Position numbers and translations under genes: made by a program. Shown piece after piece: positions 1-64,000 of a stretch of 64,000 bases of DNA. The stretch comes from Prorocentrum cordatum (Eukaryota > Sar > Dinophyceae > Prorocentrales > Prorocentraceae). Location: the NCBI GenBank assembly GCA_963575745.1, contig CAUYUJ010020557.1, positions 1 to 64,000 on the forward strand. Direction: 5' to 3'. The notes under the pieces were generated by a model. The model ran no database searches. It was not told the origin of the DNA and saw only the letters and a list, made by a program, of their open reading frames with translations. How positions within the stretch are numbered: position 1 is the stretch's first letter; every line of letters begins with the position of its first letter.

Positions 1-93
1 CGCCTCTCCTCCCTCCAGGCTCCAGCCTCGAGGAGTCAAGGCTAGCGGCCCGTGGGTCCGCCGGCGCTCCACGGGGAGCGCCGGCGGCTCCGG

Positions 94-205
94 GGAGGCC
101 TCCCAGATGGGGTCGGAGGATCGCGCCGCATCCTCTATGCGTCGCCGACGCGTCGGCGATGCACTGGCGGCATCGGCGATGCCGCGGCAAGGGGAAGGGC
201 TGGGG
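94..205 (+). repeat. Family E element, left end only
   Basis: The sequence GAGGCCTCCCAGATGGGGTC and the following GGAGGATCGCGCCGC match the left inverted repeat of the complete element at 22616-22854. Copies of the internal unit GGCGATGC follow. No right inverted repeat is visible, so this is a truncated copy; the right limit is approximate. Confidence 0.6.
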
Positions 206-405
206 CTTCTGCCCTGGGGGAACACGGCCGGTCCTGCCCGCGGCACGCAATCCAGGGCCCCGCGGGACAGACGGGCGGGCGGCACCCTCAAAGGCGCTGG
301 CAACTTTGCGTGTGCGCCGAGCGGCGAGGCGCCTCCCGAGAGGGGCGAACCACCACGACAGGCTCGTGAAGTGCCGACTTCGGCCTTGGTTTCTGACACC
401 GCGGG

Positions 406-475
406 GATCTTTCAACCTTGCGCGACCGGCCGTCTTCGAAACGTCAGATCGTTCCACAGCGACCCGTTCTGGGTC
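406..475 (+). repeat. Family I 75-bp imperfect palindrome
   Basis: A block around TTCAACCTTG, CGACCGGCCG, TTCGAAAC, GATCGTTC and TTCTGGGTCGCC recurs at 23510-23587 and 61366-61442. The two halves (GATCGTTCAACCTTGGACGATC type) are related as direct and inverted repeats. Function unknown. Confidence 0.6.
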
Positions 476-512
476 GCCGCCTGTCGACACGACACGAACC
501 CACCGCACCCTT

Positions 513-705
513 TCGGGAGCGGCCAAGAGGGGGGTGTCCAAGAAGGGGGGGTGCAAATCATGACCGGCGGCATGTGCGCGGCCCAGCGGGGGGGCCAGGG
601 ACGTAATGAAATAAGAAGAGGCGCCATGAAATCTGGGGAGATATCATGGCCCCCGCCATGATATCCACTCCCCCTAGTCATCACCCCCCTCTTTTCCGCC
701 CCCGA
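513..705 (+). mobile_element. Family C short TIR element, copy 1
   Basis: This 193-bp element begins TCGGGAGCGGCCAAGAGGGG and ends with the near-complement (…CCCCCCTCTTTTCCGCCCCCGA), giving inverted repeats of about 24 bp. It is flanked by CCCTT on both sides (508-512 and 706-710), a clean 5-bp target-site duplication. A second, nearly identical copy lies at 16542-16732. It has no coding capacity, so it behaves as a MITE-like non-autonomous DNA element. Confidence 0.8.
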
Positions 706-1336
706 CCCTTCCTCCAAGGTCCAAGCACGCGCGCTGGAACGGCTCGCCGGGCAAGCAGCTGGCAGGCCAGCACCCGCCACCCCGGCCCGCCCGGGCGCAG
801 GGGGCAAAATGGCCCCTCCGAGGGAGCTCCCCTCCAGTGGACTATGCCAGACAGGGCGCGCACGGGGACCGGGCGGCCCACCCGGGCCCCCCTGGGCGGC
901 GCGGAAGAGGTCGGGGTGGGGCACCGGATGTCTTCGGCAGGCTGAGAAGCAGAGTGACAACTGACTCTTTCTATCGATGCCATCATTCTTTCTCTTGTCA
1001 GGTCTTATGCACGTTCAGAGGTCCAGAGCCAGGGTTACCGGTCATGACTGAAGCAACCAGAAACAGAGCCAACATCAATCGAACGAAAAGCTAGTCCGAG
1101 GAAATCCTCTTCATCAGCAGGCAGGCTCAGCACGACGAGCGTGGGGCGGCGGTGTGCTCAGGTGCTCCGCGCCGCGGTCGAAGGTCGGGTCGTCGGTCGG
1201 GTGCCGCCGCGGCGGTGGCGAGGGCGGCAGCGGGGCTCGGCGCCCGAGAGGCGGCCGCGGAGGCGGCCGCGAGCTGGCCACGGCGGGCCCGGGCGGCCCG
1301 GAGAGGCGCGGCCAGAGCGGGCCGCTCGGCTTGCTT
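706..1336. other. GC-rich stretch, no gene seen
   Basis: No recognisable coding domain, RNA or repeat boundary. Open frames exist on both strands but follow from the high GC and low stop density. Confidence 0.5.
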
Positions 1337-1501
1337 TGAAGGGGCCCACAAGCACACAAAACAACACACACACAAAGTAACAGAATTTCCCATATTTTCC
1401 CGCATGTTCTGGGTTTTTGTCTCCCCCCCCACTTCCCAGATGTTCCCATATGTTCTGGGGAATCGACGAGTAATTGTGTCTGTTTTTTGTTTCCCTCCTG
1501 A
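1337..1501 (-). mobile_element. Family A element, copy 1
   Basis: This 165-bp element begins TGAAGGGGCCC, contains CCCATATTTTCC and TTCTGGGTTTTTGTCTC, then GGAATCGACGAG and ATTGTGTCTG, and ends CCCTCCTGA. It is flanked by an exact 5-bp duplication TGCTT (1332-1336 and 1502-1506). Six other copies occur in the window. Orientation is arbitrary; minus is given because flanking open frames read better there. Confidence 0.85.
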
Positions 1502-1677
1502 TGCTTGCGCGCGGCGGTGCCATGAAGCCCGCGGGATCTGTGCCTCGAGCGCGGCAGTGCGCTGCTTCACCGCGGCCGCCGCCGGGGCTGCCCAGGCGAT
1601 GTGGCGCCCCCCGCGGCGGCCGCGGCCTGCGCGGCCGCCGCTCTGGCGCCGCGCAGCGCGGGAGCGGCCACGATGAA

Positions 1678-1705
1678 GTCGGGCATGTCCCCCTACAGGC
1701 GGAGC
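1678..1705 (+). repeat. Isolated end of family D
   Basis: GTCGGGCATGTCCCCCTACAG matches the terminal inverted repeat of the complete elements at 2220-2404 and 13804-13955. The rest of the element is absent. Confidence 0.5.
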
Positions 1706-1764
1706 AAAACGGGGTCACGAAGAGTCAAAAGGGCACGACTACAGTGGGGACCCGACCACCGAGA

Positions 1765-1920
1765 CCCTCCACAGGAGGCCCAACCCCGAGACCCCAGGAC
1801 GTCCACTGATTTCTGGTGCGGGAACGCCGCGCTTTCCGTCGCAAATCCATCGAAACGCAGGAAACCGAGGGCACCCTGGAGGCAAACAGGGTGTTTCTTG
1901 GCATGGGTCTCCACTGTAAT
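1765..1920 (+). repeat. Single arm of foldback family H
   Basis: The blocks GAGACCCCAGGACGTCCA, GGCACCCTGGAGGCAAACAG and GGCATGGGTCTCCACTGTAA correspond to the arms of the foldback element at 30938-31668. A short part of the same arm is repeated at about 2125-2166. Confidence 0.6.
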
Positions 1921-2219
1921 GAACGGTCCCGGGGACCCAAAGCGGTCGATCTTCCTTTCAGCGTCTTGGCTGTAGAGGGCAACTCCTGCGAGGTTTTCGT
2001 GGGAACGATGGAACGGTAAAAAGGCGTCTCGGCCAGATTAGAAGGGCCACGACGCTGGATTAACCAAGATCCACCGACAACGACCACGTTATTTCGGCGT
2101 CTTCACTGCAACCAGCCGATGCCTCTTGGCAAGCAGGGTGTTTCTTGGCATGGGTCTCCACTGTAGCCGTCACCAGCAAATTGTTTCACCACCTTCGAAC
2201 ATCCCTCCTGTAGAATGAA

Positions 2220-2404
2220 GTCGGGCCTGTCCCCCTACAGGGGGATTTTCGACGAAAAATAAGAAATACCCAAAAAATAACAAAAAAATAATCAACAAAT
2301 AGTCTGGGGACTATTGTTTGAACATTGTTTGACCTTCTTGGGGCATTCTTTGGGTATTTTTGAACTTTTCGTCGAAATTCCCACTGTCGAGGGACACGCC
2401 CGAC
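2220..2404 (+). mobile_element. Family D TIR element, copy 1
   Basis: The left end GTCGGGCCTGTCCCCCTACA and the right end (…CTGTCGAGGGACACGCCCGAC) are inverted repeats of about 25-30 bp. The interior is AT-rich and nearly palindromic (TTTTCGACGAAAAAT near the left, TTTTTGAACTTTTCGTCG near the right). There is a local hairpin CCCCCTACAGGGGG in the left arm. No coding capacity. Confidence 0.75.
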
Positions 2405-3213
2405 ATAACTGCAGTAAGACACGCCCGCCCGAGGGCCGCGGCCGGCGTGCCGGTGCTGCGGGGCGAGCGCCCGCGGCGCCCCGCCGCGGGCGCGGTGGCG
2501 GCCACTGTGCGGAGGCGGGGCGGGCGGCTCCGAGGGGGAGCACGGCGGGCGGCGCCGCGCGCCCGGCCACGCAGGCGGGCAGCTCAGACCAGACCCCCAA
2601 AGACATCGGCCCCCCCCTTTGTGGCAAAGTTCGGGGTGCGCCTCCTCCTCCTCCTCCTCCTCCTCCTCCTCCTCCTCCTCATCCCCCCCAGCTTGAGCCA
2701 GCACGGGTACGGCTGCGTGGGGCGTGGAGGCCACGGCAGGAGGAGGAGGCGGAGCCCGTGGAGCCCCGCCGAGAGCCCGCAGAGGGCCCGCATCCTCCCT
2801 GCCCCCCTCCCGGAGGGGAGGCGCGGCGGGGCAGAGGCGGAGCGGGGAGGACACAGCGCCTGCTCGCGAGCGGCGGCGGCCCCCGCCGCTGCAGCCGCCG
2901 CGGGGTGCGGGGCCTGCCGGGAGTGCTGCAGGGGTGGGGGGAGGCGTCTCCGCCCAGCCTCCCCCTCTGACCCACCCCGCCCCTCGACGCCCACCCCTGC
3001 TCTCGCCCGCCACCCCCCGCCTCCCCGCCCAGCCCTCCCTTCCCGAGCGCCATCCCAACTCCATCCCCTTCCGCATCCCTTCCCCCCCCCTCCCCCCTCC
3101 CCCGGGCCTCAGCTGCAGCCGCGGCCGCAGTGGGTCCCAGGGCCCGGCGCTTGACGTCGAGCAGCACGGTGCGGTCTTCGATGGCCTTGCCCCCGTCCCG
3201 CACTGGGAAGTCT
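2405..3213. other. GC-rich noncoding stretch with CCT tract
   Basis: A (CCT)n tract covers about 2640-2681. Elsewhere the sequence is C-rich and G-rich with no supportable gene. The long open frames on both strands are of biased composition (Pro, Ala, Gly, Arg). Confidence 0.5.
2692..2712 (-). other. Possible decayed spliced-leader relic
   Basis: The plus-strand string starting CTTGAGCCA and ending TACGG matches 17 of 21 positions of the reverse complement of the dinoflagellate spliced leader. No open frame of interest follows on the minus strand. Chance similarity is possible. Confidence 0.25.
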
Positions 3214-3935
3214 CGCTCAGTCCATCTTTCTCTCTCTCTCTCTCTCTATCACGCTGTTTTGGTCTCTGTCGGCATATGTCTATCCTGGAGGGTCGTCAAG
3301 TCCAAAACCCGAGCAGGTAGGCTCGAAGCTGCAACAAGTATGCTAGTTCATTCTGCCCGTTCTGAAGCTGCCCAAACACACTGGACCTGGCGGTCCTCTG
3401 AATTTCTTCTCGTTTTTGTTTGTTTGCTCTCTCTCTCTCTCTCTTTCTAGACCGCCAGATACGCTTACAAACATACACATCTATATGTATAGGTATACAT
3501 ATATATATGTATACATCGCCTGCCTGCCTGCCTGCCTGGCCATCTGCCTCTCTTGGCATGTTTTTCTCTCTCTCTCTCACTCTCTCTCTCTCTCTCTCTC
3601 TCCCTCGTTCTCTCCCTCTCCCTCTCTCTGCCCCTCTTCCCCCTCTCCCCATGTGTCTGGGTGCAAGGCAGACGGCGTGGTGTTTCACCAGGCGGCCGCT
3701 GCACGGGCACGACACCCGAACAGAGCAGCGAGTCGGCGACGGCGCAGGCGCCCTGTCCCCTGACGTTCTGCACCCTGCCTGCTCACCACTCCCTCCATCG
3801 CCTCCTCCTCCTCCTCCTCCGCCTCCTCCTCCGCCTCCTCCCCCCCTCCCTCCTCCTCCTCCCCTCCTCCTCCTCCTCCGCCTCCTCCTCCGCCTCCTCC
3901 TCCGCCTCCTCCTCCTCCCTCCTCCGATACCCAAC
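3214..3935. repeat. Microsatellite cluster
   Basis: In order: (CT)n at 3227-3248, 3429-3447 and 3568-3604, a TATA/CATA tract at 3480-3515, (TGCC)n at 3519-3538, and CTC/CCT trinucleotide tracts at 3800-3930. The repeats explain the long open frames here. Confidence 0.85.
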
Positions 3936-5320
3936 TCGGTGTGATTCCAGCGCGGACCCAGAACACTGAATCAGGGCAGTAGATGTTGGGCAATGCAGGC
4001 TCAGTGCAAATCAATGGGAAACGGTGCGAAGCAATGCAAAGCAACGCAAAACAACAGACGCCATTCAAGAACAATGGCCAAGTGCGACCCGCGGGAACAA
4101 ACCCTGCACCGAGAGATCTGAAACAACTCATGACCTCATCTCATGGCCACAACACATGGCGAAACCGTGGGCACAGCGAATAGCACCCAGACGTCTGCGG
4201 CACCCATGGCGCAACCCATGGCCGCAACCAGCGATGCGCCACCTCAAGTCCAATGGTTTGTTCGAGAGAGGTGCGATTGTTTGAGGGATCCACGGAATAC
4301 CAACACCGGCAGGCCAAATGACACCATAAAAACCCAATGAGTATTTTTCACCCGACCCATCTGGCAAGCGCCATGCCTGCTCGCCCTGGCTGAAGGCCGG
4401 CGGTAGTCTGCCCTGTCGGCGTGGGCTTGTGCTCGAGCCACTGCAGAGGAGCGTCGCGCAGTGCAGAGAACCCGTGCGCCTATGCAAGCAATGGGTAACT
4501 CAGTCGACGCTTGGTTCTGCTACCACAGAAGCCACGAGGCCACCAGCCAAGAAACAACAGGAACACCCCCAAAGGCGCAAACATCCAAGAAACTGCCAAG
4601 ATGAAATTGTGCGGAACTGTTCCGTGCAAGAGGTGGGTGTGGACGCAAGCAGGTCCCCTGAAACGGGCGGGGGTCTCTGCGTTCGACAGGCGCCAAGACA
4701 GCTGACCAAGTGAGAAGCAGACGGGCGGCATGGAGGGGAGAGTGGGGGTGAAATCTGCACCAACCGGTCGGGGAAAGTAGGTAGAAACATGAAGTAGGAA
4801 AGTGGAAATTGATTGGATTTCTGCCCGCCTCCAGAAGAAGAGGGAAGAGGGAACACCACTCGACTCGTAAAGTAGGAGGGCGCTGAAAGTAGTTGGAATC
4901 TGGGGATCCAAAGATACAGATTTTCAACAACCGATGTGTACAATGACCCCCCCCCCGTGCAACATCATCCTTGCACCAGAGGGAGCGGGGCACTTCAGGA
5001 CCACGTCCCAAAAATCATTCCGACCACCCAGAACAATATCGAAACAGTGTCGAACGAGCATCGCCCCTCAAGGCCAGACGTGTGAACACCCTGCAGTATC
5101 GGCATGTTCTCCTTGCTCGGAAGTCTTTCTGGTGGTCAAGGCTAGCGTATGTTGGAGCATCATCGCCTCCGCCGTGCAATCATCCTTCTGCCATGGGGAC
5201 AGCTGGCTCAGGAACGAAGCGTCTTTTTTTCCTGGCCACGACGAACCTCGGCCACGAACAAAATCCCCGACCCCCTTGCCGAACCCCCGACCTTGTTTTG
5301 CGGACGGCAGCGGGCAGGGG
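3936..5320. other. Near-unique sequence, nothing recognised
   Basis: This stretch of lower GC has no gene, RNA or complete repeat that I can support. Around 4130-4240 short CCATGG and CACAACCATGGC-like words recur loosely. Confidence 0.4.
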
Positions 5321-5408
5321 GAGGGAGGAGGAGGAGGAGGAGGAGGAGGAGGAGGAGGAGGAGGGGGAGGAGGAGGAGGAGGAGGAGGAATCGGAATCGG
5401 AATCGGCG
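5321..5408. repeat. GGA microsatellite
   Basis: A (GGA)n tract of about 70 bp is followed by (GGAATC)n. Confidence 0.9.
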
Positions 5409-6439
5409 CTTGGGGGTGCAGCTGTCAGACACTTGCAGCTCACTAGCACCCCTGCGGGTACGCTCATAATGAGCGCCTGTGCTCGTCGGCCCTAAGGGCT
5501 GGCGTCACAGGCCTACTGCGCCCTCTTGCCTGGGACTAACCAGGCGAGAGGTGCAGGTCCAGCAGGGGGGGACCCCTGCACGCTTCGAGGCACTGAAAAA
5601 GCGGGAGGGGGAGGCTGCCCGAGTCGCTCTGCGAGCGCACCCCCCCCTATACACCCCCGCTCCTGCACCCCGAGCTCGCTGCGTCGACGGCGGCGGCGGC
5701 TGCGGCAGGCGGGGCGGCCGTCCTCGAACTTGTGGAACGGCCGCGAAAAGACGGCGGGACGAAGAGGTGATATAAGTCCCCTGGCACCTGTGCCTGCGCC
5801 AGAGACGCAGCCACTCCCCAGTCCATGCATACTGGCCCCCGCTGGGGGCCAGCGCAGGAGCAGGGTGGTACCAGGGCCTATCCCACTCTCGAGGGGGGGG
5901 GGGGGGGGCAGGGCGAACCACGCACTCACGCTCCGACGCACGCTCACGCACCACGCGCACACGCGAAGGACCGCCCTAACCCCCAGGGGGGGAGAGGAGG
6001 ACGGGCGCCCCCCGTAGCGTGCCGAACTTCATGTCCAGCAGGCACGCATCCCTGGAGGGCGCCCTCAGGGGCCCGAGGCGCGCACCCCGCTCCCCTCCCC
6101 CCCCCCCCCCCCCCCCCCTCGGAGGACGAGGGGGGGGGGGGGGGGGGGACGGTGGGGGCGGTAGGGGCCTCCCCCCCAGGGATTCGTGGCCGTGGGGGCC
6201 TCCCGCTCCTCAAAAGCTCTTGATACCTAACGCTAGTAGACCAAGCGGTCGAGCTCGCACCTCTCGGTACCGAGGGGTCGCCCGTCGTCTGCTCGAGATG
6301 GCCCGCCCAACCGTAGTCCCACCCCCCCGCCCGCGATCGTAATCGCTAGGCTGCTGGCTAGACGCTGCTGCTGTCATACTGGTTGCGATGTTTACCGATG
6401 CTGCTACACTAAAACGCGCATGCTCGGAGCTCGTGCTTA
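5409..6439. other. Noncoding stretch with homopolymer hairpin
   Basis: A G run lies at about 5891-5908. At about 6098-6150 a C run is followed after about 15 bases by a G run of similar length, able to form a long C/G hairpin. No gene is supportable. Confidence 0.5.
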
Positions 6440-7303
6440 TCATAGTTTGGGGGGGCGGCTGGGGATGGCTGTAAAGTTGGGCTCGGCCTCCGAAGGAACA
6501 AGAACCACCGTCCGAGCCCCGAGGGCAAAAAAATGTTCCTCAGCACCCCACAGGAAAAAATCTGAACTCACCCTCACTACGCTGCCTTCACTCAGAACAA
6601 CTTCCCTTTGCCCTGGGCCTCGATAGTGCGGGCGACCTCCCCCTCTAGTGGGCCTCGGGGAGCGGCTCCTGTCTTGCGTGCTCCGTTGAGTGCCGTCATC
6701 GGCTGCAAGATCAGCTGGCGCAGGTTGGTCGCGTGCCCGCGGTGCGGGCCCAACGCCCAGAAAATCCCCCCCCATCGGCTCGTCTGCATTCTCTTTCTTG
6801 CCCTTGTTTGGGCGCCAACGGAAGTGAAGGACTAGCTCCGACAGCTGCTGCGGCGTGGACTTCGTGATCACGGCGCCCCAAAACTCGCGCCACCCCTCCT
6901 GCAGCCCGCCCTCGAACTCGTTCGCGGCCCACAGGACGCCCGCGGAGAAGATCTGAACGCGCGGCGGGCCCCTCGAGCCCCAGTCGATGCTCTGCCCCTG
7001 GGCCTGCTTCCCTCTCCAGTCCTTGCTCTGCGCGTCGTAGCGCTTGCCAGCCTCGCGGAGGGCCGTGGGCATGCCGTCGTCTACGTCGGCGACCTCGAAC
7101 GTGGCGAAGACCGCGCCGATAACCTCTGCGACGGCGCGGCTGTCGGCCAGGGCCAGGCGCGCCAGCACGTAGGGCAGCTTCTTGTCGCCCTCCGACTTGG
7201 GCCCCCCCGCGCGCGGCCTCTTGGAGGCGGGTGGCACTGCCAAAGGTGGGCTCTGACGCAGCTGCTTCATCCATCCTGGCATCGCTACGTCGGCCGTGCT
7301 CAT
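6440..7303 (-). CDS. Unrecognised 287-aa protein next to dead LINE
   Basis: An uninterrupted frame runs from the ATG at 7303 to a stop at 6440. The predicted protein has ordinary mixed composition over residues 1-160, including SKRPRAGGPKSEGDKK and a segment rich in aliphatic and aromatic residues (VLARLALADSRAVAEVIGAV, then a Trp-rich part with WREFWGAVITKS). A basic, Arg/Ser/Gly-rich part follows (about 200-240, RSRSPRPTRGGGRP), as in nucleic-acid-binding tails. I do not recognise the family. It lies about 220 bp downstream of a decayed LINE on the same strand, so it may be a retrotransposon-derived ORF1-like protein or an independent gene. No introns are evident. Confidence 0.5.
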   Translation of the reverse strand: MSTADVAMPGWMKQLRQSPPLAVPPASKRPRAGGPKSEGDKKLPYVLARLALADSRAVAEVIGAVFATFEVADVDDGMPTALREAGKRYDAQSKDWRGKQAQGQSIDWGSRGPPRVQIFSAGVLWAANEFEGGLQEGWREFWGAVITKSTPQQLSELVLHFRWRPNKGKKENADEPMGGDFLGVGPAPRARDQPAPADLAADDGTQRSTQDRSRSPRPTRGGGRPHYRGPGQREVVLSEGSVVRVSSDFFLWGAEEHFFALGARTVVLVPSEAEPNFTAIPSRPPKL

Positions 7304-7526
7304 TGTCACGATCTGATGGAGTCAGCCGCTCAGGAAGATGTTGGGCAATATGGCTACAGAGGCCAGCAAGGTCGGATCCCTCGAACTCGCATATCGTGCA
7401 TGCTGGGCTGGTCGGCGTTTGGACATTGTAGAATGTCGTGGGGCCCCTGGTACTGCATATGCCTTTTGTAACCGACTGCGATGAGTGGCGAACAGCGATG
7501 GTCCTGGAAGCGAACGAGCGGCGACA

Positions 7527-8110
7527 CTAGATACATACATTGGTCGGCGAAGATAGATGGCCGAGGTTTCGAACTCTGTGTCGATGTCGAATATACTCAA
7601 GTAAATCTCGCCTTGTGCGAAAGGCATCAGGACATGCTGTTTCCCCGTCAGGCAATTCGCACTTCCACGGCAAGGGCGGCGCCTGGTCCTCTCCAGCAGG
7701 CGCCACTGGTGCATGCTTGGGGGGAGGGGTGGCTGCGCGGAGCTCGCGTGCTCGCAACCCGGTGAAATCAAGCCGACGGAATTCTTTAGCCACATGTGGG
7801 TCCAAGAACTCCAGAGGGCTGTCGGCGAGGTGCGCCAGCAGATCAGACTTCATCTGAGCGGCCGCCACGCGGAAGTCGCCCTGAACACGTCTGTCCCAGG
7901 GGGAAGCATGTCTCGACAGCCTTGGGTAGACCGTCGGCTGGCATGGGTGGGACCCATTCCCGTGTTCAAACTCGATCGTGCCGCACAGAGAGCAGGGCGC
8001 ATGGGAATTTTCCTTTGGGTGTTTACCCCAGTCCTGATGCCATCGAAGTCGTCGCGCTCGCATTTCGATCTCGCTACGGGCGACCTTCCAAAACTTTAGA
8101 ATCTGGTCGT
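7527..8110 (-). pseudogene. Dead LINE: C-terminal zinc-finger region
   Basis: This is the 3' part of the degenerate LINE that runs leftward from about 10860. The frame is entered through WTNDQILKFWKVARSEIE, after a frameshift in the G-rich run at about 8135-8155. It contains CSLCGTIEFEHGNGSHPC and, further on, WKCELPDGETACPDAF followed by RRDLLEYIRHRH, both Cys/His arrangements typical of putative zinc fingers at LINE ORF2 C-termini. The frame closes at 7527. Identification rests on continuity with the reverse transcriptase upstream; the zinc-finger assignment is by pattern only. Confidence 0.6.
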
Positions 8111-8628
8111 TCGTCCATGTGCGGATCTTCTTCTGGACCCCCCCCCACCCCCTGCCCCGAGATGACCTCCCCCTTCATTCCTCGTCCTCGGAGAGGGGCG
8201 CGGGCGCGCTGAGCAAGTCGCGAGCCCATCCTCTGGTGCTGTACATCTGAAATGTCGAGCGCCCCAAGGCCGCTCAGCATAGCATTCTGGACCATGCTGA
8301 TGAACACTGTGCGTGGCCATTTCCATGGGGCCGAGAGCCCCCAGAAGCCTCCCATGCTGTAGAACCCATTCGAAGCTGTTTCTAGACGCCTCTGAACTTC
8401 CGAGGATGACGTGCAGGATAGGTTGATATGCGGGCCTAGGTATCGAGCTTCCTCTTGGAGACTGCCCCCGAGCCCCCTAACTGCATGTGGTCGCACCCAT
8501 CTTCTACATGCCATAGACCCCCCCCCCCCCCTCCCACATGGAACAGAAAAAACTTGTTTGTCGAGGTTCTGCTTACAGCCTATGGTCTCCAGGGCCTCAT
8601 CGAGGATCTGGTCTGAGCGCTTGAGCAC
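8111..8628 (-). pseudogene. Dead LINE: region following RT motif C
   Basis: The frame resumes VLKRSDQILDEALETIGCKQ and continues through ARYLGPHINLSCTSSSEVQR and LETASNGFYSMGGFWG to a WKWPRTVFISMVQNA segment. The order and character (length-variable link, YLG.I, then a paired-helix region) fit the thumb side of a non-LTR reverse transcriptase. It is out of frame with the YADD segment just upstream. It is non-functional because of that break and the downstream homopolymer frameshift. Confidence 0.65.
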
Positions 8629-8692
8629 CTGAAAAGAAAAAAGAAAAAAGGAAATGAACGGGAAAAAAAGAGACGGGCTGAGAATCGTGCGC
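8629..8692 (-). other. Candidate 64-nt intron or insertion within RT
   Basis: On the minus strand the interval begins GCGCACGATTCTCAG and ends with a strong pyrimidine tract and TTTTCTTTTCAG. Removing it joins KYADDLLKFTL to VLKRSDQILDEAL in one frame. GC-AG introns are known in dinoflagellates. A T-rich insertion that happens to restore phase is the alternative. Confidence 0.35.
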
Positions 8693-9540
8693 AAGCGTGA
8701 ACTTCAGCAAGTCGTCTGCGTACTTAAAGGCTGAGGTCGGTAGCAATGTCCTCGCCTGCTCCTGGCAATCTGAAAATCGCCTGTCGGTCAGAAAAGGTGG
8801 GGTGTTGATCTAGCTGCATCCATCGCTGTACTGGCCGTCGGAATGTTCCCAAGAAGAGTTTCACCAAATAAGGGTCTCCCATCGTTCCTCCATCCCTCGG
8901 TGCCACCCATCATACGTCCTCGCCATCGTTGGTCGGTAGTCTAACTCGTGTTTCTCGATGCCTCTGTTCCACCATTGCGATGTCATCGATCGTCGGGGCG
9001 AAAATCCCCACCGTCTTGTCGAGCTCCCTCCAGCCCCCCGCCCAGAAGGCGTTTGGCAAATCCTTGAAACCTGCAGCGAAACTTCTGCCTGCTCTTGTGA
9101 GTCTCCATGCGGTAGCTTGCGCGGCAAGAATGGCGCCTTCTCGGCGTCTCCACCTGACAAAGCCGAAGTCGAACTCACCGGCGGGAACGTGCAGCAAGCT
9201 GCCGTAAAAAGACGTCCTTAGAGCTGGGACAAGATGCACGCATCTCTTGCCCTTGGGGCCGTGAGCAGTGCTCCCACGCAATGCAACTCCATTACTGTGA
9301 TGACATTGGGATGGAGCGAGATCGAGGTTCCGTATCATTCCAAAGCCTGCCGCCAACGCCCCTTCACCACAATGCATATCTGGAATATTGTCTGAAACTC
9401 CGAGACCCAGACGTTGCCGAGCGAGTTTTTTTCTTTATGTGCATACACATCTGCCACAACTCGACGGGCGGGGTGCATTTGTTTGGGCTCATCTCCTTCT
9501 CGGGGCCTTCTGGGTCGCCTCCTGGGCGCTTTCGTCATCC
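8693..9540 (-). pseudogene. Dead LINE: reverse transcriptase palm
   Basis: Reading leftward: NSLGNVWVSEFQTIFQICIV (about 9335-9450), then after a frame change HLVPALRTSFYGSLLHV and GFKDLPNAFW (motif A-like). After a stop at 8910-8912 come GGTMGDPYLVKLF (motif B) and, after another frameshift near 8724, KYADDLLKFT (motif C with the catalytic YADD). The segments follow the order expected of a non-LTR reverse transcriptase, but at least one stop and two frameshifts break it. Its motifs differ clearly from those of the intact LINE at 32.7-39.6 kb, so it belongs to another lineage. Confidence 0.75.
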
Positions 9541-10157
9541 TCCTGGGCCGCGTTGATCACGTCGGGGGTGGGCGGGTGGAGCGGGCCAGGGAAAACAGCT
9601 TATGGGGGTGCGGGAGGAAAAACTTCGACTACTGACATACCCCCTTGTCCTCCTGGAAAGGTCCAAACCTGAAGCCTTTCAACACGACTGGGCATACTCG
9701 CGCGAACTAATCTGAGGTCTCGCTTTTTTGGACCGAAGCGGCACCTGACTGCCTGGCGCGAGAGTCTCATTGCCAGTGCCGTCTTTCGCTGCTCCTACGT
9801 TGCCTCGATGTCCTCTTGGATCTACTTCCTGCGCGTCAAGGCCTCCTGGCGGCGACTTAGTTTGAGGGTCTGAGAGAGAGTGCCTTCAAACTGTGTGTCA
9901 GTGTCGTGCAAATCTGCGTGGTCCTCACTCCTCCGTTCCCTGAGTTCGGCTCGCCGTCTAAAGAGTTCGCGACGCTGGTGGTTCTGTTCTTGGCGGACTG
10001 GGTCAGCTTGTTCACGAAATAAATCTAATCCAGCTCTCATCCGTACCTGATCGAGATAAACAAAGAACGCATCAGGGGCACCGCTGTCCAGAAAGGGCCG
10101 CCATATCCCCACTTGGCCCTCAAGAGTACTACGTTCGACCTGGGTAAGAAAAGATGG
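9541..10157 (-). pseudogene. Dead LINE: linker between endonuclease and RT
   Basis: Between the endonuclease and RT remnants an open segment (9822-10112) reads WRPFLDSGAPDAFFVYLDQV followed by a charged, Arg/Glu-rich helix (RRRAELRERRSEDHADL). Such a linker is expected at this place. The remainder (9541-9821) is out of frame or too decayed to read. Confidence 0.5.
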
Positions 10158-10860
10158 TTAGCCGTCCCCCTCGCCCTGCAGCGCGTCCAGAAGCTTGTCT
10201 TTGTCGAAATACGGCTCTCGACTTGGTCGGGCTACCGTGGGATCCTTTGAGACATTGAGGTTGAGAAAAAGAGATAGGTGATCGAGCGGGGGCTTACAAC
10301 GATACGCTTGAAGTTGTGCCCCCAATCGTCGGAGAGTATGACATCTATTGATCTGATCTGCATAACCCCACGGCGCGGAAAAATAATCGATGAGACTGCT
10401 GCCTCTCTCGCTGAAAAAAGGTGTGCTCCCGACGCCCTCGAGTGTTGAACGCAAGCATGTGGTGTCTTGCGGCGATTCGTCGAAGTGTTTCACCTGCGCC
10501 GCCTCTGCGTGCCTCGCGAGCTGTGTTCTCCACTACGTTCTCCTCACATGTTTGCCATACAGTAGTATATCTGCACAGGCCAATGCCATAATTCGCATCT
10601 TTGTACAGTATTGGACAGCAACGATGTGGGAGCGAATCAAGTATTCTGTCCAGCCACGTGGAGAGGGTGCGCACGGTGGTGAGCTAGTGACCCACATCGT
10701 TCCTGCCCTTCGGCTGGGGGGGGGGGAAGTAGATGACGATGGAACAATAATCTAGATGTTGTCGCTTGATCCTCATGCCTAGTGCTCGTCCCCATGCTTG
10801 ATCAGGGCTGCCCCACCGATCAGACGTAGCATCCTCGGCCACAGAGCCCAGCTCCCATGG
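10158..10860 (-). pseudogene. Dead LINE: apurinic-type endonuclease remnant
   Basis: Three pieces in order: a strand-like segment ending CSIVIYFPP (about 10727-10760); a segment with STWLDRILDSLPHRCCPILY and KDANYGIG where a GDxN motif is expected (10345-10674); and, after a frameshift, GSSLIDYFSAPWGYADQ then PPLDHLSLFLNLNV (10158-10420). The SxIDY and DHLSL pair is the classic C-terminal signature of LINE endonucleases. The N-terminal catalytic Asn and Glu are not recognisable; a GGA microsatellite occupies the expected place further upstream. Confidence 0.7.
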
Positions 10861-11217
10861 CTGAGCGCCCCCCTCTGCTGTCTGCGGGGGGGTCTCTGGC
10901 GCCGCCTGCGAATCTCTCGGGCAGGGACGGCGGCTAGGAGGAGGAGTAGGAGGAGGAGGAGGAGGAGGAGGAGGAGGAGGAACGAAGAGGAATGAGGAGG
11001 AGAAAGAGGAGGACGGGAACGAACGACGGGCATCCTCGGCCCCCGAGCAGGCTCCGAACCGCCACCCGCCTGCGCCAGCGTCCTGCGCGCCCTGCCCCTC
11101 AGCGTGAGGTATGCGAAGCCGACCTTGCCGGAGGACGAGCGAGGGATGTGCCAGAACTCAGCTCGGCGGCGTTTCGATGGGGAACGTGAGGGGGCGACGG
11201 GACTTTTCAGATGCGGC
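10861..11217. other. GGA tract and unassigned sequence
   Basis: A (AGG)n tract lies at 10935-10990. The remainder has no recognisable feature. Confidence 0.6.
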
Positions 11218-11460
11218 CTTTTCAGAAGGCGGCGGGGCTTCTAGGAGCCCTCGGGCCTTATGAGAAGCCTTCTGCGGCTTCGGAGAAGGTTGAGAAGGCT
11301 TCTCGATATGCCAGAGACCGTCTGAGCCTTCTGGAAGCCTTCTCAAAAAGCAGCGGGGTTTCTGGGAGCCCTCTGGCCTTCTGAGCAGCCTTCTGCGGCT
11401 TCGGAGAAGGTTTAGAAGGAGTTTCAGAAAGCCAGGGGCCGCCGAGCCTTCTCGAAGGCC
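11218..11460 (-). repeat. Two tandem units of family K
   Basis: Two units of about 122 bp, each with GGCGGCGGGGCTTCTAGGAG-like, CTTCTGCGGCTTCGGAGAAGG-like and AGCCTTCT words, lie in tandem. A third, diverged unit is at 40056-40180. The repeats contain many GCCTTC/GAAGGC inverted words. Confidence 0.65.
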
Positions 11461-13007
11461 TGCCCCCTCTGCCTTCCCGCCCAAGCGCGCCGCCGAAGGA
11501 TCAAACCATGCTCGCTCCTGCGCTGCTTACCTATTCAAAGCCTTGGCTGACCCTGCAATCCTCTGCCCCGGATGCTCATTCTTGCCATCGCCCTCTTCCC
11601 CGTCGCTGCCCTGCTTCCCCTGCTTGGTAGTTTGCTATGTCTGCGACCTCATCTTGACACTGCATGCCTCTTCTTACCGTCGCATGCTGAAAGATGCCTG
11701 GCCGAGCAAGAGTGAAGCGATCTGCCCAACCTCGTGAGGCACCCGCTCCTCATAGCTGGCGGCAGCTGAGTGCACCCCTCCGCCTGTTCCTGCTGCACTC
11801 CCCTGCCTCCCTGTGCTGGCCACGTGCCCCCGACTGCCCCGCCCAAATGCCTCTGCCGACCGCTCGTGGGCTCTCCCGACCCCGGCTGGGGCAAATCACA
11901 AAAGAAGGCCTGCGCGTGGTAATACACGTAACCGCCCGGGCGAGTCATCGCGATGCTGCGCACCCGCCCGGCTCCTCCAGAGGTACAGGGCGGCGAGGAT
12001 ACGGGGATGAGGAGGAAGAGGAACATAAGCAGGACGAGGAGAGGGAGGTTGAGGAATAGAGCGGTCCAGCGGGAGCTACGTTGAGATAACATTGACGCCT
12101 ACGCATCGCGTGCGAAACTGGGCAGCGGCCTTGCGGTGTCTCATGGGTACTGATGTTCGGTTGTGCAGGATGCTCCTCGATACGCCCCCAGGCCCGAAGG
12201 GTTGAACATTGAACTCGCTCACCGAAAACTAACCAATCTGACTCGATGTTGGAGACAACCTCGACCGTAACGGACATAGACCGATGGGCATTCCTATTCG
12301 AACTGAACACCCAACTCTGACTAGCGAAATCATGTACTAATAACGGGTATGTGTAGTCGGGCCATCCACCGTCTTTGCTCGAATTGGTTCGAATTCGGGA
12401 AAATTATGAAGGACGACACCATCCGTGTCCTTGTCGGCATTGCCCCAAGCTTGTCCCAATGACTATGTCGACATGAGCATGTATACTGAATGCGTTCGGG
12501 TCTCTTGAGCAACTAAACACCACAACGATTATTTTACAATGACAGTCACCTGGTCTCATTTTGACAATCGGCTCTTATCTGAATCAAGAGAAGGTTTTAC
12601 GGCGGTGCCCTTCGAATACGAATACTTGCGTTCAACGGCACGAACAATTGCATCAATGTTCGAGGAAAGGGGGGGAGGTGAAGCTCTGCATCGCATCGGT
12701 TATCCTGAATTCAGATCCATGTTAAGATACGAATATGCTTCTTCGACACGCTGTAGGAATGAACGACGGGTACCAACATCACGCCGGCAATCTATCAATG
12801 AGCAGAACAGAGCGGCGACGAAGACGCACAGATTTTACGGGGTACTTCAACAGCTGGGCTGTTCGCAAGTAGCTCCTGCCAACTACTTGTCTCACCTGCT
12901 TATCTACTCTTACGGACGGGGGCCAGACAACTCCACCTTCTTGACGCACGGCGCCATTTTGAATTCCTTTATGGTTTAAGTCCTTTTCTTTGTCCTCCTC
13001 CTCCTCA
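11461..13007. other. Lower-GC stretch, no certain gene
   Basis: GC drops between about 12100 and 12970. Apart from the weak open frame at 12539-12979 I see no gene or repeat boundary. Confidence 0.4.
12539..12979 (+). CDS. Weak unrecognised ORF of 146 codons
   Basis: This ATG-to-stop frame lies in a lower-GC area where open frames are less expected by chance. The product (with SMFEERGGGEALHRIGYPEF and LQQLGCSQVAPANYLSHLL) has ordinary amino-acid composition but no motif I recognise. There is no supporting context; it could be noise. Confidence 0.15.
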   Translation: MTVTWSHFDNRLLSESREGFTAVPFEYEYLRSTARTIASMFEERGGGEALHRIGYPEFRSMLRYEYASSTRCRNERRVPTSRRQSINEQNRAATKTHRFYGVLQQLGCSQVAPANYLSHLLIYSYGRGPDNSTFLTHGAILNSFMV

Positions 13008-13134
13008 TCATCATCAGCATCAGCATCAGCATCAGCAGCAGCAGCATCATCATCATCTTCATCATCAGCATCATCATCAGCATCAGCATCAGCATCAGCA
13101 TCAGCATCAGCATCAGCATCAGCATCAGCATCAG

Positions 13135-13170
<36 letters not shown>

Positions 13171-13172
13171 GG
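13008..13172. repeat. CATCAG/CATCAT microsatellite
   Basis: About 160 bp of (CATCAG)n mixed with (CATCAT)n and (CAGCAG)n. It encodes Ser/Ala runs in one frame and Met/Leu runs on the other strand; these are not genes. Confidence 0.95.
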
Positions 13173-13803
13173 TGTTCTTCCTCCTCCCCTCATCCATCCT
13201 CGCCTCGTACCTCCTGTCCTGCCCCCCACCTCCGCTTGCACCTACCCTTCCCCCCTTCCTTCTGCCCGCTTACCTCCTCCACTTCTCCGCCTGCCCTGGT
13301 CCTCCCTCCCCTCTCTCTTCCTCTCCTCGCTGTTCCTGCCTCCTCCCCCCCTCGCTCGTTCCTCCCCCGGGGCCCTCCTTCCACTCACTCCCTCCTCGTA
13401 CCCCCTCCCCTCTCCACCGGCCATCATCCGCCATCCCTCCACCCTCTTCCCTCCTCCCCCCGCAGGGAGGGCTGAGGTCCACATTTCTATGTGGGGTGCC
13501 CGACTCGCCCGCAACAGCGGCAGCGCTGCAGGAGAAGATGCCTGCGTTGTCCTTGTTCCGCGCCCCTGGCCGCTGCAGGATCAAACAAGTCTGGACGCAA
13601 GCCTGCGGGTCCAAGAAGGGTTCCCCGCGCTTGCCCAATTGCACGACGACGCCCTTCTTGCAAACGCGCTTGTACTTCCGGACCCTCTCCAGCACCAGGC
13701 GGCAGGGACAGCGGGCCCTGGGTAACCTGAGCGTTCGTGGCACAATGGCCGAAGAAAAAGGAAACAAGGGTGGCACAGAGGGGGGTGAGAGTACTTGCCT
13801 CAG
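13173..13803. other. C-rich stretch with weak minus-strand frame
   Basis: The stretch 13190-13470 is pyrimidine-rich and noncoding. On the minus strand at about 13480-13776 a frame reads CPCRLVLERVRKYKRVCKKG and GKRGEPFLDPQACVQTCL, of ordinary composition with six or more cysteines. I do not recognise it and leave it as a possible exon or gene fragment only. Confidence 0.3.
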
Positions 13804-13955
13804 GTCGGGCCTGTCCCCCTACAGGGGGATTTTGAACGACAAACAAAAAATACTTCAAAAATGCTCAAAGGATGCCCAACAATATTCGAAAAATAGTTCC
13901 CATACTAATTTTTGACTACTTTTGAATATCCCCCCTGTAGAGGGACAGGTCCGAC
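13804..13955 (+). mobile_element. Family D TIR element, copy 2
   Basis: GTCGGGCCTGTCCCCCTACA at the left end, identical over 20 bases to copy 1, faces its inverted counterpart at the right end (…CCCCCTGTAGAGGGACAGGTCCGAC). The 90-bp AT-rich interior differs from copy 1 while the ends are conserved. Confidence 0.8.
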
Positions 13956-15059
13956 TTAATAGTAGCCTTGTTGGGGCGAATTCTCGGGTTATCTAGGTCC
14001 GATGCCCGTGCCGCCTGGCGTGCCGACGGCCGAGCGGCTATGCGAGAAGAGCGTCATCATGCCATTTGCGCACGCGCGGACACCCCGCGATGCACCCGCA
14101 GAGTTGCGTCCAGAATTGGCGGCGCGCGCAGCGGTCGAAACGGTGGGAATGGGACAGCCCGAACAAGCTCGCCACGAACGCTTGCAACCCAGCCGCTGCA
14201 ACGAGCGAGTCCGACACTTCCTCCTCGTCCTCCTCCTCCTCCTCCCCCTCCTGCTCCACCTCCACCGTCTCCTCCTCCTTCTCCTCCTCCTCTTCCTCCT
14301 CCTCCTCCTCCTCCGCCTCCTCCTCCTCCTCCTCTTCCTCCTCCGCCCCATCCTCCGAACCGCAAGATGATCCCAAGAGGTCGAGCGTGGCTCAAGAAAG
14401 TTTCCGACTGACCTCCGAGAGGCCCCGAAACAGCCTCAATATGGCCCGAGATCGCTGAGCATGGCTCAGGATAGCCTCCGACAGCCTTTATCCGAGCATG
14501 GCTCAATATGGCCTCCAAAAGGCCTTACGAAAGCCTCCGATGGTGTCCGGAAGGGCTGGTGGGGATACTAGATTGATCGCAAGCGCACTGGAAGACGCTG
14601 GGCGCCGTCAGAACGAAGCGTCAATGCAACGGCCTAAATACTGGTGGGGATACGCGAAGCGTCAAGCAAATATGTCCAAAGCTATGGGATGTGTTCCTGC
14701 TGCGTCGTCTGGCCCCCCTCTCCGCAAGAATGGGGAGTGAGGGAGAGGAGGAAAGATAATGTAGTGTAGTGAGCCTGCCGCAGGCGACAAATTCGAATAC
14801 CAGCCACAGGCGCTTGGTTCTTGAAAGAAACTGAACGTGAGGCCCGTAGCCGGGGCCGAATTTGAACAGCAGCCGCCGGTAATTTGGCAGCAAAAAAAAC
14901 TGCATGCAAATGAATGCAGCGCGTGCGCAGGAGGCCCACCAAGGGCGCAGTTCTTCAACCAACCACGGGTACTCCGGTGGTGAATGCAACTGAGCGTGCG
15001 TGAGTGCCACCTGTACACAAGAGGCCAACAACATGCGCCGATTTCGAACACCAGCTACA
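13956..15059. other. Noncoding stretch with CTC tract
   Basis: A CTC/CCT tract covers about 14218-14345. Between about 14380 and 14530 short words of GGCCTCCGA and ATGGCTCA type recur loosely. No gene seen. Confidence 0.5.
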
Positions 15060-15520
15060 AGTACTTGTATCATTGGATGTAACTGAATGTAAGTGGGCGT
15101 GTCGGAACGCAGCTCCCCTTAGCCGTGCGTGCCCGAATGCAGCCGAGTGCAACACAAACGCACCTGAGCGCAACTGGATGTAACTGGGGTTAACTTCGTG
15201 TACCGTCGCGTAACTTGGTGTAGCTGCTTGGCTGTTGCAGGAATAGCGAGGGACGGCCCCCGTGCACCAAGTTACACATGGTTTCCATCGCGAATCGTGA
15301 GACCACGTGCTACTACGCGCAACTGGTGTAACTGGGCGCTGGCGAGGGGGACTGAACGCAACCAAGCGTAGCCGAATGCAGCCACTCTGCAAACTCGGAT
15401 AACATAGTCTAGCTTCGCGCATAATGCAATTTAGCGCAACTCAACACAACTTAATGTAGTCCAGCACTAACTACGCAGTGTGACCCACTGCGGCCCAGGT
15501 GTACATTAATGTAACTTGTT
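15060..15520. repeat. Degenerate GTAACTGAAT-type array
   Basis: A loose tandem array of 10-12 bp words such as TGTAACTGAATG, GCAACTGGATG and TAACTTGGTGTAGC. The same word family reappears at 18080-18190. Confidence 0.6.
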
Positions 15521-16541
15521 TCGTGACCGACGCTACTGAAAATGAACGGGCGCGTCTGTGCACGCAATTCTGGCAGAAAGATTGGACCGGGCACAAACGG
15601 AACGGCGTTCCAGAATGGACCCGTCTTCGGGAATAAAACGCTGTTCACATGCAACGGTCTCCGGCTGCTTATCGACGCTGTCTGGTGGTCCCCGAACCGC
15701 GGCCGCCAGCTCCGAAGGAACACATTGCGGCACCTTTCGTTGGTGCAGACCCCCTGTGAGATAAATCAAGGAAACATGCGATGACACACAGCGGCAATGC
15801 AAGGCGAACGAGCTGCTCATATAGACTATTTAAAACATGCCCGAAAAGCTCCACCACGCCTCCATCCAGATGAAACGACAGATCGCCAGGCAATCGAGAT
15901 ACACTGCGTGCGCCGACCTGCGATGGGGCAAGCGCACGTAGTGGACCTTGGCCTGGGGGACAGCAGAATCGCAGGACTACCACTGATTAGATAAGGCGAA
16001 GCGAGGAAAAGTGGGAGGAGCCGAGGGAGGAGGATAAGGGGAGGGCACCGAGGCAAAGCCTACTGAGCCCAGCGCGCGCCTAACATCTGCACAGCGAGCC
16101 TGTGCCTAGCCGCCCCCGTGTTGCAAAAGTGCTTTTGGGCATCATTCACAGCTGCTTCCTGAAGAGGAAGGGCCCTCGGAAACGGTTGGACGCTCCGAGC
16201 GCGGCGTACATTGTAAGCGCCGACAATGTAAACGCCTCGTTCGCGGCTGAACCGAGGCGAAGGAATCTCCCTAAATTGATACTTCGGAGGCCTAGGTAGC
16301 GACGCTTCAATTTCGCCACAAAATTGCATACAGCATCGTGTTCAAGGCTGTCCTGCGCAAGCGGGGGGCGCCCGAAACAACACTGTCCTAGTTTCTGGAA
16401 CCGGCGCGCAGTATACCATCCGTTCCACTGCGTTCTCCCGACAGCTGCTACTACACGCGGAGGTGCTAACCGGCCAAAACTTTGGACCACAATTGGCGCT
16501 CGGCGCGCGAGCTGGCCGATCGGACACGGGAGAACCCACCT
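15521..16541. other. Near-unique stretch, nothing recognised
   Basis: No gene, RNA or repeat boundary can be supported here. Confidence 0.4.
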
Positions 16542-16732
16542 TCGGGAGCGGCCAAGAGGGGGGTGTCCAAGAGGGGGGGGTGCAAATCATGACCGGCGGC
16601 ATGTGCGCGGCCCAGCGGGGGGACCAGGGACGTAATGAAATAAGAAGACGCGCCATGAGATCTGGGGAAATATCATGGCCCCCGCCATGAGATCCCCCCC
16701 CTAGTCATCACCCCCCTCTTTGCCGCCCCCGA
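16542..16732 (+). mobile_element. Family C short TIR element, copy 2
   Basis: This 191-bp element is almost identical to copy 1 (513-705), with inverted ends TCGGGAGCGGCCAAGAGGGG and …CCCTCTTTGCCGCCCCCGA. The flanks AGAACCCACCT (left) and AGAACCACCT (right) are similar but differ by one base in length, so the target duplication is unclear here. Confidence 0.8.
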
Positions 16733-17391
16733 AGAACCACCTGCTCAATTTGCTGCGGGACCGGGGCTCGATCCACAAAGATCCGGCAGGGTGCGCGCAC
16801 TGCTTCGTGAAACGCCCGCTGGTCGACCAATGCACGACTTCTGGCTTCGCTCGCCCGGCCTGCTGCTGCCGCGACAACGCTTGGAGGCCTAGAAATGGGC
16901 ACCAACACCAACACAGGGGGTTGCCTCCACATGGGGAAGACGATCCTAGATTTCGGTGTTGGTGGCAATATTTCGGCCACCTTGGAAGCCCGAATAATAC
17001 CACCATCACCGAGATCGGGATCTTCTTCCCTCGGTAGATGCACACCGCCGATATTGGTGTTGGTGTCAATCTCTGGGCCTGCGAAACGCACGCAACATTT
17101 GAGTCGTACCAAGCAGACCAACTAGCAGCGCGACCCTCATACGGGCTTTCCCACCGCGCCAGTGCCCAACTCCCGCCGCACAGTCCGCGTGGCTTTGAAG
17201 CACCGCGGCGGCAATCCAGAGCTTCGCAGCCCACGCGTAGTCTGCAGCGCTGCTGACATCAATTGGACACAGCGAAGACTTCAGGCTGCGCAGGTCGGCC
17301 GCGGTGCTCCACCCGCCTGGGCCCGAGGAGCGCCGGGAGAGCGCAGACGCCTCAACTGCCAACAGCGCTGGGGGAGCATCGCGCAGTTGAC
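16733..17391. other. Unassigned, possibly 3' part of decayed LINE
   Basis: On the minus strand this lies downstream of the RT fragment at 17392-18060 and may be its decayed continuation, but no motif can be read. A TGGTGTTGGTGCC-type word recurs in inverted form near 16900 and 17060. Confidence 0.3.
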
Positions 17392-18060
17392 CTACGTCAT
17401 TAGGAGAACGCCGGCGTCGCGAACGCGTGGTATCCGCGCCCGTTGAGCTGCAGCCCGAGCCCCAGTTCCGGCCAGAGGCGGGCCCGCTCGACATGTTTCA
17501 TTGCTGCTTGAACTTCCTCCGCCTGCAACGAAGGAGGTCCGAATTGAAACCCAAAATGCGCAGCGTGCATCGCGACCTCTGCGCTGGACCACTGGGTCAT
17601 CATGTCCCGCAAGGTGCGGCGACGCTTCTTCACTCCTGTTATTGGCATAGTCAAACGAGGACCAGAAAAAAATAAATAAATCAAAACATCCATTCAAAAC
17701 CATAGAAACGTCGCGCCAAAACTTGCGAAGGACGACCGCAACATCGTCCGCGTAAGCGCGTACGGCGGTCCCGGAAGCTTGCTGCAGAATGTGATGCAGC
17801 AACATGTCTGTGACGAGCACGAACAACAATGGCGACAAAGGACGTCCCTGCCGGACACCGCCGGGTATAAAGAAGCCTTCATCGATCGGGCCTTTGACCA
17901 CAATCTTGCAAACGCTGTTCCCAAACATGCATGTTATAAACTTACACATCGTACAAACGCGTATGCACGCGTGTAGCTGGGTGAACATAATAAAACGGTT
18001 GTCCAACTGCTGTATACATGTGAATATTTGATAGAGCTGAGTGAGCCTGTGCCAATGCGT
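17392..18060 (-). pseudogene. Third LINE: reverse transcriptase fragment
   Basis: A minus-strand frame contains KIVVKGPIDEGFFIPG followed by GVRQGRPLSPLLFVLVTD (motif B, about 17800-17860) and RAYADDVAVVL (motif C, about 17735-17765). These are textbook non-LTR reverse transcriptase motifs and differ from both other LINEs in the window. Upstream residues (FGIPLTHWHRLTQLYQIF) fit the region before motif B. No motif A, endonuclease or RNase H is readable, and the sequence after YADD drifts out of frame (a plausible continuation, QFGPPSLQAEEVQAAMKHVE, lies in another frame at about 17400-17550). It is a truncated, decayed copy. Confidence 0.75.
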
Positions 18061-18079
18061 CAACGGTATTCCAAAACTG

Positions 18080-18190
18080 TTCAAATCCGTGTAACTGAAT
18101 TTAGCTGAGTGCAACTGAATGCAATTTTGTGAAACTTAATGTAACTCAATGTATATGGATGTAGCTTAGTGTAACTGAGTGCAACCTGGT
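18080..18190. repeat. GTAACTGAAT-type array, second patch
   Basis: A short tandem run of GTGTAACTGAAT, GTGCAACTGAAT and AATGTAACTCAAT words, matching the array at 15060-15520. It lies directly upstream (minus sense) of the LINE fragment. Confidence 0.65.
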
Positions 18191-18729
18191 GTCAAAGAAT
18201 CCGCTGGAGCCGACGCCGGCAGCGGCCACAATGCCCCCCGTCAGAGAGCTCCAGGGAGGCTCCTTGCTCCAGCTCGGAGCTCGCACTGCTCCGCGCGCCC
18301 TGGTGGCTTGCAGCACGGCCGCCGCTGCGCCCGCGATGCGGCGGCTCGCCTGTCGGTTGACCGAAAGTCCAGAGGTTACGCTGAGCGCTGAGACGTCGAC
18401 ATTTTCTTCGAGTGGGGGGGCTAGCGCATGTTACACTGGGGGGTGGAGGGGGGAAACGGCGGGGGGTGGTCACGGTAGCGGCGGCTGCGCGGTAACACAG
18501 CAGAATGCCTGACCCTTGCCACACCGCGTGATGCACCCGAATAAGACACTATGCAGACGTGCCGCGCCGTGACAATATCACAACTCGCCGGCCCAACTAG
18601 CCAAGAGCGTGCTAGAACCTCTTGTAGAAGAGCTTCGAACATTCGTATATTACTGGTTCGCGCGCTTGGCGGCCACTGGGGGACATCAGGAAAAATTGCT
18701 GGCGAGAGATGCTGGAACTCCTGCGCGCG
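18191..18729. other. Nothing recognised
   Basis: Moderately GC-rich, no gene or repeat that I can support. Confidence 0.4.
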
Positions 18730-19110
18730 GACTACTACAACCCCAAAAGCGCCTCAAGGAAGCTCGAAAGGCTACCCAGACGTCCCAAGAGCGCTCCAAC
18801 ACGGCCTCAAGATGTGACCCCCTAAGAGGATCTCAAGGCGCAACGAGTTTTCTAATTTCTTAGAAACCGGTCAAAGCTTCAACGATCCAAATGTTCTAGG
18901 CTTCTGACTGTCCAAGACGGCCGATATGTCACCGAACTCGCTCCAAGACGGCCCGAGAGGCCCCCAAGAGAGCCACAAGACGGCCTAGACGGCCCAAGAA
19001 GCCCCAGAGGGCCTCAGAGGCCGCCAGCATGCCACCAAGAGCCCCTCATGAGCGACCAAGCGGGCCAAGAGACCCCCAGAACGATCCAAGAGGGCCCCAA
19101 GACGCAACCC
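18730..19110. repeat. GGCCCAAGA-type array
   Basis: Loose tandem 9-12 bp units such as GGCCCAAGA, CCCCCAAGAG and GGCCTCAAGA. This is the first of about ten such arrays in the window. Confidence 0.65.
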
Positions 19111-19200
19111 ATATTACATGTCCGATTGAGTTTTTCAAATTAACAATGTTCTCGCAGTTCAAGGCTCACGACAGCCCACGACAGCCCAATATGGGCAGTC

Positions 19201-19296
19201 CCCGAGCTCTCGTCGACGTCGTCGTCGTCGTCGATCATTGGTCGTCGGTCGTCGTCGGTCGTCGGTCGTCGGTCGTCGGTCGTCGTCGTCGATACT
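19201..19296. repeat. GTCGTC/GTCG microsatellite
   Basis: A tract of (GTC)n and (GTCGTCG)n units. Just after it, 19301-19315 is identical over 15 bases (CCTGGGGAAACCAAA) to 39616-39630, next to the spliced leader of the intact LINE. Confidence 0.8.
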
Positions 19297-19359
19297 GAGT
19301 CCTGGGGAAACCAAACAGTAACGATACCGCTATTCCTGGGACCTATCCCGGGGTGGCTT

Positions 19360-19458
19360 CTGACCAGAATTTCGACGCGAATCCAGCGGTGGCGACGAGG
19401 GCCTCCCAGGAGGCCCAGAAAGGGGGGGAACGAGGCAAGGGTAGCGGTATGGGTACCT
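19360..19458 (+). repeat. Family M repeat, copy 1
   Basis: Shares CCAGCGGTGGCGACGAGGGC and further blocks with the inverted copy at 63593-63698. Both copies keep an open frame with similar protein sequence (PAVATRASQEA here, PAVATRASEEA there), which is unusual for the repeats in this window. Confidence 0.6.
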
Positions 19459-19459
19459 T

Positions 19460-19655
19460 CGGGGATCTCCTGACCCGGATCAATCCAGACCCGGGTCAGC
19501 CAGGCCTTGCAGAATCCAGCAGATCCTGGAAGATCCTGATCCTGCAGGGTCCTGCACCCAAGCCTGGATCAGTGCGACCCTTGCCCTGAGGATCCTGCAA
19601 GATCCGGCGCTCTGGCTGACCCCCGTTTGCATTGACCCCGTCTCTTGAGCCCCGA
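19460..19655 (+). repeat. Family B repeat (GACCCGGGTC), copy 1
   Basis: Starts CGGGGATCTCCTGACCCGG, carries the palindrome GACCCGGGTC, then repeated AGGATCCTGCA words, and ends with CTGACCCCCGTTTGCA and CCCGTCTC…CCCGA. It is shorter than the copies at 23592-23840 and 60881-61124. Confidence 0.65.
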
Positions 19656-19911
19656 TACCTGTTCTCATTTGTCGGGGGCGCGCAGACATGGATTAGCGAT
19701 CCATGGATTTGGCGCGCGGCCGCCAAATCCATGGATCGGGGGAGGTGGCCTCCCCCAAAACTGCGGCTGGTGCCGCCTCGCTCGGCGGCGGCCTTCCGCG
19801 ATCTCCCGTGGCCACGGGCTCGTCGCTCATCCACGCCCCCCCCCTGATCCGTGTTCGCGATCGCCTGCCTCTGCAACCCCCCGGCCCCCGAGCTCCCACT
19901 CTGAAGGGGCC

Positions 19912-20066
19912 CTGGGACACCCGATTCGATAGACACAAATAACAGGACCCCCCGTCTTGTCCCACATGTTCGGGGTCTCTGTCTGCCCCCCCCCCCCTTC
20001 CCATATGTGTCCCTCTTTTCCTGGGAATCGACGACGCATTGTGTCTGTGTGCTTCTCTCCCTCCTG
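19912..20066 (-). mobile_element. Family A element, copy 2
   Basis: Begins TGAAGGGGCCCTGGGACAC, contains GGGAATCGACGACGCATTGT and ends CTCCCTCCTGA. It is more diverged in the middle than other copies. No clear target duplication is visible. Confidence 0.75.
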
Positions 20067-20206
20067 AGCAATGCCGAGCGGCGAGCCCTGGACGCGGCGG
20101 CCCACCAGGTCCTGGCCACGGGCCGCACCGAGCACGAGCCGCGGGCCGAGGTCGGCAGCAGTCAAGAGGGTGGCCCCCCTGGTGGCAGGGGCGGCGTCGT
20201 CATTCC

Positions 20207-20302
20207 TGACGGGGCCCCAGGACACACAAACAAGCACACACAAATAAAAATAGATTCCCGACATTTCCCCATCTTTTCTGGGCTTCTGTCTTCCCCCTCC
20301 TG
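20207..20302 (-). mobile_element. Family A element, copy 3, truncated
   Basis: Begins TGACGGGGCCCCAGGACACA, continues through CACACAAATAAAAATA and TTTTCTGGGCTTCTGTCTTC, then stops at about 20302; the second half is missing. It lies 140 bp from copy 2 in the same orientation. Confidence 0.75.
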
Positions 20303-21498
20303 GCACTCGGCCCCGCCCCCGGGGCGGCCTCCCGCGCGGCCGCCGCCGCGCCCTCGCGGCGGCCGCGCCGCGCCGCGCGGCCGCCCGCCGCGGGGCGGCG
20401 CGCCCCCGCGCCGGGGCGCCCGCGAGGCGGCCGCGCCCTGGGCGGGGGCGGCCCCCCCCCCCGCGGCGAGGAGGGGGCGACGGCGGGTCGACGCCTGCCG
20501 CCCTGGGCCCATGCCCTCCCGACGTGGCCCCACCTCCTCCTCCTCCTCCTCCCTCCTCCCTCCTCCCTCCTCCTCCTCCTCCTCCTCCTCCTCCTCCTCC
20601 TCCTCCTCCTCCTCCTCCTCCTCCTCCTCCTCCTCCCTCCTCCTCCTCCTCCTCCTCCTCCTCCTCTGTGTGCCCCTTCCATCTGTCCATCCCCACCTTC
20701 GGGGATGGACAGACCTCCCTTCAGTAGAGCGTGGTTTCCATAGTGGAAACGGCCTCGGGCCCAAACCTGGCGGGCGCAGGCCTGGAAAGTAACGGCCGCG
20801 GCGCCCTTTCGAGAACCGAAAACGGCCAATTCACTAATCGACGTGTCAGGGCAGGAGGGCTGTCCACCCCCGACACATACAGGGCAGTTTCTAATACACA
20901 GGATTTTTAAAAATATAGGATGTTTTAATACATGATTCATTGATGAACAAAAATTCTGCATGAACTCATCGTTGTTTTTACGCGGAGCATGCATTGAAAA
21001 CGGCACTGTACCCCCCCGCCCCCGCATCGCACTTCTCGCCCCCTGAGCGTCTCCCGTATCCCGCTTGCCGTGGCCCCTGACCATCACCCTCCCGCCCGAT
21101 ACGGTCGGCCCCCGATCACCCTCCCTGGCTCCGGGGCCGCAAATCAGGCCTCCAGCGGCCGATCGGGACGACTCCGGCACTTCGAACCCCATCGACGAGG
21201 CGCAGCGGATGGCAACCACCCCGGGCATCGGGGACTTTCGAAGACTCCAGAAACATTCGACAACCTCCCTTCGTCATTGAGCATCGTTGAACCGATCCCT
21301 CTCCCCACTGGCGTGGCCTGGGCCCCACTGGCCAATTTACCCCCTAGGTCGGGACGTAGGCTGTTTCCTTCGGGTTTCGGATGGTATATCCCCAAATGGG
21401 GTACTGAGATGGTGGGGGTCTGGATGGGGATGGGGATGGGGATGGGGATCGGTCAAACGATCCGGATGGTCGGCTGACTGCACGATGGAACCCAAGGC
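20303..21498. other. GC-rich block, CCT tract, unassigned sequence
   Basis: Positions 20310-20500 are extremely GC-rich with dense CGCGGCCGCC-type self-complementary words. A (CCT)n tract runs 20530-20666. From 20740 to 21498 I see no gene; (GGGGAT)n occurs at 21424-21450. Confidence 0.6.
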
Positions 21499-21716
21499 CT
21501 CTCCAGACATCAAGCGCCTGGGGCAAAATCGGGACAGCGGTTTTTCATCGCTTTCGGCCTCTCGGGGCCCTTACCCGTTCTCGGGGCCGTCAGAAAACGG
21601 CTCGGGAGGAGAGACCGGTCCTGGGCAAAAAGGTCGAGAAGTCGGGGGCCCGTGCCTCGGAAAAATCGGGATGCCGGATGTCTGGAACTGCACCATGAAG
21701 CCAAAGAGCTCTTGAG
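21499..21716 (+). repeat. Family F repeat, copy 1
   Basis: A block of about 215 bp from CTCCAGACATCAAGCGCCTG to CCAAAGAGCTC. Marker words are AATCGGGACAGCGG, TCGGGGCCGTCAG, AAAACGGCTCGGG and GTCGGGGGCCCGTGCCTCGG. Related copies are at 22329-22505 (inverted), 22891-23056 and, interrupted by an insertion, about 23150-23445. Confidence 0.7.
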
Positions 21717-22328
21717 CTGTGATTGCGAAACTGTTGACCTACCTGGCTCTAGAACATTTCGGGCGACATAGAGATTCGAGCCTCGGAAGCTAGGGATGGC
21801 GCAGAAAACATGCGTGCCTGCACGCCTGTGGCAACTCATGCGACAGTGTGTGTTCGCAACCATGCGCTGCGTGGCAGTGGCAGCGAGGCTCCGGAGCACG
21901 GGGGCCCGTCGGGTCGAACATGGGCACGGCACGGGGCGGCAGCGCAGGACAGCCGGGGAGGTGGTGCAGCGCAGAGCCGGCAGGGGCGCCAAGGGTGCGC
22001 GCTCGGCGGGAGGAGGGACGAGCACGGGAGCAAGGAGGACCCGACACGATTCGACCCGAACCCAACTCCACCCCACCCGACCCGACCCGAACCTGACCCG
22101 AACCCAACCCAGTCAGAACCATTCCAATCCACCCGACCCGACCCGAACCCGACGCCCCAGGAGAGCCCCACGAGGGGCCCCACGAGGCTCACAGGACGGC
22201 CCCAAGACCGCCCAAGGGGGTCCCCAGAAGGCCAGGGGTATCGAGGACGCCCCCTCCCGAGGGCAAGAGACTCAGACAAGGGAGGGGGGCGGTGGGCGCC
22301 CCCCAGCCCGCGCGCCACCCTCCCCAGT
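21717..22328. other. Unassigned; GACCCGAACC minisatellite
   Basis: A CGACCCGAACC-type minisatellite lies at about 22055-22155, followed by a short GGCCCC array. No gene seen. Confidence 0.5.
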
Positions 22329-22505
22329 CATCCGGCGTCTCGATTTTTTCGAGACACGGCCCCCCGACCTCTCGACCACTTGCCTGGAGCCGGTTTCTCA
22401 TCCCGAGTCGTTTTCTGACGGCCCCGAGGCCCGGTCAAGGCCCCGAGAGGCCGAAAACGATGGAAAACCTTTGTCCCGATTTTGCTCGAGACGCTGAAGC
22501 CTGGG
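22329..22505 (-). repeat. Family F repeat, copy 2, inverted
   Basis: Reverse complement of copy 1 with shared CGATTTTTTCGAG, GTTTTCTGACGGCCCCGAGG and TTTGTCCCGATTTTGC words. Together with copies 1 and 3 it forms inverted pairs about 0.6 kb apart. Confidence 0.7.
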
Positions 22506-22615
22506 GAGCGAGCGTCAGTTGTCCCAAGGTGGGGTCCAGAGAGCTTTGGGGCTCTGAGGACGAGGCGCCTCTCACGGTGCACAGACCCACCCCTGGCAGG
22601 GCCCCTTCCTTATAG

Positions 22616-22854
22616 AGGCCTCCTGGATGGTGTCGAAGTAGATGGGGTCGGAGAATCGCGCCGAATCGGCGATTTGTCGGCGATACATCGGCGATGCACT
22701 GGCGATGCACCAGCGATGCAGCAGCGACGCTGGCGATGCATCGGCGACGTCCGCGTGAAGACAATCGGGTTCCGCGGCGAACCGCATCGGCGATGCACCA
22801 GCGATGCGGCACGATCCTCCGACCCCATCTTCTCGGACCCCATCCGGGAGGCCT
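22616..22854 (+). mobile_element. Family E TIR element with GGCGATGCA core
   Basis: The left end AGGCCTCCTGGATGGTGTCG and following 30 bases pair with the right end as inverted repeats of about 49 bp (right end reverse-complemented: AGGCCTCCCGGATGGGGTCC…). Between them lies a tandem array of 11-12 bp units GGCGATGCATC/GGCGATGCACC. Partial or complete relatives lie at 94-205 and 54911-55137. No coding capacity is credible; the frames here simply translate the repeat (HRRCIGDAS and similar). Confidence 0.8.
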
Positions 22855-22890
22855 GGATGGGTGCACATCCCTACCGCCCAGACGCCGAAG

Positions 22891-23056
22891 GCATGCCCAG
22901 ACATCCAGCGTCCCGAGCAGATCGGGACAACGGCTTTTCTGCATCGCTCTCGGCCTTCCAGGGCCTCGGGGCCGAAGAGAAGCCGGCCCCGGGGAGGTGG
23001 TCTCGAAAAAATCAAGACGCCAGACGTCTGGGATTGCACGACGGAGCGACGAGCTC
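22891..23056 (+). repeat. Family F repeat, copy 3
   Basis: Contains CCCAGACATCCAGCGTCCCG, ATCGGGACAACGGCTTTTC, CTCGGGGCCGAAGAG and AATCAAGACGCCAGACGTC, aligned with copy 1. Confidence 0.7.
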
Positions 23057-23179
23057 TCTCAGGCTGCGGTTACGCGATGGCTTCTTAACTGCCCGGCTCT
23101 GGAGCGTGTCGGACGCCCGGCGTCTTGAAGAGATCGAGGCCACGGCCTCCGGCCTCTCGGGGGCCGTCAGGAGAAGACT

Positions 23180-23331
23180 CGAGGGGCCCCAGGACACACA
23201 AATCAATACACACACAAATAACAATCTGTCCCATACTTCTTCATATTGTCTGGGTTTTTTCTTCCCCCCCCTTCCCATACTTTCCCGGGAATCGACGATT
23301 GATTGTGTCTGTGTGCTTTTTCCCCTCCTGA
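23180..23331 (-). mobile_element. Family A element, copy 4, inserted in family F
   Basis: Begins CGAGGGGCCCCAGGACACAC, contains GGGAATCGACGATTGATTGT and ends CCCCTCCTGA. It is flanked by AAGACT (23174-23179 and 23332-23337). The left and right flanks together reproduce the continuous sequence of family F copy 1 (GGCCGTCAG… through …CCTGGGC), so this copy clearly inserted into an existing repeat. Confidence 0.85.
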
Positions 23332-23340
23332 AAGACTCGG

Positions 23341-23445
23341 GCTGAGAGGTGCTGGTCCCTGGGCAGGTGGTCGAGAGCTCGGGGGCCCGCGCCTCGGAGA
23401 AGTCGAGGCGCTGGCTGCCTGGGACGGCCGCGCTCGATGCAGAGG
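23341..23445 (+). repeat. Family F repeat, copy 4, right part
   Basis: GGTCCCTGGGCAGGTGGTCG and GCTCGGGGGCCCGCGCCTCG align with the right part of family F copy 1. The left part lies on the other side of the family A insertion at 23180-23331. Confidence 0.65.
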
Positions 23446-23509
23446 ACGCGCCGCTCACTGCGGCGGGTTCGCGTCGTGACGGCTGCAGCGCTGGCTCCTG
23501 GGCACCGCT

Positions 23510-23587
23510 GCGACTGTTCGACCCTGAACGATCGGCCGCTTCCCGAAACTTCCGATCGTTCAGCATCGACCGATTCTGGGTCGCCGC
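23510..23587 (+). repeat. Family I repeat, copy 2
   Basis: ACGATCGGCCGCTTCCCGAA, TTCCGATCGTTCAGCATCGA and TTCTGGGTCGCC match copies at 406-475 and 61366-61442. It directly abuts family B. Confidence 0.65.
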
Positions 23588-23591
23588 TGGT

Positions 23592-23840
23592 CGGGGATCT
23601 TCCGACCCGGGTCAATCCACGACCCGGGTCAGCAGGAAACCAAAAAACTGCAATGCAAGAAAAAACAAAAACTGCAACGCGGGTCATCGCAAACCCGGGT
23701 CGGCCAATAGGCGTGGCCGCCTCGCGGCCACGAGCGGCTCGCTAACCCGGGTCATCCAGAAGGGGTCTTCGCAGGATCCTGCAGACTCCGGTGCCCTGGC
23801 TGACCCCCGTTTGCATGGACCCCCGTCTCAAGGCTCCCGA
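23592..23840 (+). repeat. Family B repeat, copy 2
   Basis: Starts CGGGGATCTTCCGACCCGGG. It has several GACCCGGGTC-type palindromes, the segment AGCAGGAAACCAAAAAACTG, the inverted pair GGCCGCCTCGCGGCC, then CTTCGCAGGATCCTGCAGA and an end at CCCCCGTCTCAAGGCTCCCGA. It is closely similar over about 240 bp to 60881-61124. Confidence 0.8.
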
Positions 23841-23892
23841 CACGCGCGGGGGCCGCGAATGCCGGCCTGCGAAATGTGCGAAACCTGGCATC

Positions 23893-23970
23893 ACCGCGAA
23901 CAAAAACATTGTTTTTGTTGCGGCGACTCCACATTCCCCATCATTCCGAAGTATGGGGAACCCACATCGC
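23893..23970. other. Two adjacent imperfect hairpins
   Basis: CCGCGAACAAAAACA pairs with TTGTTTTTGTTGCGG (23893-23922). Immediately after, GGCGACTCCACATTCCCCAT pairs with ATGGGGAACCCACATCGCC around a short loop (23921-23970). Role unknown. Confidence 0.5.
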
Positions 23971-25509
23971 CAAACGACTGCCCGCCAAAACAAATGGCAC
24001 GTGTGCGGTGTCTCTTGCATGGAACCCCGTCTCGAGACTCCCGAGCTGGCGTGCAACGCTGCACGCCGGCGACGAGGTCGCCGCCAAGCGACACGGCGCG
24101 AACCTGCCGTGTACATCTTCGCACGCAAGCAGGAGGGAGCTCGGAGGCCCTCCCGCGAACGGCCACGAGAGTTGGGCCCGGCGCCGCCCGTTCCCAGGGA
24201 CGGGGAGCTGGCGCACGTGGAGCAGGAGTGAGGGGGAACGAGCAGGGTCAGGAGCAAGAGTGGAGCAGGAGGAGGGGAGCGAGAGAAAGATCAGGATCAG
24301 GATCGGGAGAGTCAGCATCAGGATCAGGATCAGGATCGGGAGCAGGAGTGGAGCAGGAGAAGAGAGAGAAGGCGAGAGAGCGAGAGAGAGAGGGAGGGAG
24401 GAGATAGGAAACGGAGAGGGTGGGGGGGATGAGGTAGGGCACAAAAGGGCGGAGGATGGCGGAGGTAGAAGAGGGCATAGGAGGAGGATAATGGATCACT
24501 GACAGAGAGAGAGAGGGGGTGGAAAAAAGGGTTGCCCACACACTCCGACCGTAGACCATAAGCAGAGCCTTATAGGCTCGCTTTGGAAGCGGACCCCAGA
24601 TAAGAGCAGCCAAATCTGCGGCGGTGCCTTCTTCTCGGAAGCGCCGCCAGCGCCAGCCCCAAGCCTGGCGACTGTCGTGGCACCGCGCAGCTGCTGCAGG
24701 AAGGCCTGGCTGCCGCCGCTGGTGCCCAACGCGGATGCGCCGCCGTTGGCATCGCAACCACATCGGGAGCCGTCGCCGCATGCAAACAGCCATGAATCCG
24801 CCCCGAAAATCTGACTGCGAACTAATGCTGGATACACTGCCTGACAAGGTATCCAACCGATACCTTTAAAAATCCACACCGGGGACGCAATGACACTAAC
24901 ACGCCGCTGCAGCAATCGTCGATTCCACAACTCCATGCGAACCATCAGCCAACGTAGGCTAGGCACTCGCTGCGCTACCCTGGCAACGACACATCGCTCT
25001 GCGCAGCTTGCTTGTCCTGGACATTGCAGACCCCGTGTCTGCGCAGACCATCGACAGCTCTGAGTATCTTGGTCAAGCACTGCCTAAATATACTTGCAAG
25101 CCTGTGTCCCAACTGGTGTTCTCACCCTGTCTTCATTGCCCGTTTCACAATTATGTGAATCCACTTTTTGACGTGCGCTATGATTGTTCTCCCCCACCCT
25201 CTCTCTCTCTAAGTACATACGGAAATTGTAAATACATGCACACGCATGTGTTTCGCAATGTCGCTGTTGAATGTTCGGCATCTCCTCTTCCATATGTTCA
25301 TCATCCTGTGTACCGCGTCAAATTGCTCGCGGATCGCTATCCAATACCCAAGCCATATTCGCGCTCTCGGACCCCTATCGGAATCCATCTTCGAAACTTC
25401 GGAGGGGAGCCGTTGGCGTGCCCAGCGAACGAAAGGGCACGATGAGGATGGCGGGGGGTACTTCTGCAGACTATGCAAACCCAGCGAGACAGCCCTGGTC
25501 ATACGTATC

Positions 25510-25559
<50 letters not shown>

Positions 25560-25689
25560 AAAAAAAATCCGCCTCAGTGCCGCAGGGCACGGGGTGGGCG
25601 TGTCCTCAGGTCGTTCCACTACCTCTCTGAGCCCCAGTCGTCACTGAGGACTTCTGAAAGGGTTCGGAGCCCCTCGGCTCCCCCGCGCC
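23971..25689. other. Unassigned stretch with simple repeats
   Basis: (GATCAG)n and GAGAGA-type tracts run about 24285-24520, and (CT)n plus (TA)n lie at 25510-25558. A minus-strand frame at about 24600-25080 has ordinary composition (ELWNRRLLQRRVSVIASPVW) but no motif. No gene is called. Confidence 0.4.
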
Positions 25690-26265
25690 TTGTCGCACGA
25701 CTGCCTCGGACCCAGGAGGGCCCCAGGATGGGCCAAGGCGGCCCCAGGAAGCCCCAGAGACGGTCCAAGAGGGCCCCGAATCGCCGAACGATCGGTCCAC
25801 GACGCTCAAGATGGCCCCCAGACGGCCCAAGAGGCCTCCAAGACGCCTACAGAGGCCTCCGAGAGGCCTCCAAAGAGGGCCCAAGAGGCCAAAATGATTG
25901 ATTTCCCTTAGGATGTTGTATGATTTTGACGTTCTCTCCTTTTGCGCTTCCCAAGGCGCCCAGACGAGAGGGCCCCACAATGATTTGAGAGGGCCCCAAG
26001 ATTTTTACGAGGCGCTTAAAACTGCCTAAGATGGCCCCGCCCCAAGGCAGTACCCGAATGGGGACCGAAACACGAAGCGAAAATCCGAGCCTGCCGCCCC
26101 AAGAGGCCCCCAGGAGGCCCAAAGAGGCGCCCAGGAGGCCCAAAGAGGCCCCCAAGAGGCCGACAGGAGGCCCCAAGAGGCCCCCATGAGGTCCAAACGA
26201 GGCCCCAAGAGGCACCCAAACGGCCCCCAAGAGGCGTCCAAACTGCCTCCAAAAGCCTCCCACTA
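25690..26265. repeat. GGCCCAAGA array with AT-rich block
   Basis: Arrays of GGCCCCCAAGAGGC-type units at 25720-25885 and 26030-26260 are separated by an AT-rich block (25889-25955: AAAATGATTGATTTCCCTTA…) that recurs in other arrays. Confidence 0.75.
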
Positions 26266-26267
26266 TG

Positions 26268-26272
26268 CCATT

Positions 26273-26337
<65 letters not shown>

Positions 26338-26381
26338 GAAGCAACAAAGAAAAAGAGAGAGACAGAGACGTGTATATATAC

Positions 26382-26431
<50 letters not shown>

Positions 26432-26467
26432 ATACATATATATACATATACATATACATATACACAT

Positions 26468-26532
<65 letters not shown>

Positions 26533-26572
26533 TACATATACATATACATATACAAGTACATATCTATATATT
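26268..26572. repeat. GA and ACATAT/ACACAT microsatellites
   Basis: (GA)n/(GAAA)n at 26270-26345, then about 190 bp of alternating purine-pyrimidine (TACATA)n and (CACATA)n. Confidence 0.95.
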
Positions 26573-26682
26573 ATCTGTGAGGGGGCCGGACGGTCATTCA
26601 CTATCTCTGGGCGCGTGGCTTAATTGGAATTCTGCGGTGCGGATTGTTGTTTGTTGTTGTTTGCTGTCGTCTTCCCCCCCGC

Positions 26683-26945
26683 GACCCGGCCCGCGACCCA
26701 CCCGCGACCCACCCGCGACCCACCCGCGACTCACCCGCAACCCACCCGCAATACGCCCCGCGAACCGCCCGCACCCACCCGCGAACCACCCCGGGACCCG
26801 CCCGCGACCCACCCACGACCCACCCGCGACCCATCCGCGACCCACCCGCGACCCACCCGAGACCCACCCCGCGAACCGCCCGCGACCCACCCGCGACCCA
26901 CCCGCGACCCACCCGCGATCCACCTGCGACCCACCTCGCGACCCA
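26683..26945. repeat. 11-bp CCCGCGACCCA minisatellite
   Basis: About 24 units of CGCGACCCACC with few variants. Frames on both strands are open (RPTRDPPATH type) because the unit lacks stops. Confidence 0.9.
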
Positions 26946-27870
26946 CCAAGATTGCTTTAACCAAAAATAGGCGCTTGCGCCAGGCTCGTTGCGCAATTCG
27001 TAAGAACTTGGAGACTGCGGTGGGCTTCTTCAGCGCCTCGCAGACTGCCGACGCCCCCGCACCCCCGTCACTATTCTCCGCAACTGCGGGGTGCTGAAAA
27101 AGTAAGTATATGCCTCTTCCTATATTTTTACAAGCCCGTGCGGGGGGAAAACCCCTCCCCCCCCAAAACCCGGACTCCCGGGATCTGGGGCTTTGGGACC
27201 CTCCGGACGGGCCTCGAAGCGGCCCCCTGGGCCTCGCAGGGCGTTTTGCCAAGCCTTCCCAGCACACCTAGGGCGATCAGGGGGGTCATCGGAGACGTCC
27301 CAGAGACCCCCGAGACAGCACAAGAGCGCTCCAAGAGTGACCGACGTGACCTCAAGATGGCCCAAGAGGCCTCCATGACGGCCCCAGAGAGGCCTCCAAG
27401 AGCACTCCCAAGAAGGCCCCCAGAGGCAAAAATCATTGATTCTCGGATGGTTTTTGGTGAATTTTGGGGTTCTCCTCTTTTCGGCTTCCCGACGCTCCAA
27501 GACGGCGGTTTTCTGGGCGTCCGAAGCCGCCTGGGAGGCGCCAAAATCGCCCCGCAACCATCCGAAAGGGCTTCCAGGTAGTCCAAGAGAGCCCCAAAAC
27601 GGCACAACACGGGTCCAAGATGGCCCTCAGAGAGCCCCATGGCGGCCCAAAATGGCCCCAAGACACCCTCCGAACCATTCCAAATCGTGACCCGGTCGTT
27701 CAGGGAGACCGCGGTTGGAGGCAGGGTGGCCCGAGGAAGCCAACAGAGGCCCCCAGAATATCCCCAGGAGGTCTCCAGAAGGCCTTAAGAAAGCCTGAAG
27801 CAACTTTTGTGAAGCCCCCAGAGGCTCTCCAAGGAGGAGCCTCCGCAACAAAGAGCCGAGGAGGATTGGG
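26946..27870. repeat. Leader sequence, then GGCCCAAGA array
   Basis: Positions 26946-27180 look unique. From 27181 the array resumes, with the AT-rich block at 27426-27490 (AAAAATCATTGATTCTCGGA, then CTCTTTTCGGCTTCCCGACG). Confidence 0.7.
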
Positions 27871-27925
27871 AGAATGCGCAAGGTATTGCGAAAATGAGGA
27901 AAAAGAACTTGGAGGAAAGATAACG

Positions 27926-27951
27926 AATAACATTATCATAGCGGCGATGCC
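27926..27951 (+). repeat. 26-bp direct repeat, left copy
   Basis: AATAACATTATCATAGCGGC and the next six bases are repeated exactly at 28911-28936, 985 bp away. It may be a target-site duplication around a 0.96-kb insert. Confidence 0.6.
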
Positions 27952-28059
27952 GGGGGGGGGGGGGCGAGTTTCCGGCGGATGCGGGGCGCTGCTTTTACAG
28001 AAGGCTCTAATCTCGAGGATGCGCTGGAAGGGTGGCCGCGGCCGCAAAAGTCTCTGAGG

Positions 28060-28565
28060 ACGGTCTACGAAAGTCCCGAGGCCCCGAAGGATCGCCCGAA
28101 CACGCCCAAGATGGCCCCAAGACGGCCCAAGAGCCTTCCACGACGTCTGAAGAGGCCTCCAAGAGGCCTCCCACGATGGCCCCCAGAGGCAAAAATCGTT
28201 GATTCCCATTAGTTTTTTCAATGTTTTTAGGGTTGTCGCTTTTTTCGGCTTTCCGACGCTCCAAGACGGCCCAAGAGGCCCCCAAGACCGCTCGAAGACG
28301 GCCCAGGAGGCCCCCAGACAGTCCCAAGACGGCCCAAGAGGGCCCCAAGGCGGCCCAAGAGCCGCCCAAGACGGCCCAACAGGCCCCCAAGACGGCCCCA
28401 AGAGGACCCAAAAGAGGGACGAAAAGCGGGAAAAAATCTAGCCTTCCAGCCCACGAGGCCCCCAGGAGGCCCCAAGAGCCTCCAAGAGGGCCTCCGAAAG
28501 CCCCCAAGAAGCCCCCACGACGCCCTGACAGGCTCCTACGATGGCTCAAAAAACGCCCCAAGTGG
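28060..28565. repeat. GGCCCAAGA array with AT-rich block
   Basis: Array units with the AT-rich block at 28190-28255 (AAAAATCGTTGATTCCCATT, then TTTTTTCGGCTTTCCGACG). Confidence 0.75.
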
Positions 28566-28910
28566 GCGTCCTTGCGCCGATAGGCTCGCCTCCACCGCTC
28601 GCACCACATCGTCCAGGCCACATGTTTCGTAACACGACTCCGTGCACGACGTATCGTGAGTTTCCAAAGTGATCGGCATCCTGTATGGAATTTTCATGTC
28701 ATTATTATTTCCCGTCCCCACGGTCACTGCAAGCACCCCGCCGTTGATAGAACCACTGTTGCGAGATGGCTCTATTGACCCAACTGCATTCCTACGCCCT
28801 TTCGAAGGTAACCCGAGAAGTTTGTGCGTTTGAATGTGCGCCCATAATGTCTGCGTCTGGAGAATAACACCGAGCGACCCGGATCGGCGGCACTGGCCGA
28901 AGGCCACTAC
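28566..28910 (-). other. Weak minus-strand frame, unrecognised
   Basis: A frame covering 28536-28952 reads GNNNDMKIPYRMPITLETHD and CTESCYETCGLDDVVRAVEA, unlike the repeat-derived frames around it. It could be part of an exon. No family recognised, no start or splice site assigned. Confidence 0.25.
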
Positions 28911-28936
28911 AATAACATTATCATAGCGGCGATGCC
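28911..28936 (+). repeat. 26-bp direct repeat, right copy
   Basis: Identical to 27926-27951. Confidence 0.6.
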
Positions 28937-29400
28937 AGAACAAAAACAACAAGAACTTATCGCTAAATTGTCGGCTTGACCTTCCTGCTATTCAGCCTGC
29001 ATACCAAACTTCAAGGACCGAGGTGCATGGCGCGAAGCGCCACTGCAGTCTTGTGTATATATATATATATATATATCACTCGTCCGGTAAGCGTCAATGG
29101 GGAACGGTGGAACCGTCTGGGCACCGATTGGAAGCTTCTTGGATCTTGTTCCGCGGTTGTGATGGGATCTTGTGGGAAGCCTTTCGGGGCTTTCCTTGGG
29201 GCCTGCCGGAGCTGTCTTGGTGGTCTTGTGGCCGCCATCCAAAAGTGGCTTTGCTGGGTGGTCTCGAAGGCTGCTTGGCCAGGCTTGAGGCCAAGAAGAG
29301 CTCTGGGAAGGATAAGGTTGCGGAACACTACAAATGCCCTGCCATGAAGCTAGCATGCGTCAAAAGCTGGATGCACGCTGGGGGAGACTAGGAGGAACTC
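28937..29400. other. Nothing recognised
   Basis: Moderate GC with a (TA)n tract at about 29056-29076. No gene or repeat boundary supported. Confidence 0.4.
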
Positions 29401-29850
29401 GTTGGCCGAGCTTCGGATGAGGACCCTTAGAGGCGCTCAAGAAGCCCCTGGAGGCCTCCAATATACCTCCAAAGAGGCCCCTGTGAGGTCAAACGCGTTC
29501 AAAAAACATCAAGTGCTCCCACCTGTCCTGTCAGTCGCAAATTTTCGTCACAATGGACGGCGAAAGTCCAACATATGCCCAAAATGCGACCAACGCCACC
29601 GAGGTGATCCCACAAGACGGGTCCCATGACGGCCCAGGATCTCCCCCCCGAGACGGCCTCGAAATGGCACAAGATAAGCACCCGAGGCGACCCCAAAACA
29701 ACCGCAAGACGGGCCCCAAGACTCATCGAAACCGACGGTCTGACGCTCCCCAGGCCCCAGGCCCCCAAGAAACCCAAACAAGCTCCCAACACCAGCCTGA
29801 TCCCGAAGTCCTAACAGCAATGGACGACTCTGAAAAATGGTCTTGAGAAT
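29401..29850. repeat. Strongly decayed GGCCCAAGA array
   Basis: Units are recognisable (CAAGACGGGCCCCAAGAC and similar) but much more diverged than in other arrays. Confidence 0.5.
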
Positions 29851-30719
29851 CACCCCAAATAAATAGACCAGGACATCTTCCAACATGGCCCGAAGTCCGC
29901 AGCAGGCCCCTGAGATAGTTTCGAAATAGCTTCCCGATCAATCCCGAAACGGCTTTGAAGTGGTCACGGACGCTCCTCAGAATGGAAGACAGCTTCAAAT
30001 ACCATTCAGGCCAGTTCCGAAAGCTCCGAGCGCCACAAGCAGGCACCCAACAATCCTAGAACGGGTCATAGGCAGGCTCGCCCCGCATGCGCATATACCA
30101 ACACATGCGCGCACGCACATGCCTGAGGCAGACAGGGGGCGGAGGAGGAGGAGGAGGAGGAAGAGGAGGAAGAGGAAGAGGAGGAGGAGGAACGCGCTGC
30201 CATCAAAAGAGCCCGTCCAAGGGCAGAATCCGCTTCCCCTCACGGGGGCTATACCCGTCCCCGCCGAAGAGAAGCAGCTGCCCCCCAGACTGTCCGGAGA
30301 GCACGGCACGAGCGCGAGCAGACCGTCTGGCGATCGCTCCGGCGCGAGCACGGATCATGCTCTCGACCCCATCTGGGCCCTAGCGGTCCTGTACCCGGAG
30401 CGCTAGACACAGACAGTAGGATACCAGACAGGATGAGACCGGCGTGCAGGCGATCTGAGACTCGAGAGCTCAAATCGTGCACAAGTATGCGTCGCGAGAA
30501 ATCCCACTGAGGATAGCAGGCAGGGGGAGGGGTGGAAAAGACGGCACAAAAGGGGGACAACGTGGGGGCAACTGCAGTAAAGATCCAACCTGCCCCCGCC
30601 TCCTGACCAGAGCCTAATCGGAACGGTCGCGTGCAAATCCTCTATACCTTCGAGTGGTCGGCCACCCGCTGCACACATATATTTAAGGATGGCAGTGCAA
30701 ACGAATGGCCCAACTTTCT
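29851..30719. other. Unassigned; GGA tract
   Basis: A (GGA)n tract at 30137-30195. Elsewhere no gene that I can support. Confidence 0.5.
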
Positions 30720-30882
30720 TGAAGGGGCCCCAGGACATACAAAGAAATACACACACATGAAAATATCCCCCCATATTTTCACATATTTTCTGGGTTTTTG
30801 CTTTCCCCCCCACTTCCCAAATTTTCCCATATTTTCCTTGGAGTCGACGATGAATTGTGTCTGTGTGTTTTTTCCCTCCTGA
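30720..30882 (-). mobile_element. Family A element, copy 5
   Basis: Begins TGAAGGGGCCCCAGGACATA, has CATATTTTCTGGGTTTTTGC and GAGTCGACGATGAATTGTGT, and ends CCCTCCTGA. It is flanked by an exact TTTCT duplication (30715-30719 and 30883-30887). Confidence 0.9.
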
Positions 30883-30937
30883 TTTCTGGGAGGCGAGACT
30901 CCGGCTCATGCTCTTAAAGGGACTCGACCACAAGAAA

Positions 30938-31668
30938 CCTTGCACAAGAAACCCAACCCGAAGACCCCAGGGCGTCCATCGACGTTTGGCGTGGGGGCGT
31001 CACGCTTCCCAGACATCGGAACCATCGCAACCCAAGAAACCCACGGCACCCTGGAGGCAAGCAGGGTGCTTCTCGACATGGGTCTCCAATGTCGTCCTCT
31101 CCTCCTCCCCTCCTCCTCCTCCTCCTCCGCAGATCCAAAAGGCGCCTCTTTACTCGACGAGGGGGCCCAGATGCCGCCGGAGACCGGTGCGGTACATCCA
31201 GCTGCCCCAGGACCACCGCGTTGCGTGGCGACGTCCGACCCCTACCCCCAGCAACCATCGGACTCCTCCTCCTCCTCTTCCTCCTCCTCCTTCCTCCTCC
31301 TTCCTCCTCACCCTTTTCCTCCTCTCATCCCTCCTTCTCCTGTCCTCTTCATCCTCCTCCTCCTCCTCCTCCTCCTCCTCCTCCTCATCGATGGGATGGG
31401 GGGGCGAAGTTCGGACGTCGCCACGCGCTCGACGAGTTCCGAACCCTACCCATGCCGCCCATCGAGCTGCCCGAATCGTGGATCGGCGAGGGTGCAGTGG
31501 GGGGGCCATGCCAAGAGCCCCCCTGCCTGCCTCCAGGGTGTCCCGGGCTTCTCGGGCGTCGATGGTCCTGCGATGGAGAGCGCGACGCTCCCACGCCAGA
31601 CATCGACGGACGCCCTGGGGTCTCAAGGTCGGGCTTCTTGTGGAAGGTCCTGGGGTCTAAAGGTCTCT
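30938..31668. mobile_element. Family H foldback element
   Basis: The left arm (from about 30938, with AACCCGAAGACCCCAGGGCG, TTTGGCGTGGGGGCGTC and CACCCTGGAGGCAAGCAGGG) is repeated in inverted orientation by the right arm (about 31500-31668; reverse complement contains GAGACCCCAGGGCGTCC, TCTGGCGTGGGAGCGTC and CACCCTGGAGGCAGGCAGGG). The innermost parts of the arms share GCGTGGCGACGTCCGA. The loop holds CCT microsatellites (31265-31390). No transposase is encoded; ends are approximate. Confidence 0.7.
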
Positions 31669-32018
31669 TGCGTGCTGGCCTCCGCTGCAGGGTTCGGATC
31701 TCGCCACCGACTCGCTCGCCATCGCTCGGACGTCCACTCCCTGTGTTTTTTTTCGGTTTCGTGCGTGGTTTTTTCGCCAAGCGATCAAGGATGCTCCTCG
31801 ATGGTCCGCGCCGAAAGAAAAATGCACACGTCCGGGCGATGCCAAGCTCGTGGCCCTGCCGGCTGGGCCCGCCACGCAGGCCTGGAGCACCCCCGCGCGC
31901 CGAGCGCAGGGGCGGGGCGCTGCAGGCCGCAGGGCTCGAGAGGGGGGGGTGCCCGATGAGAGGGTGCTCCTCGGCCCGCCGAGTCTGTGCGCGGCCCGGC
32001 TCTCCTCACGAGGCCGAA
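31669..32018. other. GC-rich, nothing recognised
   Basis: No gene or repeat boundary that I can support. Confidence 0.4.
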
Positions 32019-32568
32019 AGGAGGAGGAGGAGGAGGAGGAGGAGGAGGAGGAGGAGGAGGAGGAGGAGGAGGAGGAGGAGGAGGAGGAGGAGGAGGAGGA
32101 GGAGAGGAGGAGGAGGAGGAGGAGGGAGGAGGAGGAGGAGGAGGAGGAGGACAGGAGGAGGAGGGATGAGAGGAGAAGAAGGGGGAGGAGGAGAGTAAGG
32201 AGGGGGAGGAGGAGGAGGAGGAGGAGGGGAGGAGGAGGAGGAGAAGGAGGAGGAGGAGGAGGAGGAGGTTGTTGTGGAGCGGGCTAAGGAGGAGGAGGAG
32301 GAGGAGGAGGAGGAGGAGGAGGAGGAGGAGGAGGAGGAGGAGGAGGAGAGAGAGGAGGAGAGAGGAGAGGAGGAGAGAGGAGAGAGGAGAGGAGGAGGAG
32401 GAGGATGAGAGGAGGAAAAGGGGAAGGAGGAAGGAGGAGGAGGATGATAAGGGGGAGGAGGAGGAGGAGGAGGAGGAGGAGGAGGAGGAGGAGGAGGAGG
32501 AGGAGGAGGAGGAGGAGGAAGGAGGGGACAGGAGGAGAGGAGGAAGGAGAGGAGGAAGGAGAGGGTGA
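32019..32568. repeat. Long GGA/GGAGGAAGGAGA tract
   Basis: About 550 bp of (GGA)n with variants. The last 30 bases consist of the 12-bp unit GGAGGAAGGAGA, which also starts the tract on the far side of the LINE at 39655. Long frames (poly-Glu, poly-Arg, poly-Gly, poly-Ser) are not genes. Confidence 0.95.
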
Positions 32569-32726
32569 GGGTGAGGGCCACCGAGAGCGCGTCCGATCCG
32601 AACACGCCTCAGGAACAGATGGGACCCTGAGGGCCGCAACGCGGCGGAAATATTATGAACTGAGAGGGCAGGCGGGGGCCAGGGAAAACCGACGCCACAA
32701 AACCGCTCCCAGGAGGGCGAGACGAG

Positions 32727-35700
32727 TTACGTCTGCGCCTTGCCCTCGGGGCGCTTGGGGCGCCCTGGTCGGCCGTGGAAGATCCTGTCGATCAACCCCA
32801 GCTGATTAGCCCTCGTGCTCGGATTCTCTGAGAGCCCAGCACAGGGACGACGGAGCTTCCGAACGCTCCGTGACGTCTCGAGGGTCGTCGTGCCAGCACA
32901 CTTGCGGCAGCAGTAGACCGAATTCACACAAAAAACGTCATGGCCCAGTGCCGCAAATTCGGCAATGAACTCGTTCGACCCCGAACTGTTTGAAACCTCG
33001 CCTACGGCAGGCTCCTGGGGAGGGTCCGTGTGCCCAGGAAGGGGACCCTCCGAGGCCTCTGAAGGCCCTTCCCCAAGAAACTGCGCGACAATGACCTGTG
33101 ACGGGGCGATGCGGGGGTCCGACACTTTGACCCAGACCTCCACCGAATTCTTAAACCATTCCGCACAGGCTACCCTCTGGAGGCTAGAGGGCTCACATCT
33201 CCTTCCCGACCCCGTCATAAGCCACGCTAGGGTCGAGTCCGATCGAGCCGATCTCCCACAACTCCTGCACCTGTGCTCGTTGGGTCTCTTGCACCACCAA
33301 AGCTCATGATCAGAACCCCGTCCGAACACGACTGGCTGCCCCAGGATCTCACGGGCCTCAGGATCCTGAACGGGTGGCGGGGGACCTCGGCCCCAACTCT
33401 CCGAGGCGATAACACGTAAGCACGCCCATGACACAAACTGCAACGTGGCCTTATGGACCTTCAGGGCCTCCGAGAGCGACTGGGAAACCGTGTTGGCGAT
33501 CATGTGGTGCGCCGCACCCGCCTTGGCGAAATAATCAGCCCAGGCATTGCCGAGCCAGTTCTCCACCTCTTCAGGATTCTCCAGCACACTGTCGAGGTCA
33601 CGGTGTGCAGGAGTCCACTCAAAACGAACAGGGTACTCAAGTACCCGACGCTGCGCAGCCTGAAAAATCTCTCGCCATATCCTGGCGTGCTTGCCTCGGC
33701 CGTGCTGGAGGGATTGATCCCAGGAATTGCCCTCGGTAACCAGTCCCAGGAGGTCAGACGCGATCAGCTCGTGATCAGGATGACATTCCAAACCCATTTT
33801 GATCGCATATCTCTCAGCACGGCCAACAGTCTGCACATAGAAGGGCAGGGGTCCATACACAGCACGGACAGGCAAAAGAGTCGTGGGGTCAAGCTGGATG
33901 CATGAATACCCGCACCGCCTAGTCTCTGGAACGCTGGAGGCGAGGCCCGAACCGTCGGTGTAGCTCTTGGGGCCCCAAGGCCCGTCGGTGTCGCCCCAAA
34001 GGAGAACTTCTGTGCTTATAGTGTCGAGCCCAGGAATACCCGCGGGAGGAGCAGGGACCCCGAAGACCAGATAATTGGACTCCCAAGCCAGACGCCCATC
34101 ATACCATTCGCCCCCCTTCAGGAGCATGCCTCTGGTTGCCTCCAAATCCTCTGAGATGTCCAAGAAGTCCTCGCGCTGCTTGAGCAGCTCGGGGCAGTCG
34201 TAGAGCACGTGGCCCCAAATACCCTGAGACTGGGCCCCACAAGCAGCACGCGGCCTGATTGGTACCTTGTGGCGGGCATCTTGGAGCTGAGGGATGGGGC
34301 GGTTTCCCGACCAGTGCGCTTGGAGGGCCCCGAGTCTACGAACGCACTTGATACTCTTCACCGAGTTACGTAAGTCTCGGTGCCATATCTGCTCGCCAGG
34401 TCCAGCAGTGTAAAAATGCTTGAGCAGCCGCTCGTCCTGCCAACGCTGGATCCCCTGAGTGAGGAAGACCTTCAGGTCGGCAGGGCACATAACTCGCAAG
34501 TCGAAAACGTTGCCTACATCATCAGCCACCATATGACTAGATACTAGATTCCACCCGATACGTCGTAAGGTCAGCCAACAGGCCCCGATCGGGCCCCGAG
34601 TATTTGCCCAAGACAGTGTGCCAATCCTATCTCGAAGAGCCTCCCAAGCCCGATGTAAACGACTGTCGGGTATTCTCCTGTCCCAGACCCACTCCGCAAA
34701 CTTGATGACAATGGCTAGAGTGGCGTGGTAAATAGGATCGTAGAAATCGCTCTTGTGGCTAACCAAGTAGGCAGTCACACCAGTGTTAAATTTACCTGGC
34801 GCGCCGTTCAAGACGGCGGCGAAAAGACGCAACTCTCGAAGTACAACGCCGCTTACTCCAGCAACTGCAGCACCGTGCGCCACTGATGGAAGGGCGCCTG
34901 TGCGCCACAGAGCCGTCGCGACCTTGCCGACAGCAGACTTCAGCATGGAAAACCTCGCCTTCCTCTCTCTGAGCTGTTTGAGGCGCTTCTTTTCCATGCC
35001 CCGAATCACCTTGGGCCCCGTGGGCTCGTGACCTAGGTTCCTCATGTGGCCTTTGTGCGGGATCTTCATGGAGCCCATGTGGCGCTGCACCCCCTTCCAG
35101 AACTTCCGAGAACCAACAACGGCCCCAGACTTGGAAGCCTTCAAGATCGTGCCGAGGCCCTTGGAGTCCTGGACGAAACCCCTCGCCGCCAGCGCAAGGC
35201 ACTTGGCCTCCGTAGGGTCCTGGGAGGTATGTTGGAGCCCAATGTCGTCCATGAGCGTCCTCGGGGTCACCGTGGGGGAGACCTTCGAGACCCTCTGCAC
35301 CGACCTATAGGTAAGCAAGTACAAGACGTACGTAGCGTGAGTACACCCAGCTAGGATCCCTTGGAAGGACCGAAACCCTCTGGATACACTCCCAAAGGCC
35401 CTTATACGACGGGGCTGTTGGTAGCTCTGAATGAGGAGCCACAGCAGACGTAGTGGAAACCCCAGAGCCTGGCCTTCTCGGAGCAACGCATGTGGGTCCA
35501 CCATGTCGTAACACTTGCTCATATCAAGCAAGATCGTACATGTCTGTTCCCCCAACAACTGCGCAACCTCCGGCTGAATATTATGATCAAACGCCGAGTC
35601 CGTAGATGTGTGGCCCGCTCTCGTGCCCCACATCTGGTCGCACTGGTAGCCAGCCTGCCACGCTGCCGAGACTGGTCTTCTGAGCTTGCCCCAGATACGC

Positions 35701-37577
35701 ACCAAAGCGTGAGATAGCACAATCAATCGTGTGTCCCCGTCAGGTTTAGGTAAGCGAACCATTTCACTGTAAACCCGCTCAGGAGGCCAGGACAGCCACT
35801 GCTCGAAAAACATAAACATCTTGGCCATGCGCTCGAGCGCTTGGTCCGGCAGAGCGTCCAGGCATCTGGGTGAAATTCTGCTCGGCCCAGCTGCCGTCCG
35901 CGTCGAAAACTTGCGAATGGCAGCCCGCACTTGCTGGTGGTCGAGCTCGGGCAGAGCAGGCCAACTCTCGTGGCCTGGCGGCAGCCCTGGGGGCAACAGG
36001 TCGTGATGCCGCCATGCGCCTTCCCACGCGTCAAGGGTGTGGTTTGCCAGCAGGTACGGCTGAGCGTTCACGTCGAAATTGAGCTGCTCCTGCTTGCCGC
36101 GCACCTTGGAGGCTGCATGGGCCCGACTGGCCCCACCTAGAAAAGCCTGCTTGGCCCAGCCTCGCCAAGCCTTCTCCGAGGCCCCTCTCGCTGCCTTCAG
36201 CACCTCATCGGCCTTCCTCGTGATGTTGTCCAGGCCCGACTCGAAGTCAGCATCGCCGATCATGCCCAGGCCTCGCAGCAGGAAGTCTACGGTGTCCTGA
36301 TCTAGGTAGTGGCATGTCTTCTTGTCGCGGGCGATCCTGCGGCAATATTGGTCCACCTCGTAGAAGGCCTGCAACACCTTGGTGTACTGCAGGGGCGTTA
36401 GCTGGCAGACCACTGAAGCCAACTGTAACCGCTGACAAAACCTGCCCAGTCGGTCCCGCTCCGACCTGAGATGCTGACACCATCTCTTGGCCGTCGCCCA
36501 AGCATAGACCTTTGGCTCGCGGTACGTACGCCGACGCGGAGGTTCCCATGCCAGCAGCTTCCACTTGAAACGTGGAGGGCCTGACCTGCCAACGAAAGGG
36601 ACCGCGTCCTTGTCAACCTTGTCATACCGCCCTGCCAGCTCGAAATCGATACCGTCCAGGACCGTGTCCCACAGCAGGGCCAAATCTGTAACCTCCTTCA
36701 CTTCCAGAAAAACATGGTCCACTGCCTCCCACGGGTACGGGAACCTGGCGCACCCACATGGCGGAGTAACAGGGAAAGCCCTTGGCTCGTCTGGCACGAG
36801 ACACCATGCTGGCCTATCTTTGCCCAGGAGGTCAATGCTAACTGGGTAATGCGGAGGTGGTATTGTGCCGTACATGTCCTCCACCACTGCGGCCCCGAGC
36901 CTTGACGACAAATTTGCACGCGCGATGAAGTAATCGATCGTAGACTTGCCGTCCTCCTTGCAGCACGTGGCCGACGCTGGCGTGTAAGACAACCCAGCAA
37001 GAGACTCAATCCACCTCCTCGCATTCAGAGCTGCTATGTCAGAATTCCAGTCACCTGCTAAGATCCAATCGAAACCCGCAGCATTCCAGGTCGCAGCTCT
37101 CTGCGCTATGGCCCACAGCATGGAAAGGTTCTCACCCGCCAGCCCAATGCTAGTCACTAAGTAGGCACTGACCACACTCACCCCCCCAGGAACGCCCCAA
37201 TTGACAAAGCTGGCAACCACTCTGCCTGGGTAGATGATGGGGTCGCCGTCAGGAGGCGTCGTGATCATCACGTTCGTGGGCACCAATATTGCGACCCCGC
37301 AGTGATTGGCCTGCGGGCCCCTAGCGTTGGTCGCCAGGGCTGGTGCCCACATCCCGTGGAGACCGAGGTCCTTGGCGCGGTGCTGGAACTCCCCGAGGCG
37401 TGACTCCACAATCCTCGTCTCCTGTGCACAAATGATCTTGGCCTTCGCAACAGCCAGGAAGTCGAACAGTGGCCCGAAGGAACCTGCATTCACCGACATA
37501 ATTGTTCCCGCAATGGCGGGTGAAGAAGATTTTCCCTCCAACTCGCCCGTCTTAGATATATCGGACCCGACGCTCAT
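32727..37577 (-). CDS. LINE ORF2: endonuclease, RT, RNase H
   Basis: A 1616-aa frame from the first ATG (37577) to TAA at 32727. It remains open upstream to a TAA at 37626, so a longer N-terminus by readthrough is possible. Domains in order: APE endonuclease, about 25-250 (NAGSF, CAQETR, GDWNSD, STIDYF, HYPVS); reverse transcriptase, about 550-830 (motif A LLDMSKCYDMVD, motif B GILAGCTHA, motif C LMDDIGL); a Cys/His region near 1110-1130 (CGAQSQGIWGHVLYDC); RNase H, about 1200-1360 (YTDGSG, GRAERYA, ASDLLG, TPAHRD, NAWADYFAKAG); and Cys/His motifs near 1430-1440 (WWCKRPNEHRCRSCG) and nearer the C-terminus (YCCRKC). It would nick target DNA and copy the element RNA. Motif B lacks the usual PQG and motif C is MDD, not YADD. 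No internal stop or frameshift. Confidence 0.92.
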   Translation of the reverse strand: MSVGSDISKTGELEGKSSSPAIAGTIMSVNAGSFGPLFDFLAVAKAKIICAQETRIVESRLGEFQHRAKDLGLHGMWAPALATNARGPQANHCGVAILVPTNVMITTPPDGDPIIYPGRVVASFVNWGVPGGVSVVSAYLVTSIGLAGENLSMLWAIAQRAATWNAAGFDWILAGDWNSDIAALNARRWIESLAGLSYTPASATCCKEDGKSTIDYFIARANLSSRLGAAVVEDMYGTIPPPHYPVSIDLLGKDRPAWCLVPDEPRAFPVTPPCGCARFPYPWEAVDHVFLEVKEVTDLALLWDTVLDGIDFELAGRYDKVDKDAVPFVGRSGPPRFKWKLLAWEPPRRRTYREPKVYAWATAKRWCQHLRSERDRLGRFCQRLQLASVVCQLTPLQYTKVLQAFYEVDQYCRRIARDKKTCHYLDQDTVDFLLRGLGMIGDADFESGLDNITRKADEVLKAARGASEKAWRGWAKQAFLGGASRAHAASKVRGKQEQLNFDVNAQPYLLANHTLDAWEGAWRHHDLLPPGLPPGHESWPALPELDHQQVRAAIRKFSTRTAAGPSRISPRCLDALPDQALERMAKMFMFFEQWLSWPPERVYSEMVRLPKPDGDTRLIVLSHALVRIWGKLRRPVSAAWQAGYQCDQMWGTRAGHTSTDSAFDHNIQPEVAQLLGEQTCTILLDMSKCYDMVDPHALLREGQALGFPLRLLWLLIQSYQQPRRIRAFGSVSRGFRSFQGILAGCTHATYVLYLLTYRSVQRVSKVSPTVTPRTLMDDIGLQHTSQDPTEAKCLALAARGFVQDSKGLGTILKASKSGAVVGSRKFWKGVQRHMGSMKIPHKGHMRNLGHEPTGPKVIRGMEKKRLKQLRERKARFSMLKSAVGKVATALWRTGALPSVAHGAAVAGVSGVVLRELRLFAAVLNGAPGKFNTGVTAYLVSHKSDFYDPIYHATLAIVIKFAEWVWDRRIPDSRLHRAWEALRDRIGTLSWANTRGPIGACWLTLRRIGWNLVSSHMVADDVGNVFDLRVMCPADLKVFLTQGIQRWQDERLLKHFYTAGPGEQIWHRDLRNSVKSIKCVRRLGALQAHWSGNRPIPQLQDARHKVPIRPRAACGAQSQGIWGHVLYDCPELLKQREDFLDISEDLEATRGMLLKGGEWYDGRLAWESNYLVFGVPAPPAGIPGLDTISTEVLLWGDTDGPWGPKSYTDGSGLASSVPETRRCGYSCIQLDPTTLLPVRAVYGPLPFYVQTVGRAERYAIKMGLECHPDHELIASDLLGLVTEGNSWDQSLQHGRGKHARIWREIFQAAQRRVLEYPVRFEWTPAHRDLDSVLENPEEVENWLGNAWADYFAKAGAAHHMIANTVSQSLSEALKVHKATLQFVSWACLRVIASESWGRGPPPPVQDPEAREILGQPVVFGRGSDHELWWCKRPNEHRCRSCGRSARSDSTLAWLMTGSGRRCEPSSLQRVACAEWFKNSVEVWVKVSDPRIAPSQVIVAQFLGEGPSEASEGPLPGHTDPPQEPAVGEVSNSSGSNEFIAEFAALGHDVFCVNSVYCCRKCAGTTTLETSRSVRKLRRPCAGLSENPSTRANQLGLIDRIFHGRPGRPKRPEGKAQT

Positions 37578-37625
37578 GCTACCACGTCCGAGATCCAAAT
37601 GTTCATCAGCGGGGGCGGAGGGAGA

Positions 37626-38393
37626 TTACAAGGCTGCACCTGCAGCCTCATCGCGTTCTGACTGACGTATTCCCAAGGGGTTCGGGCAAATAGTGGGGAA
37701 GAGGTCGTCAGCTTCTCGATATTCGTCAAGAAACTCGAAAGGGTCGTACTCCCCGTCCATGTTTGATCCCACCATGGCCCCAATAGGTCGGTACCCTCTG
37801 CCGTCCGATGTCGGGGCAGGCTCGCAGCGAGGCGAAGAGGGTGAGTGGTGCGTGCCGCGGGGGCCCATGGCCTCCCGCGGTCGGTACTCTCCGCCCTCAG
37901 TTGTCCTCAATGCTGCTTGCCCGCTGTCGACGGACGGTGAGCAGTGCGTGCCTCCTGGGGCTGAGAATGTCATCGATGCACACCCCATCTGCGAAGCAGA
38001 AGCCGCACTCTGCAGGGTGCACGATGCACGGGGTTCCACCTCAGCGCTCTGCTCGGCAGGCCGAGTGAGCATTGCTGAGGGTAGCCAACTCGTGCCAATA
38101 CCATTCTCATCCCAAGAGACATGTGCCGATGACGCAGACGCAACCGCCCCCCGTGACGTACACGATGCACGGGGTTCGACCCCAGGCCTCTGCTCGGCAA
38201 GCCGAGTGAGCCTCCCTGGGGGTAGCCGACGCGCGCCAATAACCTCAGACACATCCCAGGAGGCACTTGCCCACGGTGTAGTGCTCGCCGCCGACGCCGT
38301 GGTCCTCCCTGGAGTCGTAGGTGAAGCTGATACCCCGCTTCGAGGGGACACATCATTGCTTGCCGTCATTGCTGCTGCAGAACTGAGTAACAT
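37626..38393 (-). CDS. LINE middle ORF, 255 aa, unknown function
   Basis: An ATG at 38393 lies 22 bp after the ORF1 stop, and the frame runs to TAA at 37626, 48 bp before the first ATG of ORF2. It is in the same frame as ORF2, separated from it by that single stop. The first two thirds are Ala/Ser/Pro-rich and contain a duplicated segment (LTRLAEQRPGVEPRASCT and LTRPAEQSAEVEPRASCT). The C-terminus is acidic and aromatic (NMDGEYDPFEFLDEYREADD). No known domain. It may be a separate protein, an N-terminal extension of ORF2 (by readthrough or a stop-gained mutation), or just a spacer that happens to be open. Confidence 0.5.
   Translation of the reverse strand: MLLSSAAAMTASNDVSPRSGVSASPTTPGRTTASAASTTPWASASWDVSEVIGARRLPPGRLTRLAEQRPGVEPRASCTSRGAVASASSAHVSWDENGIGTSWLPSAMLTRPAEQSAEVEPRASCTLQSAASASQMGCASMTFSAPGGTHCSPSVDSGQAALRTTEGGEYRPREAMGPRGTHHSPSSPRCEPAPTSDGRGYRPIGAMVGSNMDGEYDPFEFLDEYREADDLFPTICPNPLGIRQSERDEAAGAAL
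38021..38280 (-). repeat. Tandem duplication inside the LINE
   Basis: Two imperfect units of about 120-140 bp share CACGATGCACGGGGTTC, CTCTGCTCGGCA, GCCGAGTGAGC and GGGTAGCC. They give the duplicated peptide of the middle ORF. Confidence 0.75.
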
Positions 38394-38415
38394 TCCAATC
38401 CCGATATTGACGAAT

Positions 38416-39465
38416 CTACTGTTTGCGAGCCCTCTTGCACGCTTCAATGTACGTCGTCTGGAACCGCTTGAACCTCTCCGTGACTGCCTCGGCGGAGACG
38501 CTCTCGTCCGTGGGGATTCCTGCAGCATTGAGCGTGGCCCGCATGTCCTCCTCCCCCATCTCGATGTCTGAAATTTCATCATCTTCAGGCTCTTGTGCAG
38601 GTGGCTCTGGAGCCTGGGGCGAGGGTGGCTTTGCCTGCGGCGCCTGCTGCAGCTTGGTGACCGTCTCCGCCATAGCTTGTAGCCCAGCCGTAAGATCAGG
38701 CCCCAAGCCCAGAGTACTGGCGACACGCCCCAGCTTTTCCACCGACACCGCAAACCCAGGAAGCATCTCATGGAGCGTGGGCGGCCGTTCCTGCTCTGGC
38801 GGGCGGGCCTGGGACATGGCTTTGCGCGTATCCTCCTCGAGCCCGACCACTTCAGCGGAAGCCTCCACGAGCTTGGCCTCAGCCTTGTCCAAGTGTCCCT
38901 GCAGCTCCAGGATCTTGGCTCTCTGCTCCTCGACCGCCCTGCGTACGCTGGACTCGTGGGACCTCGCATGCTGGAGCTTCGCCGCCAGCGATCGAGCCTG
39001 GTCCTCAATCGGGCGTCCGTCAAACAGCTCCCGCTCCAAAGTCTCCTTCTCCTTCTTGAAATTGGCCAGCACCGTCGCGTCCCTGTCGGAGGAGAGCATG
39101 GGCATGATGGAGTCCAGCTCCTTGATGCGCTTGCGTTTCTCCTCAGCTCCGTCGGGCTGTGACTGCGCCCATGGTGGTGGCGGTGATGGCTCAGCCTTCT
39201 CTGCGGTGAGCCTCTTGACCTGTTCTTCGAGCTGTGCACACCGAGCAGCGAGGCCTTTGTCCACTGGGCTGGGGCCCTTGGATCCCGCAGCATGGACGCT
39301 GGGGGTCTTTCCTCGCTTGTACTCTTTGAACACCACCGACTTATGAAGCTGACACTGCTTGCAGTACAACGTACCTCCTGCATTGAACCACGGCTTGCCA
39401 GTGACAGAGTGGACGCACGACTTGCATATCCACGGTTCGTCAGCAGCAACCCTCCGAGGAGCCAT
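38416..39465 (-). CDS. LINE ORF1: zinc ribbon and coiled-coil protein
   Basis: A 349-aa frame from the ATG at 39465 (MAPRRVAADEPW…) to a stop at 38416. Residues 14-38 contain two CxxC pairs (WICKSC and LYCKQC, spaced like a zinc ribbon). Residues about 70-205 are charged and heptad-like (KRIKELDSIMPM, NFKKEKETLERELF, EEQRAKILELQGHLDKAEAK), predicting a coiled coil. A Pro-rich stretch (PPSPQAPEPPAQEPEDDE) and a short basic C-terminus (ACKRARKQ) follow. By analogy with other LINE ORF1 proteins it probably binds the element RNA as an oligomer; that role is inferred from position and architecture only. The 5' UTR back to the spliced leader is 167 nt. An alternative longer frame upstream of the ATG uses no ATG. 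Confidence 0.8.
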   Translation of the reverse strand: MAPRRVAADEPWICKSCVHSVTGKPWFNAGGTLYCKQCQLHKSVVFKEYKRGKTPSVHAAGSKGPSPVDKGLAARCAQLEEQVKRLTAEKAEPSPPPPWAQSQPDGAEEKRKRIKELDSIMPMLSSDRDATVLANFKKEKETLERELFDGRPIEDQARSLAAKLQHARSHESSVRRAVEEQRAKILELQGHLDKAEAKLVEASAEVVGLEEDTRKAMSQARPPEQERPPTLHEMLPGFAVSVEKLGRVASTLGLGPDLTAGLQAMAETVTKLQQAPQAKPPSPQAPEPPAQEPEDDEISDIEMGEEDMRATLNAAGIPTDESVSAEAVTERFKRFQTTYIEACKRARKQ

Positions 39466-39632
39466 GGCGTTCGCAGGAGACTGGGCCACGGGCTCCTGTG
39501 CTGGGAGGCCGTGCCGCAAGCTGCGATGCGTGGGGCGGACCACGCACCGCTCTGCCTGGGGCGAACCAGGCGAAGGATGAAAGCTGGCCGCGGACTAGCG
39601 GTATCCACTTTGTTCCCTGGGGAAACCAAAAC

Positions 39633-39654
39633 CTTGAGCCAAAATGGCTACGGA
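39633..39654 (-). other. Dinoflagellate spliced-leader sequence fused to LINE
   Basis: The minus strand reads T followed by CCGTAGCCATTTTGGCTCAA and G, a perfect match to the 22-nt dinoflagellate spliced leader (first base degenerate D, here T). It is followed at once by GTTTTGGTTTCCCCAGGG and the LINE 5' UTR, and preceded by minisatellite. Because the leader is normally joined to mRNAs by trans-splicing, a genomic copy at this position means the element was copied from a trans-spliced transcript. It is not a spliced-leader RNA gene: no donor GT with an Sm site follows. Confidence 0.93.
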
Positions 39655-39830
39655 GGAGGAAGGAGAGGAGGAAGGAGAGGAGGAAGGAGAGGAGGAAGGA
39701 GAGGAGGAAGGAGAGGAGGAAGGTAGGAGGAGACGAGGACAGGAGAAGGAAGGAGGAGAGGAGGAAGGAGGACGGAGAGGAGGAGGAGGACGGAGGGGAG
39801 GAGGAGGGAAGGAGGGGGGGGGGGCAGGAC
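39655..39830. repeat. GGAGGAAGGAGA minisatellite, 5' flank of LINE
   Basis: About five perfect 12-bp units GGAGGAAGGAGA, then looser GGA repeats. The same unit ends the tract at 32541-32565 on the other side of the LINE. Confidence 0.9.
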
Positions 39831-40055
39831 GAGGAGGAAGAGGGCCAGGAGGGGAGCAGGAAGTTAGGGCGGGTCCGGCCAAGGGGGGGGATGGGGGGGG
39901 ACCTCCAGCGCCCGCCGCTGCGGCTCCGAGAGGGCGTGCAGTAGGAAGCTGCGGCGCTGCTCCTGCGGGGCCGATGGTTTCGCTCCCCTGCGATGTCGCG
40001 GCAGTTCCAGGGGCAGGAGATCGGCGGCGAGCGGGGGTGGGAGTGAGAAGGGGAC

Positions 40056-40180
40056 GGCCTTCTCAAAGGCGGCGGGGCTTCTCACGCGCCCTCTGGCATT
40101 CTGAGACGTGCTCTGTGTCTTCGGGGAAGGCTCAGAAAACATGTTGCGGGGGACTTCAGAGCCTTCTCAGACGGTCCGCC
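40056..40180 (-). repeat. Family K repeat, third copy
   Basis: TCTCAAAGGCGGCGGGGCTT, CTCTGGCATTCTGAG and GTCTTCGGGGAAGGCTCAG align with the tandem units at 11218-11460. Confidence 0.6.
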
Positions 40181-40629
40181 CCTTCTCACTTCCCCCAGGG
40201 CTCGCCGCCGAGAAGAGGGATCAGGGAGAAAGGAAAGGAGGAGGGAGAAGAACCACACACACACACACACCTCATCCTTCTCGTCGTTTCTCCTCCCTCC
40301 ATCCTAACGCCACGGTGGGATCTGATCAGACGTGGAACGACGATGGGGCCAACCTCAAGCCCACTATGCCCAACACAATTGGTACAACAAACTTAAGCCC
40401 CCAAGTCCGTAATCGCATAGCAAGGCGTGAGACAAAAACACACACATCAACACTGGGCGGAGACGAGCACGGACGAGTAATAGTCCCAAAGTGTATCGGC
40501 TTGGCGAAAGGAATCTTCTCTTGTCAAAAGACACGATGCCTGGGACCTGCTAGTCAGGAAATGCCTCGCGACAGGGGTGCCAACTCTCCGCACAAAAAGT
40601 ATACGGTGAGCTCTCATGTGCTATGCTGA
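40181..40629. other. Nothing recognised
   Basis: A (CA)n tract at 40254-40271; otherwise unique-looking sequence without a supportable gene. Confidence 0.4.
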
Positions 40630-41300
40630 GAGATGTTATGATCTGTTATGCCATGATGTGTTGCGACATGAGACTTGTCTATATTGTCACACTGCGGTGC
40701 TGTTTCTGCGCTATGCTATGATGGTGACATGTTGTGTTGTGTTTACGCGAATGCGCTGTGCTACGTCATTGCAGCGGCATGACTAAGCTAGGCTGTGCTG
40801 TGGCATGCTGTTGCTGGAGGATGTGTTACGACAGATAAATTACATACAATGGTGTGCTACGCTATGAGATGGCACCTTGTATGGGGTATTACTCTATGCT
40901 ACGATATGAAATGTCATATCATGCATGTGCAACGCAATTGCTATGATGTGATATGTGAGGCTGCGACTTGAAATGCTACTGCTATGCTGAAATGAGCCAT
41001 GCCAAACATGTGGCAATGCTATGAACATTGATATGGTGATGATATGATAATGCTATGATGACTGCAGATCGAGGGTATCACTCCGTCAATGATGGTACGG
41101 CCATGCAGCGATAACGCGTTGTTAATGCTACGCCGAAACTAGGCTACGTTGTGAGGAACTGCGCTATTGATCTGCATAGTCTCCGTTGCTGTGCTGTGAT
41201 GTGATACACTTCGATATGTGAAGTTCTGCAGTGGTATGCCATGAAATCATGTGACGTCGTATCGTGCCATGATATGAAACTATACGCTGAACTCGGCCAG
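40630..41300. repeat. Degenerate ATGCTATGATGTG array
   Basis: About 650 bp of loose 10-13 bp words such as TATGCTATGATG, TGTGCTGTGATGTG and GCTATGATATG. It is AT-richer than the rest of the window. No frame of note. Confidence 0.65.
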
Positions 41301-41560
41301 GTCATTCAATGCTGCGTTTCTCCAGAAAAGGGCGGGGGAGCCGGGAGGAATAGGGATCCTCCAAATCCTCCTCCAACCCCAAGTGATCTGACAACATACT
41401 TTGCGTTGCGCACGACGCGATCATCTCCGTGATCTCGCGCCGTCCACGTGGGGAGAGGCACCTCTCTGGCCTAGACTGCCAAGCGCGAATCTTCGCGCCA
41501 CCGCATGAGACCCGGCCAATTCTGAGCGCCCTGCTCCTCATCTCAATCCTCCTCCAACGC
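41301..41560 (-). other. Possible coding fragment next to family A copy 6
   Basis: A minus-strand frame ending at 41302 reads MRSRALRIGRVSCGGAKIRA and LSDHLGLEEDLEDPYSSR, of ordinary composition. It may be an exon or a gene relic; no family recognised. Confidence 0.25.
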
Positions 41561-41723
41561 TGAAGGGGAACTGGAACACACAAATAAATACACACAAATA
41601 AAAATATCCCCCATATTTTCCCATATTTTCTGGGTTTTTGTCTTCCCCACCCCTTCCCATATTTTCCCATATTTTCTGGGGAATCGAGATTTAATTGTGT
41701 CTGTGTGTTTCTTTTCCTCCTGA
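41561..41723 (-). mobile_element. Family A element, copy 6
   Basis: Begins TGAAGGGGAACTGGAACACA, contains TTTTCTGGGTTTTTGTCTTC and TTTTCTGGGGAATCGAGATT, and ends TTTTCCTCCTGA. It is flanked by an exact AACGC duplication (41556-41560 and 41724-41728). Confidence 0.9.
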
Positions 41724-42839
41724 AACGCGTCCGGCGCTGGCATTAGCAGGGGCACGCCACGCCTGTCAGAATACGCTCGACCACGGAGACCGCGGCCCCC
41801 TGCCACGACCGCCAGATCGACAGCCTCGGCCGTTCCGCCGTGCAAAAAAGACCACCCGCGACGTGCAAGGAAGAGAAGGGCACGGCAACGCCACGCAGCA
41901 ACGCGCCCTTCCGGGGTGGAGTTTGCGCAGTCTTGCAGAATTCACACGCGCTTTGGGCGTTGCTTAATGGGGGGTCACAAATGGGGGGGTCAGAAACGGT
42001 CCCCTTTCGTGCCCCTTTCGGGCCCCTCCGGACCCCCAGGGGGCTCGTTTAGGTACCGTTTGGGTACCTTTTCGGACCACCCTCGCCACCCCCCCATTTA
42101 TGACCCCACCATTACGCAACGCCCAAGCGCTGAGCTGGTCAGCATCGCCGGGCACCAGCTCAAAACCAGCAGGGTCCCCACCGCAATACAGATGCATGTG
42201 GCTGAATACAATTGCCACGGGCACGGCCTACGAAGTGGTGGAAGGGTGCGAAGGGCACATCGACGAGATGGCAACTATCGACGCGAGCTCCATCTTTGCC
42301 TCCTCATCCGACTCATCCTCGATATTGACACGTCCATCATCGTCATCCCCCCATCGGCCTCGACCTTCGCACGTGAATCCAGCACGACTTTCCACCTCTC
42401 GTCCACATGATAATTACTCAGTGTCCATTGCTTCGTACTGCGAACCAGCAGTGCGGTGGTCGCGGCGCCTGACATACATGGCGCAGCAGCTTCGCCACGC
42501 GAGCAACCAATGTGTTGCCTGCACCGCCCACTAATCCTCGAGCAGACATCCCCACCCCGAATATGAGTACGGACATACACAGATCGCGGACACGACCCAA
42601 CTCACTACGAAGGAGCACACGCTCGTGCACTCACTCGCCAAAAACAAGAACAACAAGATAAGCATGAACATTCGTATGTTTGCAAACATTTCTCTGATCG
42701 GCGCTGGACACCCTCCCCCAGCGCGCGAAGCGCGCCAGGGACGGCGCCGGAGGCGACGTACAGGAGGGTCCAGCGCTGACCAAAGAAATTGGCCTGGACC
42801 TCCGACGACTCATGCTGCGCAATTTGCTTAGTATACGAT
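41724..42839. other. Nothing recognised
   Basis: An imperfect inverted pair around GGGGGGTCAGAAACGGTCCCC and GGTACCGTTTGGGTACC lies at 41970-42075. No gene is supportable. Confidence 0.4.
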
Positions 42840-44520
42840 CGATCACACACACACACGCACAAATTGCTCGGTGGCACACTGGGGGGGGGGCCCAAAACAA
42901 ACTAGTTTTCTTGTGAAGCGGCGCAGCTGACCTGACAACTCGCGAAGACCGCACATAGGCGAAGTCAGGACAGAAAAAACGCTCATACACACAAACGCAA
43001 ACACAAACACAAACACACTTACAACACATACGCACAACACGCACATTCACACACAGTCACACATACGCACTCATCCACACGCGCACACACAGACGAAACA
43101 AACAAACACACACACATGCACATGCACACGCACACGCACACACAACCACACACACACACACGCACATACACACACACACGCACACACAACACACTCACAC
43201 ATACACACATACGCACTGTAATACACACGCGCGCAAACCCGCACGCATACCCACACGCATGCACGCGCACCCACTCGCACACACTCACACGCACGTGCGC
43301 GCACGCGCACTCACGCACACGCACACAGCCGCACGCACCCGCACGCACACGCACATGCTCGCAAATGCACGCACGCGTTATAGCGCTCGCGGCCTCGAGC
43401 GCAGCGACGAGACGAAAAGAGGCAAGCACACCGAACGGACCACGCGCGCGCCAGCCTCAGAGGAGGGCCGAATCATATACCATTCAAGCGTGGATGGCAA
43501 GGAGAAAGCGCGGACGAGAGAAGGGCCCGACCTGGCGCATGGTAGGAACTTACACGGCTACAAGCGGCGGCAAGGACACCGACAAGGGAGATGGCAGACA
43601 CACGCACGCACACGCACGCACATGCACACGCACGCATACACACGCACATACACACGCACACACACACACACACACACGCGCACACACACACACACACACG
43701 CGCACACACACGCACACTTTTAAGCGGTAGCGGCCTCGCTAGCGGCGACGAGGCGGAATAAATCAACACACGAGCCCACACACACACGCACACGCACAAA
43801 TATACGCACACACAGGCACACGCGCGCACACGACGACGCACACATACACGCACACACGCACGAACACGTGCGCACACGCACACACGCGCACACGAGCCGC
43901 ACACGCCCACACGCGCACACGAGCACATGCGCCAACGCACGCACGCGCACACGCGCACACGCTCACGCACGCACACGCGCACCAACACCCGCGCCCTCGC
44001 ACGCACACGCACGCACATGCACGCGTACGCGTACACGCACGCGCACACGCACACGCACACGCAAACGCACACGCACACGCACGTGCACGCGCAACCGCAC
44101 ACGCAAATGCACGCGCACGCGCACAAGCACACGCACGCGCACGCACACAAGCACGCGCACACGCAAACACACACGCGCACACGAACGCGCACACGCGCAC
44201 ACGCGCACACGAGCACACACGCACACACGTACACACGGTCTCCCCCACCACACACACACATGCACACACGCACGCACGCACGCACGCACCGACACCACAC
44301 ATACACACACACACTTTTTGGTCAGCGGCGAGGCGGCGAACTCTGCTCCAGCGAGATGCTAGAAAGGGGCACCAACTAGCGAATTGGCAGGCGGGCAAAG
44401 AGAGGGGGGGGGGACACACCACGCACACACACACAAACACACTCACACACTCACACGCTCACATACTCACACGCCGACACACGCACACCCACACACGCAC
44501 ACACACACACACACACGGTG
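42840..44520. repeat. Long CA/CACG-rich tract with recurring spacers
   Basis: About 1.4 kb of (CA)n, (CACACG)n and (CACGCA)n in three blocks. The spacers at about 43380-43420 and 43722-43760 are similar (GCGGCCTCGAGCGCAGCGACGAG and GCGGCCTCGCTAGCGGCGACGAG type), and a weaker one is at about 44322. The Cys/Val- or His/Thr-rich frames are artefacts. Confidence 0.9.
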
Positions 44521-45229
44521 TCATACGCAAACACGCACGCACGCACTGTTCGCTCGGCGGGCGCCGCCGCGGATCTGTGCCGGTCCACGGACCCCCGCGG
44601 GAGACGCGGGTCGTGCAGCAAACGGAATGGGGCACCAGGAGAGGACAGGTCGAGAAGAGACCATGGAGACGGGGCGCGCCCCGACTCACCACACACACGG
44701 ACCCAGGCGTGCGGGGACACACGACAAACTCGCACGTTCCTGTGAAAGCATGTTGCCTCCACGTAGAAGCAGAACCATGAGATCGTGATTCAACCCATGC
44801 GCTCCGATTGCACCTCGACCCTCATGATCCAGCGATCGCTTTCCCACTCCACACTTCCTCTGTTGATCCCGCTACGGCGATGTGCGGGGGACCTGCCACA
44901 TTTCAACCTGGATCCACGTCATCGACTTTTCTGGGAAACCACTTTCGGCCGTACGTGCGCGGAGACATGGTCGCGGGTGTGGACGTCCCTTGAGGTCTCC
45001 AGAGATCCCAAATAATCCACCGACCCTTTTGGGTCTCCCGCGTGTGAGACTGTTACCCCTCCCCAAACCCCTTCCCAGGGAGGCCCCTCTGGCGGGCTTG
45101 GATGGGGGGGTCTGTGTAAAATATGCTGGCGGACTCGGCCGCCACAGAGATGTTCCCGGACGGCCTGCATAGCTTCGGCATATCTCTCGTGGGCTTCTCG
45201 ACGATCCCCGATGGCACGAAGTTGTTCAA
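44521..45229. other. Nothing recognised
   Basis: Unique-looking sequence without a supportable gene. Confidence 0.4.
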
Positions 45230-46805
45230 ACATGGCTTCAAGACAACACTCGGAGCCTCCAAGACGCCACCCGAGGGCTTCCACAGGACCCCCCCGAGGG
45301 CGCCAACAAGCTTAAATTGGGCTATTCCCTGGCGTAAGCCGCTAGTTTGGGCACGCTCATTCAGACGCCCTCCCCAGGGACCGGCGACGGGCCAAGAGGC
45401 CTCCAGGAGGGCCCCACGATGACTCCAGGCGGCCACGGGCCAGCAAAAGAGATGCCAAAGGCAGCCCCAGATGACCCCGCAAGGGCTCAAGACCGCCCAA
45501 GACGGCCCCGTGACGGCCCATCGCGGGCCCTGCCCCCTATACCCAACCCGAGATGTTCCGAATACGACCCGCACGGCGCCGCGGACGGCCCCGGGGAGCC
45601 CCCCATCCAGCATCCCGCGGACCTCCCGCGAGGGCGCAACAAGCCGACCTTTGCCCATGCCCCATGCAAAGCTGGAACTTTGGGCACGCTCCTCCAGCCG
45701 CCCTGCCCAGCCACCCGGAGGGATAGCCCCGCGGCGACGCCTGGCGGCTACAGGGCGGCTCAAGAGACGCCCAGGGCAGCCCAGCCATGGCTCCGAGACG
45801 GGCCCCCGACCGCCCAAGATGGCCCCACGACGAGGAGGAGGGAGGAGGAGGAGGAGGAGGAGGAGGAGGAGGAGGAGGAGGAGGAGGTACGAGGAGGAGG
45901 TAAGAGGAGGAGGAGGAGGAGGAGGAGGAGGAGGAGGAGGAGGAGGAGGACGAGGAGGAGGAGGAGGAGGAGGAGGAGGAGGCCCCACCCAGCTCAAGAT
46001 GGCCCCAAATACAGCCATCGCAACACCGCAAGGAACGCCAGATGACGAGCGAATGGGCTTTTCTAGCCACGGCGAGCCTCGGCCACGCTTCGGCTCGGAA
46101 TCCGAAATCCAAGGAGCGTCTCGACAACCAGAGCCCCTCCAGAGCTCCTCCTCCTCCTCCTCCTCCTCCTCCTCCTCCTCCTCCTCCCCAGGGTGGTCCT
46201 TGTCTCAATGCCTTGACTGTGCGGCCCGCAAGCAAGCGCGGACTGCCCAGGATGGCCCCTCGAGGCCCCGCAGAGGCTCCAAAAGGGTTCCCTGGAGACC
46301 CCCCCCGCGAGGGCCCCGACAAGCCAAACTTGGCTCGTTCCCTGCGGAGAGCTGCTGCCACTTTTGCTACGCTCGTTCAGACGCCGTGCCCGGCGACCCG
46401 GAACGGGCCAAGAGGCCTGCAGGCCCCACGACGGCTCTGGCTGGCCCCCTGGACGGCCCAAGAGACGCCCAAGACCGCCCAAAAATGACCCCGTCACCAG
46501 GTCAAGACCGCCCAAGATGGCCTCAATACAGAGGAGGAGGAGGGGGAGGAGGAGGAGGAGGAGGGGGAGGAGGAGGAGGAGGAGGAGGAGGAGGAGGAGG
46601 AGGAGGAGGAGGAGGAGGAGGAGGAGGGGTACGAGGAGGAGGAGGAGGAGCAGGAGGAGGATGAGGAGGAGGAGGAGGAGGAGGAGGAGGAGGAGGAGGA
46701 GGAAGCCCCACCCAACCCAAGATAGCCCCAATTTCGGCCCGCAAGGCGCCGCAGACGGCCCAGGAGGGCCCCCACAGACGCCCCAGGTCTAGGACGGCTC
46801 CCACA
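45230..46805. repeat. Array with 330-680 bp higher-order units and GGA tracts
   Basis: Three related blocks (about 45310-45415, 45638-45733, 46317-46415) share AACAAGC…, …TTTGGGCACGCTC(A/C)TTCAGACGCC-like words and a CCCGGAACGGGCC-like end, separated by GGCCCAAGA units and (GGA)n/(CCT)n tracts (45838-45980, 46145-46185, 46530-46702). Confidence 0.65.
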
Positions 46806-46808
46806 GCT

Positions 46809-46967
46809 GTAACCAGCCTCGAACGTATCCCTATCCCAAAGATGGGCGAGCAAAAAGCGAGGACAATCTCAGGGATAGGCCCTCAGAAACTGAGAGAATC
46901 CTTAAGATCGGCATCGAGGTGAGGTGATGCCAAACATAGGGATAGGCATATGTTTCAAACTGGTAAC
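46809..46967 (+). mobile_element. Family G TIR element, copy 1
   Basis: The ends GTAACCAGCCTCGAACGTAT and (reverse-complemented) GTTACCAGTTTGAAACATAT are inverted repeats extending to CCCTATCCC, about 28 bp. The 100-bp centre is shared with 62808-62966. Confidence 0.75.
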
Positions 46968-47039
46968 AAAAGACCCCCCACGAGAGACCCCCCCTCCCGG
47001 TCACGCTTGGGCCCCCAGGACGCTTGCCTCCGAAACGCC

Positions 47040-49440
47040 AGAAAAGATCGGCGGATGTGGCGCAAGCCTGTGGAACCCACGTCTGGAAGTGACGTGTTGC
47101 CGGAGGCGGCAAGTCCGCGGATGCTGTAATGCAACGGGTCCAATGTACCCAGTGACTACACAAGTTCTACCTATGTTTATCTTGCAATATTATATCTCCC
47201 CCCTGCACCCCCCCTGGAATCACGCTACTTCCGTCGACCCAAACGTGACGGACCCCTTCTAGGCTTCGCAGCCTACAGGAACCTATGGAAAATCTATGGC
47301 TTGGGCTCCTGGGGCCTCTTGGAGGTCCCAGAGTGCGTCGAGACGGCTCAAGATGACCTCACGACGGGCCAAGACGACCCCAAGACGGCCCAAGATGCTC
47401 CCAGGAGGGCCCAAAAAGCCCCTAAGAATGCCCAGGAGGGCCCTGCCTCCAGAGGCCCAAATCATTCATTTCCCTAAGTAGGTTTTGAAGGATTTTCGGA
47501 TTCTCGCCGTTTTCGACTCTCAGGGGCCCATGGTGGCCGAAGCAGCCTCCCAATTGACACCAACACGACCCAAAATGCTCCCACGAAGGCCCCAAGAGGG
47601 CCCAAGAGGGCCGCAAGGCGGCCCAAAGACGCCCCCAAGACGGTCTTCGAGGCCCCCAAGACGGCCCAAAAGGACCCCAAAGAGCCCCAAGGCGGCTGCG
47701 AGAGGCCCACAGGACGGCCTCCCGAGGGGCCAGATGACGGCGCAAGAGCGCGTCAAGGCGGCCCGAGACGGCACCAAGAGGCCTCCAATCAGCCCCCAGG
47801 AACCACCAAGAGGCCCCCAAGGGGCCTCCAAGAGGCCTCGAAGAGGTTTCCACCAGGCCCCGCAACGACTGGATTGCACGTGCTCTGGACGTGCACCCCC
47901 CGAAGCGAAAGGAATTCACTTATGGAAATGACGTGCTGCCGGAGGGCAGGTCTGCGGAGGCGATAATGCAAAGTATCCTATGTATCCGATTGTTGCACAA
48001 TTGCATCGCATCCCAGAATCATATGATTGCTGCATGTTTGTGCTATTTCACTTGATTGTGCAATCCCCCATAGCCCCCCGCAGAAGCCACGCCACTTCCG
48101 CCGACCAGGATGGTCCCCCCCCTCTTGGCCTCAAAACCTACAGAAGCCAATGGAACATCAATGATTGGGGCCCCTTCGGCCCCCAGAAACCTCCCAAGAC
48201 GGCCCAAGAGGGCCCCAAGAGGACCCCCAAGAGCGCTTCCAGAGGCAAACATTATTTCCCTGAAGCTTTTGGAGGACTTTAGCATTCTCGTCTTTTTTCG
48301 ACACGAAGAGGCCCATGACAGCCTAAGCAACATCCACTATGGCCCCAAGACGGGGCCAAAGACCCGCAAGAGGACCCCAAGCCGGCCCAAAAGGGCCACC
48401 GCCAGAGGCCCACAGGGTTTCCTCCGAAGGGGCCAAACGGCGCAAGAGCCCCAAGACGGCCCAAGACGGCCCTTAAGAGGCCCCAAGAGGCCCCCAAAAG
48501 GCCCCCTGAAACCCCAAGAGGCCTCCAAGAGGCTCCAACGAGGCCCTCACCAGGCCCCGCAACGACTGGACGTGCTCTGGACGTGCACCCCGCGAAGCGA
48601 GATGAATCCACGTCCGGAGGTGAGGTGCTGAGCGGCAGCGTTTTTCGGCGAACGCCTTAATGCAGCGTATCTAATGTATGTAAGTATTGCGTAAATGCTC
48701 TGTTCTGTACTACATTATAATGTCTCCCCCCCTAACCCCCCCCCGCCACGGGCCATCCCACATCCGTCGACACAAAAGTGGAGGACCCCTTCTCGGCCCC
48801 GAAACCTAGAAAAACCCAAGTTCTCTACTGGGGTCTCTTGGGGGTCCAAGAGGACGTCAAGACGGCTCAAGATGGCATCAGTACGGGCCAAAACGGCTGC
48901 AACACAGACAAAGATGGCCCCAAGAGTGCCCCAAAGGCCCCACGACGGCCCAGGGAGCTCCCCAAGAACACCTCCAAGAGCGCCTCCAGAGGGCAAAAAC
49001 ATTGGTTTGTCTCAGGTTATCATCGATTTTAACGATCTCGCCTTCTTCGACTCTCAGAGGCCCATGACGGCCCGAGAAGCCTCCAAGATGCCTCCAAGAG
49101 GCCCTCAGGCCTCAAGAGAAGCCAAAGACAGCCTCCTAAGAATGACCCTGTGCTCTATGTTGCCCAAAGAGGCGCCAAGACGCCAACGAGGCCCCCAAAA
49201 CTGCTCAAGAGGCCTCTAAAATTGCCCAAGGAGCCCACAAGAGTCACCAGGCAGCCCAGAGAGGCCCCCAAGACGGCCTCCGAAGGGGCCAGACGGCGCA
49301 ACGGAGCCCCAAGACCGCCCACGGGCCCCCCTAAAGCCCTAAAGAGGCTCCAAAAAGACCCCCAGAGGCCCCCAAGAGACCTTCAGGCCCCCAAAAGGCC
49401 CTGAAGATGTCACAAGACACCATCAAGAGGCCCGCATCAT
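47040..49440. repeat. Tandem higher-order repeat, units 0.7-0.85 kb
   Basis: Three successive units start near 47064, 47906 and 48595. Each has GCGAAGCGA…ATCCACGTC(C/T)GGAGGTGA-like sequence, a TAATGCA…GTATC(C/T)AATGTA segment, a C-run, CCGTCGACCCAAA-like sequence, then GGCCCAAGA arrays with the AT-rich block (47457, 48245, 48993). The array then decays, and a partial unit start (CCCCGCGAAGCGAGAGGAAT) reappears at 49687. Confidence 0.7.
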
Positions 49441-51309
49441 TGTATACGAATGGCGCGTTGTTGCTATGCTCATCGTGATTTCGCGTTGCCTTGTGCTAAC
49501 ACGTGGTGAATGCTCAATGCCTTCGTGGACATTCGCACGCTCGTCCCAGTGCTGAAACGGGGAGGGCGCATCCGCTCCCGTGGCGCTGGCACCGCCCTGA
49601 GGCGGGCAGAACGACGCGGCAGACCAGCGCGGCAGACGAGCATGGCAAACCACCCACCGCCCAATCTTTACCTGCTCACGTTCACCCCGCGAAGCGAGAG
49701 GAATCGCCAGAGTTTGCCAGGAGGCCTCCGGAAGAGACATGACTACTTGGACCAACGCCCGGAAGCCTCGATCCTTGATCCTTTTCTACGGTCTCTGTGT
49801 GCCACTCCCCGCTGCCTTTGGGCACGGCACCACTGGCGCCACCGCCTGCCGTGGGCTTCTGTGTCCCTGTCGGGCACATGCGCGCCACCTTTGGGCAGGA
49901 GTCAGGAAGCGGCAAAGACCAAGGCGGAAGGGAGGCACGAGGGAAGCAGGGAGGCGGAATGAGAGGGGGTGGGAACGGCATGACTTCAAACAACCCTGCA
50001 TCATCGTGCTGTGGATTGGCACTGAAGGGCATGCGCTGGAGCTGGACACACGAGGGTAAATGAACACGACATATGCCAACAATGGGATAATGAAGGTGAC
50101 GGAAAGATGATGATGCTGGAGGCGGGAGGAAGCTGGGATCAAGCAGGGAGGAGCGAGGAGTTCTGAGGAGAACGGAGGATGGCAGAGAGGGCAGAAAGAA
50201 GAGATGCATGGTGGGCCAACATCACTGACGAAAACGAGAAACGAGAAGACGCCGACCCTTGCCCAGTGCAGGGTCTGTCAAGAGCAGCCTACTCTGAATG
50301 CCCGCTGGTACTGAGCAGCCAACTCTGAGCAGCCAAGGGGCACGAAAAGACTGAGAAGAAGGCCTGGGGGGAGGGGGCATGTGCGGGGACGCTGCATGAC
50401 ACCAGGAGGGGGAGGGGATGGACAGAGAGGAGAGTCGAGAGCACGGGAGGGGAGAGGCGGGCGACGGGCGACAGGAGTGCACGGGAACGGGAGCAGGGGG
50501 GGGGAAACGGTGGGGGGAAAGGGGTGGCCAGAGGGCGAAATCCCTCCTCTCGATGCCACCGACTTGGTGTCGCGGGGCACCCCATTTGTCGGGTTCCACC
50601 GCCGCCTGTGTGCCCAGCAAAGACGTCATGGCAAACTCCGCGCTGATCGCGAGGTCGTCCGCGAGGAGCTCGTAGATGTAGGTAAATTGGCACAGGTCGA
50701 TTGCCTCCACCGCGACCGCTGATCTTGGCAAGTCACAGCGGATGTCGGGACCGCGCAGGACGCGTATACGCACGCGTCCAACGATCCACCATACTACAAA
50801 CGGCAGGCTGCTTCTTGCTTGCTGGATCACGAAACCTTGACAACATGATTGTTGGCGAAATAGTGCCGCTCTTCGCTCGACCTGCGCTGAGCTATTCCGA
50901 ATGGAGGTCAGGCCCTTTGCGGGCACGAGGCACGTATACATAGAAACTTCGTACTCACTATATGCGCTTCAGGGTTCCTGTTTGACGCGCACAACAGGCT
51001 GATCAACGCCATATACCTATTGGGTGAGGAACCATTGAACGAACGATTTCAGATCGCTACTTAGGTGAACCATGCGTACATGTTTGCGGAATGCGAGATA
51101 TTTGTCAGGTGAGCGCAGCGTGCTCACGAATGCAGTCTACAAGCACGCGAACGTGTTTACTGGACACGCGTGAAACTTAATGTCAGCCCATCTGCTAAAG
51201 AACACTCGATGGATGGCAGATGCTGGCACATACCTACATGGACTTGCTGGGCGTTTGTTCAAGCCCACGCCGTGCGGGGAGACTGGCCAACGAAATAAAC
51301 ACATGCTTG
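49441..51309. other. Unassigned stretch
   Basis: Apart from the partial unit start at 49687 I see no repeat boundary and no gene. G-rich patches occur at 50340-50530. Confidence 0.4.
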
Positions 51310-52330
51310 CCTCGGGGAGTCCAAGATGGCCCCCAATATGGTTCAAGAGAGCGCAAACTGGGTCCCCGGACGTTCCAAAAGGTCCCAAGACTCCTCCAAG
51401 ACGGGTCCATATGGGCGAGCGGCCTCCCCAGGACGCTCCCAAGAAACCAACATCAGACCAACACCGAAGGGACGTCAATGATCTTAGCCCTCTCGCTTCC
51501 GAGGGCTCTCCGAGGCATGAAGACGGCTCCAAGAGGGCCCCAAGATGGCCCCAAGAGGGGCCAAGATGGCCCCAAGACGGATCCAAGAGCGCTCGAGGAG
51601 GGCAACAAGCGACCTTGGGGGCTGCAGAATGGCGACGCTCATTGAGTACACCCCCTCTTTGACGAGCGAAAACGCTGTAACACACACGCACACGCACACA
51701 AGTTTTGAAAGATTTGGCGTTCCGGGGGGCAGCTTTGGGAGACCTTTGCCCCAAGAGGGCTCGGAGAGGACTCCAGATGCTTTAAGATGGCCTCCAAGAT
51801 GGCGCAGGATGGTCCAAGCTGGCTCAAGATGGCATCCAAGAGGCCCCACAATGGCTCCAAGTGGCCGCGGAGACTCTCGAGGATGCCCGCAAGCGGTCCC
51901 AATCAGCCCCGAACCCAAGCACAATACATGATTGTGGCCTTACTCTCGCCCTTTCGCTTCCGATGGGCTCCCGAGGCCTCAAGATGGCCCCAACAGGGCA
52001 CAAGCGGGCCCCGAGAGATACCCAAGATGGCCCCAAAACTGCCCCAAGAGCCGGGGGCCCAAATAGCGCTCCGAGAGGGCCCCAAGAGGCGACGTTGGGA
52101 GCTCCGGCGGGGCGAGGCTGTTTGAGGACCCCACCTCAAGATGCTCCCAAGAAGGCCTCCAAGGCCCCCGAGAGGGCCCCAAGAGGGGCCGCAACGCGCC
52201 CAAGCGGCCCCAAGAGGCCCCCGATACGCCCCCAAGTGGCCCCCAAGAAGCCCCAAGAGGCCTCCCAGAGGCACCCAAGACGCCCCAGGAGGCCTCCAAG
52301 AGGCCTCTGGCCCTTCTGCTCGCCATTCCT
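51310..52330. repeat. GGCCCAAGA array, diverged block
   Basis: Two array segments with a diverged punctuating block at 51471-51520 and 51921-51975 (TTAGCCCTCTCGCTTCCGAG and TTACTCTCGCCCTTTCGCTT). Confidence 0.65.
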
Positions 52331-53387
52331 CCTACGCAGCCCATTCCTCATCCCTTCTCTCTCCTCCCTCCTCCCCCTCTTAAGGTATGACGGCTTCCCT
52401 AGCCCTTGATTCCACTACATGCTCCTCCACATCCCTGACCAGGGCATCTCGCCCGGACATCGACTTTGGCTGGGCTGGTGGGGTTACGTGGAGCGTCTAG
52501 AGCAGAGTTGTTGGGCGGTGGTCGTTGGGACCTCCTCGTCTTCGCTAACCTATGCCCATACCCTCCGCTCGAGTCTGTGTTGTTCGGAGCACCGAACAAC
52601 TCAATCAGCAGAAGCCGAGAGACCTTGAGATGGGGATGTGCGAGAACAAACACACGTCCTCCCCGTTGGCGGTATGACACCACACTCGCGACATAATGCA
52701 TACGGTGAACGGACAGATCAAACAAGAACGCACCAATACGTGCGCATCCTGCCGCGATGTTGTGGCAAAGACGGGCAACACATACACACACACACGGGCG
52801 AGCGATGCGGCCGGCATACTTAACGCAATGTATCTCCGGTTGGGTCATTGCTCGGCTGGAGAGAAAGCACACGGACAGATCTTGAGTGTGCACAGCGTCT
52901 CGTTTGCATGAGCTAGAGCGTGTCAGTTGTTGCCTAGCGCGCACTCGGACACACGCGCGCACAAACACTCACACACACAAACACAAGCCCTACACAGACA
53001 CACACGGTCCTGACATGTCGTTCGATGACATGTGAACGAGGGATTGGATAGACGAGAAAGCAAGAATTAGTCGAGGCAAGGGATGGAAGCTCATGGAGCG
53101 TAGAGCTTCACCAACGGAGCCGCCCGTACTCATAAAAGGAGGCATCAGGTTCCCGGTGGCACGACAGGGTCTTACTGATCGCGCCCAAGCAAAACTACGC
53201 ACTGTATTCCTCTGATAGCCACTGTCGGACAAACTCCGCCATGTGCCATCATTCCATGAGCCCACGCAAATGTTGCTCCAGCTCCACCGTCCGATCTCAC
53301 GAGACATCACACTCCAGCTCCCGTCCCGTCGACCTGAGATGCTCTCCATGCAGCTTGAACTCACTCTGACTGCCCTATGCTCCCTCG

Positions 53388-53418
<31 letters not shown>

Positions 53419-54910
53419 CTCATCATTGTATCCGCCTCCACCGTCTCTCCCTCTCGTCGTCGTCGTCCCCTCCCATTTTCACTGCTGCCCTCTAGCTCGC
53501 CTGCCCACCCACCCCTCCAGACACCCACCCACTAACACGCCAGGGGACCGACGCGTCCTCCGACGATACATTCCTGCTCCAACTCGCTCCCTCGCCGTTG
53601 CCTCGGGTGTGGTCCCCTGTCGCATCATCCTCCCACTCCCCCTGCTACTGCACCATCTCCTGCCGTTGTTCACACGTGATCGGACGTTCCCATGCTGATC
53701 AGAGGAACATGACATCGGAAAGCGCGCTAGGAATGTTCTACAAAATGCGGATGGACTGCGCAACCGCGCCTGCCATGTTGGCGGCGCGGCAATCGCGAAT
53801 GCGGAGGGGATGCGGAGGCGCGGACGGCTGAGTAACACGGGTTCGAGCTGTGCGCAGAAATGTCAGATCGACAACGTCAACAAACCATCAAATGAACCGA
53901 TACCTAACCGAGACACTCAAATTGCCTTGCATGTCTGCGAGATGCTCTCGGCCAAGCTCGAAACCGCACCGTGCCGAATCAGAACATGAATTGCACGTTC
54001 ATCATGTGCGCGCGTGGTCACGCAACCCGCAATCTTTCCTAGGACCACAGTCTTGTCTATAACAATACCTCTGCGATATGCCTGAGAGTTGGAGCCTTCC
54101 GAGAAAGAGAAGTGGGGTGTCCAACGGCGCAGGGCTACGTAGGATAGGACAACGATAGTAACCTCCACGATCCCACTGACACGGCGACGGGACTGTCCAT
54201 GATCCTCCTCCTCCTCCTCCCCTCCTTCCTGCTCATCAACTTCCTCTCCCTCCTGCTCATCCGCCACCTCCTCTCAGGCCTCCTCAGCCAATGTACAACA
54301 CCCCCCTTATGATCTGATGATTGCGCAAAAAACAATGGAGTCATTTCGCGGATCAAGGCCCTCTACGACACCCCACGGATAAAAAAATCAGCGTTATGAG
54401 AAAGAGATAGATGGTTAAGAGGGGAAGGATGTTGGATATGGCGCGTGCGTAGCTGGCTTCCACCCCCCCTCCCCTCCACCTCCCCTCTTTCAGAGCTTTC
54501 GTAGCCAGATGGGTGCCCTGCCCCCCCATCCCACCCCTCCCTTCTGTTCCCTCATCCCGCTGAGGAGGGGACTGGTTCGAGAGGAAAAACATCGGCATAG
54601 GATCGGCCATACATCGCCGTTGGATCGGCGATCTGCCCCCGATGGCGAATCCGAACGCTCCTGGGCCGGGGTGGGCCATCGGGCCCCTGCAGGCGACCAG
54701 TGGGCGGTTGGGGGTCGATGTATCCCCCCGCTGCCTATCCAGGCCCGATCGTTGCCCCTGATCATCCCCCCCATAAAACGAAGATAGGACAATAATGGCA
54801 TCGGGGAGGGATAATCGAGATTCTCTGAGATCCGGCGGCTCTGGAGGATGTATCGGGCGCCGCGGCCTTCTCAGAGCATTCGGGAACGCTCTGAGAGCGT
54901 TCCGGAACGC
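52331..54910. other. Unassigned stretch
   Basis: Simple repeats only: (CT)n at 53389-53420, (CCT)n at 54208-54225. No gene or RNA can be supported. Confidence 0.4.
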
Positions 54911-55137
54911 TCTGGGATGGGGTCGAGGGATTGCACCGAATCGGCGATGCATTGGCGATGCATCGGCGATGCATTGGCGATGCATCGGCGATGCATCGTC
55001 GACGTCGGCGATGCATCGGCCACGTGGTCGTCAGCAAATCTGGCACCACACCGAGCCGCACCACTGACGCATCGCCGATGCATCGGCGATGCGACGAAAT
55101 CCTCCGACCCCACTACTCCGATCCCATCTGGGAGGCC
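54911..55137 (+). mobile_element. Family E TIR element, copy 3
   Basis: The left end GCTCTGGGATGGGGTCGAGG and the right end (…AATCCTCCGACCCCA…GATCCCATCTGGGAGG) are inverted repeats. The interior has at least five GCATCGGCGAT units, then a 45-bp spacer, then the units in palindromic arrangement (GCATCGCCGATGCATCGGCG). Confidence 0.75.
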
Positions 55138-57666
55138 CAGAGGGACGGAGTGATGCTCCTCCTTGCGGCGTGGCGCAGGCAGCCCCTGCGCCCCGGCGGA
55201 GAAAGAGAGAGAGAGAGAGAGGCAGGGGCTCCCAACTTCACGCTTCGCGCTGCGCGAAGCGCGAAGTGCGAATAACTTCGCGCTCTCTCGCGCCGCCTCC
55301 CAGGGGAGAAGAGGAGGATGAGGAGGAATCGGAGCCGAACGGCGAAGCGCGAAGACCTTCGCGCCCTGGAGGGCACCCTTGGAGAGAGAAAGGGAGCGCG
55401 CGGGCCGAGAGGCGCGAGAGCGCCGCGGTGCGCCGGAGGAGGTGTGGGGGGGGGGGGGGCGCGCAGGGGGGGCAGAGGGAGGGGGGAGGGCCGGAGGCCG
55501 GAAGGATGAGGCTACAGGGAGGGGGAGGGCCAGGCATAGGGAGGGGGAGGGGAGGGGGGGGGAGGGAGAGACGAGGGGAGGGGAGGGGGGGGAGGGGAGG
55601 GGGGAGGGAGGGGGGAGGGGGGGAGGGCCAGGTATAGGGAGGGCGAGGGGAGGGGGGGAGGGGGGAGGGAGAGGACGGAAACGGGGCAGCATGAATGGGA
55701 GGCGGGGAGGGCGGAGGGCAAGAGGGAGGAGGGGGAGGAGGGAGGGCCCCTGGACCCCCCAGGAGGCTACCAAAAGTAGCACCCAGGCCCAGATGCCCAA
55801 ACTCCAGTCGAGGCTTTCGGCAGTCCAGGTGGGTTTGTAGATCTGGAGTGCTGTGTTCTGGCACTCGGGAAGGCCAATGGGGGAGGGGAGGACGCAAGGC
55901 GCCGTGCGGGGGGTGGATGGAGGAGGGGGCACAGGGAAGAGGCGGGGAGCGGTGGGGGAGGGAGGGAGGGCGGAGGGATGGGGAAGGGGGGCGAGGAGAA
56001 GAAAGGGAGGAGCGGGGGGGATGGGCCATGGCGCCTGGGACGGACATGAGCCAAGGTGCACAAAGGCCAGGTCCAGAGCGGAGTTCGGACTCCTCCTCCT
56101 CCTGCTCGTCGTCGTCCTCCTCGGCGTCGTCATCGTCATCGTCGTTCCCCTCCTCCTCCTCCTTCTCCTCCTCCTGCTCCTCCTCCTCCTCCTCCTCCTC
56201 GTCGCCCTCACCCTCTTCATCCGTCTCATCCCCTCTCCTCCTGCCCCTTCTTCCTCCGCCGCCCTCATTACCCTCTTCCCTCCGTGCCCACTTCTTCTTC
56301 TCCTCCTCCTCCTCCTCCTCCTCCTCCTCCTCCTCCTCCTCCCCGTCTGGTCCCCCCATTCCAACGTGTCCTCGCCCATCCCTCTGGTGGCAATCACCAC
56401 TCAACCAATACGAGAAAGACTGAAACAGAGATCGGATTGAACCGACCGAACAAGTCAAAGGTGCACAGTAGACAGCGGAGGGGGGGAGGGGCGCACTAAG
56501 CAGAACTGCTCACCGACGACAGGGCCATTGCCCTCAATGCAAGCTAGGCTCGGACACTACGCGCCTCAGCTGGCATCCCCTGCGCGCCCCACCACTTCCC
56601 TTTCGTTCTGAGCACGATGCCTTCGAACGTCTTGGCAGGGCCAGCTCTCTCCACTGCCCCCTCTCCTCCTCCAGACGTGAGGATCCCGACTCCCACATCG
56701 ACTCCGACCTCCCTCGCCGCAACTCCCACCACAACGAGCGAACACCTGGGAAATGGAGTGTACTCCCCTGCGCGACTGAGCTAGCGCAGGAGGTTAGCAG
56801 ATCCGAAACAAAGAGACTTCGTAGAAACGGTACTTGCGCTCGGGCACTGCTGGGTCATAATGCGATGTCATGGGGCCCACCTCGCCTTGGTTCCTACGGG
56901 AGTGTTGGAACTCTTCATATGTTTTCGTTGCGTCTTTTCTGGCATGAACACCACTGCCAAAATATCCTCATCGAAACGCGCAATCGTGCAAACAAATACG
57001 GTAGAGGGAAACAACTACTGAACACTCCTCCTCCCCCCAAACTCAATGTTGGCACGCGCGGGGGAGACTGCGGTCGACGTGCATCTCATCAGACCCACCG
57101 CCAACTTTGAACATTGGGGGGAGGCGGATGAGTTGGGGGAGGCGTTGACGGATGAATGTGGCATGTGTTCGCTAATTTGTTCCGAGGCCTGTACCATAGT
57201 ACAGAATACAACACACTACCATGAGCCTGCCGCTGGTAACGCCGTGCGCCAATGGCCACCCTGAAACGCGCACTGCATGCGCAACATGTAGAAATCAACG
57301 CAGCCATATTTCGGCCGGGAGGATCATATCTTGTGTCAGAGCGGGGGGCGCATGCAGGGCGCTTTGGTGGCTACCCTCCTCCTCCTCCTCCTCCTCCTCC
57401 TTTTCATTTTCCTCTCCCTCCTCCTCCTGCTCCTCTTCTGTCTTCTCTTCTCATCCGCCCTCTCTTCCTCATCTTTACCTTCCTACTCCTAATCACCGAT
57501 CATCACCGGTCATGCTCCTGCCCCTCCGCCCTCCTCCTCCCCTTGCTCGCCCTCGCCGCCCTGCCCCTCCTTCCCTCCTCCCCCTTCCCCTCCCTCGCCA
57601 TCGCCGCCCTCGCCCTCCTCCCCCCCCTCCCGGCCCTATTCGCCTTCTCATCCACCGTCTCTAGTT
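55138..57666. other. G-rich and CCT-rich noncoding stretch
   Basis: GGGGAGGG-type G-rich sequence covers about 55440-55740 (strong G-quadruplex potential), (CCT)n about 56090-56345 and 57375-57430. GAAGCGCGAAG inverted words lie near 55240-55300. No gene seen. Confidence 0.6.
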
Positions 57667-57822
57667 GAGCAGGGACCGACCGTCCTGGCATTGCGGCATT
57701 CCAGCAAGCCTACCACGAATTGTTCCTAAATCCCAAACGTAGTCGAAGAGCCAAAACTATGTTTCTAGAACATAAGCCCGATATGTCAACAACACAGCCT
57801 CAGCCAGAAATGAGATAAGAAC
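57667..57822 (+). repeat. Family J repeat, copy 1
   Basis: TGAGCAGGGACCGACCGTC, CCTACCACGAATTGTTCCTA and CAGCCAGAAATGA align with 61747-61903. Confidence 0.6.
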
Positions 57823-58433
57823 ATGTTGTGCAGACCACTCACACAACGTTCCAAGAATCCGCAGGCCCCCTTGCGGGGCCATCAGGATGCGAGGATTCGG
57901 CTTGCTCCTCCCTGCGCGAGTTCCAGTTCCCAGTTTCCAATGTTACAGTGTTGCTTTCTGCTTCTCGCTGTAAACTGTTACTGCCCGCGCGGGGGGGAGC
58001 GCCGAAAAGGGTCCTCTTTCCCATCCTCCTTCTCTCCCGTCGGGGGAGAGAGAAAGAGAGAGAGAGAGAGAGCACTCTTCCTCGTTCGGGGGACGGGTTC
58101 GCAGCTGCAGGGAATTCCACCCACGTCCTCATTACGTCAAAGGGGGGCCCTCTTCTTTTGTCCCTTCCCCGGCGGCGGGGGGGGGTCCCGGGGGGAGGGG
58201 AGGGGGGTCAGATTCGCGTCGCCTCTGGGGGTCCTCCTCTCCCACGCGGGTCCTTCTCCAACGAGCCGGTGCTCTTCGGGTCCTCCTCCCCAGGTGGGGA
58301 GGAGTCCCAGGGCGGGGGGGGGGGAGTCAGATACGCATCCGTCCGTGGGGGTCCTCCCCCCCCTCCCTTCCCCTCTCCCACGCCGGTCCTCCTCCGGTCC
58401 TCCTCCCCAAGAGGGGGGGGGGTCCCTGGGGGA
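57823..58433. repeat. Unassigned, then a tandem duplication
   Basis: From about 58170 two imperfect units of about 130 bp share GGGGGTCCTCCTCTCCCACG, GGTCCTCCTCCCCA and a G-run. No credible gene. Confidence 0.5.
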
Positions 58434-58950
58434 CGTTCGCGCCCCCGAAGCCACGATCCCTCGAAAATCGCGCCACGTTCGCGCCCCTGAGGCAACGATC
58501 TCCTACAAGAGGCCCCAAGAGGCGCCCAAGAGGCCTCCAAAAGATACCCCACGAGGCCCCAAGAGGTCCATAAGGCGCCCAAACCGCCTCCAATACGTGA
58601 GATTCGTGCTCCCGACGCAATCGTCCCTCGCAATCAACGTTCGCGTCCCCGAAGCCACGATCCCCCATAACATATACCATGTTCACGCTTCTGAAGCCAC
58701 GATCTCCCATAAATTAGCAACATTCTCGCCTCTGGGGCAACGATCCTCCGTAAGTTACACCACAGTCGCGGCCCTGAGGCTCCGATCCCTAATGAATTGA
58801 GCAACATTCGCGCCCCCGAGGCTATGATCTCCAGTAAATTACACCACGTTCGCGACCCCGAGGCCACGATCCTATGTAAATTACTCCAAATTCGCGCCCC
58901 CGAAGCCACGACCCCTCGAACATCGCGCCACATTCGCGCCCCAAGAGGGG
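58434..58950. repeat. 42-bp satellite
   Basis: About ten units with consensus start TTCGCGCCCCCGAAGCCACG followed by ATC(C/T)CCCATAAATTACACCA. The unit length is 40-45 bp; two units before and eight after a short GGCCCAAGA patch (58505-58590). Minus-strand frames read as a 14-residue repeat (IVASGARMWCNLR type). Confidence 0.8.
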
Positions 58951-60465
58951 CCCAAAACGCGCCCAAGATGCCTCCAAGAAGCCCAAAAGATACCCCGAGG
59001 TCCCAAGAGGCCCACAAGATGCCCCCAAACAGCCTCCAAGATGCCCCCGAGAGGCTCCCCACGACACCCCAACACATATACAAAAGGCCTCAGACCCACA
59101 ACCTAGGCACGGTGGCGGGATGGGCCGAAGGCCACTCGGATCCGCCGCCCCCTGTTGTTTCATCACAGGGGTGCCAAGCGTGCTGAACCCTTTCGGGTTT
59201 GGTTGTAGTTCTTTTCCACAGGAACTCCCCCTGGGGCTTCGGCCCGTCCCGCCGGGGTCCGGGGAGCTCCTCCAGGGGTCCGAAGATGCCAGAATCATTA
59301 ATTTTCTATATTTTTTGGAGGATGTTGGCATTTGCCTCTTCTCGGTATTCCGACAGCTTCAGGCGGCCAAAGAGGCCCCCAAGATCGCCCCAAGATCGCC
59401 CACGAGGCCTCCAAGATGGCCCCATGACGGCCCAAGAGGCCCCCAAGACGGCCCCAAGGGGGCCCAAAGATGCCCCCAAGACGGCCAAGATGACTTCCAA
59501 GACGGCTCAGATGGCCCCAAGATGCCTCCAAGACGGCCCAAGATGCCCCCAAGACTGCCTAAGATGGCCTCAAGATGGCCCACGACGGCCCAAGATGCCC
59601 CCGAGAGGCCTCCAAGACGACCCAAGAGGCCTCCAAGAGGTCCTCCAGGAGGGCCCGAAGAGGCCAAATTCAGTGGTGTCCCTTTGGTGTTTGAAGGATT
59701 TTAGCATTTGCTTCTTTTCGGGATTCCGACGGGCCCAAAACGGCCCAAGAGGCCCCCAAGATCGCCCACGAGGCCTCCAAGATGGCCCCATGACGGCCCA
59801 AGAGGCCCCCAAGACGGCCCCAAGAGGGCCCAAGAGGCCTCTCAGACGGCCAAAATGGCCTCCAAGACGGCTCATTTGGCTCCAAGATGCCTCCAAGACG
59901 GCCCAAGATGCACCCAAGACGGCCTCAGATGGCCTCAAGATGGCCCACGACGGCCCAAGAGGCCCCCGAGAGGCCTCCAAGACGGCCCAAAAAGGCGTCC
60001 AGGAGGTCTTCCAGGAGGGCACGAAGAGGCCAAAATCATAGATTTTCCTTTGGTGTTTGAAAGATTGTGGCTTTGCTTCTTCTCTACATTCCGACGGCTC
60101 AAGACGGCGCACGAGGCCCCCAAGATCGCCCAAGAGGCCTCCAAGATGGCCCCATGACGGCCCAAGAGGCCCCCAAGACGGCCCCAAGAGAGCCCAACAT
60201 CGCCCCAAGAGGCCTCTAAGACGCCCAAGATGGCCTCTAAAACCCCTGATATGCCTCAAGAGGGCCCCAAGACGACCCAGACAGGCCCCCAAGAAGGCTT
60301 CCGACGGCGTCAGACAAGCCAGGAACGCCCTCCGACGGTCAAAGAGGCCCCCAAGAAGCCCCCAAAGGCCCCCGAACCCCCCCCCAGAGGCCCCAGCAAG
60401 CTCCCAGGAGGCCCCAAGAGTGCCGCAAGAGTGCCCCAAGAGGCCTCCTCCTCTACCTCCTCCTC
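58951..60465. repeat. GGCCCAAGA array with 370-bp higher-order units
   Basis: After a partly unique stretch (59075-59285), three AT-rich blocks at 59289, 59663 and 60033 are spaced 374 and 370 bp apart, each followed by about 300 bp of 9-12 bp units. This is the most regular of the arrays. Confidence 0.8.
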
Positions 60466-60880
60466 TTTTTTTCCTCATCCTCCCCCTCCTCTCCTCTTCT
60501 TGCTCCCCCATGCCTTCCCCGAAGTCTATCCAAACCGACTCGGGGAACAACTGGCCCGATAGCTTGGCCAAGCTCTGGCCCAGCTGTCGGCCACAGAGGC
60601 GCTTTCACAGGGGCAGGGGGCGGCGGTGACTCGCCGTAAGCGTCTTCGATGAAACCAACGTTTCGATATGCGCAGATGACCCCGATCCGCCCCAACATGC
60701 TGTTCCCAGATGCGCCAAGGCAGCGCCGAGACGCACCGACGCGACTCTGCTACATCCCATTCTGGGAAAGAGGGGGCGGGCGGCAGCGGGCGGCCGTGGG
60801 CGAAGCCCCTACGGATGTTGCTTGCTTGGTGTGCCGGCAGGCCAACCAGGACGCGTCGTCACTGCTCGATCCAAGCACCT
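60466..60880. other. Nothing recognised
   Basis: GC-rich; no gene or repeat boundary supported. Confidence 0.4.
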
Positions 60881-61124
60881 CGGGGATCTTCTGACCCGGG
60901 TCAATCCAGACCCGGGTCAGCAGGAAACCAAAAACTGCAATGCAGGAAAAAAAAACTGCACCGCAGGTCTTCGCAGACCCGGGTCAGCCAATACGCGCGG
61001 CCGCCTCGCGGCCACGAGCGGCTCCCTGACCCGGGTCAGCCAGAGGGGGTCTTCGCAGGATCCTGCAGGATCTGGCGCCCTGGCTGACCCCCGTTTGCAC
61101 TGACCCCCGTCTCGAGGCTCCCGA
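60881..61124 (+). repeat. Family B repeat, copy 3
   Basis: CGGGGATCTTCTGACCCGGG to CTCGAGGCTCCCGA with all modules of copy 2, including four GACCCGGGTC palindromes and GCGGCCGCCTCGCGGCC. Confidence 0.8.
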
Positions 61125-61365
61125 GCACCCGCATCTCACCAACCGCCGGGGGAGCCCCAGCCCCCGCCGCGAGGATGCCATCTGCGCGCGCTCAGCAAGC
61201 GGCCATCGCACGACCGGGACCCGATGCTGGATTTAGAAGCCTCGGCGCGGCGGGGGGGAGAGGGGGGCGGCGCGGCAAGCGCGCGGAGGGCCACCTTGCA
61301 GAACCTCCCGACACCCACCCTCCCTCCCATTTTGCAGGGTCGGGCCGTGTCGACCCCGGCCACGG

Positions 61366-61442
61366 GGATCGTTCAACCTTGGACGATCGGCCATTTCCGA
61401 AACGACGAGTCGTTCAACATCGACTCATTCTGGGTCGCCAGC
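61366..61442 (+). repeat. Family I repeat, copy 3
   Basis: GATCGTTCAACCTTGGACGA, CGGCCATTTCCGAAACGA and CATTCTGGGTCGCC match the other two copies. Confidence 0.65.
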
Positions 61443-61746
61443 GGCGCTCAACTTGGAACGCCAGCGGCAAGGTCGCCGGCGGTCGATACGACGCGGACCC
61501 GATTACCGTCCCCCCCCGCCTCCCACCCCCCAAAAGAAATAAGATGGAACTCCTCCCCCTCGCCTCCCCAGAAAAAAAAAAGCCCACAAAAGACGTACGT
61601 GCCTAACCGCGCGCGCAAATACGGCCCCCCCCCCGTCCGCGAGACCGGCCTCGTGCTGCGCACCTTCGCAGACTGCGCGCCTTGGAAACCCGCGCGGATT
61701 CGTGTGCGTGCGCGTCTTGCTCTCGCTCAAGAGCAAGTGAGGACTT

Positions 61747-61903
61747 GAGCAGGGACCGACCGTCCGGGCATTCCTATAGTCTTACCACGAAATGTTCGTA
61801 GAACCCAAAAATGATCTGATAACAAAAAACAGTGCTCTTAAACCCGAGGTGTGAAAACAAAACAATCTCAACCAGAAATGTTCGAAGAACATTTCGTGGA
61901 AGC
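61747..61903 (+). repeat. Family J repeat, copy 2
   Basis: TTGAGCAGGGACCGACCGTC at the left. CCACGAAATGTTCGTAGAAC (near 61790) and GTTCGAAGAACATTTCGTGG (right end) form an inverted pair. Confidence 0.65.
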
Positions 61904-62204
61904 CGCAAAAAGGTTCTCAGAGCATTGCTTGGTAGGGCCATAGGCGAGCCAGGACGCTTCGCCACTGCTTGAAGGACGGCGCGAGGCCCAGAGCGTGTGC
62001 GCTTCTTGGGGTCTGGTCGGGCGAAAGGGGGGAATAGCAAAGGGGGGGGTGAGAATCAGCTCACGTAGCTGATTTTCCCGGCGCCTCCCGGCGCCGGGAG
62101 GCGCCCACGTGTCGAGGAGTGGGCCCCTGGGTGGGGCCGCAACCAGCTGCATGCAGCAGATTTCGTACCCCCCCCTTTCCCAATCCCCCCTTTCGTCCGG
62201 CCCG

Positions 62205-62582
62205 GAGGAGGAGGAGGAGGAGGCGGAGGACGAGCAGGAGGAGGTGGTGAAGGAGGAGGAGGAGGAGGAGGGAGGAGGGAGGAGGGGAGGGGAGGCAGGA
62301 GGGAGGAGGGAGGAGGCGGAGGATGAGGCAGGAGGGAGGAGGGAGGAGGGAGAAGGAGGAGGAGGAGAAGGAGGAGGAGGAGGAGGAGGAGGAGTAGGAG
62401 GAGAAGGAGGAGGAGGAGGAGGGAAGGGGAGGAGGAGAGGAGAGGAGAAGGAGGAGAGGAGGAGGAGGAGGAGGAGGAGGAGGAGGAGGAGGAGGGAGGA
62501 GGAGGAGGAGGAGGGAGGAGGAGGAGGGAGGAGGGAGGAGGGAGGAGGGAGGAGGAGGAGGAGGAGGAGGAGGAGGAGGGAG
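62205..62582. repeat. GGA microsatellite
   Basis: About 370 bp of (GGA)n with GGAGGGAGGA variants. Confidence 0.95.
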
Positions 62583-62761
62583 GAAGGGGGCACGCGCCCG
62601 GCCCCGGCCGTGCGCGGCGCCGCCGCGAAACGCGCGGGCCTCGGGCGGGCGGCCGGGCGCCGGAGAGCCGCCGAAGAGCGCAGGCCTCGCGGGCGCGGCG
62701 CGGGCCTCGGGCGCCTGGCTGCGGGGAGCGCGCCCGCCCCGCGGCCGCGGGGAGCTCCGCG
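62583..62761. other. Very GC-rich, nothing recognised
   Basis: CGCGGGC-type self-complementary sequence without a feature I can name. Confidence 0.4.
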
Positions 62762-63009
62762 GGGCTGCGGCCCGGGAGCGCCCCGCGCGCCCGCGGGCGC
62801 ACTTTTTTTACCAGCCTCGAACGTATCCCTATCCCTAAGGTTGACACGCCAAAAGGCGATGACAATCTTAGGGATTCGCCCTCAAAAATTAAGGGGATCC
62901 CTAAGATTGGCATCGTGATGAGGAGGTGCCCAGCATAGGGATAGGGATATGTTCCAGGCTGGTAACCGCAGGGCTGCGGCCCGGGAGCGCCCCGCGCGCC
63001 CGCGGGCGC
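62762..63009 (+). mobile_element. Family G TIR element, copy 2, in a 39-bp direct repeat
   Basis: The element proper (62808-62966) has ends TTACCAGCCTCGAACGTATC and (reverse-complemented) GTTACCAGCCTGGAACATAT. It lies between perfect 39-bp direct repeats (62762-62800 and 62971-63009, GGGCTGCGGCCCGGGAGCGC…), followed on both sides by a degenerate continuation (CACTTTTTTTAC, CGCTGTTTTTGAC). Confidence 0.8.
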
Positions 63010-63033
63010 GCTGTTTTTGACCGTGCGAACAGC

Positions 63034-63199
63034 AAGGGGCCCCAGGACACACAAATAGATACACACAGATGCAAACATGTTCCTCATAGCTTCCCGTATT
63101 TTTTAGGGTTTTCGTCTTCCCCCCTCCACTTCCCATAGTTTCCTATATCTTCCAAGGGATCGACGATTCATTGTGTCTGCGTGTTTTCTCCCCTCCTGA
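63034..63199 (-). mobile_element. Family A element, copy 7
   Basis: Begins CAAGGGGCCCCAGGACACAC, contains GGGATCGACGATTCATTGTG and ends CCCCTCCTGA. Target duplication not clear (GAACA against GAAAA). Confidence 0.8.
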
Positions 63200-63592
63200 G
63201 AAAAGGCGCCCTGTGGCTGAGGGGGGAGGGAGAGGGAGGGGAGGCGAGCAAGGTGTACCTAATCAGCCTGGCGGCCCCGGCCGGGCCCGCGAGCGCGCCC
63301 CCGGGGCGGCGCACCGCCCCGCAGCTCGGGGGGGGGGGGCGGGGAACGGAGGCGGGGCGCGGACGCCCGCGAGGCGCTCGGTCTCGTGCCGCGTGCGCGA
63401 GAGGAGGGCGACCGCGCCCGCGCCCGCCGGGCAGGGGCCAGGGGCCGAGGCGCGCGCGCCGATCTGCATACGTCGGCTGGGGCTCGCGCCGCTGGAGGCC
63501 GGCGCCTCCGAGGGGGGGGGGAGAGACCCGCTCCCCGTGCGGCCTGGCCGCTCGCCCGCTCTGCGCCGCCCGGCGGCGGGGAGAAGGAGGAT
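63200..63592. other. GC-rich, nothing recognised
   Basis: No gene or repeat boundary supported. Confidence 0.4.
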
Positions 63593-63698
63593 GTGCCCAT
63601 ACCGCTGCCCTTCCCTCGTGTTCCCCCTGCCCTCCCTTGTCGGGCCTCCTCGGAGGCCCTCGTCGCCACCGCTGGCTGCGCCTCGAAATCCTGGCCAG
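63593..63698 (-). repeat. Family M repeat, copy 2, inverted
   Basis: The reverse complement contains CAGCGGTGGCGACGAGGGCC and GGCAGCGGTATGGGCAC, aligned to 19360-19458. A minus frame reads FEAQPAVATRASEEARQG. Confidence 0.6.
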
Positions 63699-64000
63699 AA
63701 CGCACGCCCCGAGAGGTCCGGGGCGTGGCGGCATTGGCACCTCTTGGTCTCCCCATGCACGGGGAAGAGGTCGGGGTCGTCCCAACCCTCCCACCCCGCC
63801 TACAGTCGGACTCGATTGCACAGGACACGCGAGAGGACACAAGACCCTTCCGAGGGCCACATTGCCACAGGAATGTAGGAAGCATGGGTCGCGAGACACA
63901 GGATACAAGGGTACCCTTGATTTGGCAGGGTCGACCTACCAATCTGGGCCGACTGTGTGCAAGGGGAGGGAGGGGGCGCCTCTGCCGGGGGGGTATGAAC
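63699..64000. other. Nothing recognised
   Basis: Window edge; no feature supported. Confidence 0.4.

Follow-up and report, generated by a model that had tools for sequence, protein, structure and literature searches.

Host spliced leaders at the 5' ends of LINE retrotransposons in the dinoflagellate Prorocentrum cordatum

Why should a LINE with an endonuclease and a reverse transcriptase of its own begin with the spliced leader of its host? The question is raised by a locus of Prorocentrum cordatum lying in a window of 64,000 nt (positions 1 to 64,000 of contig CAUYUJ010020557.1, assembly GCA_963575745.1), the whole stretch of DNA analysed. An exact 22-nt dinoflagellate spliced leader (DinoSL), TCCGTAGCCATTTTGGCTCAAG, occupies positions 39633-39654 on the minus strand, which is the coding strand of the LINE, and forms the 5' end of the copy; the same junction is found in sibling copies. 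This site is the sole match in the window at up to 3 mismatches, and no match was obtained in 100 shuffles. The original prediction, made from the letters of the window, had placed a perfect leader on the coding strand at the point where the LINE meets a minisatellite, 167 nt upstream of ORF1. All three statements hold: the leader is exact and on the coding strand, it adjoins an array of the 12-nt unit GAGGAGGAAGGA, and the distance from its end to the ORF1 ATG is 167 nt. The minisatellite is present at the other end of the LINE too, and the first two leader bases (TC; 39653-39654) also fit the array, so that the exact 5' base of this copy is ambiguous by two positions.

The element extends from leader base 1 at position 39654 to position 32565 (7090 nt, about 7.09 kb) and has intact reading frames, all on the minus strand. 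It is of the APE type, with a reverse transcriptase and an apurinic-type endonuclease in ORF2, target-site duplications and no LTRs; long terminal repeats are absent, since BLAST of the element against the window returned only the element itself and an internal spacer repeat. The 5' UTR behind the leader (39466-39632, 167 nt) contains the motif GGATACCGCTAGTCCGCGG at 39588-39606, 26 nt behind the leader. ORF1 (38416-39465, ATG at 39465 to stop at 38416) is an open frame of 349 aa, in which an N-terminal CxxC..CxxC arrangement was recognised by eye as zinc-finger-like. The only ORF1 homologue retrieved, P0008 from P. cordatum, is 91% identical and shows weak coiled-coil-type Pfam matches. The spacer between ORF1 and ORF2 (37599-38415) holds an 81-nt direct repeat (85%), found by the same BLAST comparison; on its coding strand it also contains a long open frame, and residues 367-412 of P0008 match the spacer.

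ORF2 (32727-37598) is a frame of 1623 aa with Pfam matches to an apurinic-type endonuclease (residues 35-231; Exo_endo_phos, 2.7e-5) and a reverse transcriptase (residues 617-827; RVT_1, 4.5e-7). An RNase H-like motif was seen in ORF2 by eye only, with no Pfam match for RNase H. Seven protein homologues of ORF2 were found, and those named, P0001-P0004, are all from P. cordatum. In three of them (P0001, P0002 and P0004) unrelated N-terminal parts appear, by eye, to be fused to pieces of LINE ORF1 or ORF2, and P. cordatum gene models of this kind may be inflated by LINEs. No relative of ORF2 was found among solved structures by phmmer at E 0.001 or in the viral collection, and no sequence like the 5' UTR was found in the phage collection. 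The 3' UTR (32565-32726) ends in ..CCCTCACCCTCAC with no poly(A), and a sibling copy (C183) has the same 3' end.

The minisatellite at the 5' side (39653-39840) is a pyrimidine tract on the LINE coding strand. An exact 28-nt repeat flanks the LINE, with its 5'-side copy at 39653-39680 and its 3'-side copy at 32537-32564, and is the candidate target-site duplication. When the two flanks were joined, the 12-nt register of the array was perfect (80/80) only with 4 nt removed among the 13 offsets from 0 to 12, the remaining 12 offsets giving 72-76/80; because the unit is 12 nt long, the true duplication is 4, 16 or 28 nt. The same script gave 68/80 with 28 nt removed, a value that reflects the extension of the compared stretch beyond the regular part of the array.

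The C183 sibling starts with the same leader and is 7091 nt long against 7090 nt for the window copy. The two copies were compared over 1,081 of 7,091 nt and are 99% identical in the first 128 nt, 96% in the 467 nt that follow and 98% in the last 486 nt. The flanks of this sibling are unrelated to those of the window copy, and they contain a target duplication of 14 nt with one mismatch (CCGGCAAGGGGAAG / CCGGCAAGGGAAAG), which was aligned by eye, an exact script search having given none. Genome-wide, an exact 34-mer fusing the last 8 leader bases to the first 26 nt of the window family occurs in 81 copies. A BLAST search with the 367 nt behind the leader was scored for 40 matches among 580 first-look candidates. 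Of these 40, 24 reach the first base after the leader: 16 are long matches at 96-100% identity, including the window copy, and 8 are of 123 nt at 96%. The 81 exact junctions include 20 of these 24. The four others (C21747, C5903, C4025 and C17984) may have a single-base difference within the 34-mer or be without a leader; the first three of them are, among the scored matches, those most closely related to the window copy (98-99%).

The leader is not confined to this family. The assembly (4,128,499,153 bases, or 4.13 Gb, in 21,875 contigs) contains 14,218 exact copies of the 21-nt leader (7201 + 7017) and none of the reversed control. Together with the absence of matches in shuffled sequence and the recurrence of the same junction in many contigs, these counts leave a chance match or an assembly artefact with a negligible probability, and no support for either was found. 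For the first 30 leader sites listed, 3 kb was read at each, except for one of 2.2 kb, and 20 of these were extended to about 10 kb. Fifteen of the 20 lead into sense-strand homology to LINE reverse transcriptase or endonuclease, with Pfam support in 6, and five (L036, L042, L046, L050 and L051) show no such homology within about 10 kb; not every leader is therefore shown to head a LINE. Seven of the loci (L034, L038, L041, L043, L048, L049 and L052) match the ORF2 of the window copy. In the stretches compared, the ORF2 frames of L035, L037, L039 and L040 have 27-35% identity among themselves; they have no BLASTP match to the window ORF2 at 1e-3, while L037 and L047 are 91-94% identical. The reverse transcriptase of L037 matches R2 and LINE-1 structures alike, by sequence. 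Judged from these comparisons of sequence, leader-headed copies span several LINE families in the P. cordatum genome, and the proposed search for leader-tagged copies yielded the 81 exact junctions of the window family as well as several other families. The loci L004, L008, L010, L020 and L022 have an ATG opening a long frame directly behind the leader, in which case the leader would be the entire 5' UTR.

A LINE residing in, or targeting, SL RNA genes would also carry a leader, as target DNA. Such elements exist: SLACS, CZAR and NeSL target SL RNA genes. The GT that follows the leader in the window resembles the start of an SL RNA intron, and leader or leader-like sequence lies shortly past the presumed element end on the 3' side of L052 and L053. 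The latter cases look like neighbouring leader-headed insertions, as if the elements had inserted side by side, and neither the window copy nor the C183 sibling has a leader in its 3' flank. Each of the 30 loci (2.2-3.0 kb) contains exactly one exact leader, and the sequence behind it varies among them (ATG, GTT, GCC, CCA), so neither SL RNA sequence on both sides of a LINE nor SL arrays were found. With LINE homology behind 15 of 20 leaders, the match is not part of an SL RNA gene repeat, which the original prediction had named as grounds for abandoning it, and an origin of the leader as target DNA is very improbable. The first 61 nt showed unremarkable SL RNA-like folding (z -0.79), and Rfam gave no match in the window at gathering thresholds. 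The stretch GTTTTGG behind the leader in the window was considered as a decayed relict leader and dropped, 131 of 2000 shuffles scoring equally; sibling copies show that it is the window family's own start.

A second sample was drawn with the motif GGATACCGCTAGTCCGCGG, first seen 26 nt behind the leader in the window, L004 and L010. It has 2272 exact copies in the genome (1146 + 1126), with none of the reversed control, and the first 40 sites listed were read over 239-240 nt each. The leader was exact in 27 of them, with one edit in 8, two edits in 1, three edits in 2 and six edits in 2, so that 38 of 40 have it within 3 edits, or 36 of 38 without L054 and L055, which are L004 and L010. In the two six-edit loci CCG was seen by eye still at the expected place, and these leaders look decayed or partly deleted. 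Having been chosen from leader-headed loci, the motif gives a result that covers motif-bearing 5' ends, not all LINEs in the genome. Between leader and motif, 26 loci have a gap of 26 nt and one a gap of 25; eight have 38-40 nt, two have 41 and one has 54, with two loci not scored; the gaps of 41 and 54 equal a shorter gap plus a 15-nt relict.

This regularity bears on the suggestion that the reverse transcriptase switched template from a truncated LINE RNA onto SL RNA. Template switching is how LINE-1/U6 chimaeras arise, and it would likewise place SL sequence at the 5' end. Copying would then begin at the 3' end of the SL RNA, its intron included, and truncations would scatter, but the 38 loci fall into few spacing classes (25-26 or 38-40 nt, or these plus 15 nt). 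Post-leader sequence also differs between families, which argues, in a comparison made among the elements, against a common SL RNA intron. We regard template switching as highly improbable. Upstream of the leader, the 38 flanks (up to 80 nt) have no common 14-mer with four or more purines, and only pyrimidine words are common to them. Shared non-leader sequence continuing upstream in other copies, another finding that would have counted against the prediction, thus did not appear among the 38 loci, and the C183 sibling lies in unrelated DNA.

What is seen directly is a leader joined at the splice junction, lying as the outermost sequence of the element, with the target duplications outside it. 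The explanation that we consider very probable, on the strength of these sequence patterns, is that trans-splicing would set the 5' end of the LINE RNA, and that this RNA would be copied through to the first bases of the leader. An element RNA, perhaps read through from outside, would gain the capped 22-nt DinoSL at a fixed acceptor that immediately precedes the first base of the element itself. The ORF1 protein and the endonuclease/reverse transcriptase, if they act as in related LINEs, would use this leader-capped RNA and nick a CCT/AGG-type microsatellite or another site. Reverse transcription, beginning at the 3' end without poly(A) and running to the first nucleotides of the leader, would then turn the leader into DNA at the tip of a full-length copy. 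In later rounds the copies would be trans-spliced anew: in a minority the new leader would join at CCGTAG inside the resident one, leaving a 15-nt relict, and in the majority a single leader would result again, most simply through splicing at the terminal AAG of the resident leader. The same mechanism would hold for several LINE families in the genome. That the window copy derives from a trans-spliced full-length RNA whose 5' end is marked by the leader, as was originally proposed, is supported by the lack of common upstream sequence among the copies compared and of any SL array at the loci read.

Repeated trans-splicing is recorded in the relicts. One exact 15-nt relict follows the leader in 1,202 cases (622 + 580) and two in 167 (86 + 81), the joint being CCGTAG|CC, and the existence of both classes indicates that copies were trans-spliced repeatedly. 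An intact relict accompanies 8.5% of the exact leaders (1,202/14,218), and 13.9% of those with a relict have two (167/1,202); from these two rates, an intact relict is left in a minority of passages. The low relict rate is not explained by the simplest form of the model, in which splicing takes place at CCGTAG every round. It also limits the use of the leader for dating full-length copies, which the original prediction had envisaged: stacked 15-nt relicts do count some passages, but with 91.5% of exact leaders lacking an intact relict they are no full generation clock. At one locus (L068) the relict ends in CAAA, while those of L007, L012, L017, L019, L087 and L089 keep CAAG; in this single case it is as if loss of the terminal AG of the resident leader had forced splicing at CCGTAG.

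The same 91.5% favours the main rival explanation, in which the leader is the element's own DNA and start site, transcription beginning at the genomic leader mostly without new trans-splicing and selection preserving it. In the available text of PMC12014239 the TTTT box of DinoSL is proposed as a promoter, which would suit such a start site. The 1,202 and 167 relict arrays show that re-splicing occurs, however, and the 8 one-edit leaders carry different substitutions, as expected of decay after insertion and not of inheritance. Across 27 motif-picked loci, the leader has a mean pairwise identity of 94%, against 60% for the 26 nt that follow it and 39% for 21 nt past the motif. These loci have a gap of 26 nt and were admitted at up to 3 leader mismatches, L087 being compared at its relict; this admission rule favours high leader identity, by a small bias since 38 of 40 loci pass it. 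The fall to 60% immediately behind the leader speaks against the start-site explanation, although the contrast fits strong selection on the leader as DNA as well as renewal from the SL RNA pool. On balance an element-encoded start site seems unlikely, though it deserves more weight than the other alternatives, and trans-splicing remains the preferred account of the 5' end.

The surroundings of the leader indicate where such elements insert. Pyrimidine tracts lie upstream of the leader in 29 of the 38 motif-picked loci and purine tracts in none (0/38), each tract class making up 2.4% of window positions and 1.8-2.0% of positions in the 10-kb loci; motif-bearing LINE insertions are thus enriched in pyrimidine tracts, a microsatellite preference. 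In the 24 nt before the leader of the first 30 leader loci listed, 15 are at least 90% pyrimidine, 7 at least 90% purine and 8 neither, and in 27 of the 30 a T precedes CCGTAG. Leader-headed insertions behind purine (GGA-type) tracts on the coding strand were observed at L006, L013, L016, L018, L019, L021 and L023, which suggests families with the opposite strand preference. Regarding the ends, L038 has a poly(A) end and an exact, unique target duplication of 14-15 nt, L040 and L044 have 16-nt matches, and L037 and L047, which lie at different CCT tracts, have the same 3' end.

Exact leaders also turned up in three contigs of the viral and GTDB collections, the latter having been scanned for the leader only. 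An AT-rich IMG/VR contig (L001) carries two exact DinoSLs on the minus strand, at 2746-2766 and 2893-2913, 147 nt apart, one of them 45 nt before a GC-richer ORF of 254 aa, as if a leader-headed cDNA had entered the genome of an algal virus. The two other contigs, binned as Dehalococcoidia, have an exact DinoSL within 1-60 (L002) and at 4334-4354 (L003). In one of them it lies behind a (CAT)n tract and in the other GTACGC follows it, much as in an SL RNA gene; both are probably either chimaeric contigs or dinoflagellate DNA that entered the bins.

A joint reading of these observations, offered tentatively and with somewhat less than even confidence, is that the LINEs have left the making of their 5' end to the host and would not depend on a fixed transcription start of their own. 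Such elements would insert in pyrimidine (CCT) tracts, where the leader with its AG would form a ready 3' splice site, and a read-through transcript would be trimmed and capped exactly at the tip. Each round would bring a fresh leader from the SL RNA pool, either exchanged one for one via AAG or added by a 15-nt ratchet via CCGTAG, and the same machinery would supply the reverse transcription for dinoflagellate retrogenes. In hindsight leader-headed LINEs follow from the statement that dinoflagellate mRNAs generally acquire the leader; what surprises is their regularity, their number and the targeting of CCT tracts. No description of leaders as LINE 5' ends was found in open-licence papers, in the text available for them and excluding supplements.

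The finding matters for retrogenes in particular. The available part of the review PMC6050394 leans towards LTR elements as the source of the reverse transcriptase that makes them. A direct candidate for this role is a LINE that would copy leader-capped RNA as far as its first nucleotides, and the CCT-tract preference, target duplications and 3' ends of these LINEs provide tests that can be applied to retrogene insertions. Since 15 of 20 sampled leader sites head LINEs, counts of retrogenes by an upstream DinoSL may need a filter for reverse transcriptase. For the elements themselves, the leader shows where a full-length copy begins and which way it runs, and stacks of relicts record repeated passages.

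Among known systems, the window element agrees with APE-type non-LTR retrotransposons in having ORF1, an ORF2 with endonuclease and reverse transcriptase, short target duplications and no terminal repeats, and differs from them in that its 5' end is a host spliced leader in place of an element-encoded start. With SLACS, CZAR, NeSL and the trypanosomatid LINEs that carry the Pr77 5' sequence it shares residence in an organism with leader trans-splicing. Unlike SLACS and NeSL, for which the SL gene is the target, the P. cordatum leader would belong to the copied RNA. The transcripts of Pr77 LINEs are described as unspliced in the accessible portion of PMC8190864. Target-specific LINEs include HERO and Togen in microsatellites and the APE-type Tx1 and R1 clades at other targets (PMC4640811, in the part available). 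A strong preference for simple repeats is common to HERO, Togen and the P. cordatum elements; the latter differ, in a comparison by target and not by clade, in using CCT/AGG-type tracts with a strand preference in the motif-bearing families.

Dinoflagellate retrogenes with a relict DinoSL (DinoRL) are well known, as the original prediction stated, from what is available of PMC6050394 and PMC12014239, and the CCGTAG|CC relict joint has been described for them in the latter source. The resemblance, as far as those texts go, covers a leader encoded in DNA before a coding region, relicts of 15 nt at CCGTAG|CC and tandem relicts. Here, by contrast, the leader heads an autonomous LINE with defined ends and target duplications, and does so in several families; a genomic DinoSL precedes the coding region as in a retrogene, but the element is not a copy of a host-gene mRNA, because it encodes its own reverse transcriptase and endonuclease. 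Endogenous dinoRNAV copies are likewise RNA-derived insertions with a leader: in the available text of PMC10235124, DinoSL lies within 500 bp of 6 of 26 RdRp copies, and LINEs are suspected as the machine. Those copies are virus-derived passengers, whereas in P. cordatum it is the LINE itself that bears the leader at its tip.
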